A DNA stretch of 64,000 bases from assembly GCA_017427775.1 (NCBI GenBank), contig JAFRSD010000017.1, positions 1 to 64,000 on the forward strand, written 5' to 3'. Made by a program: the position numbers and the translations under genes. The notes under the pieces are model-generated. The model searched no databases. It was not told the origin of the DNA and saw only the letters and a list, made by a program, of their open reading frames with translations. This DNA is from Lachnospiraceae bacterium. Lineage in GTDB: Bacteria; Bacillota; Clostridia; Lachnospirales; Lachnospiraceae. Shown here one piece after another: positions 1 through 64,000 of the stretch (the first letter of the stretch is position 1; each line of letters starts with the position of its first letter).

Positions 1-134
1 ATCTCGTCATGGGTAATCCAGTTTTTCTTTTCAACGCAGATGTCCTCAATAATCGAAAGCATCGCGTATCCTCCGCCGAAAGTAAACAACCCGATTTTGG
101 CGAATGTCATAAATAATTCAATTAGTACAGACAT
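1..134 (-). CDS. Chromate transporter family protein, N-terminus (cut by window edge)
   Basis: The frame opens at ATG 134 and runs off the left edge, so only 44 residues are visible. They form a hydrophobic first segment containing KIGLFTFGGGYAML, the N-terminal signature of CHR-family (ChrA-type) transporters, followed by a WI-containing stretch also usual there. Family members are membrane proteins that export chromate, or in many anaerobes have unknown anion substrates. In Clostridia the transporter is often two adjacent half-length genes, so a partner may lie further left. A weak GAAAGG lies upstream. The family call is firm, the substrate is not. Confidence 0.8.
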   Translation of the reverse strand, partial: MSVLIELFMTFAKIGLFTFGGGYAMLSIIEDICVEKKNWITHDE

Positions 135-259
135 GCCGACTGCCTTTCTGTTGGATCCTTCTTCCAGCATTCATCTTCCCGAAATATAGTTAACAATGAA
201 CTTGCTGCATTTTTCTTTTGTGTTATCGGCACCAAATGAACTCTCATTCTTTCATCCAT
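122..259 (-). CDS. Possible small protein of 45 residues, unknown
   Basis: An ATG at 259 follows a good ribosome binding site (GAGGAG, 4 bases before the start) and reads 45 codons, ending 13 bases inside the start of the chromate transporter. The product is basic and polar, with no membrane segment or recognised motif. The overlap would allow translational coupling to the transporter. It could equally be a chance frame in the transporter leader. The ribosome binding site is the only real support. Confidence 0.3.
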   Translation of the reverse strand: MDERMRVHLVPITQKKNAASSLLTIFREDECWKKDPTERQSACLY

Positions 260-299
260 TTTGCTCCTCTTATTCCCCCACCGACCATTAAAGATTTTC

Positions 300-874
300 C
301 TATCTGCCGTTAGAAGCAAGTATCGAATCTATGATTTCATCACCATTGCCGGGAATTACAAACTTTTCAAACACCTTATCGGCCACTTCGGTTCTCATGC
401 CTGTTTTTTCTTTGAAAATCTTAATTTGCGGGGTGGTACTCTTCTTAGGACAGTACAGACTCGCTTCTACGGGAACATATCGGAATCTTTTCCCGCTCAT
501 TTTACGTCTGATGTCCGCTGCATAAAACGCATCTTTTTTCGTTCTGGAATAGACAAAAAAGCCTATTGAAGAAATCAGGGCAATAATACCAAACGCAATC
601 AGGAATCCCGGCGTAAAAGCACGTGTATAAGATATCAGGCAAAACACGAAAAACAGCGAAAACCCAATCCCCCCAGCGCAAGCTTATTACGTTCTTTCTT
701 TATGCAACTGTTACAGATTCCGACTCTTTCAACAGTTTCATATTTCTCGTATATAGTTGTTTTGGTCTGTCTGGCAACTATATACTCTTTACTTTGAGAT
801 GTTATCGCAGATGCTACTACAACAAATCTGTAATCTTTCTCAGCATCTTTTTTGCAACGTACACACTGACTCAT
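300..874 (-). pseudogene. Zinc-ribbon membrane protein, split by a frameshift
   Basis: Two overlapping frames together make one sensible protein. The first (ATG 874, AGGGGG upstream) has a CxxC pair near residues 4-7 and a second CxxC near 52-55, as in a treble-clef or zinc-ribbon domain. The second encodes two hydrophobic helices and a basic C-terminal part ending at 300. The frames join at a run of six C (669-674 on the plus strand). Adding one base there gives a continuous GGIGFSLFFVFCLISY helix, whereas the first frame alone ends soon after in a poor GLGFRCFSCFA tail. This is either a real one-base deletion, a slippery tract, or a sequencing error. Function unknown. Confidence 0.6.
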
Positions 875-901
875 ATCGGCCCCCTATTCACATAAATTCA
901 A

Positions 902-1318
902 TCACTTGAACGCAAACACAATATCATCGGAAGCAGCATTGCAGATTCCTCCTGCTTTCTCGTAACACCTGCAGGCGGAAGCATTGTGCTTATAGGTAAG
1001 CAGAAACATTTTGCGGCAGCCCAAGGTTTTCGAATGTTCGTGAACAAACCGGACAAGTTCCGTTCCATAACCTTGGTTTTGCCATCCTTCCATAACATCA
1101 ATTGCGTGTAGATAGTATATTTTTTGTCCATCCGGCTCATTTAGAACATAGCCGTAAGCAAATCCGACCGCTTTTCCGCTATCTACAGCAATATAACCGT
1201 ATGCGTTCTTTTCCTCCAAAAAACCTTTCAGCACGTTCTCATCGTATTTCGTGTTCTCATCGTCAATAAAGTCAAGCATCAGCGCAAGATTGTGTTCTGA
1301 TAACAGTTCGCACTTCAT
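902..1318 (-). CDS. GNAT family N-acetyltransferase
   Basis: This 138-residue protein has the GNAT acetyl-CoA fold: an acidic N-terminal helix region, a central strand with AVGFAYGY, the substrate-side segment YYLHAIDV, then the acetyl-CoA loop WQNQGYGTELV (Q/R-x-x-G-x-G/A pattern) and a C-terminal YEKAGG motif. The arrangement recalls aminoglycoside 3-N-acetyltransferase I-like GNATs, but no substrate can be assigned. The ATG at 1318 is preferred because GGAGGT lies 8 bases before it; a TTG three codons earlier is too close to that site. A 19-bp sequence at 1361-1379 upstream also occurs at 18868-18886. Confidence 0.8.
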   Translation of the reverse strand: MKCELLSEHNLALMLDFIDDENTKYDENVLKGFLEEKNAYGYIAVDSGKAVGFAYGYVLNEPDGQKIYYLHAIDVMEGWQNQGYGTELVRFVHEHSKTLGCRKMFLLTYKHNASACRCYEKAGGICNAASDDIVFAFK

Positions 1319-1360
1319 ATCATCCAACCTCCAACTCCGATTTGTGCATTATCACTTTAT

Positions 1361-1379
1361 ATTCAAATTTACTTGCCTA
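1361..1379. repeat. 19-bp repeat, copy 1
   Basis: ATTCAAATTTACTTGCCTA is identical here and at 18868-18886. Both copies lie a few dozen bases upstream of a minus-strand start codon. Read on the minus strand, A+T-rich promoter-like DNA follows each copy. A shared promoter or operator element is possible, but two copies cannot prove it. Confidence 0.5.
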
Positions 1380-1409
1380 CTTCGGTCCATGATTTCCTGA
1401 CGCATTTTC

Positions 1410-2126
1410 TCAACAATCTGACTCATTTGCCGACTCCTCTAATTGCACGCTTCCGATAACCTCCACCGTAAAATCCTTGGCTATCCGGGATGCTTCTTTG
1501 CAGTTCATTTCGAAAAAACCGGATCCACTGTGATCTGCGGTATCGGAAATACTTCGAATTGCCAAAAACGGTACTGAATTCGCATAGCAGACATGCGCGA
1601 TGCTTCCGGTTTCCATATCAACCGACAGGGGATCGAATGCGTCAATAATCTCCTGCCGCCCGTCATCCGAAATGAAAGCCTCTCCGGTAACCATTCGGCC
1701 AAAATATATTTTCCCCTTGGTTTGAATACGTTCTGCAGCGTCCTTTGCTATTTTCAGAAGATTATCATCAGCAGCGAAAAAAACGGATTTCATCCAGGGA
1801 TGATATTCTGTCAAAATTTCGGACGCGACATCATGATACGCGACTTCCGTTGAAACGACTGTATCAAATATTCTGAGTCTGCTATCCATCCCGCCTGCCA
1901 CACCGGCATTGATGATTGCATCGACATTGAACTCATCAATTACAATCTGCGCTGCGATTGCCGCATTAACCTTACATACTCCGCAATAAAGCAGCACAAC
2001 ATCATGCGCTCCTATTTCGCCGATATGGATTTTAAGCATAGCTTTCTCTACAACAGAGTGCTCCTGAAATTCATCAAGAAAAGGGGCCAATTCGTTTTCA
2101 CTTGCACAGATAATGCCGATCTTCAT
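1410..2126 (-). CDS. mtnN: 5'-methylthioadenosine/S-adenosylhomocysteine nucleosidase
   Basis: The enzyme hydrolyses methylthioadenosine, S-adenosylhomocysteine or 5'-deoxyadenosine to adenine and the ribose derivative, cleaning up products of SAM chemistry in the cytosol. The 238-residue protein starts MKIGIICASENELAPF, matching the MTAN N-terminus with its catalytic Glu. Other matches are VVSTEVAYHDV, VDMETGSIAHVC (ribose-binding Met-Glu) and IRSISDTADHSG (catalytic Asp). Length is typical. AGGAGG lies 13 bases before ATG 2126; the frame could open at a TTG four codons earlier, but that is only two bases from the ribosome binding site. Confidence 0.88.
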   Translation of the reverse strand: MKIGIICASENELAPFLDEFQEHSVVEKAMLKIHIGEIGAHDVVLLYCGVCKVNAAIAAQIVIDEFNVDAIINAGVAGGMDSRLRIFDTVVSTEVAYHDVASEILTEYHPWMKSVFFAADDNLLKIAKDAAERIQTKGKIYFGRMVTGEAFISDDGRQEIIDAFDPLSVDMETGSIAHVCYANSVPFLAIRSISDTADHSGSGFFEMNCKEASRIAKDFTVEVIGSVQLEESANESDC

Positions 2127-2228
2127 GACTGCAGCCAATCCTCCTCAACCATCAATTCTGTATATCATACATCTTTTCTTCTCGACTAAGGCATCAACCC
2201 TATATACTTTAATCTATCAAATCAACGT

Positions 2229-2558
2229 TTATTCCAATGGTATACGGATGATAAATTTCAGATCCCTGAAATCCCCAATTATTTGACCGCCGTTTTTCAG
2301 CATGATTTTTACGGTAGGCCCATTGCTTTTCATCGGAAACAGCTTTATTTCCTTATATCCGATCGCTTTGCACTTTTTCAATAATTCTTTGAATAAAATG
2401 CTTCCGTATCCTTTCCCTCTGTATTCTTTTGCGATTCCGTACCCCAGATTTCCCGCACCGACAACCGTTTCCAGATACTCGGATGACGAATGCCTGACTC
2501 TGCCGTAACCGACAGGAATACCATCGATAATTGTTTTAACGCTATATTCATAGTCGTC
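2229..2558 (-). pseudogene. Remnant of a GNAT acetyltransferase, N-terminus missing
   Basis: An open frame on the minus strand, closed by TAA at 2229-2231, encodes the C-terminal two thirds of a GNAT: GYGIAKEYRGKGYGSILF is the acetyl-CoA binding loop and MLKNGG is the usual C-terminal motif. Going upstream, the frame meets a stop at 2586-2588 without any ATG, GTG or TTG that could start the missing N-terminal strands, and it runs into the end of the next acetyltransferase gene. It is best read as a decayed copy that lost its 5' part, perhaps through the rearrangement that placed it next to the RimJ-like gene. Confidence 0.65.
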
Positions 2559-2575
2559 TTTCCTTTTTCTTTTGT

Positions 2576-3157
2576 CTAACTGTTTCTACCTTGCATACGC
2601 ATATAATCTTCTCTAAGCAGACCGTAGATATTATAGTCGCAATAAACCGAAACCATTTTCCCCTGACGAATGGTTCCCTCTTTTATAAGACCACATTTTT
2701 CCATAACTCTGTTTGAAGCAATATTTCTTACATCCACACGTCCGTTCAATCGGTCCAGTTCTGTGTTCTCAAATATAAACCGTATCACTTCCTTCAATGC
2801 TTCTGTAGTAATTCCCATATTCCAGTACGCAGGGTTAACCCTGTATCCTATATCGCCCATTCTGGCATTTTGGATATCAAATACCGCAATCATGCCTACC
2901 ACTTTATTGGTTTCTTTCAATACAATTACCCAATCAAAATCAGGAGAAGGTTTTCTTATTACCCAAGGGCGGGGATCAGGCGCAAACATAAGTTCAGGAT
3001 TCTTCTCGTTCCTGTTAGCCTTTCTTCCCCAATATGTGTAAATTTCATCTCTTCCCAACCACTCTTTTAAATCAGCCACATCGCTTTCGTTAATCTTACG
3101 AATAATCAATCTGTCTGTTTCAAGAACCGGCTTGTTTATTTCATAATCTTTTAACAT
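2576..3157 (-). CDS. RimJ/RimL-type GNAT N-acetyltransferase
   Basis: The 193-residue protein begins with the Acetyltransf_3 pattern (LETDRLIIRKINESDVADL) and continues with GDIGYRVNPAYWNMGITTEAL, the acetyl-CoA loop of ribosomal-protein-acetyltransferase-like GNATs, then NIASNRVMEKCG, the conserved Asn-Ser-x-x-x-x-x-x-x-Gly segment. Substrate unknown; relatives modify protein N-termini or small amines. The start is clear: GGAGG lies 5 bases before ATG 3157. It is probably last in a run beginning with the phosphoesterase at 5527. A GNAT remnant abuts its 3' end. Confidence 0.82.
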   Translation of the reverse strand: MLKDYEINKPVLETDRLIIRKINESDVADLKEWLGRDEIYTYWGRKANRNEKNPELMFAPDPRPWVIRKPSPDFDWVIVLKETNKVVGMIAVFDIQNARMGDIGYRVNPAYWNMGITTEALKEVIRFIFENTELDRLNGRVDVRNIASNRVMEKCGLIKEGTIRQGKMVSVYCDYNIYGLLREDYMRMQGRNS

Positions 3158-3190
3158 GGTTTCCTCCGTCAGATATCTTACATAACCATT

Positions 3191-3961
3191 CTAATCAGGC
3201 ATGATTCGCAGTCCGAGTTCAAATGCGAGGAACATGATTTTCGTCTTATCATCCAGACGGGAACCTCCCGAAAGACTTCTCGGGTCCCAAGAAGAATGAT
3301 CCAGATTATCTCCGGCATAGAAGAACTGAAATAATTCCGTCCCTCTGAAATCGCATACCGCCTGCATGCCGGCACATTCCATCTCGACACAGATCGCACC
3401 TTGTGCTTTTCTGCGGTTTACCTTCTCTCTTGTTTCGCGATAACAGGCATCCGTTGTCCACGACATTCCTTCGACATAGGGATAACCGCACTCCGTCAGA
3501 ACCTGCTTAAATGTATCTCTGTATTTTTTGTTTACTTCGATCACATCACCCGGCTCCGCATAATGATAACTCGTCCCCTCATCTCTTAACGCAGCAGTCG
3601 GAATAATAATACCGCAATCCTCAATGCTTTTATCCAGGACCCCGCAATTGCCAAGCAGTATGAGACGCTTGCTTCCGATTGCCATCAAATCTTCATACTG
3701 TCCGACGCAAATCGGTTCACCGACCAAGGAATGAAACAGCGCAAACCGTTTTCCCTTGTATTCAACTTCATATACCGGATTGAGACACGTAGCAGAGTGA
3801 ATCTCAGCGATTTTTTTCGCTTCAAAGTTTTCAAGGACGCTGTCGAACAGTCTCCAGGAGAAGCAGGATATCGTTACTTCGGGGAAGTTTTCGACTTTCT
3901 CCGTGCACATATCCGGATTTATTACGGCATTGGTTTCTCTCTCAAATTCTTCAAGCAGCAT
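3191..3961 (-). CDS. Nucleoside phosphorylase family protein
   Basis: This 256-residue protein belongs to the PNP/UDP phosphorylase fold. LLGNCGVLDKS matches the phosphate-binding strand and VEMECAGMQAV the ribose-binding Met-Glu region, with YAGDNLD following where a base-contacting Asp is usual. Family members cleave nucleosides with phosphate or water; this one is closest in style to uridine-phosphorylase-like salvage enzymes, and substrate is uncertain. ATG 3961 is chosen over the longer frame because it lies right at the stop of the upstream gene (TAA at 3964-3966) with AAGGA before it, typical of coupled translation. Confidence 0.78.
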   Translation of the reverse strand: MLLEEFERETNAVINPDMCTEKVENFPEVTISCFSWRLFDSVLENFEAKKIAEIHSATCLNPVYEVEYKGKRFALFHSLVGEPICVGQYEDLMAIGSKRLILLGNCGVLDKSIEDCGIIIPTAALRDEGTSYHYAEPGDVIEVNKKYRDTFKQVLTECGYPYVEGMSWTTDACYRETREKVNRRKAQGAICVEMECAGMQAVCDFRGTELFQFFYAGDNLDHSSWDPRSLSGGSRLDDKTKIMFLAFELGLRIMPD

Positions 3962-3963
3962 AT

Positions 3964-4491
3964 TTAATAATCCTTTCCGTGATCCCATAACTGCACTTCA
4001 ACATAGGCATATTTTCCAAGTTCTTTCTCGAGGAAAGCCTGCAGCGACCCTCCGCACACGCGGATTCTTTCGAAAAGCATCGTTTTTGTAAGAGCCGTCG
4101 GCTCGAGGCCTTGCGTAATAATGGCGCAGCTGTCACCAATCGTGAAACTGATCTGTTCATCAGGAATATCGGAAATATCCAGCACGAGCTTGTCGCTTGT
4201 GTCGAACCATTTCTTCAAGTATTCGCAATCACCGAGAACAAATGCATACGGATTGCGCAACTTTGGCTTCCCTCCCAGCCGGATAAAGGCATCCCGGACG
4301 TATTCATCCGCTTTCTTCCGTTGCGGATAATAGTTCACAAAATCAGCAAATCGATAAAAACTTGTTGTATCCGGATGCGAAGCGGCCAGTTCCCCCGCTA
4401 CCCGAAACGCTTCCTCCTCAGACAGATGCATTATGTTCTTCCATGGATCCGTACCGGGATAATAGTAATGCGTAATATATAATCTCTCCAC
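3964..4491 (-). CDS. Conserved hypothetical protein (175 residues)
   Basis: No family is recognised with confidence. It is a soluble, mixed alpha/beta protein beginning MERLYITHYYYPGTDPWKNI, with a central YFRADFVNYYPQRK-like basic patch and a C-terminal part with alternating strands (SFTIGDSCAIITQG). It starts with GTG at 4491, seven bases after AAAGGA. It sits between a phosphoesterase (26 bases upstream) and a nucleoside phosphorylase whose start touches its stop, so the three are almost certainly co-transcribed, which hints at nucleotide or nucleoside salvage. The hint is from context only. Confidence 0.6.
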   Translation of the reverse strand: MERLYITHYYYPGTDPWKNIMHLSEEEAFRVAGELAASHPDTTSFYRFADFVNYYPQRKKADEYVRDAFIRLGGKPKLRNPYAFVLGDCEYLKKWFDTSDKLVLDISDIPDEQISFTIGDSCAIITQGLEPTALTKTMLFERIRVCGGSLQAFLEKELGKYAYVEVQLWDHGKDY

Positions 4492-4516
4492 TTAAGTATC
4501 CTTTCATCCTGAACCT

Positions 4517-5527
4517 TTATATACTGCCGCTTGCACCTGCAGATATCCACTCCGTGTAAGCTTTTTCCCACGTTTCAACAGCATATGGTCGCCTTGGATC
4601 CCCGATGGAATTCGCATATTGTTCGGCATATTTCAGAAAGAATACCAGATGCTCCCTTGATGTCCGTAATTCGCGCATTATCACCTCACTCCAAACCCTT
4701 GCTTCGGTGTATTGTGTTGTATGGAGGAGTTCTTCCGCATATCCTCCCAGATCAAACGGAATCCGTCGCAGTTGAATCACGACCTGCCCGTTTTCTTCGA
4801 CAGACATGACTGCATATGGAATCGTATTTCGTATGCAGTCAAGAGGCAGTCCGCTGGAACCGGGATTCAACAGATACACTTCCCGCCCGGGTACCTTATA
4901 GCTCCACTGCAGATGGGAATGGCCGAAAATGTAAACACCGTCCGGCAAATCGGAAAGCAATCCGTAGAACTCCGGAGTCCTTTCAATCTCCGCTTCGATT
5001 TCCGCCCGAATACTTTCGGCAGAAACCGGCTGATCTCCGTATTTTGCAGCAAATCGGCTTGATCGGGTGAAGAACAGTTCCGGTTTCCCGGTGATATAAT
5101 CGTTCAGTTGATGCGAAATATGTATTGCCCTGCCGTTTATGTTGAGGGCAATCGTCTTCGGAAGTGAAAGGAGCCATTTTCGGTTCTCCTCACTGATGTT
5201 TCTATAATTCCAATAGGAAATTTGTTTCTGTCCGTCGGTCCATGTACTTTGGTCGCCTCCTTCCAAAGCCTCAAGGTAACGTTCTTCATTTCCCAGGACA
5301 ATCTGTTTATTCTGTAAACTGCGGAGAGTCCCGATGCATTCATCGGGAAACGGACCGCTCAGGCAGTAATCTCCCGCGAAGAGAAACTCCGTTATTCCCT
5401 GCCGCTCCGCATCACGAAGCACTGCATCCAGTGCCGGTTTATTCCCGTGTATATCTGAAACTACGGCAAATCTGCGCATCTTCATCTCAACCATAGACAA
5501 TATTGAATCCTTCCGTTTATATTGCAA
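4517..5527 (-). CDS. Calcineurin-like metallophosphoesterase
   Basis: The YfcE/MJ0936-type signature is complete: VVSDIHGN, FAGDYCLSGP, GNEE (usually GNHE), FGHSHLQW and NPGSSGLP, the set that binds two metal ions. Family members hydrolyse phosphodiesters or nucleotides; the substrate here is unknown. At 336 residues it is longer than the roughly 170-residue core, with a C-terminal helical extension of about 90 residues. A TTG at 5527 is preferred because a perfect GGAGGAG lies five bases before it; ATG codons at 5494, 5485 and 5479 are alternatives nearer the catalytic core. Promoter at 5571-5600. Confidence 0.8.
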   Translation of the reverse strand: MQYKRKDSILSMVEMKMRRFAVVSDIHGNKPALDAVLRDAERQGITEFLFAGDYCLSGPFPDECIGTLRSLQNKQIVLGNEERYLEALEGGDQSTWTDGQKQISYWNYRNISEENRKWLLSLPKTIALNINGRAIHISHQLNDYITGKPELFFTRSSRFAAKYGDQPVSAESIRAEIEAEIERTPEFYGLLSDLPDGVYIFGHSHLQWSYKVPGREVYLLNPGSSGLPLDCIRNTIPYAVMSVEENGQVVIQLRRIPFDLGGYAEELLHTTQYTEARVWSEVIMRELRTSREHLVFFLKYAEQYANSIGDPRRPYAVETWEKAYTEWISAGASGSI

Positions 5528-5570
5528 ATTATCTCCTCCCCGGCTTCTAAGCCAACAGACTATTTGGTCT

Positions 5571-5600
5571 ATTATACCATAAAACAAGCCCTCCTGTCAC
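5571..5600 (-). promoter_or_regulatory. Sigma-A promoter for the phosphoesterase operon
   Basis: On the minus strand GTGACA (5595-5600) and TATAAT (5571-5576) are separated by 18 bases, with TG one base before the -10 (extended -10). It overlaps the last codons of the upstream EFR1 gene and gives a leader of about 37 bases before TTG 5527. Confidence 0.7.
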
Positions 5601-6388
5601 TCGGAAAACTGAGATATGTCCGGCTCCTGTACGTATTTCTCATACCTGCACTGCTCGTAAACTTTCTTCCCGAGCAGTGTGATTGCCTGTTTCGGACAGG
5701 TGCTGATGCACCGGTAGCACATGGCGCACGTTCCGAGGCTGACTGCCTTTCCGTTTTCGATTCGCAGATTTCCCATCGGGCAGTTCGCGGCGCAAAGTCC
5801 GCACCCGGCACAGGCATCGCTGATCTTCAGTTTTTTACTGTAGCCGGTCGTTTTCCCATAGAACCAAAGTCTTTGCCCGAACAGTCCCGCCAGGTGAGCC
5901 GGGAAGCTTAGCCCTTCTTTCGGGTAGCTTCCGTTTTCTTTGATACCGGCTACCGCCTTTTCGATTTTCGCGTCTGCTTCCCGGATGATTCTCTGATTTT
6001 CTTCTAACGATTTTTTCAGCATTTTACTGTCACAGACCGCATCCGGCATACGGATCTGCATTCCCCCGAGGATCACAGCGCCGTACTTCTTCAAAACCCG
6101 CGCCAGACACCCCGTTCCATCACCGGAAAATGCCCCCATGGTTGTAATCAAGAAAACTCTTTTTCCTTTCCAGAGTCCCGCATTTCTTTTGGCAAAGTCT
6201 TTCACCATATACGGAACGTTTGAAAACTGCGTTGGGTACGCCAGTACAATTTCTTCGCTGTTATGAATGGCTTCGACTGCTTCCTTCCCCTCAATCGGGA
6301 TGCACCCTGCTGCTTCATCAAGCCCCGCAAGAAATTTTTCAATGCAGTGCTTTGTATTTCCGGTACCGCTTAGATATACTCCTGTCAT
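5597..6388 (-). CDS. EFR1-family flavodoxin/ferredoxin fusion protein
   Basis: The 263-residue protein joins a flavodoxin-like domain (GVYLSGTGNTKHC near residue 3, FMN phosphate loop) to a C-terminal domain with two 4Fe-4S motifs, CAGCGLCAANCP and CAMCYRCISTCP. Such EFR1 proteins are electron carriers of anaerobes; partner enzymes are usually unknown. ATG 6388 is chosen because GAGGAGG lies just before it; the longer frame starts inside the tetR stop. It follows the TetR gene by 10 bases, so the two form one operon, and the TetR protein probably controls it. Confidence 0.82.
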   Translation of the reverse strand: MTGVYLSGTGNTKHCIEKFLAGLDEAAGCIPIEGKEAVEAIHNSEEIVLAYPTQFSNVPYMVKDFAKRNAGLWKGKRVFLITTMGAFSGDGTGCLARVLKKYGAVILGGMQIRMPDAVCDSKMLKKSLEENQRIIREADAKIEKAVAGIKENGSYPKEGLSFPAHLAGLFGQRLWFYGKTTGYSKKLKISDACAGCGLCAANCPMGNLRIENGKAVSLGTCAMCYRCISTCPKQAITLLGKKVYEQCRYEKYVQEPDISQFSE

Positions 6389-6398
6389 TTCCGCCTCC

Positions 6399-6938
6399 TC
6401 ACACATTTACCGAGCAGAGAATCTGCCCGACTTCCTCGCTAAGATGATCCGTATCCACCGCGCCTTTGATTGTAACGATGGAAGCAAGCCCGTGGACCAA
6501 AGCCCACAGGGCGATTACCGCCTTGTCTCTCTTCTCCCCGATTGCCTGCTGCGCGATGGATTTAAACAGCATAAACGGAGGATAGGTTTCTGTTTCGATA
6601 TCGTCCCTTGAGAACAGAAAACGATAATACAACGGGTTCTCATAGAAGAACAGTACGTAACTTTTCCCCAACTCAAGCAGCATCCGTTCCGGCTTCGCGC
6701 AGCGGTCCGCCGTCTCCCGAAGCGTCCTGTAAAACCGGTCTGTGATATAGTCTCTTACGGCATTCAGAAACGCTTCCTTGTTTTTGAAATGCGCATACGG
6801 AGCCGCCGGACTGACACCGACCGAGTCCGCCAGTTTTCGCAAGGAAAAGCTCTCCGTCCCGTACCGGTTAATGTACATAAGCCCTTTCTCAATCAATTCC
6901 TCTTTTAGATTTCCGTGATGATAAGTATCCGTTTTCAT
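6399..6938 (-). CDS. TetR/AcrR family transcriptional regulator
   Basis: The N-terminal 60 residues form a TetR helix-turn-helix (LRKLADSVGVSPAAPYAHFKNKE) and the rest is a helical ligand-binding/dimerisation domain of normal length (179 residues in total). Start at ATG 6938 after GGGAGGAG. It is co-transcribed with the EFR1 protein downstream. A near-perfect 45-bp palindrome overlaps its own promoter, so autoregulation is very likely. The inducer is unknown; the redox partner suggests a quinone, nitro compound or similar electrophile, which is inference only. Confidence 0.87.
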   Translation of the reverse strand: MKTDTYHHGNLKEELIEKGLMYINRYGTESFSLRKLADSVGVSPAAPYAHFKNKEAFLNAVRDYITDRFYRTLRETADRCAKPERMLLELGKSYVLFFYENPLYYRFLFSRDDIETETYPPFMLFKSIAQQAIGEKRDKAVIALWALVHGLASIVTIKGAVDTDHLSEEVGQILCSVNV

Positions 6939-6956
6939 ATCGACTCCTCCCAACAT

Positions 6957-7001
6957 CTTGACACTGTTTAGATTATACGCGACAATCTAAACGCTGTCAA
7001 G
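6957..7001. promoter_or_regulatory. TetR operator: 45-bp palindrome
   Basis: Two 18-bp arms (6957-6974 and 6984-7001) match at 16 of 18 positions around a 9-bp centre; the inner GTTTAGATT/AATCTAAAC halves are perfect. The palindrome covers the whole tetR promoter, so a bound dimer or pair of dimers would block polymerase. Only one repressor gene (tetR) is adjacent. Confidence 0.8.
6972..7000 (-). promoter_or_regulatory. Consensus promoter of the tetR-EFR1 operon
   Basis: On the minus strand TTGACA (6995-7000) and TATAAT (6972-6977) are both perfect, with exactly 17 bases between. It would be very strong unless repressed, which fits the operator laid over it. Confidence 0.85.
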
Positions 7002-7067
7002 ATAAATCGTAAAAAAAGAAGAGTCGATTCTACAATCGGCTCTCCCATAATGCATTTTTTCATTCTC

Positions 7068-7736
7068 TTACTCACAGGCGATATACACATCCATACTCTC
7101 GCCGTCTGTCTCAAAACAGGGGATGACTCCTTCTCCCGCCTGCCTCAGGCCGTTGGTCCGCATGAAATCCCCCAGGGTATGATACGCGCCCGGGATCGTG
7201 ACGAACGGATTGTCAAACGGCCTGTCAATGTGAATCGCGGCGTACTTATGCGCAGCCTGCTCCTTAATCCCGACACCTTGTGGCGAAATCCCTTCGGGAA
7301 TGATCCACGCAGCCGTGTAACCGTGCATCTTGAACACATTCACCTGCTCCTGCGAAAGGTTCGGAAAATCCCATCCGATCACTTTCGGGGCGGCGTCCCC
7401 ATTTTCCTTTGCAATCTTATAGACGCGCTCCAGCGCATCGCTTTCCGGCTCGGTACTTACAACCGTATGCTCCACATAACGGAATCCGGGCACATCCTCG
7501 ACACGAAGATTCGTGTACGCGGTGCTGCGCTTATCCATCTCATCGCGGAAGAGGTTGTCCAGAGAACAGTTAAACACCTTACATAGTTCAAGTGCCTTGT
7601 CCATCTCGGGGTTCGCTGCATCGCTCTCCCACTTTGAAATCGTCTGCCGACTCACATTCAGTTTCTCGGCAAGCGCCTCCTGCGTCATGCCGCCGCTCAG
7701 CTGGCGGAGATATTGAAGATTTGTTCCGAAGCTCAT
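7068..7736 (-). CDS. XRE-type regulator with GyrI-like effector domain
   Basis: Residues 1-60 are a Cro/CI helix-turn-helix (LRQLSGGMTQEALAEKLNVSRQTISKWE). The C-terminal 140 residues resemble the GyrI/AraC effector-binding fold, so it probably senses a small molecule. ATG 7736 is chosen since AAAGGAG lies 8 bases before it and the HTH begins at once; the open frame continues upstream through non-coding DNA. It stands alone between tetR and the abiE pair. Palindromes and a TGTTACAC inverted repeat in the 260 bases upstream are candidate operators. Confidence 0.8.
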   Translation of the reverse strand: MSFGTNLQYLRQLSGGMTQEALAEKLNVSRQTISKWESDAANPEMDKALELCKVFNCSLDNLFRDEMDKRSTAYTNLRVEDVPGFRYVEHTVVSTEPESDALERVYKIAKENGDAAPKVIGWDFPNLSQEQVNVFKMHGYTAAWIIPEGISPQGVGIKEQAAHKYAAIHIDRPFDNPFVTIPGAYHTLGDFMRTNGLRQAGEGVIPCFETDGESMDVYIACE

Positions 7737-7825
7737 ACTTTTTTCTCCTTTACTCATACTTGTCTGCGTCGCGTCGCAAGCATAGAGTATCATGCATAAG
7801 CCTTTCTTTCCACCAACCCCGGGGT

Positions 7826-7845
7826 GCATTTTCCGCGGAAAATGC
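7826..7845. repeat. Perfect 20-bp palindrome upstream of the XRE gene
   Basis: The sequence reads the same on both strands, with arms GCATTTTCCG and CGGAAAATGC. A second small palindrome, ACCCCGGGGT, lies just before it. It is 90 bases upstream of the XRE start, so it could be an operator; it has no T-run and is not a terminator. Confidence 0.5.
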
Positions 7846-7932
7846 CACCTCAGGTTGCGCATGTCAACATGATTCAGCGGGATTGCCGAAAGATGAGGGT
7901 TCATACTCTTCGGAATATGTGAGGCAAAGACC

Positions 7933-7963
7933 TGTTACACTTTATTCGTTATTTTGTGTAACA
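7933..7963. promoter_or_regulatory. TGTTACAC inverted repeat
   Basis: TGTTACAC (7933-7940) and GTGTAACA (7956-7963) form an inverted repeat with a 15-base centre, between the end of abiEii and the XRE gene. The same 8-mer recurs at 9502, 16936, 16972 and 20015. Possible regulator site; no binding protein can be named. Confidence 0.45.
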
Positions 7964-7998
7964 AAGGGTATACTGCACCATGACACATCATTTCAGGC

Positions 7999-8892
7999 TC
8001 ATACCCATTTGTGCCTATCATGAGACCAATTCCTGGTGAATATCTCCTCTTTCAACAATGCATCTCGAATCGGTCCCAGAAATGCCTTCACCGATTCAAT
8101 TGTCTCATTCAAAGCAATCGGTATCATTGCCTTCTTTTTCTTCACAAAAGAATTCCATCTGGATTGACGCAGCTTGTCCTCTGAGAATCCGGAGTCAAAC
8201 GCTACAATCTCGTTCAAGAATGTCTTACGGTACTCAAACGTTTCCTTCACAGCCATAGACAATTCCTGCCCGGCAAAGTCGTACGTGTCGGAAAGGACAA
8301 CGATATCATAAAAATCCTTAAACCTTGAGTTATCTTCCCCCAGAGACACAATCGCTTCAAACTTTTCAGCAATGGACGAACAAAGCGAATAAGCGTATAC
8401 CTGAGGTCTTTCGTCACTCAACACCGTAGGGAACTCCATCTCTATTCTCTGCGGATAGATAACATCTCCGAATCCGATATCAATCGAAATGCCTATTTCC
8501 GTCCGGTCCAGATAAGCTTTGCAAGACACATTTACCCCGTGATATTTCTTAAACTCCGTGATAGCCTTCACATTAAGCGAGTTGAGGTCGTAAACCAAGG
8601 GATCGTCCGTTGCAATTCCGAACACCTCTGTAAACATCTTTTTCACATCGGATATATCGTTGCTCGTTCCCTGTGCCAGAAAATCAATATCCGTGGTGCT
8701 GCGGGCATAGTCCCCATCGAAGACGGCATAAAGAAAAATACCACCCTTCAGCGTGAAATTCTTCTTGTACTCTGATACTGAGAGTCTGTATATCGTTCTT
8801 TCCAAGCCGTAAAGCGTAAGCAGTTCCTGCAGAGTCTTGCCCGTTTCTTTACTTCTGTTCTTAAGCCTTGCCTTTACCGACTCTGCGTTCAT
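7999..8892 (-). CDS. abiEii: AbiEii/AbiGii family nucleotidyltransferase toxin
   Basis: The toxin half of an AbiE toxin-antitoxin/abortive infection pair. AbiEii proteins are DNA polymerase beta-like nucleotidyltransferases; characterised relatives add nucleotides to tRNA ends. Visible motifs are LKGGIFLY (Gly-Gly loop), TTDIDFLA (the two metal-binding Asp) and RFKDFYDI (the Lys-x-x-Asp of motif III). The 297-residue length is normal. ATG 8892 overlaps the antitoxin stop as ATGA, so translation is coupled, and the longer frame start at 8931 is unnecessary. All catalytic residues appear intact. Confidence 0.87.
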   Translation of the reverse strand: MNAESVKARLKNRSKETGKTLQELLTLYGLERTIYRLSVSEYKKNFTLKGGIFLYAVFDGDYARSTTDIDFLAQGTSNDISDVKKMFTEVFGIATDDPLVYDLNSLNVKAITEFKKYHGVNVSCKAYLDRTEIGISIDIGFGDVIYPQRIEMEFPTVLSDERPQVYAYSLCSSIAEKFEAIVSLGEDNSRFKDFYDIVVLSDTYDFAGQELSMAVKETFEYRKTFLNEIVAFDSGFSEDKLRQSRWNSFVKKKKAMIPIALNETIESVKAFLGPIRDALLKEEIFTRNWSHDRHKWV

Positions 8893-9470
8893 ACAAGCAC
8901 CTCCAGATACGTGCTGAGAATCTTTTCGCACCCAAGCTCTTTCGCATACCGATGCAGTTTTACAAGATTTCTGTCATCACGGTCAAGGTAATTCCGCAGT
9001 ATCTCCTTAGTCTCTTCTATACCAACTTTATTACGGTAATAAACAATATCGACAACCGTTTTTTCGATGTCATAAATGCGAAATGTACCGCTCTCTTCTG
9101 CAACAACAGTACCCCCTTCCTGATACCGCTTCTCCGGAAAATACCACACTTTCACTTTCGGCCATGCAGGAAGTGTAGATATTTTCATGCTTCGCTCAAC
9201 AGCCACATCTACCGCGTCCGGAAGATACGTTGTCAGCCCGTAGTATCGGGCCGCACTCATCATGCAGAAAACCCCCTTGGGAGCATAGGCCGAGACAATC
9301 GAAAAATCAGTCTCATCCCCATCGTATGTCATGTTTTCATACATGCTTTTGTTTACCTTAGTCAGCACGCCTTCATCGACAAGACGGTTTATCTTATAAT
9401 ATGTCAGACCGTTTTTTGCAAGTTCATCCACTGATAGAAAATGTATGGTCTTTGGAATATATGCTGCCAT
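8889..9470 (-). CDS. abiEi: AbiEi-type antitoxin and autorepressor
   Basis: The 193-residue protein has the AbiEi layout: an N-terminal winged-helix region (FLSVDELAKNGLTYYKINRLVDEGVLTKV) followed by a C-terminal domain with the usual YYGLTTY...AVERSMK and YDIEKTVVDIVYYR segments. Antitoxins of this family neutralise the toxin and repress their own promoter by binding inverted repeats. ATG 9470 follows GGAGG by 8 bases. It overlaps abiEii by four bases, and an inverted repeat overlaps the -35 box upstream, matching the expected autoregulation. Confidence 0.85.
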   Translation of the reverse strand: MAAYIPKTIHFLSVDELAKNGLTYYKINRLVDEGVLTKVNKSMYENMTYDGDETDFSIVSAYAPKGVFCMMSAARYYGLTTYLPDAVDVAVERSMKISTLPAWPKVKVWYFPEKRYQEGGTVVAEESGTFRIYDIEKTVVDIVYYRNKVGIEETKEILRNYLDRDDRNLVKLHRYAKELGCEKILSTYLEVLV

Positions 9471-9500
9471 ATCCGATGCCTCCTTTCTCCCTTGTACATG

Positions 9501-9529
9501 AGTGTAACACAAAAAACGAGCCTTTTCAA
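9501..9529 (-). promoter_or_regulatory. Promoter of the abiE operon
   Basis: On the minus strand TTGAAA (9524-9529) and TACACT (9501-9506) are 17 bases apart; TG precedes the -10 by one base. The -10 is part of a TGTTACAC motif. Distance to ATG 9470 is about 30 bases. Confidence 0.6.
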
Positions 9530-9551
9530 CATGTTTCTGCAATAATGTTGA
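9526..9551. promoter_or_regulatory. Likely AbiEi operator
   Basis: TCAACAT (9526-9532) and ATGTTGA (9545-9551) form an inverted repeat with a 12-base centre and overlap the -35 box of the abiE promoter. Binding by AbiEi is inferred from family behaviour. Confidence 0.5.
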
Positions 9552-9603
9552 TTTGCAGAATTTTATTCAATCCTCCATCAAAGACCTTTCGCGGATGAAT
9601 AAC

Positions 9604-9638
9604 ACAAAATGCAACGACAATAAATCGTTGCATTTTGT
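9604..9638 (-). terminator. 14-bp hairpin after the 515-residue gene
   Basis: ACAAAATGCAACGA (9604-9617) pairs perfectly with TCGTTGCATTTTGT (9625-9638) around a 7-base loop. It begins 13 bases after the stop of the 9651-11198 gene. The downstream tract on the minus strand is only moderately T-rich, so termination may be partial. Confidence 0.55.
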
Positions 9639-9650
9639 TACAATTCAAAT

Positions 9651-11198
9651 TCACTGATTTGCGGCTTCGCCTACGTCTTCTCCCAACCAATCAGCATTCT
9701 CATCAATTCCTTGCAAATCATACACGATGACACCTTGATACTCTCCGATAACCTCCGGTTTACGTTTATCCTCCGGTGCTCTTCTGATTTCAGTAATCAT
9801 ATCATCCTTAGCGATTTCGGGGATGAGAGAAAAAGGCACTCGCATATACAAACACATCACACCGTACGTTTCCCTGTATGAAAGAAAATCCGGATGTCGT
9901 TCAAAAAACTTCGCTTCCTGTTCCTCTTCCCAGTCACCGGGAAGGGAGTTGTGTAACTCCCATCCGCGAAGAGCCAATTCGAGACGCGGATCATCATTAT
10001 CCCATACTTCACTGGATTCCTTCATCTCAATATAGGCTGCGTATTCCTTCGGATACTGCTCACGGAGGATTCTCTGCCCTTCTCCCCATGTGTCTCCAAA
10101 CAGAATCGTTATTGTCACCACTTCATCCGCGTCCTGTTCGCCATGAAGTCTCTTGTCGATCCGGGGATCCGTACTGTCTATCACGATAACATGCTCCGGT
10201 CTTACCGGTTCTGTCGGTAACGCTTTTGTGAAACCGGGAATATCTTTTTCCAGGTCACCTAAGTCCTTTGATTCTGACCATTTAAAATGATAGCTGAACC
10301 GATCCGATATCAAAAGGTTCTCAAACTGCGCGGCTGTAATCAGTGCACCAAGAGATGCCCCATAAGCATGAACTTCCGCAGGATAGCAATAAGTCAGCAT
10401 TCCGGATTTCTGAATCAGCGAGAGTTCTTCCTGAATAAGTCTGTTCCTGATTTCCTTGATGTCATTATCATATGTATTCACATGATCAAGAATAACCTGA
10501 AGTTCCTCCCATTCTTCCGGATGTCTTTCCTGCCAAACCGAGGGAAAAACTTCCGGTGCCTTTCCCATCAGAACTTCCCAGTCTTCTTTTTTCTCCTGTT
10601 GATTGTCCACTCTTTCGCTGAGATATGGCATATATTCACTATAGAGCCAGGTTTCGTATTCTGTCTTGTATTGTTCGTAAAGAGGATTTTTTTCATAATT
10701 TACCCTGAAATCATTTTCGAATGCAGTTACCTCTGGGTCCTTCCAATCCAATTGAATTGTCAAGACAACCGAATACAGAATATCATCTCGTCCGGAATTC
10801 TCCTGAATCATTTGATTAAGAGTTCTGCTGGCATAAACAGTCCCTGATTGAGATATTGACTCGTTCACAAATCCAACCTGCTCGCCGGTCAATTCCACAT
10901 TTGCCTTACTTCTCCCTTCCAGGGATACTGTCGGAGTAACCGTAACGGTTGGGGGATCTTTCTCAACAGGTTTGACGTCTCCGGTCGGGGTAACACTGAC
11001 GCCTTCCGTCGGAACTGTTTCCGCTTTCTTTTGCATGTTTGTATTCTTCCCGAACTGCTGATAAATCGGAATTAGAATGCCAACGAGAACCACCACCGAA
11101 ACGATACCGGCAATTCCTGCGATTTTCTTCCTTCGGTTTGCTATGTATTCTTTATTCTTCGCCTTAAGGCGTTCCACCACTTCTTCATGACTTCTCAT
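9651..11198 (-). CDS. Membrane-anchored partner of an ECF sigma factor
   Basis: This 515-residue protein has a basic cytosolic N-terminus (about 25 residues), one membrane helix (IAGIVSVVVLVGILIPIY), a Thr/Val/Pro-rich stalk (VSVTPTGDVKPV) and a large acidic outer domain of unknown fold. Its start overlaps the end of the ECF sigma gene by 14 bases, the usual position of an anti-sigma factor. No zinc-binding anti-sigma domain is seen, so direct sigma binding by the short N-terminal tail is a guess. The outer domain presumably senses a wall or envelope signal. Related in design, not in outer sequence, to the partner at 15183-16202. Confidence 0.65.
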   Translation of the reverse strand: MRSHEEVVERLKAKNKEYIANRRKKIAGIAGIVSVVVLVGILIPIYQQFGKNTNMQKKAETVPTEGVSVTPTGDVKPVEKDPPTVTVTPTVSLEGRSKANVELTGEQVGFVNESISQSGTVYASRTLNQMIQENSGRDDILYSVVLTIQLDWKDPEVTAFENDFRVNYEKNPLYEQYKTEYETWLYSEYMPYLSERVDNQQEKKEDWEVLMGKAPEVFPSVWQERHPEEWEELQVILDHVNTYDNDIKEIRNRLIQEELSLIQKSGMLTYCYPAEVHAYGASLGALITAAQFENLLISDRFSYHFKWSESKDLGDLEKDIPGFTKALPTEPVRPEHVIVIDSTDPRIDKRLHGEQDADEVVTITILFGDTWGEGQRILREQYPKEYAAYIEMKESSEVWDNDDPRLELALRGWELHNSLPGDWEEEQEAKFFERHPDFLSYRETYGVMCLYMRVPFSLIPEIAKDDMITEIRRAPEDKRKPEVIGEYQGVIVYDLQGIDENADWLGEDVGEAANQ

Positions 11199-11745
11199 AA
11201 CGAAAGCCCTCCTTCAAAAGCTCATTCCTAAGAGCCGATCGTGCTCTCTTTAAGAGACTGTTGATACTGTGAACGGTACGTCCTGTTGCCTCGGCAATCT
11301 CCTTCACCGGCATCTCCTCGACATACTTCAACTGCAAAACCAGCTGATATTCCTCAGGTAAATGATCCATTGCCGTATTCAGAGCCTCAGCTTCTTCCTT
11401 CCGTACGCACTGTGAAATAACATCCTCATCCTCAATCCTAATTCCCGTCAAATCCTCCGGAGAAACAGGGATAGTCCGGCTGTTCATGTACATGTACTTA
11501 ATCGCAGTATTTTTCGCAATATTATAGAGCCATGTTTTGAACAGTGACCTCTCATGAAACGCGGGCTTCTTATTCACTAAAACAAGAAGCGTTTCCTCCG
11601 CCATATCTTCCGCATCGGTCTCATTTCCAAGGTATCGTTTCAGGAAGAGGATGAGCCCGTCATAGTACGTTTCTACGATTTCCGTCATACCGTCCCAGTC
11701 GCCTTTCAGAAAACGGCGGTAGCTACTTGCACCGTTATCATCCAT
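11185..11745 (-). CDS. ECF RNA polymerase sigma factor
   Basis: The 186-residue protein has sigma region 2 (YLGNETDAEDMAEETLLVLV, FKTWLYNIAKNTA) and region 4 (LPEEYQLVLQLKYVEEMPVKEIAEATGRTVHSINSLLKRAR). The start MDDNGASSYRRFLKGD closely matches the paralogue at 16746 (MDNGASGYRRFLQGD). ATG 11745 lies 8 bases after GGAGGT. A GACTAATAGGT element upstream (11772-11782) is shared with the paralogue and looks like an ECF -10 region, so autoregulation is likely. It is co-transcribed with its membrane partner. Confidence 0.88.
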   Translation of the reverse strand: MDDNGASSYRRFLKGDWDGMTEIVETYYDGLILFLKRYLGNETDAEDMAEETLLVLVNKKPAFHERSLFKTWLYNIAKNTAIKYMYMNSRTIPVSPEDLTGIRIEDEDVISQCVRKEEAEALNTAMDHLPEEYQLVLQLKYVEEMPVKEIAEATGRTVHSINSLLKRARSALRNELLKEGFRYEKS

Positions 11746-11771
11746 TTGGCTCACCTCCGATCTGCCCTTCT

Positions 11772-11782
11772 ACCTATTAGTC
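11772..11782 (-). promoter_or_regulatory. Conserved ECF promoter element, copy 1
   Basis: GACTAATAGGT on the minus strand lies 27 bases before the sigma gene start and recurs at 16784-16794 before the paralogous sigma gene. It resembles the CGTCTAAT-type -10 box of autoregulated ECF factors. A clear -35 is not evident in this copy. Confidence 0.5.
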
Positions 11783-11820
11783 CCGAATCTTTGAAAAAAT
11801 AGGCGCACTTTTTTCATTTT

Positions 11821-11859
11821 AGTTGAATGTCAAACTAATTTCTGGTTTGATATTCAACT
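11821..11859. promoter_or_regulatory. 39-bp inverted repeat between divergent sigma genes
   Basis: Arms of 15 bases (11821-11835 and 11845-11859) match at 14 positions around a 9-base centre; the core is TCAAAC/GTTTGA. It lies in the 205-base region between two divergent ECF sigma genes, with no transcript expected to end here, so an operator is more likely than a terminator. Confidence 0.5.
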
Positions 11860-11906
11860 TTTTGGTCACAGTTTTTTTAATGTTGTGATATTTTCCCGTG
11901 CTCAAC

Positions 11907-11915
11907 TGTTATACT
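11907..11915 (+). promoter_or_regulatory. Extended -10 box for the plus-strand sigma gene
   Basis: TGTTATACT (TG, one base, TATACT) ends about 35 bases before ATG 11951. No good -35 at 17 bases is visible, which is common for extended -10 promoters. Confidence 0.45.
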
Positions 11916-11950
11916 GTTGAAAGGCTTTTCAAACGCAGAAAGGGAAACCC

Positions 11951-12454
11951 ATGGACAAAGCAAGCATCACAACCATAGCTGACCGGCATCTAGACGCCGT
12001 GTACCATATCGTCCTCGCATATTGTAAAAATGCCGAAGATGCATCGGACGCAGTTCAGAACGCATTTCTGAAGCTGATGGCAACGAACACGGCATTCAAG
12101 GATGACGATCACATCCGCAAATGGCTGATCCGTGTGGCCATCAACGAATGCAGGAATTTCTGGCATTCATTCTGGCGACGAAACATCGTAAGTCTGGACG
12201 AACTGTATGAGGAAAATGAGAACCATCCGGCATTTTCCGCAGAAGAATCCTCAGCGGATGCCCGAGGCGTCTATGAAGCTGTTCTGAAACTCCCGGACCG
12301 GTATCGCACCGTCGTTCAGTTGTACTACTGCGAAAACTACTCTGTGGATGAGATTGCGGAGATCCTGCGGATTTCCCCTACCAATGTTCAGACCCGCCTA
12401 TACCGTGGGAGAAAGAAACTCAAGGACATTCTGGAGAAAGGAGCATTCCTATGA
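11951..12454 (+). CDS. ECF RNA polymerase sigma factor (second type)
   Basis: The 167-residue protein has region 2 (YCKNAEDASDAVQNAFLKLM, IRKWLIRVAINECRNFW) and region 4 (LPDRYRTVVQLYYCENYSVDEIAEILRISPTNVQTRLYRGRKKL). It is more like SigV/SigW-type factors than the two other sigma genes here, so it is not a third copy of the same module. Start ATG 11951 follows AAAGGG. The next gene starts inside its stop (ATGA-type overlap at 12451), giving a sigma/anti-sigma pair. Confidence 0.87.
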   Translation: MDKASITTIADRHLDAVYHIVLAYCKNAEDASDAVQNAFLKLMATNTAFKDDDHIRKWLIRVAINECRNFWHSFWRRNIVSLDELYEENENHPAFSAEESSADARGVYEAVLKLPDRYRTVVQLYYCENYSVDEIAEILRISPTNVQTRLYRGRKKLKDILEKGAFL

Positions 12455-12993
12455 AAGACAATGTATTTTCCGAGACCGAGGAAACCAAGATCAAGGAACT
12501 CTGCGCAGAAGCAACAGAGAACCTTCATGCCCCCTCGGAACCCTATTCCAAAGTTACGACTCAAGCCGCGCGCACAACGCCTGTTGTTAAGAAACGTCCG
12601 GCGCTCTACAAGGTGGCTCTTGTCGTGGCATCGCTTTGCGTTATCGTGTTTGGCAGCAATCTGATCGCTTACGCTGCCACCGGCACCGGCTGGATCGGCC
12701 GTATTCTGGTTGCAATGAATCAGTCGGATGAGCAGGAGATGACATTCCATGAAGAAACCGATGCCAATGGCCGCACCTACTACGTCGGATACGCACAGGA
12801 CGGACCGAACGGAACAGCACTTACAGTAGTCACCTACGACCCGAGTGTCCTGGAAGGCGTTTCATTCCGCGTAGATGGCGCAAAGCTGTATATGACCGAC
12901 GCAAACGGAGTCGAACATGAGATTCAGTGCTACGATGATCCCGAAGGGTTCACCGCAGGTCTGGCTGTGGTCACACCGCTTCCCACAAAATAG
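12451..12993 (+). CDS. Probable anti-sigma factor, single membrane helix
   Basis: The 180-residue protein has a cytosolic N-terminal part of about 50 residues (helical, acidic then basic), one membrane helix (VALVVASLCVIVFGSNLIAYA) and an outer domain of about 105 residues that ends in an alternating-strand segment. Its start overlaps the sigma gene by four bases, so the two are translated together, and this position together with the one-helix topology is typical of regulators of ECF factors. No named domain is recognised. A terminator follows at 13034-13061. Confidence 0.65.
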   Translation: MKDNVFSETEETKIKELCAEATENLHAPSEPYSKVTTQAARTTPVVKKRPALYKVALVVASLCVIVFGSNLIAYAATGTGWIGRILVAMNQSDEQEMTFHEETDANGRTYYVGYAQDGPNGTALTVVTYDPSVLEGVSFRVDGAKLYMTDANGVEHEIQCYDDPEGFTAGLAVVTPLPTK

Positions 12994-13033
12994 AGCGGCT
13001 TGGCACGGGGAGAAATAAAGCAACCCATAACAG

Positions 13034-13061
13034 AAAGCGGAGAGGATCACCTTTCCGCTTT
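13034..13061 (+). terminator. Intrinsic terminator of the sigma/anti-sigma operon
   Basis: AAAGCGGAGAGG (13034-13045) pairs with CCTTTCCGCTTT (13050-13061), 11 of 12 positions plus one G-T, loop of four, followed by TGCTATTTTCT. It lies 41 bases after the stop at 12993 in a convergent intergenic region of 163 bases. Confidence 0.7.
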
Positions 13062-13156
13062 TGCTATTTTCTCATGGAATCCACTTTAACTGTCCTTTCT
13101 TGGACTTATTGTACTCAACAAAATTCGTATTTTACGTACTAAACCCAAAACCAAAA

Positions 13157-14077
13157 CTACTGGTCTACTACTAACACGAATTGATTCTCCGTATAAGTTA
13201 TAATTCCAACCCTCTCTTCTTGTGGAATAACATCCATGTCGACGGCTGATCGAAATTGTTTCACTGTGGCATTCCTAACTTCCAAAACACCTGCTTCCGC
13301 TACGAAAGCCATATCGTTATCAAAATTCGCGTAATCGAAAACCGTAGCTTCTCGCGATGCTGAATCGAAATATCCGATTTGGGACCGGTGCATTCCCGAC
13401 CCCCAGGAAAAGGCAAAATATAATTCTTCACTACCATCGCTATTCAAATCTGCGACGGCAAATGCAGTTGTTCCAAGTCCACCAAAGCTTTCCCCAAGCA
13501 GGTATATCTTTCCTTCAAATACGAGGCAAGTCATATAATCATCATCCTTAAAAACCTGGAACCCATATTTGTCTGTCATCTCGTTTGGCGAGACGTTGTG
13601 CCAGCCTTTGCCCGTTCTATCACCGGACTCCATCATTTCAAGAAAGTCTGCAACGCCTTCTTCCGATGGCGTCAACGGAAAAACATGGATTCCGCCTCCC
13701 CATATTTCCGCCTTTGTGTAAGGTTTAGCTGTTATCATCACATCTCTATCAGGCATAACAAATGAGAATGCTCGATACTCCCCGTCATTATACTTCAAAG
13801 GCAATTCCTGACCATCAAGGTATAAATGAATTCCGCCATCATATATAACAGCAATCTGTACATCTACAACTTCACCAGCCTTAGCTTTCGTAGGCGTTTT
13901 CAAGAAAAGGTCTTCAAACTCCCCCAGATTGTAACTGATATCATAATAAGGTTCGGAATCGTCTTTGAAAATCACAATAACCAGCACAATCCATATTATT
14001 ATCGCCACAACAAGAAGCGCCCCAACCAGCAACAGCCATCTTTTTCTACTTGATTGTATTTTTCTGAGTTTTTTCAT
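13157..14077 (-). CDS. Membrane-anchored protein with a calcium-type loop, unknown
   Basis: The 306-residue protein has a basic N-terminus, one membrane helix (LLLVGALLVVAIIIWIVLVIVIF) and an outer part. Near residue 215 is AVADLNSDGSEELYFAF, the DxNxDG-type loop of FG-GAP/VCBS-like repeats, which often bind calcium. The first outer domain (about 60-125) is beta-rich with MPDRDVMITA, as in bacterial repeat domains. Start ATG 14077 after GGGAG; the five-codon longer frame lacks a site. It is downstream of the lipoprotein at 14207 and may belong to the same sigma-controlled run. Confidence 0.6.
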   Translation of the reverse strand: MKKLRKIQSSRKRWLLLVGALLVVAIIIWIVLVIVIFKDDSEPYYDISYNLGEFEDLFLKTPTKAKAGEVVDVQIAVIYDGGIHLYLDGQELPLKYNDGEYRAFSFVMPDRDVMITAKPYTKAEIWGGGIHVFPLTPSEEGVADFLEMMESGDRTGKGWHNVSPNEMTDKYGFQVFKDDDYMTCLVFEGKIYLLGESFGGLGTTAFAVADLNSDGSEELYFAFSWGSGMHRSQIGYFDSASREATVFDYANFDNDMAFVAEAGVLEVRNATVKQFRSAVDMDVIPQEERVGIITYTENQFVLVVDQ

Positions 14078-14206
14078 GCTGGTCTCCCACAACAGAATAA
14101 TCGTCTTCTTCTAGTACACAATACTACGGTTTTATAATATACCAAATCAAGGAATACACTTTTGTTATTACATTATACGGAGAATTCATTAACCAGAACG
14201 GGAAAC

Positions 14207-15172
14207 TCAGTCGAGTCTCCCATAGCATTCAATTCCCTTAACCGGCTCCATCTGAGTGATCAGTTCCATAAAATATGCATATAAAGGAATCACCGTGTCC
14301 GAATGGATGAGTGCTCCGCTACCCTTCTCCTCCCAAATATCCTGTTCGGATACCAGTTCATATGCTGCCACATGATCGTCTCCTCCCTGATACAGGGTAA
14401 AGTAAAAAGGTCCGGCTACGCCCTCCTCCATCTCTCGTGAAGTTCCCGAAATCTCATGAAGCTGTTCACATATAGTTTTGATGACTTCTTTATCTTCTAT
14501 GTTATAGAGTTTTCCTTCCGGCTGGTACATAAGGCTGATTCTTGTGATGTCACCTGCCGGAACGGACAAACAGATCTGTCCGTTTTCGCTCTCTTGTGCT
14601 TTAAACTGAATCCGTTGTTCGTTGCTGATGTCAACCCGGATATTGATCCATTGCTCAGAGAAATGGATTGATACCTTTCCTTTGCGGTACAAGACTCCGT
14701 TATCACTTCCGAAATCCTCCTGCCCGTATCCGAGTTTTTCCATAACGGCTTTGATTTCCCCGACAGAAGACTGCTTCGTTAATCCGAAAACCCGCACCGT
14801 CGGATCGGTGATAACAATACGCGTGATATAATGTTCTTGATCGGAATAATCCGGATAAGAGGTTACGGTGTAAATCACACATGCGTCGGGATCCTTCTGC
14901 GCCCCTTCTTCGCTCTCCGTGGCCACATACCCGGTGCCGTAATACTCCCAACCGCCGTACAGTCCGTATCTGCGCTGATACTTCGAAAAATCCACATCGT
15001 CCACATTTTCCGTGAGCCAAAACTCAAGGCTGCTGCCTTCTTCTTTGCCGGGAAGCCCACTATCATCCTGTTCGAGCTCTTCCTCCGATGGAGACTTCCG
15101 CTTATCACCACAAGCGGCACATAACCCCGCAAGGACCGCAATTACTGTAATGAGGCATAAAACTCTTTTCAC
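14207..15172 (-). CDS. Lipoprotein of unknown function in an ECF sigma operon
   Basis: It starts with GTG at 15172, six bases after AGGAGG; the signal peptide (VLCLITVIAVLAGLCAAC) ends in a lipobox with Cys at about residue 21, so it is a surface lipoprotein. The 300 mature residues begin with an acidic low-complexity linker, then a mixed alpha/beta domain with no recognised family. It follows the membrane partner gene (stop at 15183) by 10 bases, so it is the third gene of the sigma operon starting at 16746. A role in the same envelope response is inferred. Confidence 0.7.
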   Translation of the reverse strand: MKRVLCLITVIAVLAGLCAACGDKRKSPSEEELEQDDSGLPGKEEGSSLEFWLTENVDDVDFSKYQRRYGLYGGWEYYGTGYVATESEEGAQKDPDACVIYTVTSYPDYSDQEHYITRIVITDPTVRVFGLTKQSSVGEIKAVMEKLGYGQEDFGSDNGVLYRKGKVSIHFSEQWINIRVDISNEQRIQFKAQESENGQICLSVPAGDITRISLMYQPEGKLYNIEDKEVIKTICEQLHEISGTSREMEEGVAGPFYFTLYQGGDDHVAAYELVSEQDIWEEKGSGALIHSDTVIPLYAYFMELITQMEPVKGIECYGRLD

Positions 15173-15182
15173 GGTACACCTC

Positions 15183-16202
15183 CTACTCCGAAACGGCCGT
15201 GCCGGGCTCAAGCCATATCGCATCGTCATATGAATCGGGGCGCAAGGCTAAACTGTATTCGCTGCCCGTCTGTCCGAGCGTCTCGTCCATTGCGAAAGCA
15301 GCAAATTCTTCTTTTGTCATAAAAAGGACCAGCTGTTTCCATCCGTCTTTATAAGTATCATACAGTTCAACAGGTACTCCGTCTGCGCAAAGCCTACTCG
15401 CGAGTTCCCCGTAAAATGCGTTGACTGCCTCCTGCCACCTTTCGTAAGGGATGCGTACATAGGTTTCCTCCGGTCTGCCGGAATCCAGTTCCTCCTGAAG
15501 CTTATCCCGCAGGAATACGCCATCAACGATATACGCATCAATCAGTTTCTTATATTTCACCACTTGTGATTCGTAAAACTCTTTCGCCCATTTTGTTCCG
15601 TCCGGAGCCCCTGTTTCATAGATGGCGCTCCCATACGCCAGGTATTCGCCGTCATATTTCAGCATCTGATACATCAGGGAAGGGATTTGCCGGGAACGCC
15701 CGTATTCCTCTTCCAGATTTACAATCGCTGTGCCGTTATATTGATACCATTTGCAGTCGCAGCCGTACTGAATCGCTATTACGTCGTCATCGGCGCAGGA
15801 GTCAAGAACCGCAAGAAGGCTGCTGCTGACCGTTTTTCCACGCCACTCACCGTAAGCGTCGCTCACCGTCGCATCGGGATCCAGATAGATTATGTCCTTC
15901 CCGGGTTTTTCTTTCATCTCTCCGGTAGGAATCGGGTCCTTGGGATTATCTGTCGGCATTGTGTTCGGGAATTGTGACTCCGCTCCGGGTTTATCATTCT
16001 TAATTTCCGTTTCTTTTGCGGGATCCTTTCGGTCTGTGATCAGCCCGGACTTCCACACGCCTACACCGATTAGGGCAACTATACATGCGCAGGCAACCGG
16101 CAGCATCACCTTCATCCGCTTAGCCTGTTTCGTCTTCTTATCTTTCTGATACTGTTCTCTTCGTTCATAGAGGTCTTGAATCATTTCATCTGAACTCTTC
16201 AT
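15183..16202 (-). CDS. Membrane-anchored partner of an ECF sigma factor (paralogous module)
   Basis: The 339-residue protein has a charged cytosolic start (MKSSDEMIQDLYERREQYQ), one helix (VMLPVACACIVALIGVGVW), a Pro/Lys-rich stalk and an outer domain. It overlaps the sigma gene end by 17 bases, like the partner in the 9651-11745 module. The cytosolic tails of the two share an acidic start with a Lys/Arg-rich second half, which may be the sigma-contacting part. The outer domains differ, so the two modules may sense different signals. Confidence 0.65.
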   Translation of the reverse strand: MKSSDEMIQDLYERREQYQKDKKTKQAKRMKVMLPVACACIVALIGVGVWKSGLITDRKDPAKETEIKNDKPGAESQFPNTMPTDNPKDPIPTGEMKEKPGKDIIYLDPDATVSDAYGEWRGKTVSSSLLAVLDSCADDDVIAIQYGCDCKWYQYNGTAIVNLEEEYGRSRQIPSLMYQMLKYDGEYLAYGSAIYETGAPDGTKWAKEFYESQVVKYKKLIDAYIVDGVFLRDKLQEELDSGRPEETYVRIPYERWQEAVNAFYGELASRLCADGVPVELYDTYKDGWKQLVLFMTKEEFAAFAMDETLGQTGSEYSLALRPDSYDDAIWLEPGTAVSE

Positions 16203-16746
16203 AGGTAAACCCCTCCTTCTCCAGTTCTAAACGCAAGGATTGTTTTGCACGATAGAGAAGATTCTTCATCTGGCGGCTGTTCTTTTTGAGAATCACGCTA
16301 GCCTCTTTCGGAGTGAATTCTTCAAAATAGACAAGCCAAAGAACACTACGGTAGTCTGCAGGAAGCTCTGCAAGTGCTTTATGCACTGCAATCTTCCGCT
16401 CCTCCCTAATGTATGACCGTTCCAAATCGGTTTCATCACTCAGATAAGCTTCCGCGTCTTCGGCTGCAATCGTCGTCATCTTTGCCTCATGGCGAATATA
16501 ATCGACTGCAATATTCCGTCCGATTGCGTAGAGCCAGGTTTTAAAAGTACTTCGTCCGGAGTACCGCGGTTTCTTCGTAAGCAGCCGGAAGAAAGTCTCT
16601 TCCGTCAGCTCCTCCGCTGTATACAGGTTGTTCACGTACTCGTTCAGGTATAGAATCAAACCATCCTTATAGATTCGGACAATCTCCTCAAAACCTTTCT
16701 CGTCACCCTGAAGAAAACGGCGGTAGCCACTTGCACCGTTATCCAT
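16186..16746 (-). CDS. ECF RNA polymerase sigma factor (paralogue of 11185-11745)
   Basis: At 186 residues it has the same length and the same N-terminal pattern (MDNGASGYRRFLQGD) as the factor at 11185-11745, with region 2 (YVNNLYTAEELTEETFFRLL, FKTWLYAIGRNIAVDY) and region 4 (LPADYRSVLWLVYFEEFTPKEASVILKKNSRQMKNLLYRAKQSL). Both genes share a GACTAATAGGT promoter element and an overlapping membrane partner, so the modules arose by duplication. ATG 16746 after GAGGTG. Confidence 0.88.
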   Translation of the reverse strand: MDNGASGYRRFLQGDEKGFEEIVRIYKDGLILYLNEYVNNLYTAEELTEETFFRLLTKKPRYSGRSTFKTWLYAIGRNIAVDYIRHEAKMTTIAAEDAEAYLSDETDLERSYIREERKIAVHKALAELPADYRSVLWLVYFEEFTPKEASVILKKNSRQMKNLLYRAKQSLRLELEKEGFTYEEFR

Positions 16747-16783
16747 AGGAACACCTCTTTGGGAAATCTCTCTTCGTCCTTTC

Positions 16784-16817
16784 ACCTATTAGTCGTATAG
16801 TAGTACAGAAAAGTCTC
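16784..16817 (-). promoter_or_regulatory. ECF-type promoter, copy 2
   Basis: On the minus strand TGAGAC is followed after 17 bases by CGACTA, within CGACTAATAGGT. TGAAAC-17-CGTCTA is the usual ECF pattern. The GACTAATAGGT part (16784-16794) is shared with the element at 11772-11782. Confidence 0.55.
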
Positions 16818-16937
16818 AGAAAAAAAAACAACAAACGATTCTATTTTCGCGAATTAATGCCGAAAAGGGACTGTCATCCACAGAGATAACACTCCCTTTG
16901 TTCTCCGCCTTATTCGATATATTCGTTACCGCCCTTG

Positions 16938-16963
16938 TTACACAAAACTTTTATTTTGTGTAA
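16938..16963 (-). repeat. TTACACAAAA inverted repeat
   Basis: TTACACAAAA (16938-16947) and TTTTGTGTAA (16954-16963) pair perfectly around six bases; a further TGTTACAC lies at 16972-16979. It is 50 bases after the stop of the 17013-17792 gene. It could act as a weak terminator or belong to the TGTTACAC site family. Confidence 0.45.
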
Positions 16964-17012
16964 TAAGGCGTTGTTACACTATCTTCAAATAAAACTGTCA
17001 TACATACCGGAA

Positions 17013-17792
17013 CTATCCGAGCAGATCAACCTGCTTACGTGCGTCCGGTCTCTCTCCGCTTTCCGCTTTTGTCAATCCAAATCCCGCCCTTTCGGCAGTC
17101 CACTCCAACCCCTTCTTTTTTGCGATAATGTAGTCGAAATGACAATCCATATCATCTCTTAAGTAATTGTCTTCTCCATACTTGTCCGCTCCGGAATTGA
17201 CCAATCGTTTCGCTTGCTCTGCTGTTTTCGGATGAATAAAACGCACCGAATTCATTTTCCGAGGCATACGCCTAAGGCATTCCTCTGCCTCATCATACCT
17301 CTCTTCATGAATGTAGACGAGTGCTGCCTGTTTCGGATATTTTCTTTTGTTCCGGAGAAAATACTTCTCCAGACTTCCGTACTCTTCTTTTACTTCTGTT
17401 TCAAAACTCCGGTACCATTCTTCGATATGTTCAAATATCCTCTCCGCCAAGAACTTCCATGATTCTTCTTTGCCGTCAAAATCATATTCAATCCGTTCAT
17501 TTTCTATAACGGACTTGCAGGCAATGACACTGTTGGCACGAACCTTGTCAGTCAGTTTTATATTTGAACCGGGATTGATAATAGACAAAGTAAGATCATC
17601 AAAATACGCATACTTGACTTCATAATAAAACACCACAGTAATCTTGTCCGAGTTCTTCTTCCGCCCGAGATCACTGTAAGAGGCATTGATGAAATACGGC
17701 GGAACCATCTTATACAAATCATGTTGCGAGGATGCTTTCACCCCTTTGCTTTTCGCTATAGCTTTCATGTGTTGATATAATTTGTCAGCCAT
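17013..17792 (-). CDS. Conserved hypothetical protein (259 residues)
   Basis: No family recognised. A soluble protein with a lysine-rich N-terminal helix, a beta-rich middle (DKITVVFYYEVKYAYFDDLTLSIINP) and a helical C-terminal half with two Tyr/Glu-rich stretches (EERYDEAEECLRRM) that look like a single tetratricopeptide-type pair. ATG 17792 follows GGGAGGAG. It stands alone between the sigma module and a lipoprotein gene. Confidence 0.6.
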   Translation of the reverse strand: MADKLYQHMKAIAKSKGVKASSQHDLYKMVPPYFINASYSDLGRKKNSDKITVVFYYEVKYAYFDDLTLSIINPGSNIKLTDKVRANSVIACKSVIENERIEYDFDGKEESWKFLAERIFEHIEEWYRSFETEVKEEYGSLEKYFLRNKRKYPKQAALVYIHEERYDEAEECLRRMPRKMNSVRFIHPKTAEQAKRLVNSGADKYGEDNYLRDDMDCHFDYIIAKKKGLEWTAERAGFGLTKAESGERPDARKQVDLLG

Positions 17793-17880
17793 GCTCTCCT
17801 CCCGTTCTACATGTGCTTTGAGAAGTCAATCTCACGCGTCTGTTTTATCCTTCATTAGAGTACCCCTCTGCAGAAAATCG

Positions 17881-18696
17881 CTACGGCTTTGCATACCTTA
17901 ACGAAATGTCGATATTGAGTGTATACGCCTGCTGCTCCTGATTCCACTGTAGTGTTGCATGTCGGGCGTTCCCATATACGATAGACCAATCCCCCTCGGA
18001 ATTCTCCTCATTCACCGGCGTAACCGGACGTTGATCATCAGGAATCCTGTATATTTCTTCATAATCCTGCCGGAGGATTTCTCCGATCCTGTCATAGAGT
18101 CCTTTTGCCAATTCCCTGTTTTTCAGAGTGATGGTGATGTATATACATCCGCCACCCTCCGGAATCTCTATCGTTTCAAAGTCTTCTCCGACCGTTTCGG
18201 ATGAAATATCTATCAACCCGTCGGTTACTGTGGCAGTGACCTCAACACTGCTGATAAACTCGTCGGATCCGCAATCCTCGGGGAGCCAAGTGTAAGTTGC
18301 CCTTCCGCCCAGAATCCCCAGGGATAACGGATTTGGTGCCGTGTCGAAGCGATCCGCAAAATTGTCCATGGTTGTACTGGTGCTGATAGTCCGCATATCC
18401 AGTATGTTATTGATCATCTTTGCAAGACCCTTCCCTTTGCAATCAATAAATACCGAACCGCCGGAAACTTGGGGACGCCGGTTCTCCTCGACAGGGGTCG
18501 GTTCCGCCGTCGGAGTCGGGCTTGCCGCGCTTTCCGTGGCGGAAGGCGTTGCCGCGGTTTCGGACTGCGTCGGTTCTTCCGCTTCTTGGGTAATTCCCGC
18601 ATCGTCGGAGGCATCCCCGTCATCTCCGCCGCACCCAACGAGCATAACGCCCGCCAGGACCAGCATCATCAGAATCGTTATCAAATGTTTTTTCAT
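17881..18696 (-). CDS. Lipoprotein with Thr/Pro-rich stalk, unknown
   Basis: From ATG 18696 the protein has a signal peptide (HLITILMMLVLAGVMLVGC) with a lipobox Cys at residue 22, a long Glu/Thr/Ser/Pro-rich stalk (about residues 30-70) and a 200-residue beta-rich domain of unknown family. AAGGAG lies 13 bases upstream. The frame stays open for 53 codons before this ATG, which is abnormal for a lipoprotein; that stretch has its own start signals and may be a separate small ORF or a decayed gene fused in frame. Confidence 0.7.
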   Translation of the reverse strand: MKKHLITILMMLVLAGVMLVGCGGDDGDASDDAGITQEAEEPTQSETAATPSATESAASPTPTAEPTPVEENRRPQVSGGSVFIDCKGKGLAKMINNILDMRTISTSTTMDNFADRFDTAPNPLSLGILGGRATYTWLPEDCGSDEFISSVEVTATVTDGLIDISSETVGEDFETIEIPEGGGCIYITITLKNRELAKGLYDRIGEILRQDYEEIYRIPDDQRPVTPVNEENSEGDWSIVYGNARHATLQWNQEQQAYTLNIDISLRYAKP

Positions 18697-18846
18697 TTTG
18701 CTTCCGTTCTCCTTATCTCTTTTTCTTTGAAGCCGACAGTTCTTCATACATGGCTTCTCCTCCATCAAACCTTTTGCATACTCTGCAATACTGAACTCCT
18801 TGTAATCAAGATATTCTTCTTGTATCATCTTTTTCAAAGTAATCAT
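18697..18846 (-). other. In-frame upstream coding-like stretch before the lipoprotein
   Basis: From ATG 18846 a 50-codon stretch reads MITLKKMIQEEYLDYKEFSI and onward directly into the lipoprotein signal peptide. In another frame inside it, an ATG after GGAGGAG reads a 12-residue peptide ending KKKR and a stop. The composition looks coding, so a small gene with a frameshift near its end is possible. The 19-bp repeat at 18868-18886 lies just upstream. Confidence 0.25.
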
Positions 18847-18867
18847 ATGTCCCAATTTGCCCTATAA

Positions 18868-18886
18868 ATTCAAATTTACTTGCCTA
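18868..18886. repeat. 19-bp repeat, copy 2
   Basis: Identical to 1361-1379. Here it lies between the kptA stop and the lipoprotein gene, 22 bases before ATG 18846. Confidence 0.5.
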
Positions 18887-18949
18887 TGTTAGAGCATAAA
18901 ACTTTCATTTTATTGACTAAGGACCAGCCTTTCAAAACCTGTATTCACA

Positions 18950-19948
18950 TCAGAACGAAAAACCGTACTCTGACAGTTTTTTGATTATTTTTTCATCCTT
19001 CTCAGGCTCATACATTGAGAGGCAGTAATCCAGATGATACAGATCACACGTTATGCTCCACAAAAGATTGTCAGCACACTCAATCTCCGACTCGCGAAGC
19101 CGGTAATACAGCAAAGCAATGATCGTTTTCTTCCGGAATTTCAGCCCAGGCAGTCCTTCCCGCTTCCGGCTGTCACTTTCAAGGATGGCCGACCAGAACA
19201 CACATGCCATCTGATACCAGGCATCCTCGCTTCTGTTGTCATCGAGCAGAACATTGAAAAGTGCCTGTTGCAACACTTCCCATGAGTATTTCTCTTCTAA
19301 TTCTTTGAAAATCACGTTTGCTCTGCTTGTGTCTGAAGTATCGCTGTCCAACTCCGTATTCAGAAGAATCTTGTTAATCTTCCCCACAACCTCTTCGATT
19401 TCTTTTTCGTCAAATGTCTTCCGCTTTATGTATTGTGTCGGAACCTTTGCGGTTAACCAAACCCCATTCACGGATTTGTAAAAATCAAAGCCATTTTTAT
19501 GCATCAGACCGCTCGAAACACGATACACCACCGGTTTTCCGTGCCTGCTCCCGTCTTTCTCGGCAGTCTCTATATCAGCAGACAAGTGAACATAAAGGCG
19601 GCTTTTCGGAATAAGTCCCTGCAAATCTATTGATTCGCGGTATTTCTCGCCGGTACCATGGTAGAGATATTTCGGCGGCTCCATTTTTTCAAGTTCCACA
19701 TCCACCGGAATGGAATGTCCCTGATTCGCCCGGATAAGCGTTTTGTCCTCATTGAATGAATACCGTTGCTTTTCATCCGAACGAACAATTTCTTCAAGCA
19801 TATCCATATTGAATTCCTGTGTCTTGGAAATCCCCTCAATCAGTTCGTCAACACTCGCCCAACCATGCTCATCAAGAGTAATCCCGATCGTTTCCGGCTT
19901 ATGTCTGAGAATTAAGCTGATGTATTTGCTTGTATCCTGAATGCTCAT
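18950..19948 (-). CDS. kptA: RNA 2'-phosphotransferase (Tpt1/KptA) with an extra C-terminal domain
   Basis: KptA moves an internal RNA 2'-phosphate to NAD, releasing nicotinamide and forming ADP-ribose cyclic phosphate. Residues 1-185 match the whole family: [13 protein letters not shown] (catalytic Arg-His), [13 protein letters not shown] (Arg) and VNGVWLT, so the Arg-His-Arg-Arg set appears intact. Usual length is about 180; here a further 145 residues form a helical, Trp/Tyr/Cys-rich domain ([29 protein letters not shown]) that I do not recognise. Start ATG 19948 after AGAGGGG. The role of KptA in bacteria, which lack the eukaryotic splicing intermediate, is unsettled. Confidence 0.85.
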
Positions 19949-20045
19949 GATTCCCCTCTCAACAGAACACGATCTTTCTAAATCAATTAGTTAGTGCATA
20001 ATTCTTTTGTAATTGTGTAACATGCACCTGACAGTTATCTGCCTT

Positions 20046-20699
20046 TTAATAAACCTTCCAATCCGGATGACACCATCCATATAGGAAATCCATCAAATCA
20101 CGAATCTTATCTTCCTGCTTTTCTGTCTCCATCCCGCTCCTGATTTCCTCTAACAACTCATACATGCGGTCTTGGCTCATCCCGAGTGCCTTGTATTTAT
20201 ATGCAACTTCCGCCAGATCAAAGTCATCGATACAATTCAAATCCGATTCTATGATGTCCTTACGAAAGCATTCATCCTTATGCGCGGTCAAATATTCATA
20301 ATTCTCCCGGAAATCCTGCGCAGCTTCTCTGTTCTCCGGATTGTCCGAGTCTTTCCCAATCCGAATTACCTCCTGCATCAGTTCAGAAGCGGAAAGATCG
20401 ACCAGTTCCAAGAAGCGCCGGTAATCCCAATCGTCGGTAAAATCAATGCATTCCTTTGCTTCCGGAAGAATATGCTCAAGCCGCCATATCCGGTCGATTT
20501 TCAGTATTCCTTTCCTTCCCTGCATAATCAAAGCATCATTCGTACAGCAGCAGGCCCGCTGTATCAAAAGCCTTAAAACACTAATTGCGTGCGGATAGGG
20601 ATACTTATGCAGCCATCGCATTTTATCAAACGAAAAATCCTCGTCTATCTTCTTCAGATCTTTCCAAAGCCACTCGTCATATTCATTCATCATTGCCAT
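20046..20699 (-). CDS. Hypothetical helical protein (217 residues)
   Basis: Not recognised. The protein is acidic, rich in Trp, Tyr and Cys (WLWKDLKKIDEDF, HPDWKVY at the end) and almost all helical, with no signal or membrane segment. It starts at ATG 20699 (AAGGGA upstream). It precedes kptA in the direction of transcription by about 100 bases that include GTGTAACA at 20015-20022. The overall Trp/Tyr/Glu helical character is reminiscent of the C-terminal extension of the KptA protein, but no clear alignment was found by eye. Confidence 0.55.
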   Translation of the reverse strand: MAMMNEYDEWLWKDLKKIDEDFSFDKMRWLHKYPYPHAISVLRLLIQRACCCTNDALIMQGRKGILKIDRIWRLEHILPEAKECIDFTDDWDYRRFLELVDLSASELMQEVIRIGKDSDNPENREAAQDFRENYEYLTAHKDECFRKDIIESDLNCIDDFDLAEVAYKYKALGMSQDRMYELLEEIRSGMETEKQEDKIRDLMDFLYGWCHPDWKVY

Positions 20700-20752
20700 G
20701 ATTTATCCCTTTAAAAGGTCATTTATAATACTTTCATTTTCTGCAACAAGCC

Positions 20753-21361
20753 CTAACTCTTTTCTTCCAACGGAACCCTAAACAAATCATCTTGATGAAA
20801 CATAATGTGATCCGTTCTCTCCGCTTTTCGAAGGACTGTCAATACGTTATAGACATCCGGGAACGGCGACACCATTCCTATACCTGCCATGCCGAACATC
20901 AAGCCGTTAAAAATCTTCCATTCCGGCTTTCCCAGAATAAACAAGCCTAACGGAAGAAGCCCGAGAACGAAAGGAAGAAGTGACATCAACACAAACCTTC
21001 TCCGAGTCAATGGATATGATGCCAATGCAACAAATGTAATCCTCCCGCGCAGCCTTCCGATTGTAACCTCCGCCTCCTTGGGATAAACAATTGCATGCAG
21101 CCATTCATGCACAATAAGCAGGCAAAAGCCGATCAAAAAACCAACCGGGATCATAAACGGTGCTATTACCATTTCCTGACAATAAAGGCTCTTCCCGAGC
21201 ATCGCCGCAAACATAATCAAACAAAGGCCAATGGCAATTGGTGACGCATTTTTCATCAGTTTCTCTATCGTCCGGGGCGTTTCAATTCTTATCGCATTTT
21301 TCGGGGGTGCACCGGATTGATATTCGTTGATATTCTCTATTGGGCTTTTAAATCTTATCAT
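20753..21361 (-). CDS. DUF3267-type membrane metalloprotease-like protein
   Basis: The 202-residue protein has four to five hydrophobic helices and HEWLHA in the second, the HExxH zinc motif of site-2-protease-like DUF3267 proteins. A further Asp (SPFPDVYN) near the last helix could be the third zinc ligand. The substrate is unknown; relatives are thought to be intramembrane proteases. The start at 21361 has only a weak ribosome binding site. Confidence 0.72.
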   Translation of the reverse strand: MIRFKSPIENINEYQSGAPPKNAIRIETPRTIEKLMKNASPIAIGLCLIMFAAMLGKSLYCQEMVIAPFMIPVGFLIGFCLLIVHEWLHAIVYPKEAEVTIGRLRGRITFVALASYPLTRRRFVLMSLLPFVLGLLPLGLFILGKPEWKIFNGLMFGMAGIGMVSPFPDVYNVLTVLRKAERTDHIMFHQDDLFRVPLEEKS

Positions 21362-21433
21362 GTTGTTCTCAATTCCAATAATCTTTCTCGCTTTTCAAAC
21401 GGATTCTGCCACATAATTACAGCCGACATGATT

Positions 21434-21589
21434 TCAGATCACCTGTAATGCCCGTTTAAGTGGCAAACGATACTGCTCCAGCTCACAGTACTTTTTCCAA
21501 TGAACCAAGACATCATTCTTATCAATCAGGTAATATACATCACAGGCATCCGACAGATAAATAACTTCTTTGTTTTCCGAATCGTACAT
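21434..21589 (-). CDS. Small ORF of 51 residues, unknown
   Basis: ATG at 21587-21589 lies three bases after the stop of the upstream peptidase-like gene and reads 51 codons to TGA at 21434. The peptide is MYDSENKEVIYLSDACDVYY then a Lys/Tyr/Leu-rich half. Spacing suggests coupled translation. It may be a real small protein or the remains of a longer one. Confidence 0.4.
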   Translation of the reverse strand: MYDSENKEVIYLSDACDVYYLIDKNDVLVHWKKYCELEQYRLPLKRALQVI

Positions 21590-21592
21590 AAG

Positions 21593-22381
21593 TTACTTAA
21601 CCATCTGGATCCATCCAACAAACAACTCATTCAGCCGGCCGAGCGAACAGCCGAACAGTTCCTTAGCATCGTTTTCAAAATCCTTTGAGCAGTAGAACTT
21701 TTTGAACTTCTCCGCACCGTATGTTTCCATTATATACTTCGTCCACGCTCCTGCTACCGGGTATGTTTGCGCACAATTCCAGTCATAAAAACACTCTTCG
21801 TTATCTTCGTCAACATCGACCATGATCAGCTGTTCCGTTGACAGCAGTTCGCCTTTTTCGAGGTATCGTTTCACCCATACGGTATTGTCCTCGCCCCACC
21901 ATTTGCCGTCCATATACATTGCGAGCCCTTCACACAGGAAATCCGATTTCGGCTCACAAATCATTGCCGCGATCACATGCGTGTCCTCATGCTCGCCGAT
22001 GCATTTGGCATTTTCCTCATATGCGGCATGCACGGAGTACGGAGGCACGGTAAAAAGGTTGTCGGAATCGCCGCTTAAAGAAACCTGCCTCCCGACATTG
22101 CTACCGTTTTCATCGGTAATAGACAGCCCGCAGCACCACTCGCCGTCCCAGAAAATGTCACCGATAACCTGCGGCGAATTATATAGCCAGTAGCTGATTT
22201 TGCGGGGATATTCGACCTCCAGGAAACTGCAGATTTTGGTAAAGCATCGTTCCTGTACCGCCGCTATCGTTTCGATATCCCGCTCAGCGAGACTGCCTTT
22301 CAGGTAGTGGAAAATGTAATGTTCTGTTTCTAACACCTTAATCAATCCCCCACCCCCCTTTATTTCATCTTTCCGGAACAT
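21593..22381 (-). CDS. Gluzincin-like metallopeptidase-fold protein
   Basis: A 262-residue soluble protein. HEDTHVIAAM near residue 130 is an HExxH zinc motif and EGLAMYMDG about 25 residues later supplies the third ligand Glu, as in MA-clan peptidases; the Trp-rich segment GKWWGEDNTVWVKRY follows. No signal peptide, so it acts inside the cell. Substrate unknown. Start is uncertain: ATG 22381 has AGGA seven bases upstream, while a TTG 12 codons later follows a G-rich tract. Confidence 0.65.
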   Translation of the reverse strand: MFRKDEIKGGGGLIKVLETEHYIFHYLKGSLAERDIETIAAVQERCFTKICSFLEVEYPRKISYWLYNSPQVIGDIFWDGEWCCGLSITDENGSNVGRQVSLSGDSDNLFTVPPYSVHAAYEENAKCIGEHEDTHVIAAMICEPKSDFLCEGLAMYMDGKWWGEDNTVWVKRYLEKGELLSTEQLIMVDVDEDNEECFYDWNCAQTYPVAGAWTKYIMETYGAEKFKKFYCSKDFENDAKELFGCSLGRLNELFVGWIQMVK

Positions 22382-22452
22382 AATGGTTCCTACTCTTCGG
22401 ATTCAGTAAATTAAAAGTGTGATAAATACCTCATCATCCTTGCGAACAAATT

Positions 22453-22914
22453 TTATGATTTCAATGACATCACGTATACCTGACAGGGATTCGCTTCATC
22501 CCAATAAAGCGGAAACACCTCTAATTCCTTGAAGCCGCAGCTGATATAAAAATGATTTGTCCTGTCATAATCCTCATAGACTCCCATCTTTACGGTCTTG
22601 ACCTGCATGAACTCATATCCTTCGGAACGGGCAGCTTTCTTTGCATTTTCCACGAGCTGCCGGCCTAAGCCGCTCCGGTGATACTCCTTCAACACTCCCA
22701 TGACAGCGAGTTCAACCGTTGCCTTTCCTGTTTCTTTTAAACAAAGGAATCCTACAGCCTTTCCCTCTTCTATTGCTGCAAGAAATGTCCAATCAACACA
22801 GCGGGAAATGTATTCCTCTCTGCTCTCCTCTATTTCAAACCAATCAGTAAGAGCCTCGAGTACCTTTCTTGCGATAACCTGTTTTTCATTTGAATCCGTG
22901 ATTTCACCAATCAT
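22453..22914 (-). CDS. GNAT family N-acetyltransferase
   Basis: The 153-residue protein has AAIEEGKAVGFLCL, VELAVMGVLKEYHRSGLGRQL (acetyl-CoA loop R-x-x-G-L-G) and FYISCGF near the C-terminus, the standard GNAT motifs. Substrate unknown. ATG 22914 follows AAGGAT. It is the fourth intact acetyltransferase of this region. Confidence 0.8.
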   Translation of the reverse strand: MIGEITDSNEKQVIARKVLEALTDWFEIEESREEYISRCVDWTFLAAIEEGKAVGFLCLKETGKATVELAVMGVLKEYHRSGLGRQLVENAKKAARSEGYEFMQVKTVKMGVYEDYDRTNHFYISCGFKELEVFPLYWDEANPCQVYVMSLKS

Positions 22915-23021
22915 TGCTCTCTATCCTTTTCGTCACTTTATCCATCTTGTACCCCTCTTATAAACCCAAATTAAAAACTAACTGCATAAAAATGGTTGTT
23001 TCATTTTGCCGGACTTTTATA

Positions 23022-23381
23022 TCACAGCGTAAGTGCCGCAAACCCCATGACGAACCAAATTGTAAAGGCGAGCCCCATCGCCGTAAAGATTTGTCGCACT
23101 ACTTCCTTTCTTCCGTACTCTTCTTCAAGTTGTGCACGTTCCTCGGGATTCTCTGTATGTATCTCCGGTTTGTTTGCATCAGGAATAAACGCGAAAAATT
23201 GGATTAGTAAAAGAATCAGTGCTCCGCCTTTCAAACCTGATCCACCGTTTCCAACATGGAAAAGTTTAGTGTTTTGAAAAGTGTCCGGCAGGAATGTCCA
23301 CAGAATAAAGCCGCCCAAGATGCCCGCAACACAAATCAGGTTTCGAATGATTTTCAGTTGTTTGATTGATTGTTTTTTCAT
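23022..23381 (-). CDS. Small membrane protein, unknown
   Basis: The 119-residue protein has three hydrophobic segments (NLICVAGILGGFILWTF, ALILLLIQFFAFI, MGLAFTIWFVMGFAALTL) and an acidic loop between the last two. No family recognised. ATG 23381 is preferred over the TTG seven codons earlier because the hydrophilic extension belongs to an open stretch (23382-23501) that looks like the tail of another coding sequence. No strong ribosome binding site. Confidence 0.5.
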   Translation of the reverse strand: MKKQSIKQLKIIRNLICVAGILGGFILWTFLPDTFQNTKLFHVGNGGSGLKGGALILLLIQFFAFIPDANKPEIHTENPEERAQLEEEYGRKEVVRQIFTAMGLAFTIWFVMGFAALTL

Positions 23382-23501
23382 GTCACTTGTCGACTTTCTC
23401 AAATTCTCCGGAATAAATCGCTGTGTGGGATTTATTTTCGCTCTCCCGTATTCGATCCAATCTATCGTCCATATGTTGCATTTCCCGTCAAACTGATTAC
23501 A
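23382..23501 (-). pseudogene. Possible coding remnant before the small membrane protein
   Basis: The minus-strand frame from 23501 to 23382 has no stop and reads a coding-like peptide (WTIDWIEYGRAKINPTQRF), but it has no usable start codon after the stop at 23502-23504. It runs in frame into the membrane protein. Either a decayed gene end or chance. Confidence 0.25.
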
Positions 23502-24374
23502 CTAAAACGCCTCCAAATCCGATCGCTCGTATTTGTTATGGCCCTTGATACTCTTTTTGTACTTCCAGCACTTGATTGCATCACTAAGTGAGGCCCCTTT
23601 ATTATCCTGAAAGAAATCACGTATGTATGTATTGTATTCAAACTGTTTATCTATTTTCTTCGGCTGCCCCTTTGCTGCACTCTTCAGTTCTTTATATGCC
23701 GCAATGGCGTCCGCGTACGTCTTTCCGGCATTTTTCTTCAGCCATTTCTGAAACGCCACATTAAAGGAGAATCCATCGCCGATTTCTCTCTTGAAAAATG
23801 CCCGATGAAGTTCCGAACATACAAAGCCCGATTCAATAATGCTGCCTTTCGTGATACCCGAACCCTTTTGCTTCACGGTACGTTTCCTATTCACCGGCAT
23901 AATAGCACCGGTATCCAGAAAGTACGCTATGCGGGCAGTCAATTCCTGCTTTCCACCGGATGTCGGCAGCCCGTTAGCCCGGCAGAATTGTACCAGTTCT
24001 TCCTTGAGCCGGTAGTATGAAAGGAATTCCGCGGATTTCAAAGCTATTGTTATTCCGACCACGCCGTATTTCTTCTGTTTTTCTTTCGGATAATACACAT
24101 CCATATCATCCGGCGATGCCGAGGCAATGTCCTGCTCCGTATAGCCACATTTCATCAGCGGAAGGTTTTTGTATAACTCTTCAAAGGAATCGAAAACAGA
24201 CAGATTAAGCACTTTCACGGCAAGTGTTTCGCCATTTTCCGTATTGGTGAACATTATCTCATCACCGATTCGGATGTTCCTTCGCTTCTCATCGTATAAC
24301 CGAAGTTCTATTGTCTTTACGCCGCTTTTGATCATACGAAACGGCTCCGGTTGCAGTTGCATCTGATGCATCAT
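23502..24374 (-). CDS. ASCH domain - SAP-like domain fusion protein
   Basis: Residues 1-105 are an ASCH domain (MIKSGVKTIELRLYDEKR at the start of the barrel, KYGVVGITI at its end), a PUA-related fold linked to RNA binding or RNA-modification coenzymes. Residues 118-155 are SAP-like (LKEELVQFCRANGLPTSGGKQELTARI), a nucleic-acid-binding helix pair, followed by a basic C-terminal domain with a repeated YNTYIRDFF/VAFQKWLKKN pattern (DUF6434-like). The combination suggests an RNA- or DNA-binding protein. ATG 24374 after AGAGGA; a Met four codons in could also start it. Confidence 0.72.
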   Translation of the reverse strand: MMHQMQLQPEPFRMIKSGVKTIELRLYDEKRRNIRIGDEIMFTNTENGETLAVKVLNLSVFDSFEELYKNLPLMKCGYTEQDIASASPDDMDVYYPKEKQKKYGVVGITIALKSAEFLSYYRLKEELVQFCRANGLPTSGGKQELTARIAYFLDTGAIMPVNRKRTVKQKGSGITKGSIIESGFVCSELHRAFFKREIGDGFSFNVAFQKWLKKNAGKTYADAIAAYKELKSAAKGQPKKIDKQFEYNTYIRDFFQDNKGASLSDAIKCWKYKKSIKGHNKYERSDLEAF

Positions 24375-24438
24375 ATGTATGTCCTCTTGTCATAAACAAT
24401 ATCATAATCATATCCCCACAAAACTCCGCTGTCATGAA

Positions 24439-26724
24439 TCAAATCCGCTGCAGCGTATACGCTCCCTGTTCGTATGCATAACCGTCACCGGCATCATCAT
24501 ACATCTCGTAGCGGGCGCCTTCACCGAACCTGCGATACACAACCGGATCCGTCTGTTCTTCCGTCGAACGGGCCGGTTCGCGCATCGGAATAATACTTCC
24601 GTCCTTCACAAAGACGGGGATGCGGTTAAGCGGTGCTTCAACCGTTACTATGCTGCCGCCTTCGTATTTGTCCCCGGTCTCAAAGTCATACCAGTCACAG
24701 CCCTTCGGCAGGTAAACCTCTCTGGTCTTTGCTTCATTCTCAAGCGCCTCGCCGTCTTCCCCGTAATACATCGGTTTGACAACGGGGCAGATCATCAGGG
24801 ATTCCCCGAACAGGAACTGGTCGGCAATCTCCCAGGTATTGCGGTCCTCCGGATAATCAAAGGCAAGGAAGCGGATAAACGACCGGTCCGCAAGCCAGAC
24901 TTTGCCCGCCTCGGAATAGATATATGGCATGAGCCGGTACCGAAGCCTGTTAGCTGCAAGGAGCGCATCGTAAAACTCTCCCGTAAAATTCCACAGCTCA
25001 CGCCGGCAATCCGTCCCGTGTGCGCGAAACATCGGAAGAAATGCCGCAAACTGGTACCACCTTGTGTACAGTTCGCAATACCCCTTATTATCCGTTGCGT
25101 CATCATAATGGCCGTCCCAGTACCAGTTCAGGCCACGCTTTACGAAAAATGCGCCGACATCCGTTGTCCAGTACGGCAATCCGGACGCGCTGAGATGCAA
25201 ACCGATCGGAATCTGGTCACGGAATGTTTCCCAGCTCGCCGATGTGTCTCCGGACCAGAGGATCGTGCCGTAGCGCTGCTGTCCGGTGTACGCACTCCGG
25301 GTGAGATTACATACTCTCTTCTGCTCCGGTTCAGGGCGATTCTTCATCGCGTTTCTCTGCCCTTCATAGACTCCCATCGCGTGATAAAGCGGGAACGCAT
25401 TTGCGTACGGGAGTGACATCCGTAGCCCCGCCTCGTCGCAGTATTCACGGTATATGCAGCTTTCCTCCATTCGCATCAGATGACTCCACTCCGGCGTGAA
25501 CGGTTCGCTGCTGTCGCACCACCATGCGTCCGTCCCGTACGACAGATGCGTCCTGCTAAGTTGCTCAAAATACAGTTCCCGTGCCTCTTTCCGAAAAGCA
25601 TCATATACGGTGCAGGCGGGGAGCATCAGCCCGCGTGCTGACATCTCCGCGTGGTCCGGCGTTCCATTTGCCATGCTCGGCCAGATGGAAACCATGTAGT
25701 GCACATGAGATTCATGCAGTTTCGAAATCATCCCTGTCGGATCCGGATATCTCGATTCGTCGTATGACTTCTGTCCCCAGGCATTGGCCGGCCAGGTAAA
25801 CCAGTCCTGCACAATGCAGTCCATACCGATTCCGAGTTCCCGCGATTTCTCCGCGGCGCGCAGAATCTCCTCCTGCGATTCGTACCGCTCCTGCGACTGC
25901 ACATAGCCGTACGCCCACTTCGGCAAAAGGGCAGCTTTACCGGTAAGGAAACGGTACCCGGCGATTACTTCGTTCATCGTCCCGGCTATGAAATAATACG
26001 TCAGCTCGCAGTCCGCCTCCAGGTAAAGATACGTCCCGTCGGAACCATCATGGAAAATGAACGGACAATAGGTATCCGTAAGCACTCCGTATCCTGCCGT
26101 CGAAACGAACATCGGGACGGCAATCTTCCGATTGGCCTGGTGCACATACAAAGTCTTTCCGCGAAGGGACGCAAACCCTTTCTCCTGCTGTCCGAGTCCG
26201 TATAAAGCCTCATCTCCCGGCGTAAAATGAAACCGCACATGATACGCGGTCCCCGTCGGGATTTTCTCCGGATCCTCAAGGATTTCTTTTACACCGTCTG
26301 CTGTTTCCACCCTACGGGTGTGCTGCGGCGCGTCCGCAAGACGATATGTCTCAAACGCCTCGAACTCCTTCGGTTCCTGCTCTCGCTCGGTGAAAAGGCA
26401 TCGGCCGTCTTTTCTTTGGAACGAAACGGCTCCGCTCTGTCTCGTTACAACCGCCGTAATCCCGGGAAGTTCCATCTCGATGATATCCTCACTCTCCCGG
26501 AAACTCCAGTCAGCATATGTCTCCCCGCACACAACGCCGGGACGTTCCTCCATCCGGAACATTCCGTCCTGCTTGGCGCCATCAGGGACATAGGAAACAC
26601 GCACGACATTCGCGGACTTCGGCGTAAGGCGCAATGTCCCGTAATCCGCATAGAGAACCAGTTCATTCCCCATGCGTGTAACTCGTTCTATGAATCTGCT
26701 TTTCGGCTTTATAACCGGTAACAT
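24439..26724 (-). CDS. Glycoside hydrolase family 31 enzyme
   Basis: The 761-residue protein has the GH31 order: N-terminal beta-sandwich (about 1-240), catalytic barrel (about 245-600) and C-terminal beta domains. The nucleophile Asp is in WWCDSSEPFTPEW and the acid/base Asp in WSGDTSASWETF. Members cleave alpha-glucosides or alpha-xylosides; the exact sugar cannot be fixed from motifs, though the long aromatic nucleophile loop is common in alpha-xylosidase-like forms. No signal peptide, so it acts on imported oligosaccharides. It lies 19 bases after the dehydrogenase gene with GGAGGG before ATG, so the two form an operon. Confidence 0.87.
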   Translation of the reverse strand: MLPVIKPKSRFIERVTRMGNELVLYADYGTLRLTPKSANVVRVSYVPDGAKQDGMFRMEERPGVVCGETYADWSFRESEDIIEMELPGITAVVTRQSGAVSFQRKDGRCLFTEREQEPKEFEAFETYRLADAPQHTRRVETADGVKEILEDPEKIPTGTAYHVRFHFTPGDEALYGLGQQEKGFASLRGKTLYVHQANRKIAVPMFVSTAGYGVLTDTYCPFIFHDGSDGTYLYLEADCELTYYFIAGTMNEVIAGYRFLTGKAALLPKWAYGYVQSQERYESQEEILRAAEKSRELGIGMDCIVQDWFTWPANAWGQKSYDESRYPDPTGMISKLHESHVHYMVSIWPSMANGTPDHAEMSARGLMLPACTVYDAFRKEARELYFEQLSRTHLSYGTDAWWCDSSEPFTPEWSHLMRMEESCIYREYCDEAGLRMSLPYANAFPLYHAMGVYEGQRNAMKNRPEPEQKRVCNLTRSAYTGQQRYGTILWSGDTSASWETFRDQIPIGLHLSASGLPYWTTDVGAFFVKRGLNWYWDGHYDDATDNKGYCELYTRWYQFAAFLPMFRAHGTDCRRELWNFTGEFYDALLAANRLRYRLMPYIYSEAGKVWLADRSFIRFLAFDYPEDRNTWEIADQFLFGESLMICPVVKPMYYGEDGEALENEAKTREVYLPKGCDWYDFETGDKYEGGSIVTVEAPLNRIPVFVKDGSIIPMREPARSTEEQTDPVVYRRFGEGARYEMYDDAGDGYAYEQGAYTLQRI

Positions 26725-26743
26725 AATACCCTCCGACCTTTCT

Positions 26744-27784
26744 CTAGAAGCATCTCTGCTTTCTTTCCTTCTTGCAAAACTCGATATTTCCGCAGCGGTA
26801 ACAAAGCTCGTTGTCGCACATGCCGTCGTTCTCGAAGCAGGAAAGAATATTTCTTACCGTCGTCTCGGCAATGTTTCCGAGCGCCTCCTCCGTTAAGAAT
26901 GCCTGGTGTGACGTAACGATCACATTGGGCATGGACAGAAGGCGGGCGAGCAGTTCATCGTTCAGAATGTGTCCCGAACGGTCCTCAAAGAAGATGTCCG
27001 CTTCCTCCTCATAAACGTCAAGGCATGCGGCACCGATCTTACGCGCCTTAATGCCCTCTAACAGTGCTTCCGCGTCGATCAGGGCGCCGCGGGATGTATT
27101 CAGGATAACAACGCCCTTCTTCATCCGTGCGATCGCGGCCGCATCGATCATATGTCTCGTCTGATCCGTCAGCGGGCAGTGAAGAGAGATAATATCACTC
27201 CGCTCGAGCAATTCCTCAAGCGACACATATTCGATATCGCTGTCCTTTGCCGGAAAAGCATCATACGCGATCACATTCATGCCGAAGCCCCGGCAGATTC
27301 CGAGGAAGATCCGGCCGATCTTCCCGGTACCGATGACGCCGGCCGTCTTTCCGTGAAGGTCGAAGCCGGTCAATCCGTTCAGCGAGAAATTGAAATCCCG
27401 CGTCCGGTTGTATGCCTTGTGAATGCGTCGCACCGAAGTGAGCAGCAATGCCGCGGCGTGCTCCGCAACCGCATACGGCGAGTATGCCGGAACATGTACC
27501 ACGTGAATCCTGCCGTACGCCTTCTCCACGTCCACGTTATTATAACCCGCACAACGAAGAGCGATCAGTCGGACACCGTATTCATACAGCTTGTCGATCA
27601 CGTTTGCACTCACGGTATCATTGACGAAAACGCACACCGCGTCGAACCCCTTCGCGAGGTCGGCCGTGTCCTCCGTCAGCTTTGTCTCAAGAAATTTGAA
27701 CTCCACCTTCGGATTGCTTTCCGTTACTTTCGTAAAGGACTGAATATCATATTCCTTTGCGTCGAAAAATGCGACTTTGATCAT
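26744..27784 (-). CDS. D-2-hydroxyacid dehydrogenase (D-lactate dehydrogenase-like)
   Basis: The 346-residue enzyme reduces a 2-keto acid with NADH. VIGTGKIGRIF is the NAD loop; the catalytic Arg, Glu and His lie in NTSRGALID, DVYEEE and SHQAF. The pattern fits fermentative D-lactate dehydrogenase (LdhA type). Unusual is the C-terminal tail beyond the normal end: CDNELCYRCGNIEFCKKE holds four Cys in a pattern able to bind a metal. ATG 27784 is chosen since AAAGGGGG precedes it; the track of open frame upstream crosses a promoter and hairpin. Confidence 0.85.
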   Translation of the reverse strand: MIKVAFFDAKEYDIQSFTKVTESNPKVEFKFLETKLTEDTADLAKGFDAVCVFVNDTVSANVIDKLYEYGVRLIALRCAGYNNVDVEKAYGRIHVVHVPAYSPYAVAEHAAALLLTSVRRIHKAYNRTRDFNFSLNGLTGFDLHGKTAGVIGTGKIGRIFLGICRGFGMNVIAYDAFPAKDSDIEYVSLEELLERSDIISLHCPLTDQTRHMIDAAAIARMKKGVVILNTSRGALIDAEALLEGIKARKIGAACLDVYEEEADIFFEDRSGHILNDELLARLLSMPNVIVTSHQAFLTEEALGNIAETTVRNILSCFENDGMCDNELCYRCGNIEFCKKERKQRCF

Positions 27785-27812
27785 TTTTATACCCCCTTTT
27801 TTTACAGGTATT

Positions 27813-27837
27813 GTCCATCCGGTTTCACCCGATGGAC
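27813..27837 (-). promoter_or_regulatory. Leader hairpin before the dehydrogenase gene
   Basis: GTCCATCCGG (27813-27822) pairs with CCCGATGGAC (27828-27837) at nine of ten positions. It lies between the promoter and the ribosome binding site, with no T-run on the minus strand, so it is not a terminator. Possible mRNA stabiliser or regulatory structure. Confidence 0.4.
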
Positions 27838-27848
27838 CTCTTATGCCG

Positions 27849-27877
27849 AGTATCTCATATTCCCGGGGTCTTGTCCA
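27849..27877 (-). promoter_or_regulatory. Promoter of the dehydrogenase-GH31 operon
   Basis: On the minus strand TGGACA (27872-27877) and GATACT (27849-27854) are 17 bases apart, 65 bases before ATG 27784. Confidence 0.5.
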
Positions 27878-27906
27878 TTGCTTTTTATGCTGCAAAGCAC
27901 AAATAA

Positions 27907-27926
27907 GAGGAGGCCTTAGCCTCCTC
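27907..27926 (-). terminator. Intrinsic terminator ending the nitrogen operon after dapL
   Basis: GAGGAGGC and GCCTCCTC pair perfectly (8 bp) around a four-base loop, followed on the minus strand by TTATTTGTG. It lies 48 bases past the dapL stop. Confidence 0.75.
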
Positions 27927-27974
27927 CTACTGTAATTCATCATTCATTTTTCAACTGTGTCTTACGACGGGCGT

Positions 27975-29156
27975 TCAGCCAAGCAGTTCCACAAGTCTTC
28001 TTGCCGCCTCTTCCGTATCGGCACGGTCGCCGAAAGTCGAGAACCGGAAGAATCCCTCGCCGCAGGCACCGAAGCCTTCGCCGGGTGTCCCGACAACCTG
28101 GATCTTCTTCAGAAGCAGGTCGAAGAATTCCCAGCTTCCCATGCCGTTCGGGCACTTCATCCAGATGTAAGGCGCATTCTTGCCACCGCAGTACCAGATG
28201 CCGAGCTTATCGAGAGCACGCATCAGGATCGCCGCATTTTCCTTGTAGTAACGGATGTTTTCATGAATCTGCTTCTGACCCTCTTCGGTGAAGATTGCCG
28301 CGCCTCCGCGCTGCAGAATATAGGAAATACCGTTCGTCTTCGTAGTACGGTTACGTACCCACATGGCGTTCAGGTTCATTCCCTCGCGCTCCAGATCCTT
28401 CGGGATTACCGTATATCCGAGACGGGTTCCGGTAAATCCGGCCGTCTTCGAAAGGGAGCAGATTTCGATCGCACAGGTGCGCGCGCCCGGGATTTCGAAG
28501 ATGCTGTGGGGAAGCGCAGGATCCTCGATAAATGCTTCGTAAGCAGCATCAAAAAGGATTACCGCGCCGGTTCTGTTCGCAAACTCAACCCACTTCGTCA
28601 GCGCTTCTCTTCCGAATACGGCGCCGGTAGGGTTATTGGGGGAACAAATGTACAGAAGATCGGCCTTTGTATCGGGACCGGGCTCCGGCAGGAATCCGTT
28701 GTCGATGCCGGATGCAAGGTGCAGAATGCTCCGTCCGCCCATCACGTTGGCATCCACATATGCCGGATAAGCAGGCTCAATGACCATAGAGCGGTTGGAC
28801 GGATCAAAAAGGTCCAGAATATCGCCGAGCTCATCGCTCGCGCCGCTTGAAACGAAAACTTCGTCACTCGAAAGCTCTACCCCGCGCTTCGCGTAATACT
28901 GCGCGATCGTTTCCCGAAGGAACGGCGCGCCGCATTCCGGCATATAGCCGTGGAACGTCTCCTTTACCGCCTGGTCATCTACCGCGCCGTGAAGCGCTTT
29001 GATCGCCGCATCGCAAAGCGGCAGCGATACATCGCCGATTCCCATCCGGTACAGATGTGTTCCGGGATTCTCCTCGAGATATTTCTTGGTTTTCTGCGCA
29101 ATATGGAAGAACAGATAGGACTCTGCAAGATCTGCGTAATGTTTATTCGGCTTCAT
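27975..29156 (-). CDS. dapL: LL-diaminopimelate aminotransferase
   Basis: A PLP fold-type I enzyme that makes LL-diaminopimelate from tetrahydrodipicolinate and glutamate, for lysine and peptidoglycan. The 393 residues start with the DapL pattern (HYADLAESYLFFHIAQKTKK, YRMGIGDVSLPL), and have SPNNPTGAVF, the PLP-binding segment SLSKTAGFTGTRLGY and the C-terminal Arg in FFRFSTFGDR. ATG 29156 after AAAGGA. It follows carB by 29 bases, so it ends an operon whose other products spend or make glutamine and glutamate; DapL uses glutamate as donor, which fits. Confidence 0.88.
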   Translation of the reverse strand: MKPNKHYADLAESYLFFHIAQKTKKYLEENPGTHLYRMGIGDVSLPLCDAAIKALHGAVDDQAVKETFHGYMPECGAPFLRETIAQYYAKRGVELSSDEVFVSSGASDELGDILDLFDPSNRSMVIEPAYPAYVDANVMGGRSILHLASGIDNGFLPEPGPDTKADLLYICSPNNPTGAVFGREALTKWVEFANRTGAVILFDAAYEAFIEDPALPHSIFEIPGARTCAIEICSLSKTAGFTGTRLGYTVIPKDLEREGMNLNAMWVRNRTTKTNGISYILQRGGAAIFTEEGQKQIHENIRYYKENAAILMRALDKLGIWYCGGKNAPYIWMKCPNGMGSWEFFDLLLKKIQVVGTPGEGFGACGEGFFRFSTFGDRADTEEAARRLVELLG

Positions 29157-29185
29157 GTTTCCGTTATCCTTTCCGATTATGATTT

Positions 29186-32100
29186 CTACTCCGCGTCAAT
29201 CGTCGATACGCGCATCGTAACTTCCTCCAGCACCTGCAGCACAAGACGCACGGTATCAAGAGAAGTAAGCAGCGGAACGTTATTCTGCGATGCGACACGC
29301 CGGATTGCCACGCCGTCGCCGTAATGAACGCCTGAAACGACCGCACGCGTATTGATCACATAGCTGACATAGCCTGCGCGGATCGAGTCGAGTACTTCTT
29401 CACTGCCCTCGCTCGGCTTATGGCGGATTCTCGTACGGATGCCGTGCTCCTTCAGGACTTCTCCGGTAAGCGACGTTGCCTCAATATTGAAGCCCATATC
29501 GTAGAACCGTTTGATCAGCGGAACCGTCTCCTCCTTGTCCTCGTCGGCGACGCTTACAAGAACCGTTCCGTAACTCTTTAAGGTGAGACCGGAAGCAATC
29601 AGAGCCTTGTATGCCGCGCGGTGCAGCCGCTTATCATAGCCGATGGCCTCGCCGGTCGATTTCATCTCCGGCGAAAGGTATGCATCCATACCGAACAGCT
29701 TTGAGAAGGAAAATGCCGGAACCTTCACGTAGTATCTCGACTTCTCCTTCGGGTAGATTTCCGTGATACCCTGTTCCTTCAGTGACACACCGAGTGTCGC
29801 AAGTGTTCCGATGTCCGCAAGCGGATATCCGGTTGCCTTCGAAAGGAACGGAACCGTTCTCGACGAACGGGGGTTAACCTCAATGATATAAACCGTTTCG
29901 TCCGGTGCCACGATAAACTGAATGTTGTAAAGACCGCGGATACCGATGCCGATACCGAGCCGTTTCGTATAATCGAGGATGGTTTCCTTAACCTTGTCCG
30001 AAAGGCTGTAGGAAGGATATACGCTGATGGAGTCGCCGGAATGAACACCGGTACGTTCCACAAGTTCCATGATGCCCGGAACAAATACGTCCGTACCGTC
30101 ACAGACTGCATCCACCTCAACTTCCTTGCCGCGGATATAATGGTCCACAAGAACCGGCTTATCCTCATCGATCGCAACCGCGTTCCGCAGGTAGTCCCAA
30201 AGGGATTCCTCTTTTGCTACGATCTGCATCGCACGTCCGCCGAGTACGAAGCTCGGGCGTACGAGAACGGGATATCCGATCTCCTTTGCCGCCTTGATGC
30301 CTGCCTCAATGCTCGTAACCGCACAACCGGTGGGCTGCGGGATATTCAGGGACAGGAGCAGATGCTCAAACGCATCGCGGTTCTCCGCGCGGTCGATGGC
30401 TTCGCAATCCGTTCCGAGGATCTTCACACCGCGCTTTGCAAGCGGTGCCGCAAGGTTGACCGCTGTCTGTCCGCCGAGCGTTGCGATCACGCCTTCCGGC
30501 TTCTCGAGGCGGATGACATTCATGACATCCTCCGCGCAGAGCGGCTCAAAATACAGTTTATCCGAGCACGTGTAATCGGTAGATACGGTCTCAGGGTTGT
30601 TGTTGATGACAATGGCCTCATATCCGGCTTTCTGAATCGTCTGCACGGCATGAACGGTCGAGTAGTCAAATTCTACGCCCTGCCCGATACGGATCGGTCC
30701 GGAACCGAGTACGATCACTTTCTTCTTGTCGGATACGCGCGACTCATTTTCCTCTTCGTAAGTCGAATAGAAGTAGGGAATGTAGCTTTCGAACTCAGAT
30801 GCGCACGTATCGATCATCTTATAGACGGGCATAATGCCTTCCGCCTCACGCATCGCGAAGATTTCTTCTTCGCTGCGGTTCCAGAGGATTCCGATCTCAT
30901 AGTCGGACATGCCGTTTTTCTTGGCTTCACGAAGCACCTGCATGTCACCCGGAAGACTTGCGACTTTATTCTCAAGAGCGATGATGTTACGGATCTTCCG
31001 AAGGAAGAACAGGTCGATCGCCGTTACTTCGGCGATCTTCTCCACCGTTACGCCCTTTCTGAGCAATTCGGCTAACGCGAACAGACGGTCATCGGTACCG
31101 GTACGGATATAGTCAAGCATTTCCGTAACGCTCTTATCCGCGTATTTCTTACTGAAAAGGTGCATCGCGCCGTTCTCAAGGGAACGGATTCCCTTTAAGA
31201 GACTTTCCTCAAAGGTACGGCCGACGCTCATGACTTCACCGGTTGCCTTCATCTGCGTCGAAAGCGTGTTATTGGCGTCGGCGAATTTATCGAAGGGGAA
31301 GCGAGGAAGCTTCGTTACGACATAGTCAAGTGCGGGCTCAAAGGAAGCAAGGGTATTGGCAAGCGGGATCTCGTCGAGCGTCATGCCGATACCGATCTTC
31401 GCGGACACGCGGGCGATCGGATAACCGCTTGCTTTCGAAGCGAGTGCCGACGAGCGGGATACTCTCGGGTTAACTTCGATCAGATAGTACTGGAAAGACT
31501 TCGGATCCAGCGCGAACTGCACGTTGCAGCCGCCCTCGATCTTCAGCGCGCGGATGATCTTCAGCGCACTGTCGCGAAGCATATGATACTCTTTGTTCGT
31601 CAGTGTCTGCGAAGGACATACAACGACGGAGTCGCCGGTATGGATGCCGACCGGATCGAGGTTCTCCATGTTACAGATGGTAATCGCCGTGTCATTCCGG
31701 TCACGCATTACCTCGTACTCAATCTCCTTGTAACCGCGTACGCTTCGCTCAACAAGCACCTGGCTTACGGGCGAAAGCTCGAGCGCGTGACGGAGCATCG
31801 GCAGGAAATCCTTTTCGTCCTCCACAAAGCCGCCGCCCGTACCGCCGAGGGTAAATGCCGGACGGAGTACGACGGGGTATCCGATCCGCTCTACTGCTGC
31901 CAGACCTTCCTCCTCCGTGCTGACCGTCTCCGACGGAAGCACCGGTTCTCCGAGCCGTTCGCACAATTCTTTAAAGAGCTCACGGTCTTCCGCCTGTTCA
32001 ATGGACTCGCTTCTCGTTCCGAGCAGTTCCGCGCGGCATTCCGCAAGGATTCCTTTGCGTTCCAGCTGGATTGCGAGATTCAGTCCCGTCTGTCCGCCGA

Positions 32101-32368
32101 TACCGGGCAGAATGGCGTCAGGGCGTTCATAGCGGATAATCTTCGCAAGATATTCGAGCGTCAAAGGCTCCATATATACTTTGTCGGCAATTCTCGTGTC
32201 GGTCATGATCGTTGCGGGGTTGGAGTTGCAAAGGACAACCTCGTAGCCCTCCTCACGAAGTGCGAGGCAGGCCTGCGTTCCCGCGTAATCGAACTCCGCT
32301 GCCTGTCCGATGACGATCGGGCCGGAACCGATAACGAGCACCTTCTTAATGTCTGTTCTCTTCGGCAT
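29186..32368 (-). CDS. carB: Carbamoyl-phosphate synthase large subunit
   Basis: The 1060-residue length is normal. Two homologous halves each begin with the ATP-grasp entry motif ([21 protein letters not shown] near residue 8, and [20 protein letters not shown] near 550), and a C-terminal MGS-like allosteric domain follows ([12 protein letters not shown]). It makes carbamoyl phosphate from bicarbonate, ammonia (from CarA) and two ATP for arginine and pyrimidines. ATG 32368 follows the carA stop (TAG 32371-32373) at once, so translation is coupled. Confidence 0.93.
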
Positions 32369-32370
32369 GA

Positions 32371-33537
32371 CTACATCGCCTCCTTCCCGCACTGCAAAGG
32401 TTCTGCGGCGCATACGTCGTCACGCGAATCGCTCAGCACGCCGGTACGCATCAGCCGGATAAACCGGTCGAAAAGATAACTGCTGTCCTGCGGGCCGGGA
32501 GCGCTTTCCGGATGGTACTGCACACTGAAAGCCTGCTTTGCCGCGCACGCAACACCCTCCACGGTATTGTCGAGCAGATTGATATGCGTTGCGGTAAGAG
32601 GCGTTTTCGAAAGGCTTGCAAGGTCAACCGCATAGGAGTGGTTCTGGGACGTGATCTCAATCTTTCCGCTTGCCAGCTCCTTAACCGGATGGTTTCCGCC
32701 GCGGTGGCCGAACTTCAGCTTATAGGTTTCTGCGCCAAATGCAAGCGATAATATCTGATGACCGAGACAGATTCCGAAGATCGGCTTCTTTCCGATCAGA
32801 CTCCGAACCGTCGCAATCGTTTCCGGAACATCCTTCGGATCTCCGGGGCCATTTGAAATGAATACACCGTCCGGATCCTTCGCAAGGATCTCCTCCGCGG
32901 AGGTATTCCACGGAACGACCGTCACAAGACATCCTCTGCGGTTCAGGGAACGTACGATATTCTGTTTCATGCCGCAGTCGATTGCGACAACGTGAAGCGG
33001 TTTCGCGATATTGTCCGCGGGAACCGGCTGCGAATCAAACGCCTCCCGGCAGCTTACACGCGACACGGCATCCGTCGGAACGGGGTATGTGCGAAGCTTC
33101 TCAAGACACACGGAAAGCGGCGTATTCACATCCGTAAGAAGAGCCAGCCTGCTTCCGTAATCCCGGACCGATCTGGTAATCTTTCTCGTATCCACGCCGC
33201 TCACACCGACGATACCGTATTTCTTCATTACGTCTCCGAGGGAGACCGTGCTGCGAAAATTCGACGGCTCATCGTTATATTCTCTTACAACCAATGCTCC
33301 GATACTCGGATGCAGGGACTCGTAATCCTCGTCTGCCATACCGTAATTGCCGATCAGCGGGTATGTCATTACTACCGCCTGATCCGTATAAGAAGGATCC
33401 GAAAGGATTTCCTGATAACCGACCATCGACGTGTTGAACACAAGCTCAAGGATCCGCTCGCCGTCAGCGCCGAATGCGGTACCGATGTATTCCTGTCCGT
33501 CCTCAAGGACAATCTTCCGCTTATTCTCCGTACTCAT
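32371..33537 (-). CDS. carA: Carbamoyl-phosphate synthase small subunit (glutaminase)
   Basis: The 388-residue subunit hydrolyses glutamine and passes ammonia to CarB. The N-terminal CPSase domain ([30 protein letters not shown]) is followed by a class I amidotransferase with Cys in GICLGHQIL and His/Glu in [13 protein letters not shown] 33537 after AAAGGA. The purF gene ends 120 bases upstream; no promoter or terminator was found in that gap. Confidence 0.93.
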
Positions 33538-33657
33538 TGTATGTTCCTTTCGCAACGCCGTCTCCGCGATTCTTCATCAGGATCGGACCGGGGTGCGGAC
33601 ACTGCCTTTTGAATCTCATTTAACCACCGTACATAATAGCAATCAGAGAGCCGTTCG

Positions 33658-35067
33658 TCAACACACGGACAGTCTTCTTTCGAAACGATTTTTACTTCCT
33701 TCGGAAGGCACAGCGGTCGGATAACTGCCGTCGAAGCAGGCGCTGCAGATTCCCTGTCCGCCGGAGAGCTCCGGAAGTCGTTCCGTCGGAAAATACCCAA
33801 GCGAATCCGCGCCGATCATTGCCGCGATCTGTTCGGTCGTATGCTCGGTCGCGATCAGTCCCGATTTCGAATCCACATCTGTTCCGTAGTAGCAAGGGAA
33901 ACGGAACGGCGGAGCCGTAATGCGCATATGGATCTCGGTCGCTCCGGCTTCCCGCAGAAGCCTTACGATCTGCTCGCTAGTCGTACCGCGGACAATGGAG
34001 TCATCCACCAGAACAACCCGCTTCCCGCTGACCGCGCTCTCTACTGCCGAAAGTTTGATCTTTACCTGCGTCGATCGGTCCTTCGGCGCGATAAATGTGC
34101 GTCCGATGTATTTGTTCTTCACAAGCCCGATGCCGTAAGGAATGCCTGACTGACGGCTGAAGCCGAGCGCCGCATCGATACCGGAATCGGGAACGCCGAT
34201 GACGATATCCGCATCTGCCGGATGGGTTTCCGCAAGAATCTCGCCCGCATGTACGCGCGATTCATGCACCGATACGCCGTCAATGACCGAATCGGGCCGC
34301 GCGAAATAGATATATTCAAAAACACAAAGCCGTTTCTCCTGCCGGTTGCAGTGCTCCTCGCGTAAGATAACGCCGTCCTTCGAGAACACCAGGATCTCTC
34401 CGGGCATCACGTTTCTCACAAAAGTCGCGCCTGCCGCATGAAGCGCACAGCTTTCCGAAGCGATGACATAACCGCCGTCCGGCAGGGTTCCGTAGCAAAG
34501 CGGGCGGAACCCGTGCGGATCGCGGACACAGATCAGCTTCTGGGGAGACATCAAAATCAGCGAATAAGCCCCTTCAAACTTATTCATGGCCCTGCTCACG
34601 GCCTCCTCGATGGAAGGCGCACAGAGGCGCTCTCTTGTAACGATATAGGCAATCGTTTCGGTATCGCTCGTCGTATGGAATATGGCTCCGGAAAGCTCTA
34701 ACTCCGACCGGAGCGCGGATGCGTTGGCAAGATTGCCGTTGTGGGCGATCGCCATATGTCCCTTCTGGTGATTGACCTCAATCGGCTGGCAGTTACTCCG
34801 GTTGTTCGCACCGGTCGTACCGTACCTGGTATGCGCAACCGCCATGGTTCCTTTCGGAAGGTACGACAGCGCGTCACCCGCGAACACCTCGCTCACCAGC
34901 CCGAGGTCCTTCTTGGAGACAAATACGCCGTCATCATTTACCACAATCCCGCAGCTTTCCTGGCCACGGTGCTGCAGAGCATACAGTCCGTAATAGCAAT
35001 CGGCCGCTACGTCCGAAGGTTCCGGCGTGATCACGCCGAATACACCGCATTCTTCATGAAGATCCAT
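33658..35067 (-). CDS. purF: Amidophosphoribosyltransferase
   Basis: First step of purine synthesis: PRPP plus glutamine to phosphoribosylamine. The 469 residues have an N-terminal propeptide ending before Cys (MDLHEECGVFGV), HNGNLANA and the TSDTET segment of the class II glutaminase, and the PRPP motif RVVLVDDSIVRGTT. The C-terminal region with CYYGTD and CSACFDGSYP matches forms that carry a 4Fe-4S cluster. ATG 35067, GGAAAGG upstream. It lies 39 bases after pyrG, so in the same operon. Confidence 0.92.
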   Translation of the reverse strand: MDLHEECGVFGVITPEPSDVAADCYYGLYALQHRGQESCGIVVNDDGVFVSKKDLGLVSEVFAGDALSYLPKGTMAVAHTRYGTTGANNRSNCQPIEVNHQKGHMAIAHNGNLANASALRSELELSGAIFHTTSDTETIAYIVTRERLCAPSIEEAVSRAMNKFEGAYSLILMSPQKLICVRDPHGFRPLCYGTLPDGGYVIASESCALHAAGATFVRNVMPGEILVFSKDGVILREEHCNRQEKRLCVFEYIYFARPDSVIDGVSVHESRVHAGEILAETHPADADIVIGVPDSGIDAALGFSRQSGIPYGIGLVKNKYIGRTFIAPKDRSTQVKIKLSAVESAVSGKRVVLVDDSIVRGTTSEQIVRLLREAGATEIHMRITAPPFRFPCYYGTDVDSKSGLIATEHTTEQIAAMIGADSLGYFPTERLPELSGGQGICSACFDGSYPTAVPSEGSKNRFERRLSVC

Positions 35068-35106
35068 ATTTCATTCCGACCTTTCCGGATTATTGAGTGT
35101 GCTGTC

Positions 35107-38353
<3,247 letters not shown>

Positions 38354-38379
38354 CGCTCTTTCCTCCGAAAATATCATTA

Positions 38380-38414
38380 TTGGGGAAGCGCCGAGCGTAT
38401 CAGCGCTTCCCCAA
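38380..38414 (-). terminator. Strong terminator inside the nitrogen operon, before asnB
   Basis: TTGGGGAAGCGC and GCGCTTCCCCAA pair perfectly (12 bp) around 11 bases; TAATGATATTTT follows on the minus strand. It lies between the Amt-PII stop and the asnB start. No ANTAR-type loop overlaps it. The T-tract is broken, so partial read-through is expected; alternatively it is an attenuator. Confidence 0.7.
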
Positions 38415-38430
38415 AGATTTCTTTATTCTG

Positions 38431-40218
38431 TTACTCTACATCCTGCAAAGCGTCGTAACCTTCCTCACCGGTACGAACCTTTACAACATTCTCAACATCG
38501 TATACGAAGATCTTGCCGTCACCGATATGGCCGGTGTACAGAACCTTCTTCGCGGTCTCGATAACGCTTCGAACCGGAACCTTGCTGACAACGATATCAA
38601 CCTGGATCTTAGGAAGCAGGGTTGCCTCAACCGGAACACCACGGTAGTATTCCGGAGTACCCTTCTGCACGCCGCAGCCGAGTACGTGGGATACCGTCAT
38701 ACCGGTAATTCCGAGATCCATCATCGCGTTCTTCAGACTCTCAAGACGCGTTTCCTTACAAACGATCTCAACCTTTGTGAACTTCGGTGAACCGTCATCG
38801 AAGGAAGCCACCTTCTTCACCGGAATCGCTTCCGCAACCGGCGTATCGCCGACAACCGCGACAGGAGCAGCGGGCTGCGGGGCACCTGCAAGAGCGAGGG
38901 TACCGAAACCGTAATCCACGCTTTCAACTGCCGGTACGAAATCGGAGTATGCACTCAGAAGACCATGCTCGGTGCTGTCCAGTCCGCGAAGCTCTTCTTC
39001 CTGCGAAACACGGATGCCGATTGTCTTTTTCAGGATGACAAATGTGATCAGCATCGTTACGGTCGTCCAGGCAAGGATGGCTGCAATACCGAGCGTCTGA
39101 ACGCCCAACAGCTTTGCGCTGCCGGTATAGAACAGACCCTTAAGACCTGCGGGTGCGTCAGGGTTAGCCAGCAGACCTACCGCGATGGTACCCCAGACAC
39201 CGTTTGCAAAATGAACGCCTACGGCACCGACCGGATCGTCAATGTGAAGCTTCAGATCAAGGAACTCTACAGCAACTACTACGAGGATACCGGATACAAC
39301 ACCGACAATCACGGAACCGAGAGCGTCAAGCGCGTCGCATCCTGCGGTGATGCCGACAAGTCCGGCAAGGGAACCGTTCAAACACATCGAGACATCGGGT
39401 TTGCCGTTCTTAACCCAGGTAAATACCATCGTTACACAGGTGGCAACAGCGGGAGCAATCGTCGTGGTTACGAAGATGGATGCAAGGGAGTTTCCGTCCC
39501 AGGCGGCTGCGCCGTTGAAACCGTACCAGCCGAACCAGAGGATGAAGCATCCGAGTGCTCCGAGCGTGATCGCGTGACCGGGAATAGCATTTACCTTCTT
39601 AACCTTACCCTTTTCGTCACGGATGTATTTTCCAAGACGGGGACCTACAAGGATCGCACCGATCAAAGCGGTAACACCGCCGACGGAATGGATGGCTGCG
39701 GAACCTGCAAAATCATGGAAGCCCATCTTAACGAGCCAGCCCTGCGAGTTCCAAACCCAACCGGCTTCCACCGGGTATACAACCAACGAAATAACACCGG
39801 AATAAATACAATACGAAATAAATTTGGTACGTTCTGCCATGGCGCCCGATACGATCGTTGCTGCCGTAGCACAGAACACCAGGTTAAATACGAACGCAGG
39901 GGCATTTCCGTCTGCAAGGAATCCGCCGAAATCGGTCAGGATTTTCAAATTCGGAACGCCGATGAAGCCGCAGACATAATCTTCTGCCATCATCAGGCTG
40001 AAGCCGAGGAGGATAAATACGACAGTGCCGATACAGAAATCCATCAGGTTCTTCATGATGATATTGCCTGCATTCTTGGCACGGGTAAAACCGGTCTCAA
40101 CCATTGCGAATCCGGCCTGCATAAAGAATACAAGGGCTGCGCCGATCAAAAACCAGACGGCGAATACTTCACCGGTAACGGCTTCCTGTAATGCTTTCGT
40201 GATTTCTTCTGTTAACAT
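38431..40218 (-). CDS. Ammonium transporter fused to a PII regulator domain
   Basis: Residues 1-420 are a complete AmtB-type channel with 11 helices; the twin His are in GSAAIHSVGG and AVGVHFANGVWG. After an Ala/Pro-rich linker (about 430-478) comes a full PII (GlnB/GlnK) domain, residues 479-595, with the T-loop QKGTPEYYRG including the Tyr at the usual uridylylation place, and the C-terminal nucleotide-binding TGHIGDGKIFVY and RTGEEG. PII normally docks as a separate protein to close the channel; here the lock is built in. ATG 40218 is chosen over GTG 40227, which is too near the AAGGA site. It follows glnN by 64 bases. Confidence 0.9.
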   Translation of the reverse strand: MLTEEITKALQEAVTGEVFAVWFLIGAALVFFMQAGFAMVETGFTRAKNAGNIIMKNLMDFCIGTVVFILLGFSLMMAEDYVCGFIGVPNLKILTDFGGFLADGNAPAFVFNLVFCATAATIVSGAMAERTKFISYCIYSGVISLVVYPVEAGWVWNSQGWLVKMGFHDFAGSAAIHSVGGVTALIGAILVGPRLGKYIRDEKGKVKKVNAIPGHAITLGALGCFILWFGWYGFNGAAAWDGNSLASIFVTTTIAPAVATCVTMVFTWVKNGKPDVSMCLNGSLAGLVGITAGCDALDALGSVIVGVVSGILVVVAVEFLDLKLHIDDPVGAVGVHFANGVWGTIAVGLLANPDAPAGLKGLFYTGSAKLLGVQTLGIAAILAWTTVTMLITFVILKKTIGIRVSQEEELRGLDSTEHGLLSAYSDFVPAVESVDYGFGTLALAGAPQPAAPVAVVGDTPVAEAIPVKKVASFDDGSPKFTKVEIVCKETRLESLKNAMMDLGITGMTVSHVLGCGVQKGTPEYYRGVPVEATLLPKIQVDIVVSKVPVRSVIETAKKVLYTGHIGDGKIFVYDVENVVKVRTGEEGYDALQDVE

Positions 40219-40282
40219 AGTGGTCACTTCCTTCTTCGGTTATTTGGTTTCCCAATTTGTAAACCCCGCCAATATAACCTTC

Positions 40283-42388
40283 TTATTTTACGCCGAACAG
40301 AAGCTCGCCGTAGGTCGGGAACGGCCAGTAGCTGCGTGCCGTAATAACTTCCGCCTGATCGCACGGGATACGGAGCTCGCTCATCTTCGGCAGGAGAATG
40401 TCTCTTACGAGACCCGACTCTTCGATGATGTCGCCTGCGCCGGCAACCTTAAGAATTGCTTCCGCAAGTTCATCGGTACGTGCGCTGATGGAATCCGTCA
40501 GACTTGACAGCTTCTTAACCAGTTCGGTTTCATATCCGCATCCGAGACCCGGAACAACCGCTTTCTTGGCAGCTGCCGCCTTCGCTACGTCGCTTGCATA
40601 TGCTTCCACGGCCGGAGCAATCAGCGTTCTTGCCATGTCCACCATCGTATTTGCCTCGATTACTACGCTCTTGCAGTAGTTCTCAAGCATGATATCGCAA
40701 CGGGAACGAAGCTCTTCTTCACTGAATACGCCAAGTCCTGTAAGCATCTTAACGTTCTTTTCATCCAGCAGATGCGGCATGCAGTCTGCGGTGGTACGGT
40801 AGTTGAGAAGGCCCCTCTTCTCAGTTGCTTCCTTGATCCATGCATCGTCATAACCGTTACCATTGAAAATAATGCGTTTATGATCGTGGAACGTCTTCTG
40901 AATCATCTCATGAAGCGTTGTCTCGAAATCCTCTGCCTTCTCCAGGCGGTCTGCGTAGATTCTGAGGCTCTCCGCTACGGAAGCGTTCAGCATGATGTTC
41001 GCGCAGGCAATGCTGTTAGAGGAACCGAGCATACGGAACTCGAACTTGTTGCCGGTAAATGCGAACGGTGACGTACGGTTACGGTCGGTCGTGTCACGAT
41101 TGAACTTCGGAAGTACGTCAACACCGAGTTTCATCTGTGTCTTCTCAGCGCCTGCATAAGGCTTGCCGCTCTCAATCGCTTCCATAACGGCATTCAGCTC
41201 ATCGCCGAGGAAGATTGAGATAACAGCCGGAGGTGCCTCATTGGCTCCGAGACGATGGTCGTTACCTGCGGTGGCAACGGAAAGTCTCAACAGATCCTGG
41301 TAATCGTCAACCGCTTTGATCACGGCACACAGGAACAACAGGAACTGTGCATTTTCATAAGGCGTCTCGCCCGGGGAAAGAAGGTTCTGGCCGTTATCGG
41401 TAGCGATGGACCAGTTGTTATGTTTACCGGAACCGTTCACGCCTGCGAAGGGCTTCTCATGTAAGAGACATACAAGACCGTGCTTTGCGGCAACCTTCTG
41501 CATGATCTCCATCGTCAGCTGGTTGTGGTCGGTTGCGATGTTGGTCGTGGAGTAGATCGGTGCCAGCTCATGCTGCGCGGGAGCCACCTCGTTGTGCTCC
41601 GTCTTAGCAAGGATGCCGAGCTTCCAAAGTTCTTCGTTCAGTTCTTCCATGAAAGCGGCAACTCTCGGCTTGATAACACCGAAGTAATGATCGTCCATCT
41701 CCTGTCCCTTCGGAGGCTTCGCACCGAAAAGGGTGCGGCCGGTGAAGCAAAGGTCAGGACGTTTGTTAAACATTTCTTTCGTAACAAGGAAGTATTCCTG
41801 CTCCGGACCTACCGAGGAAACAACGCGTTTCGCGGTCTTGTTTCCGAACAGCTTCAGGATTCGGAGAGCTTCTTTGCTGAGCACTTCCATCGAACGGAGC
41901 AAAGGCGTTTTCTTATCAAGGGCCGGTCCGCCGTAGGAACAGAACGCCGTCGGGATGCAAAGCGTCTTTCCTTTAATGAATGCGTAAGAGGTAGGATCCC
42001 ATGCGGTATATCCTCTCGCCTCGAAGGTTGCGCGGAGGCCGCCGCTCGGGAACGAGGATGCGTCCGGCTCACCTTTGATGAGCTCCTTGCCGGAGAATTC
42101 CATGATCACGCCGCCGTCGGGAGACGGGGAGATAAAACTGTCATGCTTTTCCGCGGTAATACCGGTAAGCGGCTGGAACCAATGGGTGAAATGTGTAGCT
42201 CCCTTCGATACCGCCCAGTCCTTCATCGCTTCCGCCACGGCATTGGCAACCCGGATATCCAGCTCCGCGCCTTCATCAATCGTGCGGCGCAAAGAAGAGT
42301 AAACCTTTGCTGAAAGCTTTGCCTTCATTACTCTGTCGTCAAATACCATGCTTCCGAAGTAATCGGAAATCGTTTTCGTAGTTTCCAT
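40283..42388 (-). CDS. glnN: Glutamine synthetase type III
   Basis: The 701-residue length and the N-terminal pattern [52 protein letters not shown] and [19 protein letters not shown] identify the large type III enzyme of anaerobes. It makes glutamine from glutamate, ammonium and ATP in the cytosol. ATG 42388 follows AAAGGAG; the open frame upstream crosses an RNA leader. It is the first gene of the nitrogen operon, with a consensus promoter at 42565-42593 and two tandem hexaloop-hairpin/terminator units in between, so expression needs antitermination. Confidence 0.93.
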
Positions 42389-42421
42389 CGTGCGTCTCCT
42401 TTCATATCGGAAATAAAGAAA

Positions 42422-42452
42422 GCGCCTCTCATGCCATAGACATGAAAGACGC
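42422..42452 (-). terminator. glnN leader terminator 2 (proximal)
   Basis: On the minus strand GCGTCTTTCATG pairs with CATGAGAGGCGC (with G-T pairs), seven-base loop, followed by TTTCTTTATTT. The first stem bases are shared with the hexaloop hairpin at 42445-42462, so the two folds exclude each other. Confidence 0.8.
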
Positions 42453-42462
42453 CATTGCCTTT
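42445..42462 (-). promoter_or_regulatory. ANTAR-type hexaloop hairpin 2 in the glnN leader
   Basis: On the minus strand AAAGGC pairs with GTCTTT around the six-base loop AATGGC, which has A at position 1 and G at position 4, the marks of ANTAR-protein targets. Its 3' arm is the 5' arm of terminator 2. Binding would hold the terminator open. Confidence 0.7.
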
Positions 42463-42515
42463 CCGAAATACGTATTCTGTTTATGATCGTGCGGGTGTCC
42501 CGCAAAAAAGAAAAA

Positions 42516-42544
42516 GCGCCTCTGAGCCTGTTGCTCAAAGACGC
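42516..42544 (-). terminator. glnN leader terminator 1 (distal)
   Basis: On the minus strand GCGTCTTTGAGC pairs with GCTCAGAGGCGC (12 bp with two G-T pairs), five-base loop, followed by TTTTTCTTTTTT, a very strong intrinsic terminator within 50 bases of the predicted transcription start. Confidence 0.88.
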
Positions 42545-42554
42545 CGTTGCCTTT
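42537..42554 (-). promoter_or_regulatory. ANTAR-type hexaloop hairpin 1 in the glnN leader
   Basis: AAAGGC pairs with GTCTTT around loop AACGGC (A at 1, G at 4). It starts only a few bases from the predicted 5' end, and its 3' arm is the first arm of terminator 1. Same stem as hairpin 2, one loop base different. Confidence 0.7.
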
Positions 42555-42564
42555 TCATGTGCCA

Positions 42565-42593
42565 TTTATACACCTTGCCGCGCAGAATGTCAA
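42565..42593 (-). promoter_or_regulatory. Promoter of the glnN operon
   Basis: On the minus strand TTGACA (42588-42593) and TATAAA (42565-42570), 17 bases apart. The predicted start near 42558 leaves about 170 bases of leader. The region 42389-42745 has no gene; it holds this leader, a hairpin and the divergent amidase promoter. Confidence 0.85.
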
Positions 42594-42662
42594 GCCTCTT
42601 TTTCAAAAATCCCTTGCGTAAGATTTTTCGCATCCCCGTAACGGCGGGATTGCAACGACAGC

Positions 42663-42689
42663 AGAGCCGGTCTATGGATGACCGGCTCT
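42663..42689. terminator. Hairpin between the divergent promoters
   Basis: AGAGCCGGTC (42663-42672) and GACCGGCTCT (42680-42689) pair perfectly; TTCTCTTGTG follows on the plus strand. It lies upstream of both promoters, so it may insulate the amidase gene from stray transcription. Confidence 0.5.
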
Positions 42690-42693
42690 TCTC

Positions 42694-42722
42694 TTGTGTG
42701 AGGCACTGTTCTATGCTATCAT
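42694..42722 (+). promoter_or_regulatory. Promoter of the amidase gene
   Basis: TTGTGT (42694-42699) and TATCAT (42717-42722), 17 bases apart, about 24 bases before ATG 42746. Confidence 0.6.
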
Positions 42723-42745
42723 GGAATGCGGAGGAGGGACGGACT

Positions 42746-44002
42746 ATGGATAGGATATCGGAAGCGATCCGCCGTGCAAAAGAAATCGGCGGACCGGACG
42801 TATTGAATTGTATTGCGGAACTCGATGAGAACGCTGCAGCAACAGCGATGCCGGGAGATACGCTCCCGCTTTCGGGGATTCCCATTCTTATTAAAGACAA
42901 CATAGACGTCAAAGGATTCCATACGACGGCCGGGAGCCTTGCGTTAGCGGACAATCTGGCGGAGAAGGACGCGCCCGTGATCGCGAATCTGCGCCGAAAC
43001 GGTGCCGTCATTATCGGGAAAGCCAACATGACCGAATTTGCCAATTTCGTTTCGACGAATATGCCCGGCGGATACAGTTCCCGCGGCGGGCAGGTCAGGC
43101 ATGCGGTAAGCGCGGACCTGGATCCGCTCGGATCATCCACCGGTTCGGCTGTTGCGGTGGCAGCAGGCATTGTTCCGATGGCGGTCGGAACCGACACTTC
43201 CCATTCGGTTACAGGCTGCGCGATGGGCAACGGCATCTGCGGATTAAAGCCGCCGGCAGGCACCCTTTCGCAGGAGGGAATCATTCCGATTTCGAAGACC
43301 TTCGACAGTGCCGGGGCAATGGCCATGAATATGAAGGATACGCTCCTGCTCTATTCCGCCATGCGGGACGAACCGTTACCCGAGATTAAACCGACCCCCG
43401 CAGGAGAACTTCGGATTGCGGTGAATACGGCCAACGCCGATATGAACCCGGAGGAACGAAAGGCATTCCTTAGTGAAGTAATCGAGACTCTCAGGAAAAA
43501 CGGAGCCGTAATTGCCGATGTCGATGAGCCGCCGACACCGGAACTTCCCGCAATAATGAAACGGGAGTTCGGACCGGGACTCGCGGAATACCTGAAAAAG
43601 AGTACGGCTAAGCTTAAGACGCTTAAAGAAATCGTCGAATACTTCGAGGCACACCCGGATACGATGATGAAGTACGGGTACGATTTGCTGCAGGGAGCGC
43701 TGTACGAGGATTCGGAAGGGCCCTCGGTAGAGGAAGCGTACCAAAAGGCCATGAAATCCCGTGCGAATCAGATCAAGAATGTCACGGAGGAAATCGCGGA
43801 TTTCGATGCCGTGCTGATTACCGGTCCGACCTACGTCAATCACCTCTGCGGGCTTCCGACAGTCACTGTTGCCGGCGAAAGTTCTGACTCCCATGGCGTG
43901 AGGCAGGCGTTAATGCTGTACGGAACAGACGAGTGCAGACTGTATGCGGCAGCACTTACGGTGGAAAGTCTGTTAAAAAAGTGCTTGACAAATAAAAAAT
44001 GA
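42746..44002 (+). CDS. Amidase-signature family protein
   Basis: The 418-residue protein has the Ser-Ser-Lys triad regions of the family: Lys in GIPILIKDN, the cis-Ser in DPLGSSTGSAVAVAAG and the nucleophile Ser region GTDTSHSVTGCAMGNGICGLKPP. The last differs from the usual GTDTGGSIR-x-PA-x-x-CG, although Ser is kept. Similar proteins hydrolyse amides; GatA, the tRNA amidotransferase subunit, is the best-known relative, but no gatB or gatC is near. ATG 42746 after GGAGGAGGG. Its 3' end contains the promoter of the glutamate synthase operon, and a role in releasing ammonium is suggested by position only. Confidence 0.82.
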   Translation: MDRISEAIRRAKEIGGPDVLNCIAELDENAAATAMPGDTLPLSGIPILIKDNIDVKGFHTTAGSLALADNLAEKDAPVIANLRRNGAVIIGKANMTEFANFVSTNMPGGYSSRGGQVRHAVSADLDPLGSSTGSAVAVAAGIVPMAVGTDTSHSVTGCAMGNGICGLKPPAGTLSQEGIIPISKTFDSAGAMAMNMKDTLLLYSAMRDEPLPEIKPTPAGELRIAVNTANADMNPEERKAFLSEVIETLRKNGAVIADVDEPPTPELPAIMKREFGPGLAEYLKKSTAKLKTLKEIVEYFEAHPDTMMKYGYDLLQGALYEDSEGPSVEEAYQKAMKSRANQIKNVTEEIADFDAVLITGPTYVNHLCGLPTVTVAGESSDSHGVRQALMLYGTDECRLYAAALTVESLLKKCLTNKK

Positions 44003-44013
44003 AACATTACAAT
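43985..44013 (+). promoter_or_regulatory. Promoter of the glutamate synthase operon
   Basis: TTGACA (43985-43990) and TACAAT (44008-44013), 17 bases apart, embedded in the last codons of the amidase gene. The predicted start is at about 44020. Confidence 0.82.
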
Positions 44014-44019
44014 GCGGTT

Positions 44020-44041
44020 AAATGAGCAAAGGCGTTCATTT
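44020..44041 (+). promoter_or_regulatory. ANTAR-type hexaloop hairpin of the glutamate synthase leader
   Basis: AAATGAGC pairs with GTTCATTT (8 bp, one G-T) around loop AAAGGC: A at position 1, G at position 4. It begins at the predicted 5' end. Its loop and 3' arm form the 5' arm of the terminator at 44028-44077. The loop pattern AANGGC matches both hairpins of the glnN leader. Confidence 0.72.
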
Positions 44042-44077
44042 TCATACCCGAAAGGGGTGTGGAAGTGGACGCCTTTT
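44028..44077 (+). terminator. Leader terminator of the glutamate synthase operon
   Basis: A 22-bp stem (44028-44049 with 44055-44076) in which the only imperfect pairs are four G-T wobbles, loop GAAAG, followed by TTCTGTGTT. It lies 40 bases before ATG 44116 and must be avoided for expression. Confidence 0.85.
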
Positions 44078-44115
44078 CTGTGTTATCCGGAGTTTTTCCA
44101 AAGGAGGAAATAAAC

Positions 44116-45216
44116 ATGGCTGCGTTACGGGAAGGCGAAGTCCGGATTCCGTCCGGATGTGCGATAGCTGCCGTTATCTCAAAAGAAGGAAAGAAAATGA
44201 GCGGACAGGCGATCATTGAGTCGATGAAGCCGATGCATGACCGAAGCAACGGACTCGGCGGCGGATTTGCCGGCTACGGAATCTATCCGCAGTATAAAGA
44301 TTACTATGCATTCCACCTGTTCTTTGATTGCCGTGATACCAGAAAGGCCTGTGAGGCTTTTCTTAAAGAACATTTTGAAGTGATCAAGGGTGAGCTGATC
44401 CCGACCAGAAAGATTCCGGAGATCACGGACGAGCCTATCATCTGGCGTTATTTCGTAACGCCGCTCAAGTCGGTTCTTGCGGATCTGCAGCTCGATGAGA
44501 AGGAATTCGTGGCTCGCACCGTTATGAAGATCAATACGGAAATGGACGGCGCGTATGTCTTCTCAAGCGGCAAGAATATGGGAACCTTCAAGGCTGTCGG
44601 CTTCCCCGAGGATGTAGGCCGGTTCTACCGCCTCGATGAGTATGAAGGCTACTGCTGGACCGCGCACGGCCGTTATCCGACCAACACCCCCGGCTGGTGG
44701 GGCGGCGCGCATCCGTTCACACTCCTAGATTATTCGGTTGTCCACAACGGCGAGATTTCGTCGTACGATGCCAACCGCCGCTTCATCGAGATGTTCGGCT
44801 ACAAATGCAACCTCCAGACCGATACGGAGGTTATCACTTACATTTTAGACTATCTCCTTCGTGTGCAGGGTCTGACGCTCACGGAAGCGGCCAACGTCAT
44901 CGCCGCCCCGTTCTGGAGCACGATTGAAGCAAAAACCGATGAATATGAGAAGAAGAAACTGGAATTCCTGCGGACCGTGTTCCCGAGCCTGCTCGTCACG
45001 GGACCTTTCTCGATCGTCCTCGGATTTGACGGCGGCCTGATGGCCCTCAACGACCGTCTGAAACTACGGTCGATGGTGGTCGGCGAGAAAGACGACAAAG
45101 TCTATATCGCCAGCGAGGAAGCTGCAATACGCGTTATGGAGCCGGATGTAACGAAAATCTGGGCTCCGGCCGGCGGTGAACCGGTAATCGTTCGCGTAAA
45201 GGAAGGAGCATACTGA
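44116..45216 (+). CDS. Glutamate synthase, glutaminase (GATase II) subunit
   Basis: The 366-residue protein is the class II amidotransferase part of a split glutamate synthase. MAALREGEVRIPSGC ends in the presumed N-terminal nucleophile Cys (residue 15) after a short propeptide. HGRYPTNTPGWWGGAHPF, HNGEISSY and LQTDTEV are the glutaminase motifs. It frees ammonia from glutamine for the synthase subunit. ATG 44116 follows AAGGAGG. Its stop overlaps the next start (TGATG). Expression depends on the leader terminator upstream. Confidence 0.85.
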   Translation: MAALREGEVRIPSGCAIAAVISKEGKKMSGQAIIESMKPMHDRSNGLGGGFAGYGIYPQYKDYYAFHLFFDCRDTRKACEAFLKEHFEVIKGELIPTRKIPEITDEPIIWRYFVTPLKSVLADLQLDEKEFVARTVMKINTEMDGAYVFSSGKNMGTFKAVGFPEDVGRFYRLDEYEGYCWTAHGRYPTNTPGWWGGAHPFTLLDYSVVHNGEISSYDANRRFIEMFGYKCNLQTDTEVITYILDYLLRVQGLTLTEAANVIAAPFWSTIEAKTDEYEKKKLEFLRTVFPSLLVTGPFSIVLGFDGGLMALNDRLKLRSMVVGEKDDKVYIASEEAAIRVMEPDVTKIWAPAGGEPVIVRVKEGAY

Positions 45217-46721
45217 TGGGCATCGATTTTATCTATCCGGAATTTGAAGTTGTGCGGAACCCGGACCGCTGCATTGCCTGCCGCGTCTGCGAACGGCAAT
45301 GCGCCAACGAAGTACATACACTGAACCCCGACACCGGCCGGATGATCAGCGACGAAAGCAAATGCGTCAACTGCCAGCGCTGCGTATCGCTCTGTCCGAC
45401 CCGGGCTTTGAAGATCGTCAAGAGCGACTGCCTGCTTCGGGAAAATGCGAACTGGCAGAATGATACGATCCGTGAAATCTACAAACAGGCGGGAAGCGGC
45501 GGCGTACTGCTCTCTTCGATGGGCAATCCGAAACCGCTCCCGGTTTACTGGGACAAGATCCTGATCAATGCTTCGCAGGTTACCAACCCTCCGATCGACC
45601 CGCTCCGTGAGCCGATGGAAACGCAGGTAACACTCGGCAAGCGTCCGAAGGCCATGAAACGTGACGAGAACGACAAGCTGATCTGCGAACTCCCGCCGCA
45701 TGTAACCCTTTCCATGCCGGTAATGTTCTCGGCCATGAGCTACGGTTCCATCAGTTATAACGCGCATGCATCCCTTGCACGCGCGGCTACGGAACTCGGC
45801 ATCCTTTACAATACCGGTGAGGGCGGACTGCACGAAGACTTCTATGTATACGGACCGAATACGATCGTACAGGTTGCAAGCGGACGTTTCGGCGTGCATG
45901 AGCAGTACCTCGAAGCCGGCGCGGCAATCGAGATCAAGATGGGCCAGGGCGCAAAGCCCGGTATCGGCGGACATCTTCCCGGCGCGAAAATCGTCGGCGA
46001 CGTATCGCGTACCCGTATGATTCCCGAGGGTTCGGACGCCATCTCTCCGGCTCCTCACCATGACATTTATTCGATTGAAGACTTAAGACAGCTTGTCTTC
46101 TCCCTGAAGGAAGCAACCGGCTACCGGAAACCCGTTATCGTTAAGGTAGCTGCCGTACATAACATAGCAGCAATCGCAAGCGGTATCGCCCGCAGCGGTG
46201 CCGACATCATCGCGATCGACGGTTTCCGCGGCGGTACCGGCGCGGCTCCCACCAGAATCCGTGATAATGTAGGTATCCCGATCGAGCTTGCGCTTGCAGC
46301 CGTAGACCAGCGTCTCCGTGACGAAGGAATCCGTAACGATGTATCTCTCGTTGTCGGCGGTTCCATCCGAAGCGCTTCCGATGTTGTCAAAGCCATCGCA
46401 CTCGGCGCAGACGCCTGCTATATCGCGACTGCTGCCCTTCTTGCACTCGGCTGTCATCTGTGCCGTACCTGTCAGAGCGGCAAATGTAACTGGGGTATCG
46501 CGACCCAGCGTCCGGACCTTGTAAAACGTCTCAATCCCGACCTTGGCAGTGAACGTCTCATCAACCTGATGACCGCCTGGAAGCACGAGATCAAAGAGCT
46601 CATGGGCGGCATGGGAATCAACTCCGTCGAAGCTCTTCGCGGTAACCGCCTGATGCTCCGCGGCGTCGGTCTGAACGAAAAAGAACTGGAGATTCTCGGA
46701 ATCTCCCACGCAGGAGAGTAA
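45216..46721 (+). CDS. Glutamate synthase, FMN/Fe-S synthase subunit
   Basis: The 501-residue protein starts with a ferredoxin-like domain (CIACRVCERQC and CVNCQRCVSLCP, about residues 19-66), followed by the FMN barrel: MPVMFSAMSYGSISYNA, GQGAKPGIGGHLPG, IDGFRGGTGAAP and the 3Fe-4S Cys set CHLCRTCQSGKCNWGI. It joins ammonia to 2-oxoglutarate and reduces the product. This is the archaeal-type GltB form, also common in Clostridia. ATG 45216 overlaps the upstream stop. Confidence 0.88.
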   Translation: MGIDFIYPEFEVVRNPDRCIACRVCERQCANEVHTLNPDTGRMISDESKCVNCQRCVSLCPTRALKIVKSDCLLRENANWQNDTIREIYKQAGSGGVLLSSMGNPKPLPVYWDKILINASQVTNPPIDPLREPMETQVTLGKRPKAMKRDENDKLICELPPHVTLSMPVMFSAMSYGSISYNAHASLARAATELGILYNTGEGGLHEDFYVYGPNTIVQVASGRFGVHEQYLEAGAAIEIKMGQGAKPGIGGHLPGAKIVGDVSRTRMIPEGSDAISPAPHHDIYSIEDLRQLVFSLKEATGYRKPVIVKVAAVHNIAAIASGIARSGADIIAIDGFRGGTGAAPTRIRDNVGIPIELALAAVDQRLRDEGIRNDVSLVVGGSIRSASDVVKAIALGADACYIATAALLALGCHLCRTCQSGKCNWGIATQRPDLVKRLNPDLGSERLINLMTAWKHEIKELMGGMGINSVEALRGNRLMLRGVGLNEKELEILGISHAGE

Positions 46722-46725
46722 GCCT

Positions 46726-47166
46726 ATGAAACGAGTTTATGTCAACGAAGAATGGTGTCTCGGCTGCCACCTGTGCGAATACAACTGCGCATTTGCCGAC
46801 ATGGGCGGTGTCAGCATGGCGAGCGCCCTCATGGGTAAGGAAATACACCCCCGCATTCATGTGGAGGAAGGGGACGCGATCACATTTGCCGTATCGTGCC
46901 GCCACTGTACCGATCCGATGTGCATGAAGAGCTGCATTGCCGGTGCCATTTACCGGGAGGACGGTGTCGTAAAGATCCGCCGCGAACGGTGTGTTTCCTG
47001 TTTCACCTGTGTTCTCGTATGTCCGTACGGCGCGCTTACGCCGGTGGAAGGCAGCCCGATGCAGAAATGCGAGCTCTGTCTTTCAAACACCAACGGAAAG
47101 CCTGCCTGCGTGACCGGGTGCCCGAATCACGCGATAGTTTATGAAGAGCGAGGTGAAAGCCTATGA
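46726..47166 (+). CDS. 4Fe-4S ferredoxin subunit
   Basis: The 146-residue polyferredoxin has the HycB/DmsB-type pattern of four Cys clusters: CLGCHLCEYNC, CRHCTDPMCMKSC, CVSCFTCVLVCP and CELC...CVTGCP. It probably carries electrons between the oxidoreductase and synthase subunits. It starts four bases after the synthase stop and overlaps the next gene by four bases (ATGA). Confidence 0.83.
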   Translation: MKRVYVNEEWCLGCHLCEYNCAFADMGGVSMASALMGKEIHPRIHVEEGDAITFAVSCRHCTDPMCMKSCIAGAIYREDGVVKIRRERCVSCFTCVLVCPYGALTPVEGSPMQKCELCLSNTNGKPACVTGCPNHAIVYEERGESL

Positions 47167-48395
47167 AACGCTATGTGATCATCGGGAACGGCGTTGCTGC
47201 CGCCGGGTGCATCGAAGGAATCCGCAGCGTTGACACGGAAGGTCCGATCACCGTTGTTTCCGCCGAGAAGCACGGCGTCTACTGCCGCCCGCTCATCTCC
47301 TATTATCTTGAGGGTAAGACGGACCTCACAAAGATGGCTTACCGCCCCGCGGATTTCTATGAGAAGAACGGTGCGGAAGTTCTGTACGGACGCAGCGCAA
47401 CTTCCGTTGATAAGGATGGGAAGACCGTTACCCTTGATGACGGAACCGTACTTTCTTATGACGCCCTTTGCGTTGCAGCAGGTTCTTCCCCCTTTGTTCC
47501 GCCCATGGCCGGACTTGATACCGTTCCCGAGAAATTCTCTTTCCTGACGCTTGATGACACGCTTGCACTCGAGAAAGCACTCTTTCCGGAAGCCCGCGTT
47601 CTGATCGTTGGCGCCGGTCTGATCGGCTTAAAATGTGCGGAGGGACTGCTCGGCCGCGTCGCAAGTATTACGGTATGTGATCTCGCGGACCGTGTTCTTT
47701 CGAGCATCCTTGATAATGAGTGCGCCGCTTTGATGCAGTCTCATCTGGAAGCCCACGGAATGCATTTTCTTCTGTCCGACAGTGTCGCGGAATTTACCGG
47801 CAAGACCGCCCACATGAAGAACGGCGCCGAGGTTCCCTTCGACATTCTGGTTCTTGCGGTCGGTGTCCGCGCGAACATCGGACTGGTTAAAGATATCGGC
47901 GGAGAGGTCGGACGCGGAATTCTGATTGATGACCGTATGGCGACTTCGATCCCGGATATCTACGCCGCAGGCGACTGCGCGGAAGGTTATGACCTGAGTA
48001 TCGGAAAGACCAGGGTGCTTGCCATCTTCCCGAATGCATATATGCAGGGACATACCGCCGGCATCAACATGGCCGGAGGCACGGAGGAATTCAAAAAAGG
48101 CATGCCGATGAACTCCATCGGTTTCTTCGGACTTCACGCCATGACGGCGGGTTCCTACGAAGGAGACCTTTATGAAGAGAAAACCGGTCATTCCATCAAA
48201 CGGCTGTATGTGAAAGACAATCACCTGAAGGGCTTCCTTTTGATCGGATGCGAGGAGAGAGCCGGCATCTATACCTCGCTGATCCGCGAGCAGACGCCGC
48301 TTGACGGCATCGACCTCGAGCTGCTCAAAAAGCACGCGACGGCCGCTGCATTTTCCGTAGAAACCCGTAGAAAAAAGTTTGGAGGTGTGGTATAA
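47163..48395 (+). CDS. FAD-dependent NAD(P)H oxidoreductase subunit
   Basis: The 410-residue protein has two Rossmann folds: an FAD loop at the N-terminus (YVIIGNGVAAAGC) and a pyridine nucleotide loop at about residue 146 (VLIVGAGLIGLKCAEGL), then the FAD-closing IYAAGDCAE. It belongs to the NADH-rubredoxin/nitrite reductase-like group, not to the usual GltD subunit. In this operon it most likely feeds electrons from NAD(P)H through the ferredoxin to the synthase. Confidence 0.84.
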   Translation: MKRYVIIGNGVAAAGCIEGIRSVDTEGPITVVSAEKHGVYCRPLISYYLEGKTDLTKMAYRPADFYEKNGAEVLYGRSATSVDKDGKTVTLDDGTVLSYDALCVAAGSSPFVPPMAGLDTVPEKFSFLTLDDTLALEKALFPEARVLIVGAGLIGLKCAEGLLGRVASITVCDLADRVLSSILDNECAALMQSHLEAHGMHFLLSDSVAEFTGKTAHMKNGAEVPFDILVLAVGVRANIGLVKDIGGEVGRGILIDDRMATSIPDIYAAGDCAEGYDLSIGKTRVLAIFPNAYMQGHTAGINMAGGTEEFKKGMPMNSIGFFGLHAMTAGSYEGDLYEEKTGHSIKRLYVKDNHLKGFLLIGCEERAGIYTSLIREQTPLDGIDLELLKKHATAAAFSVETRRKKFGGVV

Positions 48396-48397
48396 CT

Positions 48398-49120
48398 ATG
48401 ACAACGATATACGCACAGGGACTTGATCATAAAGCGCTTAATGAAAGCATCCGCGGCGCGCAGGGAGACTGCCTGTTAGAGGGCTGTCTCGGGCAGCGTT
48501 TCATTGCTTCCGGCATGTCCGGCAAGAACGTGACCATCACGGGTGTTCCGGGCAATGCGCTCGGCGCCTACCTGAACGGCTCGCACATTACCGTGCAGGG
48601 CAATGCGCAGGATGCAGTCGGCGATACGATGAACGAAGGAGTCATTGAGGTTCACGGAGATATCGGAGATGCCGCAGGATACGCGATGCGCGGCGGACGG
48701 ATTTATGTGAAGGGCAATGCCGGATACCGTGCCGGAATCCATATGAAGGCTTTCCATGAAAAGTTTCCGGTTATGGTCATCGGCGGATGCGCCGGCAGTT
48801 TCCTCGGGGAATACCAGGCAGGCGGCATCATCGTTGTACTCGGTCTTACGGATTCGGACCGCAGGATCGTCGGCAACTTCCCTTGTACGGGAATGCACGG
48901 CGGCAAGATGTTCCTGCGTTCATCCTGCGAGGACATCACATTTCCCGCCCAGGTAACCGCACGTCCCGCTGAGGAAGCGGACCTTGCGGAGCTTCGACCG
49001 TATCTTACGGATTACTGCAAATGCTTCGGACTCAACGCAGAGGACCTTCTGAAGGATCCTTTCACCGTTGTTACGCCGGACAGCCGCAACCCGTACCGTC
49101 AGATGTACGTCGCGAATTAA
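48398..49120 (+). CDS. Glutamate synthase GXGXG-domain subunit
   Basis: The 240-residue protein is the isolated C-terminal GXGXG domain of the large glutamate synthase subunit: repeats such as GNALGAYLNGSHITVQGN, GDAAGYAMRGGRIYVKG build a right-handed beta-helix that shapes the ammonia tunnel. The start follows the oxidoreductase stop by two bases, after GGAGGTG. With the three subunits upstream it completes the enzyme. Confidence 0.85.
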   Translation: MTTIYAQGLDHKALNESIRGAQGDCLLEGCLGQRFIASGMSGKNVTITGVPGNALGAYLNGSHITVQGNAQDAVGDTMNEGVIEVHGDIGDAAGYAMRGGRIYVKGNAGYRAGIHMKAFHEKFPVMVIGGCAGSFLGEYQAGGIIVVLGLTDSDRRIVGNFPCTGMHGGKMFLRSSCEDITFPAQVTARPAEEADLAELRPYLTDYCKCFGLNAEDLLKDPFTVVTPDSRNPYRQMYVAN

Positions 49121-49152
49121 GTGTTTTATAAGTTAACGGTTAGGTTTCTCAA

Positions 49153-49173
49153 AGCGCGCAATCTTTGCGCGCT
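49153..49173 (+). terminator. Hairpin between the glutamate synthase genes and glnA
   Basis: AGCGCGC (49153-49159) and GCGCGCT (49167-49173) pair around seven bases, followed by CTTTGGGGTTTTAT. The T-tract is interrupted, so termination would be partial. No A1-G4 hexaloop overlaps it, unlike the two operon leaders. Confidence 0.55.
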
Positions 49174-49220
49174 CTTTGGGGTTTTATAGGGGCGTCTTTT
49201 CGGCGCAGTCAGGAGGATAT

Positions 49221-50432
49221 ATGAAGTATTCAAAAGATGAGGTCATTCAGTATGTAATGGAGGAAGATGTGAAATTTGTCCGCCTTGCATTCTGCGATGT
49301 ATTCGGCAGACAGAAGAACATCTCCATTATGCCGGCCGAGTTGCCGCGCGCCTTCACGCATGGTATCGCCATTGACGCTTCCGCCATTGCGGGCTTCGGC
49401 GACGAATCCAGAAGCGACCTGTTCCTTCATCCGGACCCGGAGACGCTGACTCCGCTTCCGTGGAGACCGGAACACGGCCGTGTCATGCAGATGTTCTCTA
49501 CCATAACCTGGCCTGACGGAACGCCGTTTGAGTGCGATACGAGGGCACTCTTAAAGAAAGCTGTCGAGGACGCCCGTGCTGCCGGTTATGAATTCTCCTT
49601 CGGCGCGGAACAGGAATTCTACCTCTTCCGGCTGGATGAGAACGGAAATCCCACGAAAACGCCGTGGGACAATGCCGGGTATATGGATGTTGCTCCCGAT
49701 GACCGCGGTGAGAACGTCCGCCGTGAGGTATGCCTGACACTGGAACAGATGGGGATCTGCCCTGAAAGTTCCCACCACGAAGTAGGTCCCGGCCAGAATG
49801 AGATTGATATCCGCTACTCCGATCCGCTGGAGGCTGCCGACAATGTCATGATGTTCCGCCGCGTGGTTAAGACCGTGGCTTCGAGAAACGGACTGTATGC
49901 CGATTTCTCCCCGAAGCCTCTTGAGGACGAGCCCGGTAACGGCTTCCACATCAATTTCTCCCTGAAAAATAAATCCGGCGAAGCCGAAGTATGTCCGATG
50001 CTCGCCGGTATTCTCAAACAAATGATTCCGATGACGGTCTTTTTAAATCCCACAGCGGATTCCTACCGCCGTCTTGGACGCTATAAGGCTCCCGGATACA
50101 TCAGCTGGTCGATGGAGAACCGTTCCCAGCTGATCCGGATTCCCGCCGCACTCGGCGAGTTCCGCCGCGCGGAGCTCCGTTCACCGGATCCTTCCGCGAA
50201 CCCTTACCTTGCATTTACGCTTATCATCTACGCATGCCTGTACGGACGGCTCAACAATCTGGAGCTTCCGCCGGCAGCCAATATCAACTTCTACACGGCG
50301 GACGAGGCTTCGCTCGCCGCTTACGAGAAGCTTCCGGACAATCTCGCGGATGCATGCCTCTTTGCCGCTGAAAGTCCCTTTATCCGCGAGCATATCCCCG
50401 CGGAGATTCTTTCCATCTACTGTGAACGATAA
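49221..50432 (+). CDS. glnA: Glutamine synthetase type I
   Basis: A second, unrelated-size glutamine synthetase (403 residues). GAEQEFYLF, GPGQNEIDIRY, GNGFHINFS and RRAELRSPDPSANPYLAF are the type I metal- and substrate-binding motifs. It lacks the long insertion of the adenylylated beta type and is shorter than the usual 440 residues. ATG 49221 after AGGAGG. The ANTAR regulator starts 51 bases downstream, so both probably share the operon promoter at 43985-44013. Confidence 0.88.
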   Translation: MKYSKDEVIQYVMEEDVKFVRLAFCDVFGRQKNISIMPAELPRAFTHGIAIDASAIAGFGDESRSDLFLHPDPETLTPLPWRPEHGRVMQMFSTITWPDGTPFECDTRALLKKAVEDARAAGYEFSFGAEQEFYLFRLDENGNPTKTPWDNAGYMDVAPDDRGENVRREVCLTLEQMGICPESSHHEVGPGQNEIDIRYSDPLEAADNVMMFRRVVKTVASRNGLYADFSPKPLEDEPGNGFHINFSLKNKSGEAEVCPMLAGILKQMIPMTVFLNPTADSYRRLGRYKAPGYISWSMENRSQLIRIPAALGEFRRAELRSPDPSANPYLAFTLIIYACLYGRLNNLELPPAANINFYTADEASLAAYEKLPDNLADACLFAAESPFIREHIPAEILSIYCER

Positions 50433-50483
50433 TCACTGATACCAATACCCGGACGGCACGCTGTTTCGGAGAAAGGAGTGCGC

Positions 50484-51065
50484 ATGACCCTCAAAGAACG
50501 TGTCTACAGCGTTTTGATCGTATCCGCGAAGTCGCCCGTGAATACTGCGCTTTCGCAGCTGCTGCCGGACGTGCGCTACTCCCCGGTGATCTCCGTCCCG
50601 AACATCAGTGCCGCGCGAAGACTGTTGAGCGAGCAGCACTTTGACCATATCATTATCAATGCGCCGCTTTCCGACGAGGTCGGCACCCGGTTTGCCATCG
50701 ATGCTGCCACCGCCGGTACCGTTGTGCTGCTTTTGGTCCCTTCGGAACACCATGCGGACATTCTCGACAAAGTCGGCGCGCACGGCGTATTTACCCTCGC
50801 AAAGCCTACCTCACAGATGGTTCTCACCATTGCGCTCGAATGGATGTCCAGCGCCCGCGAACGTCTCCGCAAACTTGAAAAAACCACGCTTTCCGTGGAA
50901 GCCAAGATGGAGGAGATCCGTCTCGTGAACCGCGCCAAATGGCAGCTCATCTCCTCTCTCAACATGGATGAACCGCAGGCCCACCGCTATATTGAAAAGC
51001 AGGCCATGGACCGCTGCGTCTCGAAACGTGAGGTGGCCGAGGAAATCTTAAGAACGTACTCGTAA
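50484..51065 (+). CDS. ANTAR-domain antitermination regulator with degenerate receiver
   Basis: Residues 1-125 fold like a response-regulator receiver but lack the acidic pocket: LIVSAKS stands where two acidic residues are expected and the phospho-acceptor Asp is replaced by Asn (HIIINAPL); the Lys of TLAKPT is kept. A coiled coil (about 120-140) leads to an ANTAR domain (LVNRAKWQLISSLNMDEPQAHRYIEKQAMDRCVSKREVAEEIL). ANTAR proteins bind hexaloop hairpins in nascent RNA and prevent termination. The targets are probably the leaders at 42445-42554 and 44020-44041. ATG 50484 after AAAGGAG. It overlaps the convergent next gene by 18 bases. Confidence 0.88.
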   Translation: MTLKERVYSVLIVSAKSPVNTALSQLLPDVRYSPVISVPNISAARRLLSEQHFDHIIINAPLSDEVGTRFAIDAATAGTVVLLLVPSEHHADILDKVGAHGVFTLAKPTSQMVLTIALEWMSSARERLRKLEKTTLSVEAKMEEIRLVNRAKWQLISSLNMDEPQAHRYIEKQAMDRCVSKREVAEEILRTYS

Positions 51066-52310
51066 ATGGTACTCTATGGATTCCTTCAGAACTCCGTTCT
51101 GCAATTCCTCCGCGACACGGTTGATCGTATCGGCATCAAGCCGTTCCACCTTTCGTAACGGATAGGCCTTTCCGCAAAAAGGCTTTGCCGTATTCGGAAG
51201 CATCTCAAAATTTCCGTATTCCATCCCGATTGATCCGTTCGGACAATATTGCTCTTCCGCATAGGTCGTAATCGTATCCTTTTCGGTAAGGATCATCTGA
51301 TACGGCCTTGCTTCCTTGTCGCTTGTTCCTTCAAAACTCTTCTCTATGTCAAAGCTCTCTTCGGAACCGATAACTGCATAGATATCACCGTCCGCAAACA
51401 TAATCTTGCATTCGAGATAATAGTCCTGAAAAACAGGCGCAAAATTGCCTTTAATATATCCCTGCTCCTTAAACCGGGATGCCGGGATATACTGCAGCCT
51501 GCCTCCCTCCTCGGGGATAGCAAGAATCGCATGGTACACATAGACCGGTGCTTTCACGTCCGACTCCGGAGAGATTGCCTCACACATACCGATCTGATCG
51601 TAAAATGTGCTTTTTGAAAGCGTCGACATTCTCGCCGGAGGATAATAGTCCTTCGGGTACAGTACCGATTGCGGGACATATTTCTCATTCATCTTTTGGA
51701 TCAACGGGTAATACTTCTCTCCCGCCAGCAGTCCGCGGTCGCCCAGTTCCCAGAAGAAAACCGACGGCTTTATGTAATCCGCTTCATCCTTATGATAGCC
51801 GCCGGGAGCGGTTCTGTATTCACGGTTATACAACCAGTTGTCAATCTGCACCTCGAAGATCACAAGAAGTGCCGCAAGAAGCGGCAGCAGTGTCACGATG
51901 ATACTAACGATCCCCCACGCCTTCGGAACAACGGCTCCGTACTCGGCGTGGTATTTTACTAAAACCCGGATTGGGTTAATCAGCAGAAGAACCAGTGCGA
52001 CCACTGCGCGGAGCAGCCGGATCATGATCACAAATGCCATCGTTTCCCCGATTCCGTCAATACCGTTGTTCTTCGAATCTCTTGTCAGTATGAGAAGCGG
52101 GATCAGATAGATGGCCAGAATCCCGATCAGTACGAAAAGATACTCAAAACGGATGCTCTTTCGAAGCGTCCCGCTCATATAGATCCTTACTTTTCCGCCG
52201 AGCATCATGTCATTCGGACAGAACAGAAGCCATACAAAATAAGCGGTGCCAATAAGAACGGCAGCCGTTATCACGATTGTCGAAATGACCTTGAGGGTTT
52301 TCTTCTTCAT
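51048..52310 (-). CDS. Multi-pass membrane protein, unknown
   Basis: The 420-residue protein has about four hydrophobic helices in the first 170 residues (VISTIVITAAVLIGTAYFVW, LFVLIGILAIYLIPLLIL and others) and then a soluble C-terminal half with no recognised family. Start ATG 52310 after AAAGGAG. It converges on the ANTAR gene, with an 18-bp overlap of the 3' ends, so the two mRNAs would be antisense there. Confidence 0.62.
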   Translation of the reverse strand: MKKKTLKVISTIVITAAVLIGTAYFVWLLFCPNDMMLGGKVRIYMSGTLRKSIRFEYLFVLIGILAIYLIPLLILTRDSKNNGIDGIGETMAFVIMIRLLRAVVALVLLLINPIRVLVKYHAEYGAVVPKAWGIVSIIVTLLPLLAALLVIFEVQIDNWLYNREYRTAPGGYHKDEADYIKPSVFFWELGDRGLLAGEKYYPLIQKMNEKYVPQSVLYPKDYYPPARMSTLSKSTFYDQIGMCEAISPESDVKAPVYVYHAILAIPEEGGRLQYIPASRFKEQGYIKGNFAPVFQDYYLECKIMFADGDIYAVIGSEESFDIEKSFEGTSDKEARPYQMILTEKDTITTYAEEQYCPNGSIGMEYGNFEMLPNTAKPFCGKAYPLRKVERLDADTINRVAEELQNGVLKESIEYHLRVRS

Positions 52311-52351
52311 ATCCGTCTCCTTTTCCGTATTATCTCCCGCCTTATTATTCG

Positions 52352-52380
52352 ATTCTATCATATTTAACGGTTACACTCAA
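52352..52380 (-). promoter_or_regulatory. Promoter of the membrane protein gene
   Basis: On the minus strand TTGAGT (52375-52380) and TAGAAT (52352-52357), 17 bases apart, 42 bases before ATG 52310. Confidence 0.6.
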
Positions 52381-52429
52381 GCCTCGGAACAAACCCGGGC
52401 GGCCAGACGTTCCGTGCTCCGTTTCACTG

Positions 52430-52458
52430 TTGTCGGGGTTCACGGAATATGGTATGAT
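52430..52458 (+). promoter_or_regulatory. Promoter of the acyltransferase gene
   Basis: TTGTCG (52430-52435) and TATGAT (52453-52458), 17 bases apart, with TG one base before the -10; 32 bases before ATG 52491. Confidence 0.6.
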
Positions 52459-52490
52459 GGATTAGAATCTGAAGAAAGGGAGTACCCTTT

Positions 52491-53783
52491 ATGGATGGTA
52501 AGAATTTTACGCGTTTTGACATGGGAAAGCCGCCGGTCCGGACCAAATGGTACCTCCGGCCGTTAACGATCATGCTGAGCCTTCCGGACGTATGGAAGCA
52601 CCGCGCGAAGATCACGAAGATCCGCACGGAGGGGCTTAAGCCGCCGTACGTTCTCCTGTGCAATCACAACGCGTTTCTCGATTTCAAGGTGGCAACCAAA
52701 GCCATCTTTCCGAAGAGAGCCAATTATGTCGTTGCGATCGACGGATTCATCGGCCGCGAAAAGCTGCTTCGGAATGTCGGTTGCATCTGCAAACGCAAGT
52801 TCACGAACGATATCGTTCTTGTGAAACAGCTTCGCCGCGTCATCCAAAACGGCGACATCGCCGTAATCTATCCCGAAGCACGCTACTCTCTTTGCGGAAC
52901 AACGGCAGTCCTTCCGGAATCCCTCGGAAAGCTTTGCAAGCTGCTGAAGGTTCCCGTCGTGACAATGATCTGTCACGGGCATCATGTGAATTCGCCGTTC
53001 TGGAATCTGCATGACCGCAAGGTGAAACCGACGGAGGCCGAGATGACCTGCATCTTCACTCCCGAAGAGCTGGCGTCCGCCTCAGTGGATGAGGTGAACC
53101 GGAAGATCACGGAAATGTTTCAATATGACGACTACGCCTGGCAGAAAGAGCGCGGCATAGCAATCCACTACAAAGGCCGCGCGGAAGGTCTTCACAAGGT
53201 CCTGTACCAGTGTCCCGTGTGCCGGACGGAGTTTCGCATGAACAGCAAAGGCACAAAGCTTTTCTGCGAAGCGTGCGGCAGCAGCTGGACGATGAGCCCC
53301 CTCAGCGAACTGTCCCTTGATAACGAGGCGGTGAAGTATCCGGAAGCTGTCACATTTTCCCATATCCCGGACTGGTATGAATGGGAGCGGGCAAATGTGC
53401 GCGCCGAAGTTGAAGCAGGCACCTATTCGACCGGGGAACTGGAAGTTCATGTGGATTCGCTCCCGAACGCCGACCGGTTCGTCCGGCTCGGTAACGGAAC
53501 GATGGTTCATGATAGGAACGGGTTCCGCGTGAACGGAACCGACGACGAAGGGAATCCCTTTTCCATGGAGATTCCCGCAAAGACGCAGTATTCGGTTCAT
53601 ATTGAGTACGAATACTTAGGAAAATACGGCGACTGCGTCGACCTGAACACACTCACGGACACGTGGTATACGTATCCGCACGGTCGCGACTGGGCCGTTA
53701 CGAAGATGGCTCTTGCAACAGAGGAAATCTATTATTACTACCGGAGACAGGAGGGGCGCCCGTGCAAACCGGGGCTTGCGTAA
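52491..53783 (+). CDS. PlsC-like acyltransferase with zinc ribbon
   Basis: Residues 50-200 form a glycerophosphate-acyltransferase domain: LLCNHNAFLDF holds the H-x4-D catalytic pair and VIYPEARYS the acyl-binding EA(R) motif. At about 243-270 a zinc ribbon follows (YQCPVCRTEF, FCEACGSSW), then a beta-rich domain of 150 residues. It probably acylates a phospholipid precursor at the membrane; the extra domains are seen in Firmicute members but have no known role. ATG 52491 after AAGGGAG. Confidence 0.8.
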   Translation: MDGKNFTRFDMGKPPVRTKWYLRPLTIMLSLPDVWKHRAKITKIRTEGLKPPYVLLCNHNAFLDFKVATKAIFPKRANYVVAIDGFIGREKLLRNVGCICKRKFTNDIVLVKQLRRVIQNGDIAVIYPEARYSLCGTTAVLPESLGKLCKLLKVPVVTMICHGHHVNSPFWNLHDRKVKPTEAEMTCIFTPEELASASVDEVNRKITEMFQYDDYAWQKERGIAIHYKGRAEGLHKVLYQCPVCRTEFRMNSKGTKLFCEACGSSWTMSPLSELSLDNEAVKYPEAVTFSHIPDWYEWERANVRAEVEAGTYSTGELEVHVDSLPNADRFVRLGNGTMVHDRNGFRVNGTDDEGNPFSMEIPAKTQYSVHIEYEYLGKYGDCVDLNTLTDTWYTYPHGRDWAVTKMALATEEIYYYYRRQEGRPCKPGLA

Positions 53784-53838
53784 CTCCCGCCTGCGGTATG
53801 GATTCTTGAGTTGCTGCTTCTCCCGGAGGTTTCCGCCG

Positions 53839-54714
53839 TCAGGAGATGCCGAGTTCCTTACGGAGCGTATTCATGACGTGCTTTTTATCTAAACACCAGA
53901 GCGGTGCGATCAGAAGTTTCCGCGGTCCGTCTCCGGTCAGCCGGTGAATCACGGTTTCCTTCGGAAGGAGCGCCACTGCTTCTTTTATAAGCGCTGCATA
54001 CTCGTCAAGATTCATCAGCGGAAACGGTTTCGACGCATACTCGTTCGCGAGCCTTGTACCGGAAAGGATCTGCAGCATCTGCAGCTTGATCCCGTCCGGA
54101 GGAGGCGTAAGCTTTGCGAGGTATCGGACCGTATCGAGCATATCCTCCCGCGTCTCGCCGGGCAGGTTGAAGATGACATGCACGATCACCGTCAGTCCGG
54201 CCTCCTTGAGCCTACGGTAAGCATCTTCAAATACCGGCAGCGGATAACCGCGGTTTACGCGCTCTGCGGTCCGTTCGTGTATCGTCTGAAGCCCGAGTTC
54301 CACCCATACCGGTTTGATCGCATGAAGCCTTTTCAGCATCGCAAGAACATCGTCCCCGATGCAGTCCGGACGGGTTCCGAGGGAAAGCGCCGCGATTTCG
54401 GGATTCCCGATTGCCTCACGGTACATTGCCTCCAGCCGGGCAACATTGCCGTACGTATTCGTATACGCCTGAAAATAAGCAATAAACTTTTTCGCATCGG
54501 TCTTCGCGCCGATGCGTTTTTTTGCTTCGGCAATCTGTTCGGGAACCGGTGCCGGGGCAGCCGCAAACTCGCCCGACCCGCCCTCTGAACAGAACGAGCA
54601 GCCGCCTGTTCCGATGGTTCCGTCCCGATTCGGACACGTACAGCCGCTGCTCAGCGATAACTTATATACTTTCTCTCCAAACGTCCTTCGGAGATATTCG
54701 TTCAGTGTCTCCAT
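53839..54714 (-). CDS. TIGR01212-family radical SAM protein (YhcC-like)
   Basis: The 291-residue protein has CTCPNRDGTIGTGGCSFC, the variant Cys cluster of YhcC-like radical SAM enzymes, plus GTRPDC, ELGLQTIHE and VHVIFNLPGET, typical of the family. The function is unproven; relatives are linked to tRNA or anaerobic metabolism. ATG 54714 after GAGGAACGGA. It is downstream of a 91-residue protein gene by nine bases, in one operon with the aldo/keto reductase and DUF2809 genes. Confidence 0.85.
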   Translation of the reverse strand: METLNEYLRRTFGEKVYKLSLSSGCTCPNRDGTIGTGGCSFCSEGGSGEFAAAPAPVPEQIAEAKKRIGAKTDAKKFIAYFQAYTNTYGNVARLEAMYREAIGNPEIAALSLGTRPDCIGDDVLAMLKRLHAIKPVWVELGLQTIHERTAERVNRGYPLPVFEDAYRRLKEAGLTVIVHVIFNLPGETREDMLDTVRYLAKLTPPPDGIKLQMLQILSGTRLANEYASKPFPLMNLDEYAALIKEAVALLPKETVIHRLTGDGPRKLLIAPLWCLDKKHVMNTLRKELGIS

Positions 54715-54723
54715 TCCGTTCCT

Positions 54724-54999
54724 CTAATCCACGATGATCTTATACCGCTCACTGTCACTGTATTCTTTTATCACGGGGAGCATCGTGTCCTTTTCCGTAT
54801 TCGTGAGCGGCGCAATGATCTCGTCATCCTTCAAAAGGATGATCTGTCTCTTCGGTTCATGGATCCAGTACCAGTCTGACCCGTACCAGGCGTAAAATGT
54901 TCCGTCCACCACCATTTCCCCGGATATATAAAGAAAACGTCCGTCAGAAAGGATCAGAATGATATGTCCGCGCGTCATCTGTCTCGTGATAACTTTCAT
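54724..54999 (-). CDS. Small beta-rich protein (91 residues), unknown
   Basis: Not recognised. Short strands rich in Ile, Tyr and Trp (HIILILSDGRFLYISGEMVV, YAWYGSDWYWI) and a charged C-terminus suggest a small beta barrel or sandwich, with no signal peptide. ATG 54999 after GGGGG. Position between two redox enzymes in an operon gives no clear hint. Confidence 0.6.
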   Translation of the reverse strand: MKVITRQMTRGHIILILSDGRFLYISGEMVVDGTFYAWYGSDWYWIHEPKRQIILLKDDEIIAPLTNTEKDTMLPVIKEYSDSERYKIIVD

Positions 55000-55014
55000 A
55001 ATTTACCCCCTCTT

Positions 55015-56037
55015 CTAAACCTTTACGCGTCCGGCCAGAATCTCACGGTAGTCCGCCAGATTCTTCCGAAGCAGTGTCGGGATATCCAGTTCATACGGGC
55101 AGCGTGTCTTACACATGCCGCAGTCGATACACTCGTCGATTCGTGCCATTTCGTTCTTCCAGTAATCAGTAAGCCATGCCTGCGACGGCGCGCGGCGGAT
55201 CATCTGCGACATCCGCGCGCACTGGTTGATAACGATCCCGACCGTGCACGGCGAGCAGTATCCGCAGCCGCGGCAGAACTCACCCATCAGTTCCTTCCGG
55301 TCGCGCTCCACAAACGAGCGGATCTCGTCCGTATAAGAAATCTCTTTTGTAAAGAAGCCGAGCCACTGCTCCAATTCCTCCATACGCTGAATACCCCAGA
55401 TCGGAAGCACCTCATACTGCGACATAAATCCCATGCAGGCTTCCGCGTTATTGAGCAGTCCGCCGGAAAGCCCCTTCATCGCGATATAGCCCATTCCGGC
55501 CGCCTCGCAGGACCTCACAAGCGCAATGTCCCGGTCGCTCGCAAGATAAGAGAACGGGAACTGCAGCGTCTCATAGAGCCCGCTTGCGACAATCTCTTCG
55601 GCTACGCCGATCTTATGGGCCGTAATGCCAATGTGACGGATCTTCCCCTGCTCCTTCGCTTTCACCATTGCCTCATACATGCCGGTCCCGTCGCCCGGTT
55701 TATAGCATTGCTTTACGCAATGGAACTGATAAATATCAACATAGTCGGTACGAAGCTTTTCAAGCGTCGTGTCGAGATCCTCCCAAAACTTTTCCGGTGT
55801 CGTCGCCATCGTTTTCGAGGAGATAAACACTTTGTCCCGCATGCCGTCAAATGCGACGCCGAGCTTCTCTTCACTGTCTGAATAAGCCCGCGCCGTATCA
55901 AAGAAAATCATCCCGCCGTCATACGCGGCGCGAAGGATACGGACAGCCTCCTCCATCGGCACACGCTGAATCGGCAACGCGCCGAAAGCATTCTGCGGAC
56001 TCTCAATTTGCGTCTTACCAAGCCGGATCGTCTTCAT
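55015..56037 (-). CDS. Aldo/keto reductase with C-terminal 4Fe-4S domain
   Basis: The first 255 residues are an aldo/keto reductase barrel (FFDTARAYSDSEEKLG with the catalytic Asp and Tyr, SSKT with Lys, YQFHCV with His). The last 85 carry Cys clusters CRGCGYCSPC and CIDCGMCKTRCP, a ferredoxin-type extension common in Clostridia. The enzyme may take electrons from ferredoxin as well as NAD(P)H. It starts (ATG 56037) ten bases after the DUF2809 gene stop with GAGGAGG between. Confidence 0.84.
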   Translation of the reverse strand: MKTIRLGKTQIESPQNAFGALPIQRVPMEEAVRILRAAYDGGMIFFDTARAYSDSEEKLGVAFDGMRDKVFISSKTMATTPEKFWEDLDTTLEKLRTDYVDIYQFHCVKQCYKPGDGTGMYEAMVKAKEQGKIRHIGITAHKIGVAEEIVASGLYETLQFPFSYLASDRDIALVRSCEAAGMGYIAMKGLSGGLLNNAEACMGFMSQYEVLPIWGIQRMEELEQWLGFFTKEISYTDEIRSFVERDRKELMGEFCRGCGYCSPCTVGIVINQCARMSQMIRRAPSQAWLTDYWKNEMARIDECIDCGMCKTRCPYELDIPTLLRKNLADYREILAGRVKV

Positions 56038-56049
56038 TCATCTTCCTCC

Positions 56050-56493
56050 TCACATCGTGTCTGTGCCTCTGCCTGTTTCAGCAGAATCTTTACAGAGTTC
56101 GTTATGCCGCGTGTGGCTTCTCTTTGCGCATAGCATTTCCCCTCCCGCAAGGAGCACACAACCGGCTGCATAGCAAAGGATATCCTTCCAGTCAAAGGTT
56201 CCGCCGATCAGGATCCTTAGAAACCGGTTATTCGAAATGCCGAGCACCTCCGTTATACGGAAATATTGCAGCGCTTCCACCATAACGGCAAATACGAACA
56301 CGCCCGCCGGCAGCAGCGGCCACCCCTCCGGATGTACCGTCCGCACAAGCGTATAAACGGCGATCACCACAAGAACATCGCCCAGATACGGGCGCACGAA
56401 ATCATCGTGCACATATTTCGCGATGATCACTTCTAATGCAATGAGCAGAACCGTGGCACACAGATACCACAGCCTCTTTCTCTGTTTCTTCAT
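56050..56493 (-). CDS. DUF2809 membrane protein
   Basis: The 147-residue protein has four helices and the DUF2809 pattern (VHDDFVRPYLGDVLVV, VFAVMVEALQYFRI, GTFDWKDILCYAAG). Function unknown. ATG 56493 after GGAGGGG. First gene of the operon read to 53839; promoter and a leader hairpin lie upstream. Confidence 0.75.
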   Translation of the reverse strand: MKKQRKRLWYLCATVLLIALEVIIAKYVHDDFVRPYLGDVLVVIAVYTLVRTVHPEGWPLLPAGVFVFAVMVEALQYFRITEVLGISNNRFLRILIGGTFDWKDILCYAAGCVLLAGGEMLCAKRSHTRHNELCKDSAETGRGTDTM

Positions 56494-56507
56494 TTCCCCT
56501 CCGCCGT

Positions 56508-56528
56508 CAATCCGGCACTACCGGATTG
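56508..56528 (-). promoter_or_regulatory. Leader hairpin before the DUF2809 gene
   Basis: CAATCCGG (56508-56515) and CCGGATTG (56521-56528) pair perfectly around five bases, between the promoter and the ribosome binding site. No T-run, so not a terminator. Confidence 0.4.
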
Positions 56529-56538
56529 TTCTGATTCC

Positions 56539-56566
56539 AGTATATCAGACCGCACGAAAAAGGCAA
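56539..56566 (-). promoter_or_regulatory. Promoter of the DUF2809 operon
   Basis: On the minus strand TTGCCT (56561-56566) and TATACT (56539-56544), 16 bases apart. Confidence 0.55.
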
Positions 56567-56607
56567 TGTACAATCTCCGCAATCATCGCGATGTGCTTTC
56601 CGATGGT

Positions 56608-57498
56608 TTATTGATATGCTTCCAGGCGCTTCAGGCATTTCTTCGCTGAATCACCGCCGAATGCCCGCAGTTTCAAAGAGAAATCCCCGGCGAAATATGC
56701 CGTCAGTATCTTTCTCTGCTCTTCCGTAAGCGCAGCAAATGCCATCACGTCCTCGCAAACCTTCGCAGCCAGTTCCGTCTTCTTCTCCGTGCAAAGTTCC
56801 GGTCTGCAGAACCATATTTCTTTCGAAATCTTGTTTAAGAGAAAGCGCCCCAATTCCGTAATATTCCCTGCAAGCGCGGCCGCAAATTCCGGCGTGTCTT
56901 TCGAAAACAGCTGCTCGCTCTTCTGGCCGGCGGTCTGGTACCAGTCCGGCAGCTCCTTTCGGTATAACGAAAGTGCCTCTTCGGTCTTTCCCGAAGCATG
57001 AAGCAGCTTCCCCTTCATGACATAGGCATCCCTTCTCAAAAACGCGTCGGTGCAGCCATCCAGTATCCGGTCGCAAAGGGTCTCCAGTTCGTCGGCGTGC
57101 TCCGCCAGTACGGCCGGGTCATTGTCCGCGTATCCGCCGGCCAGATCCCACATGTAACAGCTCATCACACGGTAATCGTTCGGATACCGCATATAAGCAT
57201 CAGCCGAAAGCGGCAGCAGATCATCAAAACGGTTCTCCTCAGCCGCCCGCGCATGCGCATTCAGAAACTCCTGAATCTCCAGTTCCACTGCACAGGCATC
57301 GTAACTCATCAGTTCATCAATCGTAACCTGAAAATAATAAGCAAGCTTCGGAAGCAGCGCGATGTCCGGCATCGTCTCGCCGCGTTCCCATTTGCTGACG
57401 GCAACCGAAGAAACATTAAGTGCCTCCGCAAGTTGCTCCTGCGTAACCTTCCTTTGCATACGCAAACGTTTGATATTGTCTCCTATTCGAATTGTCAT
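56608..57498 (-). CDS. XRE-type regulator with helical C-terminal domain
   Basis: Residues 1-60 are a Cro/CI helix-turn-helix (LRMQRKVTQEQLAEALNVSSVAVSKWERGE). The remaining 235 residues are helical with tetratricopeptide-like spacing, a common signal-sensing layout in Firmicutes. ATG 57498 is used, three codons into the longest frame. A cluster of three TTAACC/GGTTAA half sites (57590-57614) upstream is a candidate autoregulatory operator. Confidence 0.8.
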   Translation of the reverse strand: MTIRIGDNIKRLRMQRKVTQEQLAEALNVSSVAVSKWERGETMPDIALLPKLAYYFQVTIDELMSYDACAVELEIQEFLNAHARAAEENRFDDLLPLSADAYMRYPNDYRVMSCYMWDLAGGYADNDPAVLAEHADELETLCDRILDGCTDAFLRRDAYVMKGKLLHASGKTEEALSLYRKELPDWYQTAGQKSEQLFSKDTPEFAAALAGNITELGRFLLNKISKEIWFCRPELCTEKKTELAAKVCEDVMAFAALTEEQRKILTAYFAGDFSLKLRAFGGDSAKKCLKRLEAYQ

Positions 57499-57589
57499 AA
57501 GTATCATCCTTTCGTGTTTTATTACGATATCGCAATTTCAGTATAACCGATGGCTGCGTTGTTTCCAGATAATGAACGGTGAATGCAAG

Positions 57590-57614
57590 TTAACCATTGG
57601 TTAATATTTTAACC
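57590..57614. promoter_or_regulatory. TTAACC triple half-site, likely XRE operator
   Basis: TTAACC (57590-57595), GGTTAA (57599-57604) and TTAACC (57609-57614): the middle half pairs with either neighbour (spacers of three and four bases). It lies 90 bases upstream of the XRE gene. Confidence 0.45.
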
Positions 57615-57654
57615 AGCAATTCTTCGCCCGTCAATCAGCCGGAGCCGTCATTCC

Positions 57655-57683
57655 ATCAAAAAAGCCCGCATTTCGCGGGCTTT
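57655..57683 (-). terminator. Terminator after the metallophosphoesterase gene
   Basis: AAAGCCCGC (57661-57669) and GCGGGCTTT (57675-57683) pair perfectly around five bases; on the minus strand TTTTTTGATGG follows. It separates the ABC/phosphoesterase unit from the XRE gene. Confidence 0.85.
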
Positions 57684-57744
57684 CCAAGGTATTATTCTTT
57701 CGTTTGCAGTGATATCAAATCCATCCATTGGATGCTGCCGATAC

Positions 57745-58851
57745 CTATTTCACATTTCCGACCAGGTCAATGATCACATATTCCGACTTCGTTCCGGTCT
57801 TGAAATCAAGTGCCCAGCAGGAGATTCCGGATGTTACGAGAAATGTAGTGCTGTCCCGCTTCTCCATTCCGTAGGAGCGGTCGTCCGCGCCGCTAATACG
57901 TCCGATCAATCCGATCGGTATCATCTGTCCGCCGTGCGTATGTCCCGAAAGGACAAGGTCCGGCCCTGCTTCCGCCTCAGCCTTATAATCATTGGGCTGG
58001 TGGTCGAGTACGATTGTGTACAGTTTCGGATCAATGCCCTCCATCAGCTCCGCCATGCTCTTCCGTCCGCGGTCGCTCCGGTCCTTCCTGCCGATCAGGC
58101 ATACGCCCTCGGTCAGGATGACAGTTTCATCTTCGAGAATTACCACGCCGTTTTTGCGAAGGTTCTCCGCAAGTTCGTCCGCGGTAAAACTGCGGCTGTT
58201 GTAGTATCCTTTGTCGTGATTGCCGTACACGAAATAAACACCGTACTTCGCCTTAAATTCACCAAGCGCCTGTCCCGCGCGGAGCATATCCTCCTTCGTC
58301 GAACTGTCATCCACATAGTCGCCGACGATCACAAGGACGTCCGGCTTCATCTTCTCTATTTCTGCAAGATGCTTTGCAAAGCCCTCTCCGTCAAATGTGC
58401 TTCCGATATGGCAGTCCGCGATCAAAGCAACACGGATCTTCTGCGTTCCGAGATCCTTCGCCGTCGTGATCGTGTATTCCTTTCGGAACACCTGATGGGC
58501 GCAGAAATAGCCGATGACGAAATAGATGACGCACGCGCCGACTGCAATCCAGGCAGCAACATACGGCTCTGTTTTCTTCTTTTCTTTGCCGCGCTTCGTA
58601 AAAAGCATTGTCAACAGGTCCGCCACAATCCAGAATACGGTCAGGTGGATCAGTATGATCACCGAATTCACGAAATCAAAGACCGCGAATCCTGCAAATA
58701 GGATAAGCGGGATCAACCGTACCAACCATCTGCCGAACGCATTCTTCGCGGCGAGCTTTCCGAGCAGCGGAAAATGCGACATCCTGCTTCCGAGATAGAT
58801 CAGGCTGCCGATCATAAGGATGCATACTGCGATTAAAACAATCGTCCACAT
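57745..58851 (-). CDS. Membrane-anchored metallophosphoesterase (YkuE-like)
   Basis: The 368-residue protein has four N-terminal helices (to about residue 125) and a calcineurin-like domain: LIADCHIGS, VGDYVDDSS, YGNHDKGYY, LDHQPNDY, LSGHTHGGQMIP, the full two-metal set. Relatives act on lipids or nucleotides near the membrane; substrate unknown. ATG 58851 after GGAGGG. It is 51 bases downstream of the ABC transporter gene and ends before a strong terminator. Confidence 0.82.
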   Translation of the reverse strand: MWTIVLIAVCILMIGSLIYLGSRMSHFPLLGKLAAKNAFGRWLVRLIPLILFAGFAVFDFVNSVIILIHLTVFWIVADLLTMLFTKRGKEKKKTEPYVAAWIAVGACVIYFVIGYFCAHQVFRKEYTITTAKDLGTQKIRVALIADCHIGSTFDGEGFAKHLAEIEKMKPDVLVIVGDYVDDSSTKEDMLRAGQALGEFKAKYGVYFVYGNHDKGYYNSRSFTADELAENLRKNGVVILEDETVILTEGVCLIGRKDRSDRGRKSMAELMEGIDPKLYTIVLDHQPNDYKAEAEAGPDLVLSGHTHGGQMIPIGLIGRISGADDRSYGMEKRDSTTFLVTSGISCWALDFKTGTKSEYVIIDLVGNVK

Positions 58852-58902
58852 ACGGTATCCCTCCTGCAAACCGGCCGCCCGAAGGCGTCCGATGAAATCT
58901 TG

Positions 58903-60816
58903 TTATAATACAATCTCTCCGATACCGGCGGATGCTTTCTCTGCCGGCGTTTCGGCTGCCGCTTCTGCGGCTTCGAGTTTCTCGATATTGCCGAGCGGAC
59001 GGTTAAACTGCGTGTTATACAGCTCGGTGTATACACCGCCGAGTTTGACGAGATCGCTGTGCTGGCCGCGCTCCACGATTGCTCCGTCCTTCACGACGAG
59101 AATCTCGTCGGCCGCAAGGATCGTCGACAGACGGTGCGCGATCAGAATGCTTGTGCGCTCCTCGATGATCGGATCAATGGCTTCCTGAATCTTGCTTTCG
59201 GAAATGGAATCAAGCGCCGATGTTGCTTCGTCGAAGATCAGCAGCGCCGGATTCTTTAGCAATACTCTCGCAATCGAGATACGCTGTTTCTCACCGCCCG
59301 AAAGCTTCAGTCCGCGGTTTCCGACCATCGTGTCAAGCCCCGCTTCCTGGGAAGAAATGAAATCATAAATATTGGCCTTCTTGCAGGCTTCGATCATCTC
59401 TTCTTCGGTTGCGTCTTCCTTTGCGTAAAGGAGGTTCTCGCGAATTGTCCCGTTGAAGAGATACGTTTCCTGGGAAACCACGCCGACGTTCTTCCGTAAG
59501 AACGCAAGGTCAAGTTTTCTTACATCGATGCCGCCGAACCGTACCGCGCCGCTCTGGACATCATAGAGACGCGGGATCAGATTGATGATCGTACTCTTAC
59601 CCGAACCCGATGGCCCGACGATCGCAATGCTGTGCCCGCTCTCCAGCCGGAAGGAAACATCTTTGAGGATCTGTCTCTCCGGGTCATACGAGAAATCAAC
59701 ATGCGAAAATTCCACTTCGCCGTTCGTAGATTCGGGAGTGACCGCATCGGGCGCATTTTCAATCTCGACAGGCATATCAAAGTATTCGAAGATACGGGTG
59801 AAAAGCGCCATCGAACGCATCCAGTCAACCTGAATATTCAGCAGGTTATTCACCGGCATATAGGTACGTCCGAGCAGTCCTACGAGTACGGTGATGTCAC
59901 CGGGGGAGATGTTCTTATTGTAATCAATGATCAGGATACCGCCGACCAGATACAGAAGCATCGGGCCGATGTTCGTAACGGTATTCAGCACCACGAAGAA
60001 CCAGCGGCCTGCCATACGCTCACGGATGTTGAGACGGATCATGCGGCCGTTCGCGTCCCTGTAGCGGCCGTATTCCTGCTTTTCCTTACCAAACAGCTTT
60101 ACTAGCAGCTGACCGCTTACCGACATCGTTTCGTTCAGGATGCCGTTGATCTCATCGTTGCATTCCTGCGCTTCTCCGGTCAGCTTCCAACGCGTCTTAC
60201 CTGCTTTTCTTGTGGGAATCACGAACAGCGGAATGATGCAGACGCCAAGCAAAGCAAGCATCCAGTTCATCCGGAACATCATGATAAGCGCGACCACAAG
60301 CGTGATGGAATTTGAAAGAATATTACGGAAGGTATTTGTGATAACGGATTCGACACCCGAAATATCACTCGTCATACGGGTGATGATATCGCCCTGGTTG
60401 TTCGATGTGAAGAACCGCTGCGACATCTTCTGCAGATGCTGGAACATCTGATTACGCATATCGTACGTGATGTGCTGCGCGATCCACGCATTCAGATATG
60501 CTTCCAGCACGCCGATCAGGTTTGACGCAAGCGTCAATCCGAAGGACGCGATGATCAGAATGATCAGCATCTTTTTATTCCGGCCGATGATACCTTCATC
60601 GAGAATCTTACCGGTCAGTACCGACGGGTACAACGACATAACCGAGGAAACCGCAATGCATATCAAGACAAACGCAAACTGTTTCCAGTACGGTGTGAGA
60701 TACGAAAACACTCTTTTTAACAGTGCCTTCGTAATCTTAGGCTGGTTCGCTTTCTCCTCCTCCGTCATAAAGCCCCTTGCAAAAGGGCCTCCCATACGTC
60801 CGCCTCCGCCTGCCAT
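58903..60816 (-). CDS. ABC transporter, fused permease and ATPase (exporter type)
   Basis: The 637-residue half-transporter has a six-helix permease (about 40-330) and an ATPase with Walker A GPSGSGKST, signature LSGGEKQR, Walker B LLIFDEATSALD and the H-loop AHRLST. A Gly-rich start (MAGGGGRMGG) and this domain order fit multidrug/lipid-type exporters that work as homodimers or with a partner. No partner gene is next to it, so a homodimer is likely. The substrate cannot be told. Confidence 0.88.
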   Translation of the reverse strand: MAGGGGRMGGPFARGFMTEEEKANQPKITKALLKRVFSYLTPYWKQFAFVLICIAVSSVMSLYPSVLTGKILDEGIIGRNKKMLIILIIASFGLTLASNLIGVLEAYLNAWIAQHITYDMRNQMFQHLQKMSQRFFTSNNQGDIITRMTSDISGVESVITNTFRNILSNSITLVVALIMMFRMNWMLALLGVCIIPLFVIPTRKAGKTRWKLTGEAQECNDEINGILNETMSVSGQLLVKLFGKEKQEYGRYRDANGRMIRLNIRERMAGRWFFVVLNTVTNIGPMLLYLVGGILIIDYNKNISPGDITVLVGLLGRTYMPVNNLLNIQVDWMRSMALFTRIFEYFDMPVEIENAPDAVTPESTNGEVEFSHVDFSYDPERQILKDVSFRLESGHSIAIVGPSGSGKSTIINLIPRLYDVQSGAVRFGGIDVRKLDLAFLRKNVGVVSQETYLFNGTIRENLLYAKEDATEEEMIEACKKANIYDFISSQEAGLDTMVGNRGLKLSGGEKQRISIARVLLKNPALLIFDEATSALDSISESKIQEAIDPIIEERTSILIAHRLSTILAADEILVVKDGAIVERGQHSDLVKLGGVYTELYNTQFNRPLGNIEKLEAAEAAAETPAEKASAGIGEIVL

Positions 60817-60940
60817 AGGCCTTGTCTCCTTTCTACATCAGTAGAATTATTATTTCTCCGCTGTTCCTCATCCTTAAAGCAGCGGCTTTTTCAGTGGAAA
60901 ATGCTACTTTTCCGCCCATTTTCCGGTCTTTTACGGGCGT

Positions 60941-61867
60941 TTACGGAAGGAATTTCCCTGCCGCGAGATACAACTCGTACCAGTCATGATGCGACAGCTT
61001 CACATCGGAAGCGGCGCATGCGTCTTTAATGTGTTCCGGGTTCATCGAGCCGATGATGGCCTGCATCTTCGCCGGGTGGCGAAGGATCCACGCGATGGCA
61101 ACCGCGGCCTTGGACACACCCTCGCGGTCCGCGATCTTCTGCAGCGCTTCGTTCAGCTTCGGGAACTTCGGATTGTCGATGAACGAACCTCCGAACATTC
61201 CGTACTGAAGCGGCGACCATGCCTGGATCGTAATGTCCTTTAAGCGGCAATAGTCGAGCGCGTTGCCGTCACGGTTAACCGAAAACTCGGTTGTCTTATT
61301 GTTCATGTAAAGCGCCTGGTCGATCAGCTGCGACTGCTCTAAAGAAAGCTGCACCTGGTTGATGACCAGCGGCTGCTTCACATATTTCTTCAAAAGTTCG
61401 ATCTGCATCGGCACAAGGTTGCTGACACCGAAGTGACGCACCTTGCCGGTCTTTTCGAGTTCGTCAAATGCCTCCGCCACCTCTTCCGGATCGAACAGCA
61501 CGTCCGGGCGGTGAAGTAACAGCGTATCGAGATAATCCGTCTTCAGGCGGGCAAGAATTCCGTCTACGCTCACTAAGATATTCTCCTTAGACCAGTCAAA
61601 TTCGTTGCGGTCAAAACACAGTCCGCATTTGCTCTGAATATAGATATCCTCACGGCGGATTCCCGTCATCGGAAACGCCTCGCTGAAACGCGTCTCGGCC
61701 GCGCCCGCTCCGTAGCAGGTTGCATGGTCGAAGAAATTCACGCCGCAGTCATAAGCCGTGCGGATCACCTTTGCCGCGTCCTCCGGGCTGAGCCCCGGCA
61801 TGCGCATGCATCCCTGAATGATCGCAGAAGCTTTCTGCGGTCCGTTAACGATATCGACAGTCTTCAT
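60941..61867 (-). CDS. Aldo/keto reductase
   Basis: The 308-residue barrel enzyme has FFDHATCYGAGAAE, where the catalytic Asp and Tyr lie, QSKCG (Lys position), LLLHRPD (His) and GSMNPEHI near the cofactor phosphate site. It resembles the YdhF-like oxidoreductases that use NADPH. Unlike the gene at 55015 it has no Fe-S extension. ATG 61867, GGAGGGG upstream. A possible promoter (TTGCTT-17-TATAGG) lies just before. Confidence 0.85.
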   Translation of the reverse strand: MKTVDIVNGPQKASAIIQGCMRMPGLSPEDAAKVIRTAYDCGVNFFDHATCYGAGAAETRFSEAFPMTGIRREDIYIQSKCGLCFDRNEFDWSKENILVSVDGILARLKTDYLDTLLLHRPDVLFDPEEVAEAFDELEKTGKVRHFGVSNLVPMQIELLKKYVKQPLVINQVQLSLEQSQLIDQALYMNNKTTEFSVNRDGNALDYCRLKDITIQAWSPLQYGMFGGSFIDNPKFPKLNEALQKIADREGVSKAAVAIAWILRHPAKMQAIIGSMNPEHIKDACAASDVKLSHHDWYELYLAAGKFLP

Positions 61868-61986
61868 CTTATTACCCCTCCGGCAGTTTATCAGGATCTT
61901 AACCCTATACCGTCAGTTTACGGGGAAAGCAAGGCGTAAGACAATAGAATATCGTATACAAAGATTGTATAATTTTCTCATTCGTT

Positions 61987-62562
61987 TTACTGCTCCGCCT
62001 CGTCCTCTTCCTCGGTTTCCTCATCACGGAAGCGGTAGCGGTTTCTGCGGAGCGATCCGAGGATGATCAGCAGAACGAGGATCATTCCCGCGCCGAGATA
62101 CAGCCATTCCCGCGCAACGCCCGGAATCAGTCCGCTTAGCGAAAAGAATCCCTTCCGCTCCGCAAGATAGCAGCCGATCACGGTAAGAAGCAGAAGCACC
62201 GCGATCAAATCAACAAAACCGAACATCGTCCGTGACGGATCGACATCCGAAACCAGTTCCACATCAAGCGTTTCCGCCAGTTCATACGCGCCCTTCGTAA
62301 AGCTCGCGTTCGTGATCACCATCGCCCGGTCGCACCCGTAAAAGGTCGCACCGGCATATACCTCCTGGACGGCTTTGTTGCCGACCGGAGTGGCATAGTA
62401 TTTGCACTGCACGGCGTAAGTCTTGCGACGCTTCTTCGCAAGGATATCGACGCCCTGGTCTCGGCTCGCCTTCGTCACGCGCACTTTCCGAAAGCCTTTC
62501 CGCCGCAAATATTCCGCGCACACTTTCTCATATTCATATCCGTCTATAGCTTTCCGGCTCAT
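61987..62562 (-). CDS. Mrr-like restriction endonuclease domain protein with membrane helices
   Basis: Residues 1-110 form an Mrr-type PD-(D/E)xK domain: GYEYEKVCAEYLRRKGF, then SRDQGVDILA (Asp) and YAVQCKYY (Gln-x-Lys). Two membrane helices follow (LIAVLLLLTVIGCYL, WLYLGAGMILVLLIILG) and an acidic tail. Mrr-like enzymes cut modified or foreign DNA; the membrane anchor is unusual for restriction but common in this DUF2034-like group. No methylase or specificity gene is nearby. ATG 62562 after AAGGGGG. Confidence 0.78.
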   Translation of the reverse strand: MSRKAIDGYEYEKVCAEYLRRKGFRKVRVTKASRDQGVDILAKKRRKTYAVQCKYYATPVGNKAVQEVYAGATFYGCDRAMVITNASFTKGAYELAETLDVELVSDVDPSRTMFGFVDLIAVLLLLTVIGCYLAERKGFFSLSGLIPGVAREWLYLGAGMILVLLIILGSLRRNRYRFRDEETEEEDEAEQ

Positions 62563-62590
62563 ACATCGCGGCCCCCTTACCGCTCCCAGT

Positions 62591-62619
62591 ATTATACCAT
62601 ACCGCCTATGCAGGCGCAA
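62591..62619 (-). promoter_or_regulatory. Promoter of the Mrr-like gene
   Basis: On the minus strand TTGCGC (62614-62619) and TATAAT (62591-62596), 17 bases apart, with TG one base before the -10. Confidence 0.7.
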
Positions 62620-62627
62620 TTCCCATG

Positions 62628-62656
62628 TGGAATCCCTCGGGAAAATGTGTTATAAT
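62628..62656 (+). promoter_or_regulatory. Promoter of the TlpA-like gene
   Basis: TATAAT (62651-62656) with a weak TGGAAT (62628-62633) 17 bases upstream. It diverges from the Mrr promoter; their -35 boxes are nine bases apart. Confidence 0.55.
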
Positions 62657-62717
62657 GTGCCTCGGTAACGGCAGGAATTACATCTGCCGTTCAATCCGGC
62701 TCTGCCGGGGAAAGGAT

Positions 62718-62765
62718 ATGCCGGCTTCCGGGACCGGCCTCGAAAAACATGAAAAAACGAATTAA
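62718..62765 (+). CDS. Short leader ORF overlapping the TlpA-like gene start
   Basis: ATG 62718 has AAAGGA two bases upstream and reads 15 codons (MPASGTGLEKHEKTN) to TAA at 62763-62765, overlapping the TlpA-like start (62749) in another frame. The TlpA-like start itself has no clear ribosome binding site, so its translation may depend on ribosomes ending the leader. A very short spacing is a weakness of this call. Confidence 0.35.
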   Translation: MPASGTGLEKHEKTN

Positions 62766-63375
62766 CGGACTTCGTCCGATGACTGGATTACTTCTTGTAT
62801 TCATACTCTGCGCAGCCGTCTTCACAAGTTGCGGGACGCCCGCCGGGAATGACATAACCAAGGCTCCCACGAGCGAGGTCTCCGAGCCGACCGAAAAGCC
62901 TGAGAAGTTTCCCAACCGCCCGAATGCTGACAGGAATACAGGCAAGAAGAAGGAACTGGCGGAAGGGGATGTTGCTCCCGAATTCAGCGTTATCCTTCTT
63001 GACGGAACAACGTTCCGTATGTCAGACCATGACGAGGGAACGGTTCTTCTCAATTTCTGGGCGACCTGGTGCGGCCCCTGCGTTAAGGAAATGCCCGATC
63101 TTCAGAAACTCGCGAATGACGGTATCGAAGGCTTCACCGTCTGCTGCTTAAGCGTAAGCGATCCCATCACCGACGTGAAGCAGTTCTGCTCACAGAGTTC
63201 GTACAGCGAGTCCCTTTTCTCTACCGCAGCCGGAACCTCCATCGGGGACTACTATCCGAGCGACTACATTCCGTACACGCTTCTCATAAAAGACGGCGTC
63301 ATCAAGAAGATTTATGTCGGTTCCCGCACCTATCAGGACTACCGTAAAGATGTGGATTCCGTATTGGGAAAATGA
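62749..63375 (+). CDS. TlpA/ResA-like thiol-disulfide lipoprotein
   Basis: The 208-residue protein has a lipoprotein signal (LLLVFILCAAVFTSC, Cys about residue 28), a polar linker, and a thioredoxin fold with WATWCGPCVKEMP (active site CGPC) and the cis-Pro loop DYIPYTLLI. It reduces disulfides on the outer side of the membrane. The 4Fe-4S membrane protein follows after 52 bases, perhaps supplying the electrons. Confidence 0.85.
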   Translation: MKKRINGLRPMTGLLLVFILCAAVFTSCGTPAGNDITKAPTSEVSEPTEKPEKFPNRPNADRNTGKKKELAEGDVAPEFSVILLDGTTFRMSDHDEGTVLLNFWATWCGPCVKEMPDLQKLANDGIEGFTVCCLSVSDPITDVKQFCSQSSYSESLFSTAAGTSIGDYYPSDYIPYTLLIKDGVIKKIYVGSRTYQDYRKDVDSVLGK

Positions 63376-63427
63376 TTCTCCTCCCGCGGTATTCATACTG
63401 CCGCAGCACATCCGAAAGGACGATCTC

Positions 63428-64000
63428 ATGACTGAAGAACCGAAGAAACAAAGCCGCTTTCCAAAAAGACATTATGTCCAGCTGATGGCTGCGGTTCTTT
63501 ATAACTGCAACTTCCGCGGATTTGCCGAAGGAAAGATTTATAAAGGCGACACGAAAGGCGTCTGCGTGCCGGGGCTTAACTGCTATTCCTGCCCGGGTGC
63601 CGTCGCGTCATGTCCTCTCGGCAGCCTCCAGACGGCTCTCGTCGGTTCACGCTACCGGATTCCTTACTATATCCTCGGTACCATTCTGCTGTTCGGTCTC
63701 TTTCTCGGACGGTTCGTCTGCGGCTTCCTGTGTCCGTTCGGACTGATTCAGGATCTTCTGCATAAGATTCCCGTTCCGAAGATCAAAAAAAGCCGCGTGA
63801 CGCGGTTTCTGTCGCTGTTTAAGTATGTTGTACTGTTCGTATTTGTCCTGCTCATTCCGCTCTGGAAGCTGGCGCCGGGCTTTTGCAAATATATATGCCC
63901 CGCGGGAACATTTGAAGCAGGCCTCCCTCTTGTTTTCAAGAATGCCTTTCTGCGGACGCTGACCGGGCGGCTCTTTACATGGAAGGTGTTCCTGCTCTGC
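63428..64000 (+). CDS. 4Fe-4S membrane protein, NapH/RnfC-like (cut by window edge)
   Basis: The frame is open from ATG 63428 (AAAGGA upstream) to the right edge, 191 codons. It has four or more helices and paired Cys motifs (CVPGLNCYSCPGAVASCPLG; FVCGFLCPFGLIQDLL; FCKYICPAGTFEAG), the hallmark of NapH/YccM-like quinol or electron-transfer proteins. The first Cys-rich part lies just before the first helix. Pairing with TlpA suggests export of electrons to surface disulfides; this is inference. Confidence 0.82.
   Translation, partial: MTEEPKKQSRFPKRHYVQLMAAVLYNCNFRGFAEGKIYKGDTKGVCVPGLNCYSCPGAVASCPLGSLQTALVGSRYRIPYYILGTILLFGLFLGRFVCGFLCPFGLIQDLLHKIPVPKIKKSRVTRFLSLFKYVVLFVFVLLIPLWKLAPGFCKYICPAGTFEAGLPLVFKNAFLRTLTGRLFTWKVFLLC

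Follow-up and report, generated by a model that had tools for sequence, protein, structure and literature searches.

The leader of glnN in the analysed window (the whole stretch of 64,000 nucleotides) is probably made up of two ANTAR-controlled transcription attenuators, each complete and one behind the other, in which a single hexaloop would be enough for each gate. The elements, the predicted mutual exclusivity of hairpin and terminator, their conservation, the missing room for a P1 hairpin and the co-occurrence with an ANTAR gene are properties of the sequences and their comparison; the ANTAR protein is the presumed trans-acting regulator of the units. There is a better-than-even case that a large branch of ANTAR systems in Clostridia uses single 5'-end hexaloops with one site per terminator, and that two or even three gates stacked in glutamine-synthetase leaders multiply independent occupancies and so give a sharp nitrogen switch without cooperative binding. 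The features are collected in Table 1.

Table 1. Features of the glnN leader and its gene neighbourhood in the window.
Feature	Coordinates	Strand	Basis
Sigma-70-type promoter TTGACA-17-TATAAA, near-consensus	42565..42593	-	Sequence
Unit 1 hexaloop hairpin AAAGGC(AACGGC)GTCTTT, predicted antiterminator	42537..42554	-	Sequence, folding, covariation
Unit 1 intrinsic terminator and U-tract	42504..42545	-	Sequence, folding, covariation
Unit 2 hexaloop hairpin AAAGGC(AATGGC)GTCTTT	42445..42462	-	Sequence, folding
Unit 2 intrinsic terminator and U-tract	42411..42453	-	Sequence, folding
glnN, type III glutamine synthetase, first gene after the leader	40283..42388	-	Pfam GSIII_N, E 6e-80
Ammonium transporter fused to PII domain, probable operon gene 2	38431..40227	-	Co-transcription inferred from spacing and strand
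Asparagine synthase B, probable operon gene 3	36770..38377	-	Operon inferred
Promoter TTGACA-17-TACAAT of the divergent glutamate-synthase operon	43985..44013	+	Sequence
Third unit, single: AAATGAGC(AAAGGC)GTTCATTT and 21-22-bp terminator	44020..44080	+	Model E 0.012, folding
Glutamate-synthase-type genes	44116..49120	+	Pfam for three of five ORFs, other two by eye
ANTAR gene (pseudo-receiver and ANTAR), downstream of glnA	50478..51065	+	Operon membership inferred from spacing

Both units are located on the minus strand, upstream of the glnN start codon (ATG at 42388). The end of the -10 box is separated from the first hexaloop stem by 10 nt, and the hairpin of unit 1 lies near the point where the transcript is inferred to start. 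The terminator stem-loop of unit 1, GGCGTCTTTGAGC(AACAG)GCTCAGAGGCGCT, occupies 42545-42515 and is followed by the U-tract to 42504; the terminator of unit 2 occupies 42453-42421 and its U-tract 42420-42411. The two terminator stems have 13 or 15 bp, with a U-rich tract behind each. In both units the GGC of the loop together with the 3' arm of the hexaloop hairpin forms the start of the terminator 5' arm. Two serial units, each with one hairpin that overlaps its own terminator, had been described in the first-pass annotation; the sequence bears this out, and the tandem form was seen again in relatives. The span given there (42422..42593) covers the promoter and the units, but ends one base before the end of the 3' arm of terminator 2 and omits its U-tract. 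The spacing of about 80 bases was measured as 92 nt from unit start to unit start, with a gap of 74 nt between the hairpins. The 6 bp stems are identical, as had been noted; each holds one G-U pair, and that of unit 2 extends to 7 bp once one extra pair is counted.

The hexaloop 18-mer, at up to three mismatches, was found at two sites in the window compared with 0.11 expected from dinucleotide shuffles, and no further copies were found in the rest of the 64 kb. The folding energy of the leader is -67.7 kcal/mol (shuffled mean -39.4; z -7.2). With the terminator sequence left out, a check that had been proposed earlier, the small hexaloop hairpins formed at -4.6 kcal/mol in unit 1, which is no better than shuffles (z -0.7), and at -7.8 kcal/mol in unit 2 (z -3.6). 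When the terminator sequence was added, the terminators outcompeted the hexaloops (-26.4 and -29.0 kcal/mol for units 1 and 2, respectively), and the hairpin and the intrinsic terminator are predicted to be mutually exclusive. Rfam gave no match in the window at the gathering score; at relaxed thresholds, the region 42380-44200 gave just matches far under the gathering scores, none of which was relevant.

From this arrangement, a mechanism can be proposed. By default, each terminator would form and RNA polymerase would stop. On nitrogen shortage the ANTAR protein from the neighbouring operon would become active and would bind each A1/G4 hexaloop on its exit from the polymerase; the stem of the first begins a few nucleotides from the inferred transcript start. 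A hexaloop hairpin held in this way would withhold the GGC and the GUCUUU arm from the terminator, and read-through would follow. Passage of both gates would be required to reach glnN, and independent gates would multiply. Several gates in series would therefore leak less and give a steeper curve, and the steeper, AND-like response that the first-pass annotation had put forward is plausible.

The units were followed in related genomes. In a pattern search of 61 genomes, 13 members of the same genus (the present one included) had motif pairs 85-162 nt apart upstream of glnN, and a 14th, G011, has a pair with a different stem sequence. The 22 genomes of the genus, again including the present one, thus comprise 14 with the tandem form at this glnN and four with one unit (G004, G012, G013 and G015); G006 and G017 yielded no unit at this gene, and this copy of glnN is absent, as judged by match length, in G020 and G021. 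A covariance-model search of related genomes also returned paired units. Among 27 units from 24 leaders, positions C6, A7, A8, G10, G11 and G13 were invariant. In this alignment, 90.7% of the cells of the hexaloop stem and 97.5% of those of the terminator stem were paired, values that are biased upward, since the scanner used for selection accepted a unit only with both hairpins; double changes occurred in four of six and eight of 12 pairs, respectively, and pairing fell to 37-63% in slid-partner controls. The corresponding values for 96 distinct matches in 80 named loci were 96.2 and 98.3% in an alignment that is fitted to the model and overlaps the first set (at least L191 and L192 look like contigs of G005 and G014). 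A1 was present in 82 and G4 in all 84 of the model matches read, although the model itself favours both. The three strands covary together because one 3' arm serves both the hexaloop stem and the terminator stem. The loops and the hairpin/terminator overlap, on whose conservation the earlier proposal had been made to depend, are thus retained in relatives, and both stems covary.

These data also bear on the reading that the main role of the hairpins is in RNA stability or processing, with a hairpin at the 5' end protecting the mRNA and the terminators merely lowering basal transcription. The first hairpin is indeed close to the inferred 5' end, but covariation of the hexaloop arms with the terminator 3' arm and a constant G4 would be unexpected for a stability hairpin and the second units are internal, so we regard this reading as very unlikely.

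The genes behind the units are mostly nitrogen genes: glnN, glutamate synthase, asnB, amt and gdhA by Pfam, and carA, glnA and PII by eye. A unit was also observed before a gene with a product that starts like MAAFERVKSGIPEMDRAF, at position 1095 (plus strand) of L228, L232 and L235 and further in L270 (G020), G008:C49:1850 and L284 (G187). The L232 product has 856 amino acids with a pyruvate phosphate dikinase ATP-binding domain (Pfam PPDK_N), an unexpected regulon member. In L178 (G056:C13:413916) a unit-like match with a 4 bp stem and no promoter found precedes a gene whose product, by eye, starts like a nitrogenase iron protein.

The attenuators proposed here would each use a single hexaloop. 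The distance from the end of the -10 box to the stem is 4-13 nt in 69 of the 79 leaders of the named loci and in 21 of the 29 leaders of a draw of genomes from the class. A further set of relatives gave 64 units that are first or single, and in 50 of these the distance is 2-13 nt; in shuffled upstream DNA the 4-13 nt spacing occurred in just 2.9%. A transcript that starts there has no room for P1. The remaining leaders have a promoter match farther away or none, and some of these may be operon-internal or may have a P1. In the 45 nt upstream of second units, an A1/G4 hairpin was found in one of 25 (1.14 expected from mononucleotide shuffles), and unit 2 of the window has none within this distance. 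The loops AACGGC and AATGGC have the A1 and G4 of dual-hexaloop targets. The window leader nevertheless falls outside the dual-hexaloop definition (P1 and P2 with a 2-25 nt linker), with no room before unit 1 and the 74 nt gap. A P1 hidden before unit 2 was considered and rejected. The spacer hairpin GCGGGACACCCGC (42503-42491) has a triloop; among the leaders inspected it recurs, in altered form, in L025 only.

Dual-hexaloop leaders were also encountered. An upstream A1/G4 hairpin (at least 4 bp, at most 60 nt away) was found in three of the 29 class-draw leaders, L303, L294 and L304. That of L303 (G063) belongs to a close dual-hexaloop pair before an ammonium transporter gene, and that of L304 overlaps the promoter. 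The glnN leader of G049 (L272) has a P1 of AGGGC(AATGGG)GTCCT and a P2 with the loop GATGGC, which is thus not A1. From their sequences, single- and dual-hexaloop designs seem to coexist within the class, and L272 and L303 are usable as an internal comparison.

For the number of units per leader, the glnN start was located in 46 of the 80 named loci and a hairpin was counted only if it had the loop AA and a stem of 5 bp or more (strict rule). By this rule, 27 of the 46 leaders have at least two hexaloops, 17 have one and two have none, a count in which L214 qualifies via a non-unit A/T hairpin and which misses L228, L232, L235 and L239, where the first stem has 4 bp. The rule found 72 hairpins in the glnN leaders and 1.6 in shuffled leaders. 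A relaxed rule (stem of at least 3 bp) gave 39 of 46, partly from chance hairpins in coding sequence, and the strict count was therefore used. Several leaders that are single by the covariance model have a second unit on inspection. By the strict rule the tandem form is also present in L246 and L247, from Lachnospiraceae bacterium 3-1 and A2, whose genomes are not metagenome assemblies. The units of the 16 model-found pairs are 63-88 nt apart, and over all sets the unit starts are 63-162 nt apart. In L200, L212, L213, L215 and L218 (minus strand) a pair lies in front of the gene that precedes glnN, and glnN itself has another unit directly before it; the preceding gene is glutamate dehydrogenase by Pfam in L213 and, read from the intervening ORF, in L200, and by eye in the other three. 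Such glutamate dehydrogenase-glnN operons may have three gates.

Two other readings of the tandem form can be weighed here. The two hexaloops might be P1 and P2 of one dual-hexaloop target into which a terminator has been inserted, with one dimer, or a handover, bridging the two; the first-pass annotation had likewise considered a single dimer shared across the first terminator. The established dual requirement of EutV (reported in PMC3369931 and PMC8934654) and the frequency of leaders with two or more hexaloops speak for this arrangement. It is nonetheless distinctly unlikely: lone units occur in the same genome (at 44020) and, in others, before glutamate-synthase genes, asnB (L016, Pfam), amt (L143, Pfam) and, by eye, carA, glnA and others, and the start spacings noted above exceed the 2-25 nt linker given for the dual motif in PMC8164766. 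Alternatively, only the gene-proximal second unit might regulate, the first being a relic duplicate. Some leaders do have a single unit (L237, L253, L254 and L259, by the strict rule), yet the promoter-abutting first unit of tandem leaders retains both loop and stem, and we give this reading hardly any credence.

The two positions of the tandem differ in their competing hairpins, which cover 83% of the hexaloop 5' arm in second units versus 53% in first units (27 folded each, the first units including the false one from L214). The gene-proximal unit also has a second subtype, observed in L191, L192, L199, L211, L226, L250 and others: here the competing hairpin takes in the whole hexaloop element including the 5' arm, and the U-tract is sometimes short. 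In L191 and L192 there is little or no U-tract directly behind this hairpin, so some second units may not be terminators. Decay as the cause of the missing U-tract after the second unit in the relatives of L191 and L192 was considered and rejected, since other leaders, too, commonly have a long competing hairpin that spans the entire hexaloop. Translational control was also rejected: in most of the leaders inspected by eye, about 30 nt separate the end of the second hairpin from the ATG, and the ribosome site is not covered.

The third unit of the window is a single one. It lies directly behind its promoter and before the glutamate-synthase-type genes (first ATG at 44116, plus strand), was the only extra full unit in a looser scan of the window, and has counterparts before the glutamate-synthase gene in relatives. 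The plus-strand gene run continues from the glutamate-synthase genes through glnA to the ANTAR gene, which, judged from this gene order, may be controlled by its own product via the third unit. The PII domain of the ammonium transporter fusion could, as a guess, be the signal partner of the ANTAR protein.

The ANTAR gene lies 8 kb from the leader and is the only one found in the 2.6-Mb genome (E 9e-17). Its product matches Rv1626, AmiR and EutV among solved structures. By our own residue count in the alignment with EutV, the ANTAR domain keeps M172 (the methionine plug), has Arg at the positions of K143 and K147 and His at that of Y164, as in AmiR, and has Ile at that of R142. The contact residues of EutV are those given in PMC8934654, where R142 is reported to be important for binding. 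At the presumed phospho-acceptor column, read from the receiver pattern, Asn61 is found in 30 of 30 aligned ANTAR proteins, and Pfam Response_reg scores under its cut-off (23.4 versus 30.2 bits). The receiver domain thus looks like a pseudo-receiver without the phospho-acceptor Asp on which EutV-type phosphorylation would depend.

Unit matches and ANTAR genes occur together. At E<=0.05, matches were found in 42 of 46 relatives with an ANTAR gene and in three of 15 without (22 of 26 and two of 13, respectively, outside the genus). In the class draw of 245 genomes, at E<=0.001, the values were 58 of 124 and six of 121, and 66 of the 124 ANTAR-positive genomes thus had no match at this threshold. 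The genomes are related, so Fisher tests overstate the independence and significance of this co-occurrence. Three ANTAR-negative genomes have intact-looking A1/G4 units: G020 (L270; 82% complete), G099 (L304; 96%), where the unit lies before glnN, and G103 (L291; 97%). Missing assembly parts or another regulator may account for these. In L079 (G042), a genome with no ANTAR gene detected, the glnN terminator is kept but the scanner finds no A1/G4 hexaloop stem; the unit may have decayed once the regulator was lost.

That the units work but are opened by some other factor (an RNA-binding protein, a small RNA or a metabolite) would agree with the pseudo-receiver and its Asn61, with the six ANTAR-negative class genomes that have matches and with the intact-looking hexaloops in G020, G099 and G103. 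Against it stand the A1/G4 loops, the linkage and co-occurrence of the ANTAR gene, and the ANTAR-negative G042 and G052, whose matches lack an A1/G4 hexaloop stem by the scanner. We consider such a factor unlikely and retain the ANTAR protein as the presumed regulator.

The number of hexaloops and dimers per ANTAR target is contested between the genetics of eutP (PMC3369931) and the crystal structure (PMC8934654). For eutP, both hairpins are reported to be needed in vivo, with deletion of P1 abolishing induction (PMC3369931), and antitermination was lost when 20 nt were added between P1 and P2 (PMC8934654). For NasR, binding to a single hairpin takes about 12 uM (PMC7496416), and the ANTAR target motif is described as requiring two stem-loops with a 2-25 nt linker (PMC8164766). 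The dual need in eutP, the linker effect, the weak binding of a single hairpin by NasR and the change of R142 to Ile count against the reading of one hexaloop per gate. For their part, the authors of the crystal structure report that one dimer cannot hold both hexaloops at once, redefine the minimal site as one hexaloop and call for work on single-hexaloop targets (PMC8934654).

If the reading proposed here is true, the dual-hexaloop rule is not general. A widespread natural form with a single hexaloop abutting the promoter would be a simple system for tests, and serial gating could be measured directly where one genome has both single and tandem leaders. It also suggests that searches with dual-hairpin models could miss single-hexaloop leaders. 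In the titles and abstracts searched, we found no single-hexaloop or tandem ANTAR leader attenuators; the original NitR work was outside this search. The first-pass annotation had considered the arrangement undescribed, and nothing alike appears in those titles and abstracts; however, several dual-hairpin elements per transcription unit are known from Desulfotomaculum (PMC3369931).

The closest precedents concern nitrogen genes. Desulfotomaculum acetoxidans is reported to have at least 13 ANTAR elements in six transcription units of nitrogen genes (Ramesh et al. 2012, PMC3369931). As here, there are several elements per transcription unit; unlike the single units described here, those elements were found with a dual-hairpin covariance model and each comprises P1 and P2. 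In Clostridium saccharobutylicum, the ANTAR antiterminator NitR is said to switch on GS/GOGAT genes when nitrogen is limiting (Stutz et al. 2007, as cited in PMC6316151). Control of such genes by an ANTAR protein is what is proposed here; type III glnN and tandem units are absent from the description consulted (PMC6316151). In the window the ANTAR gene is linked to glutamine- and glutamate-synthase genes. The two systems probably represent the same regulatory branch. AmiR shares with the present protein the pseudo-receiver, the ANTAR domain and a His at the RNA-stacking position, and itself senses amides through AmiC. With eutP/G/S/A-EutV of Enterococcus faecalis, nasF-NasR of Klebsiella oxytoca and amiE-AmiR of Pseudomonas aeruginosa the leader has in common an A1/G4 hairpin that overlaps the terminator 5' arm, an ANTAR protein and nitrogen-related genes, and the eut operon also has several gates, with terminators reported in series along it (PMC3369931). 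The stems in the window have 6-8 bp, compared with 3 bp in the search motif given in PMC3369931. The eut, nas and ami leaders have two hexaloops per terminator, whereas here there is one, the hairpin adjoins the inferred transcript start and two gates stand within one leader.
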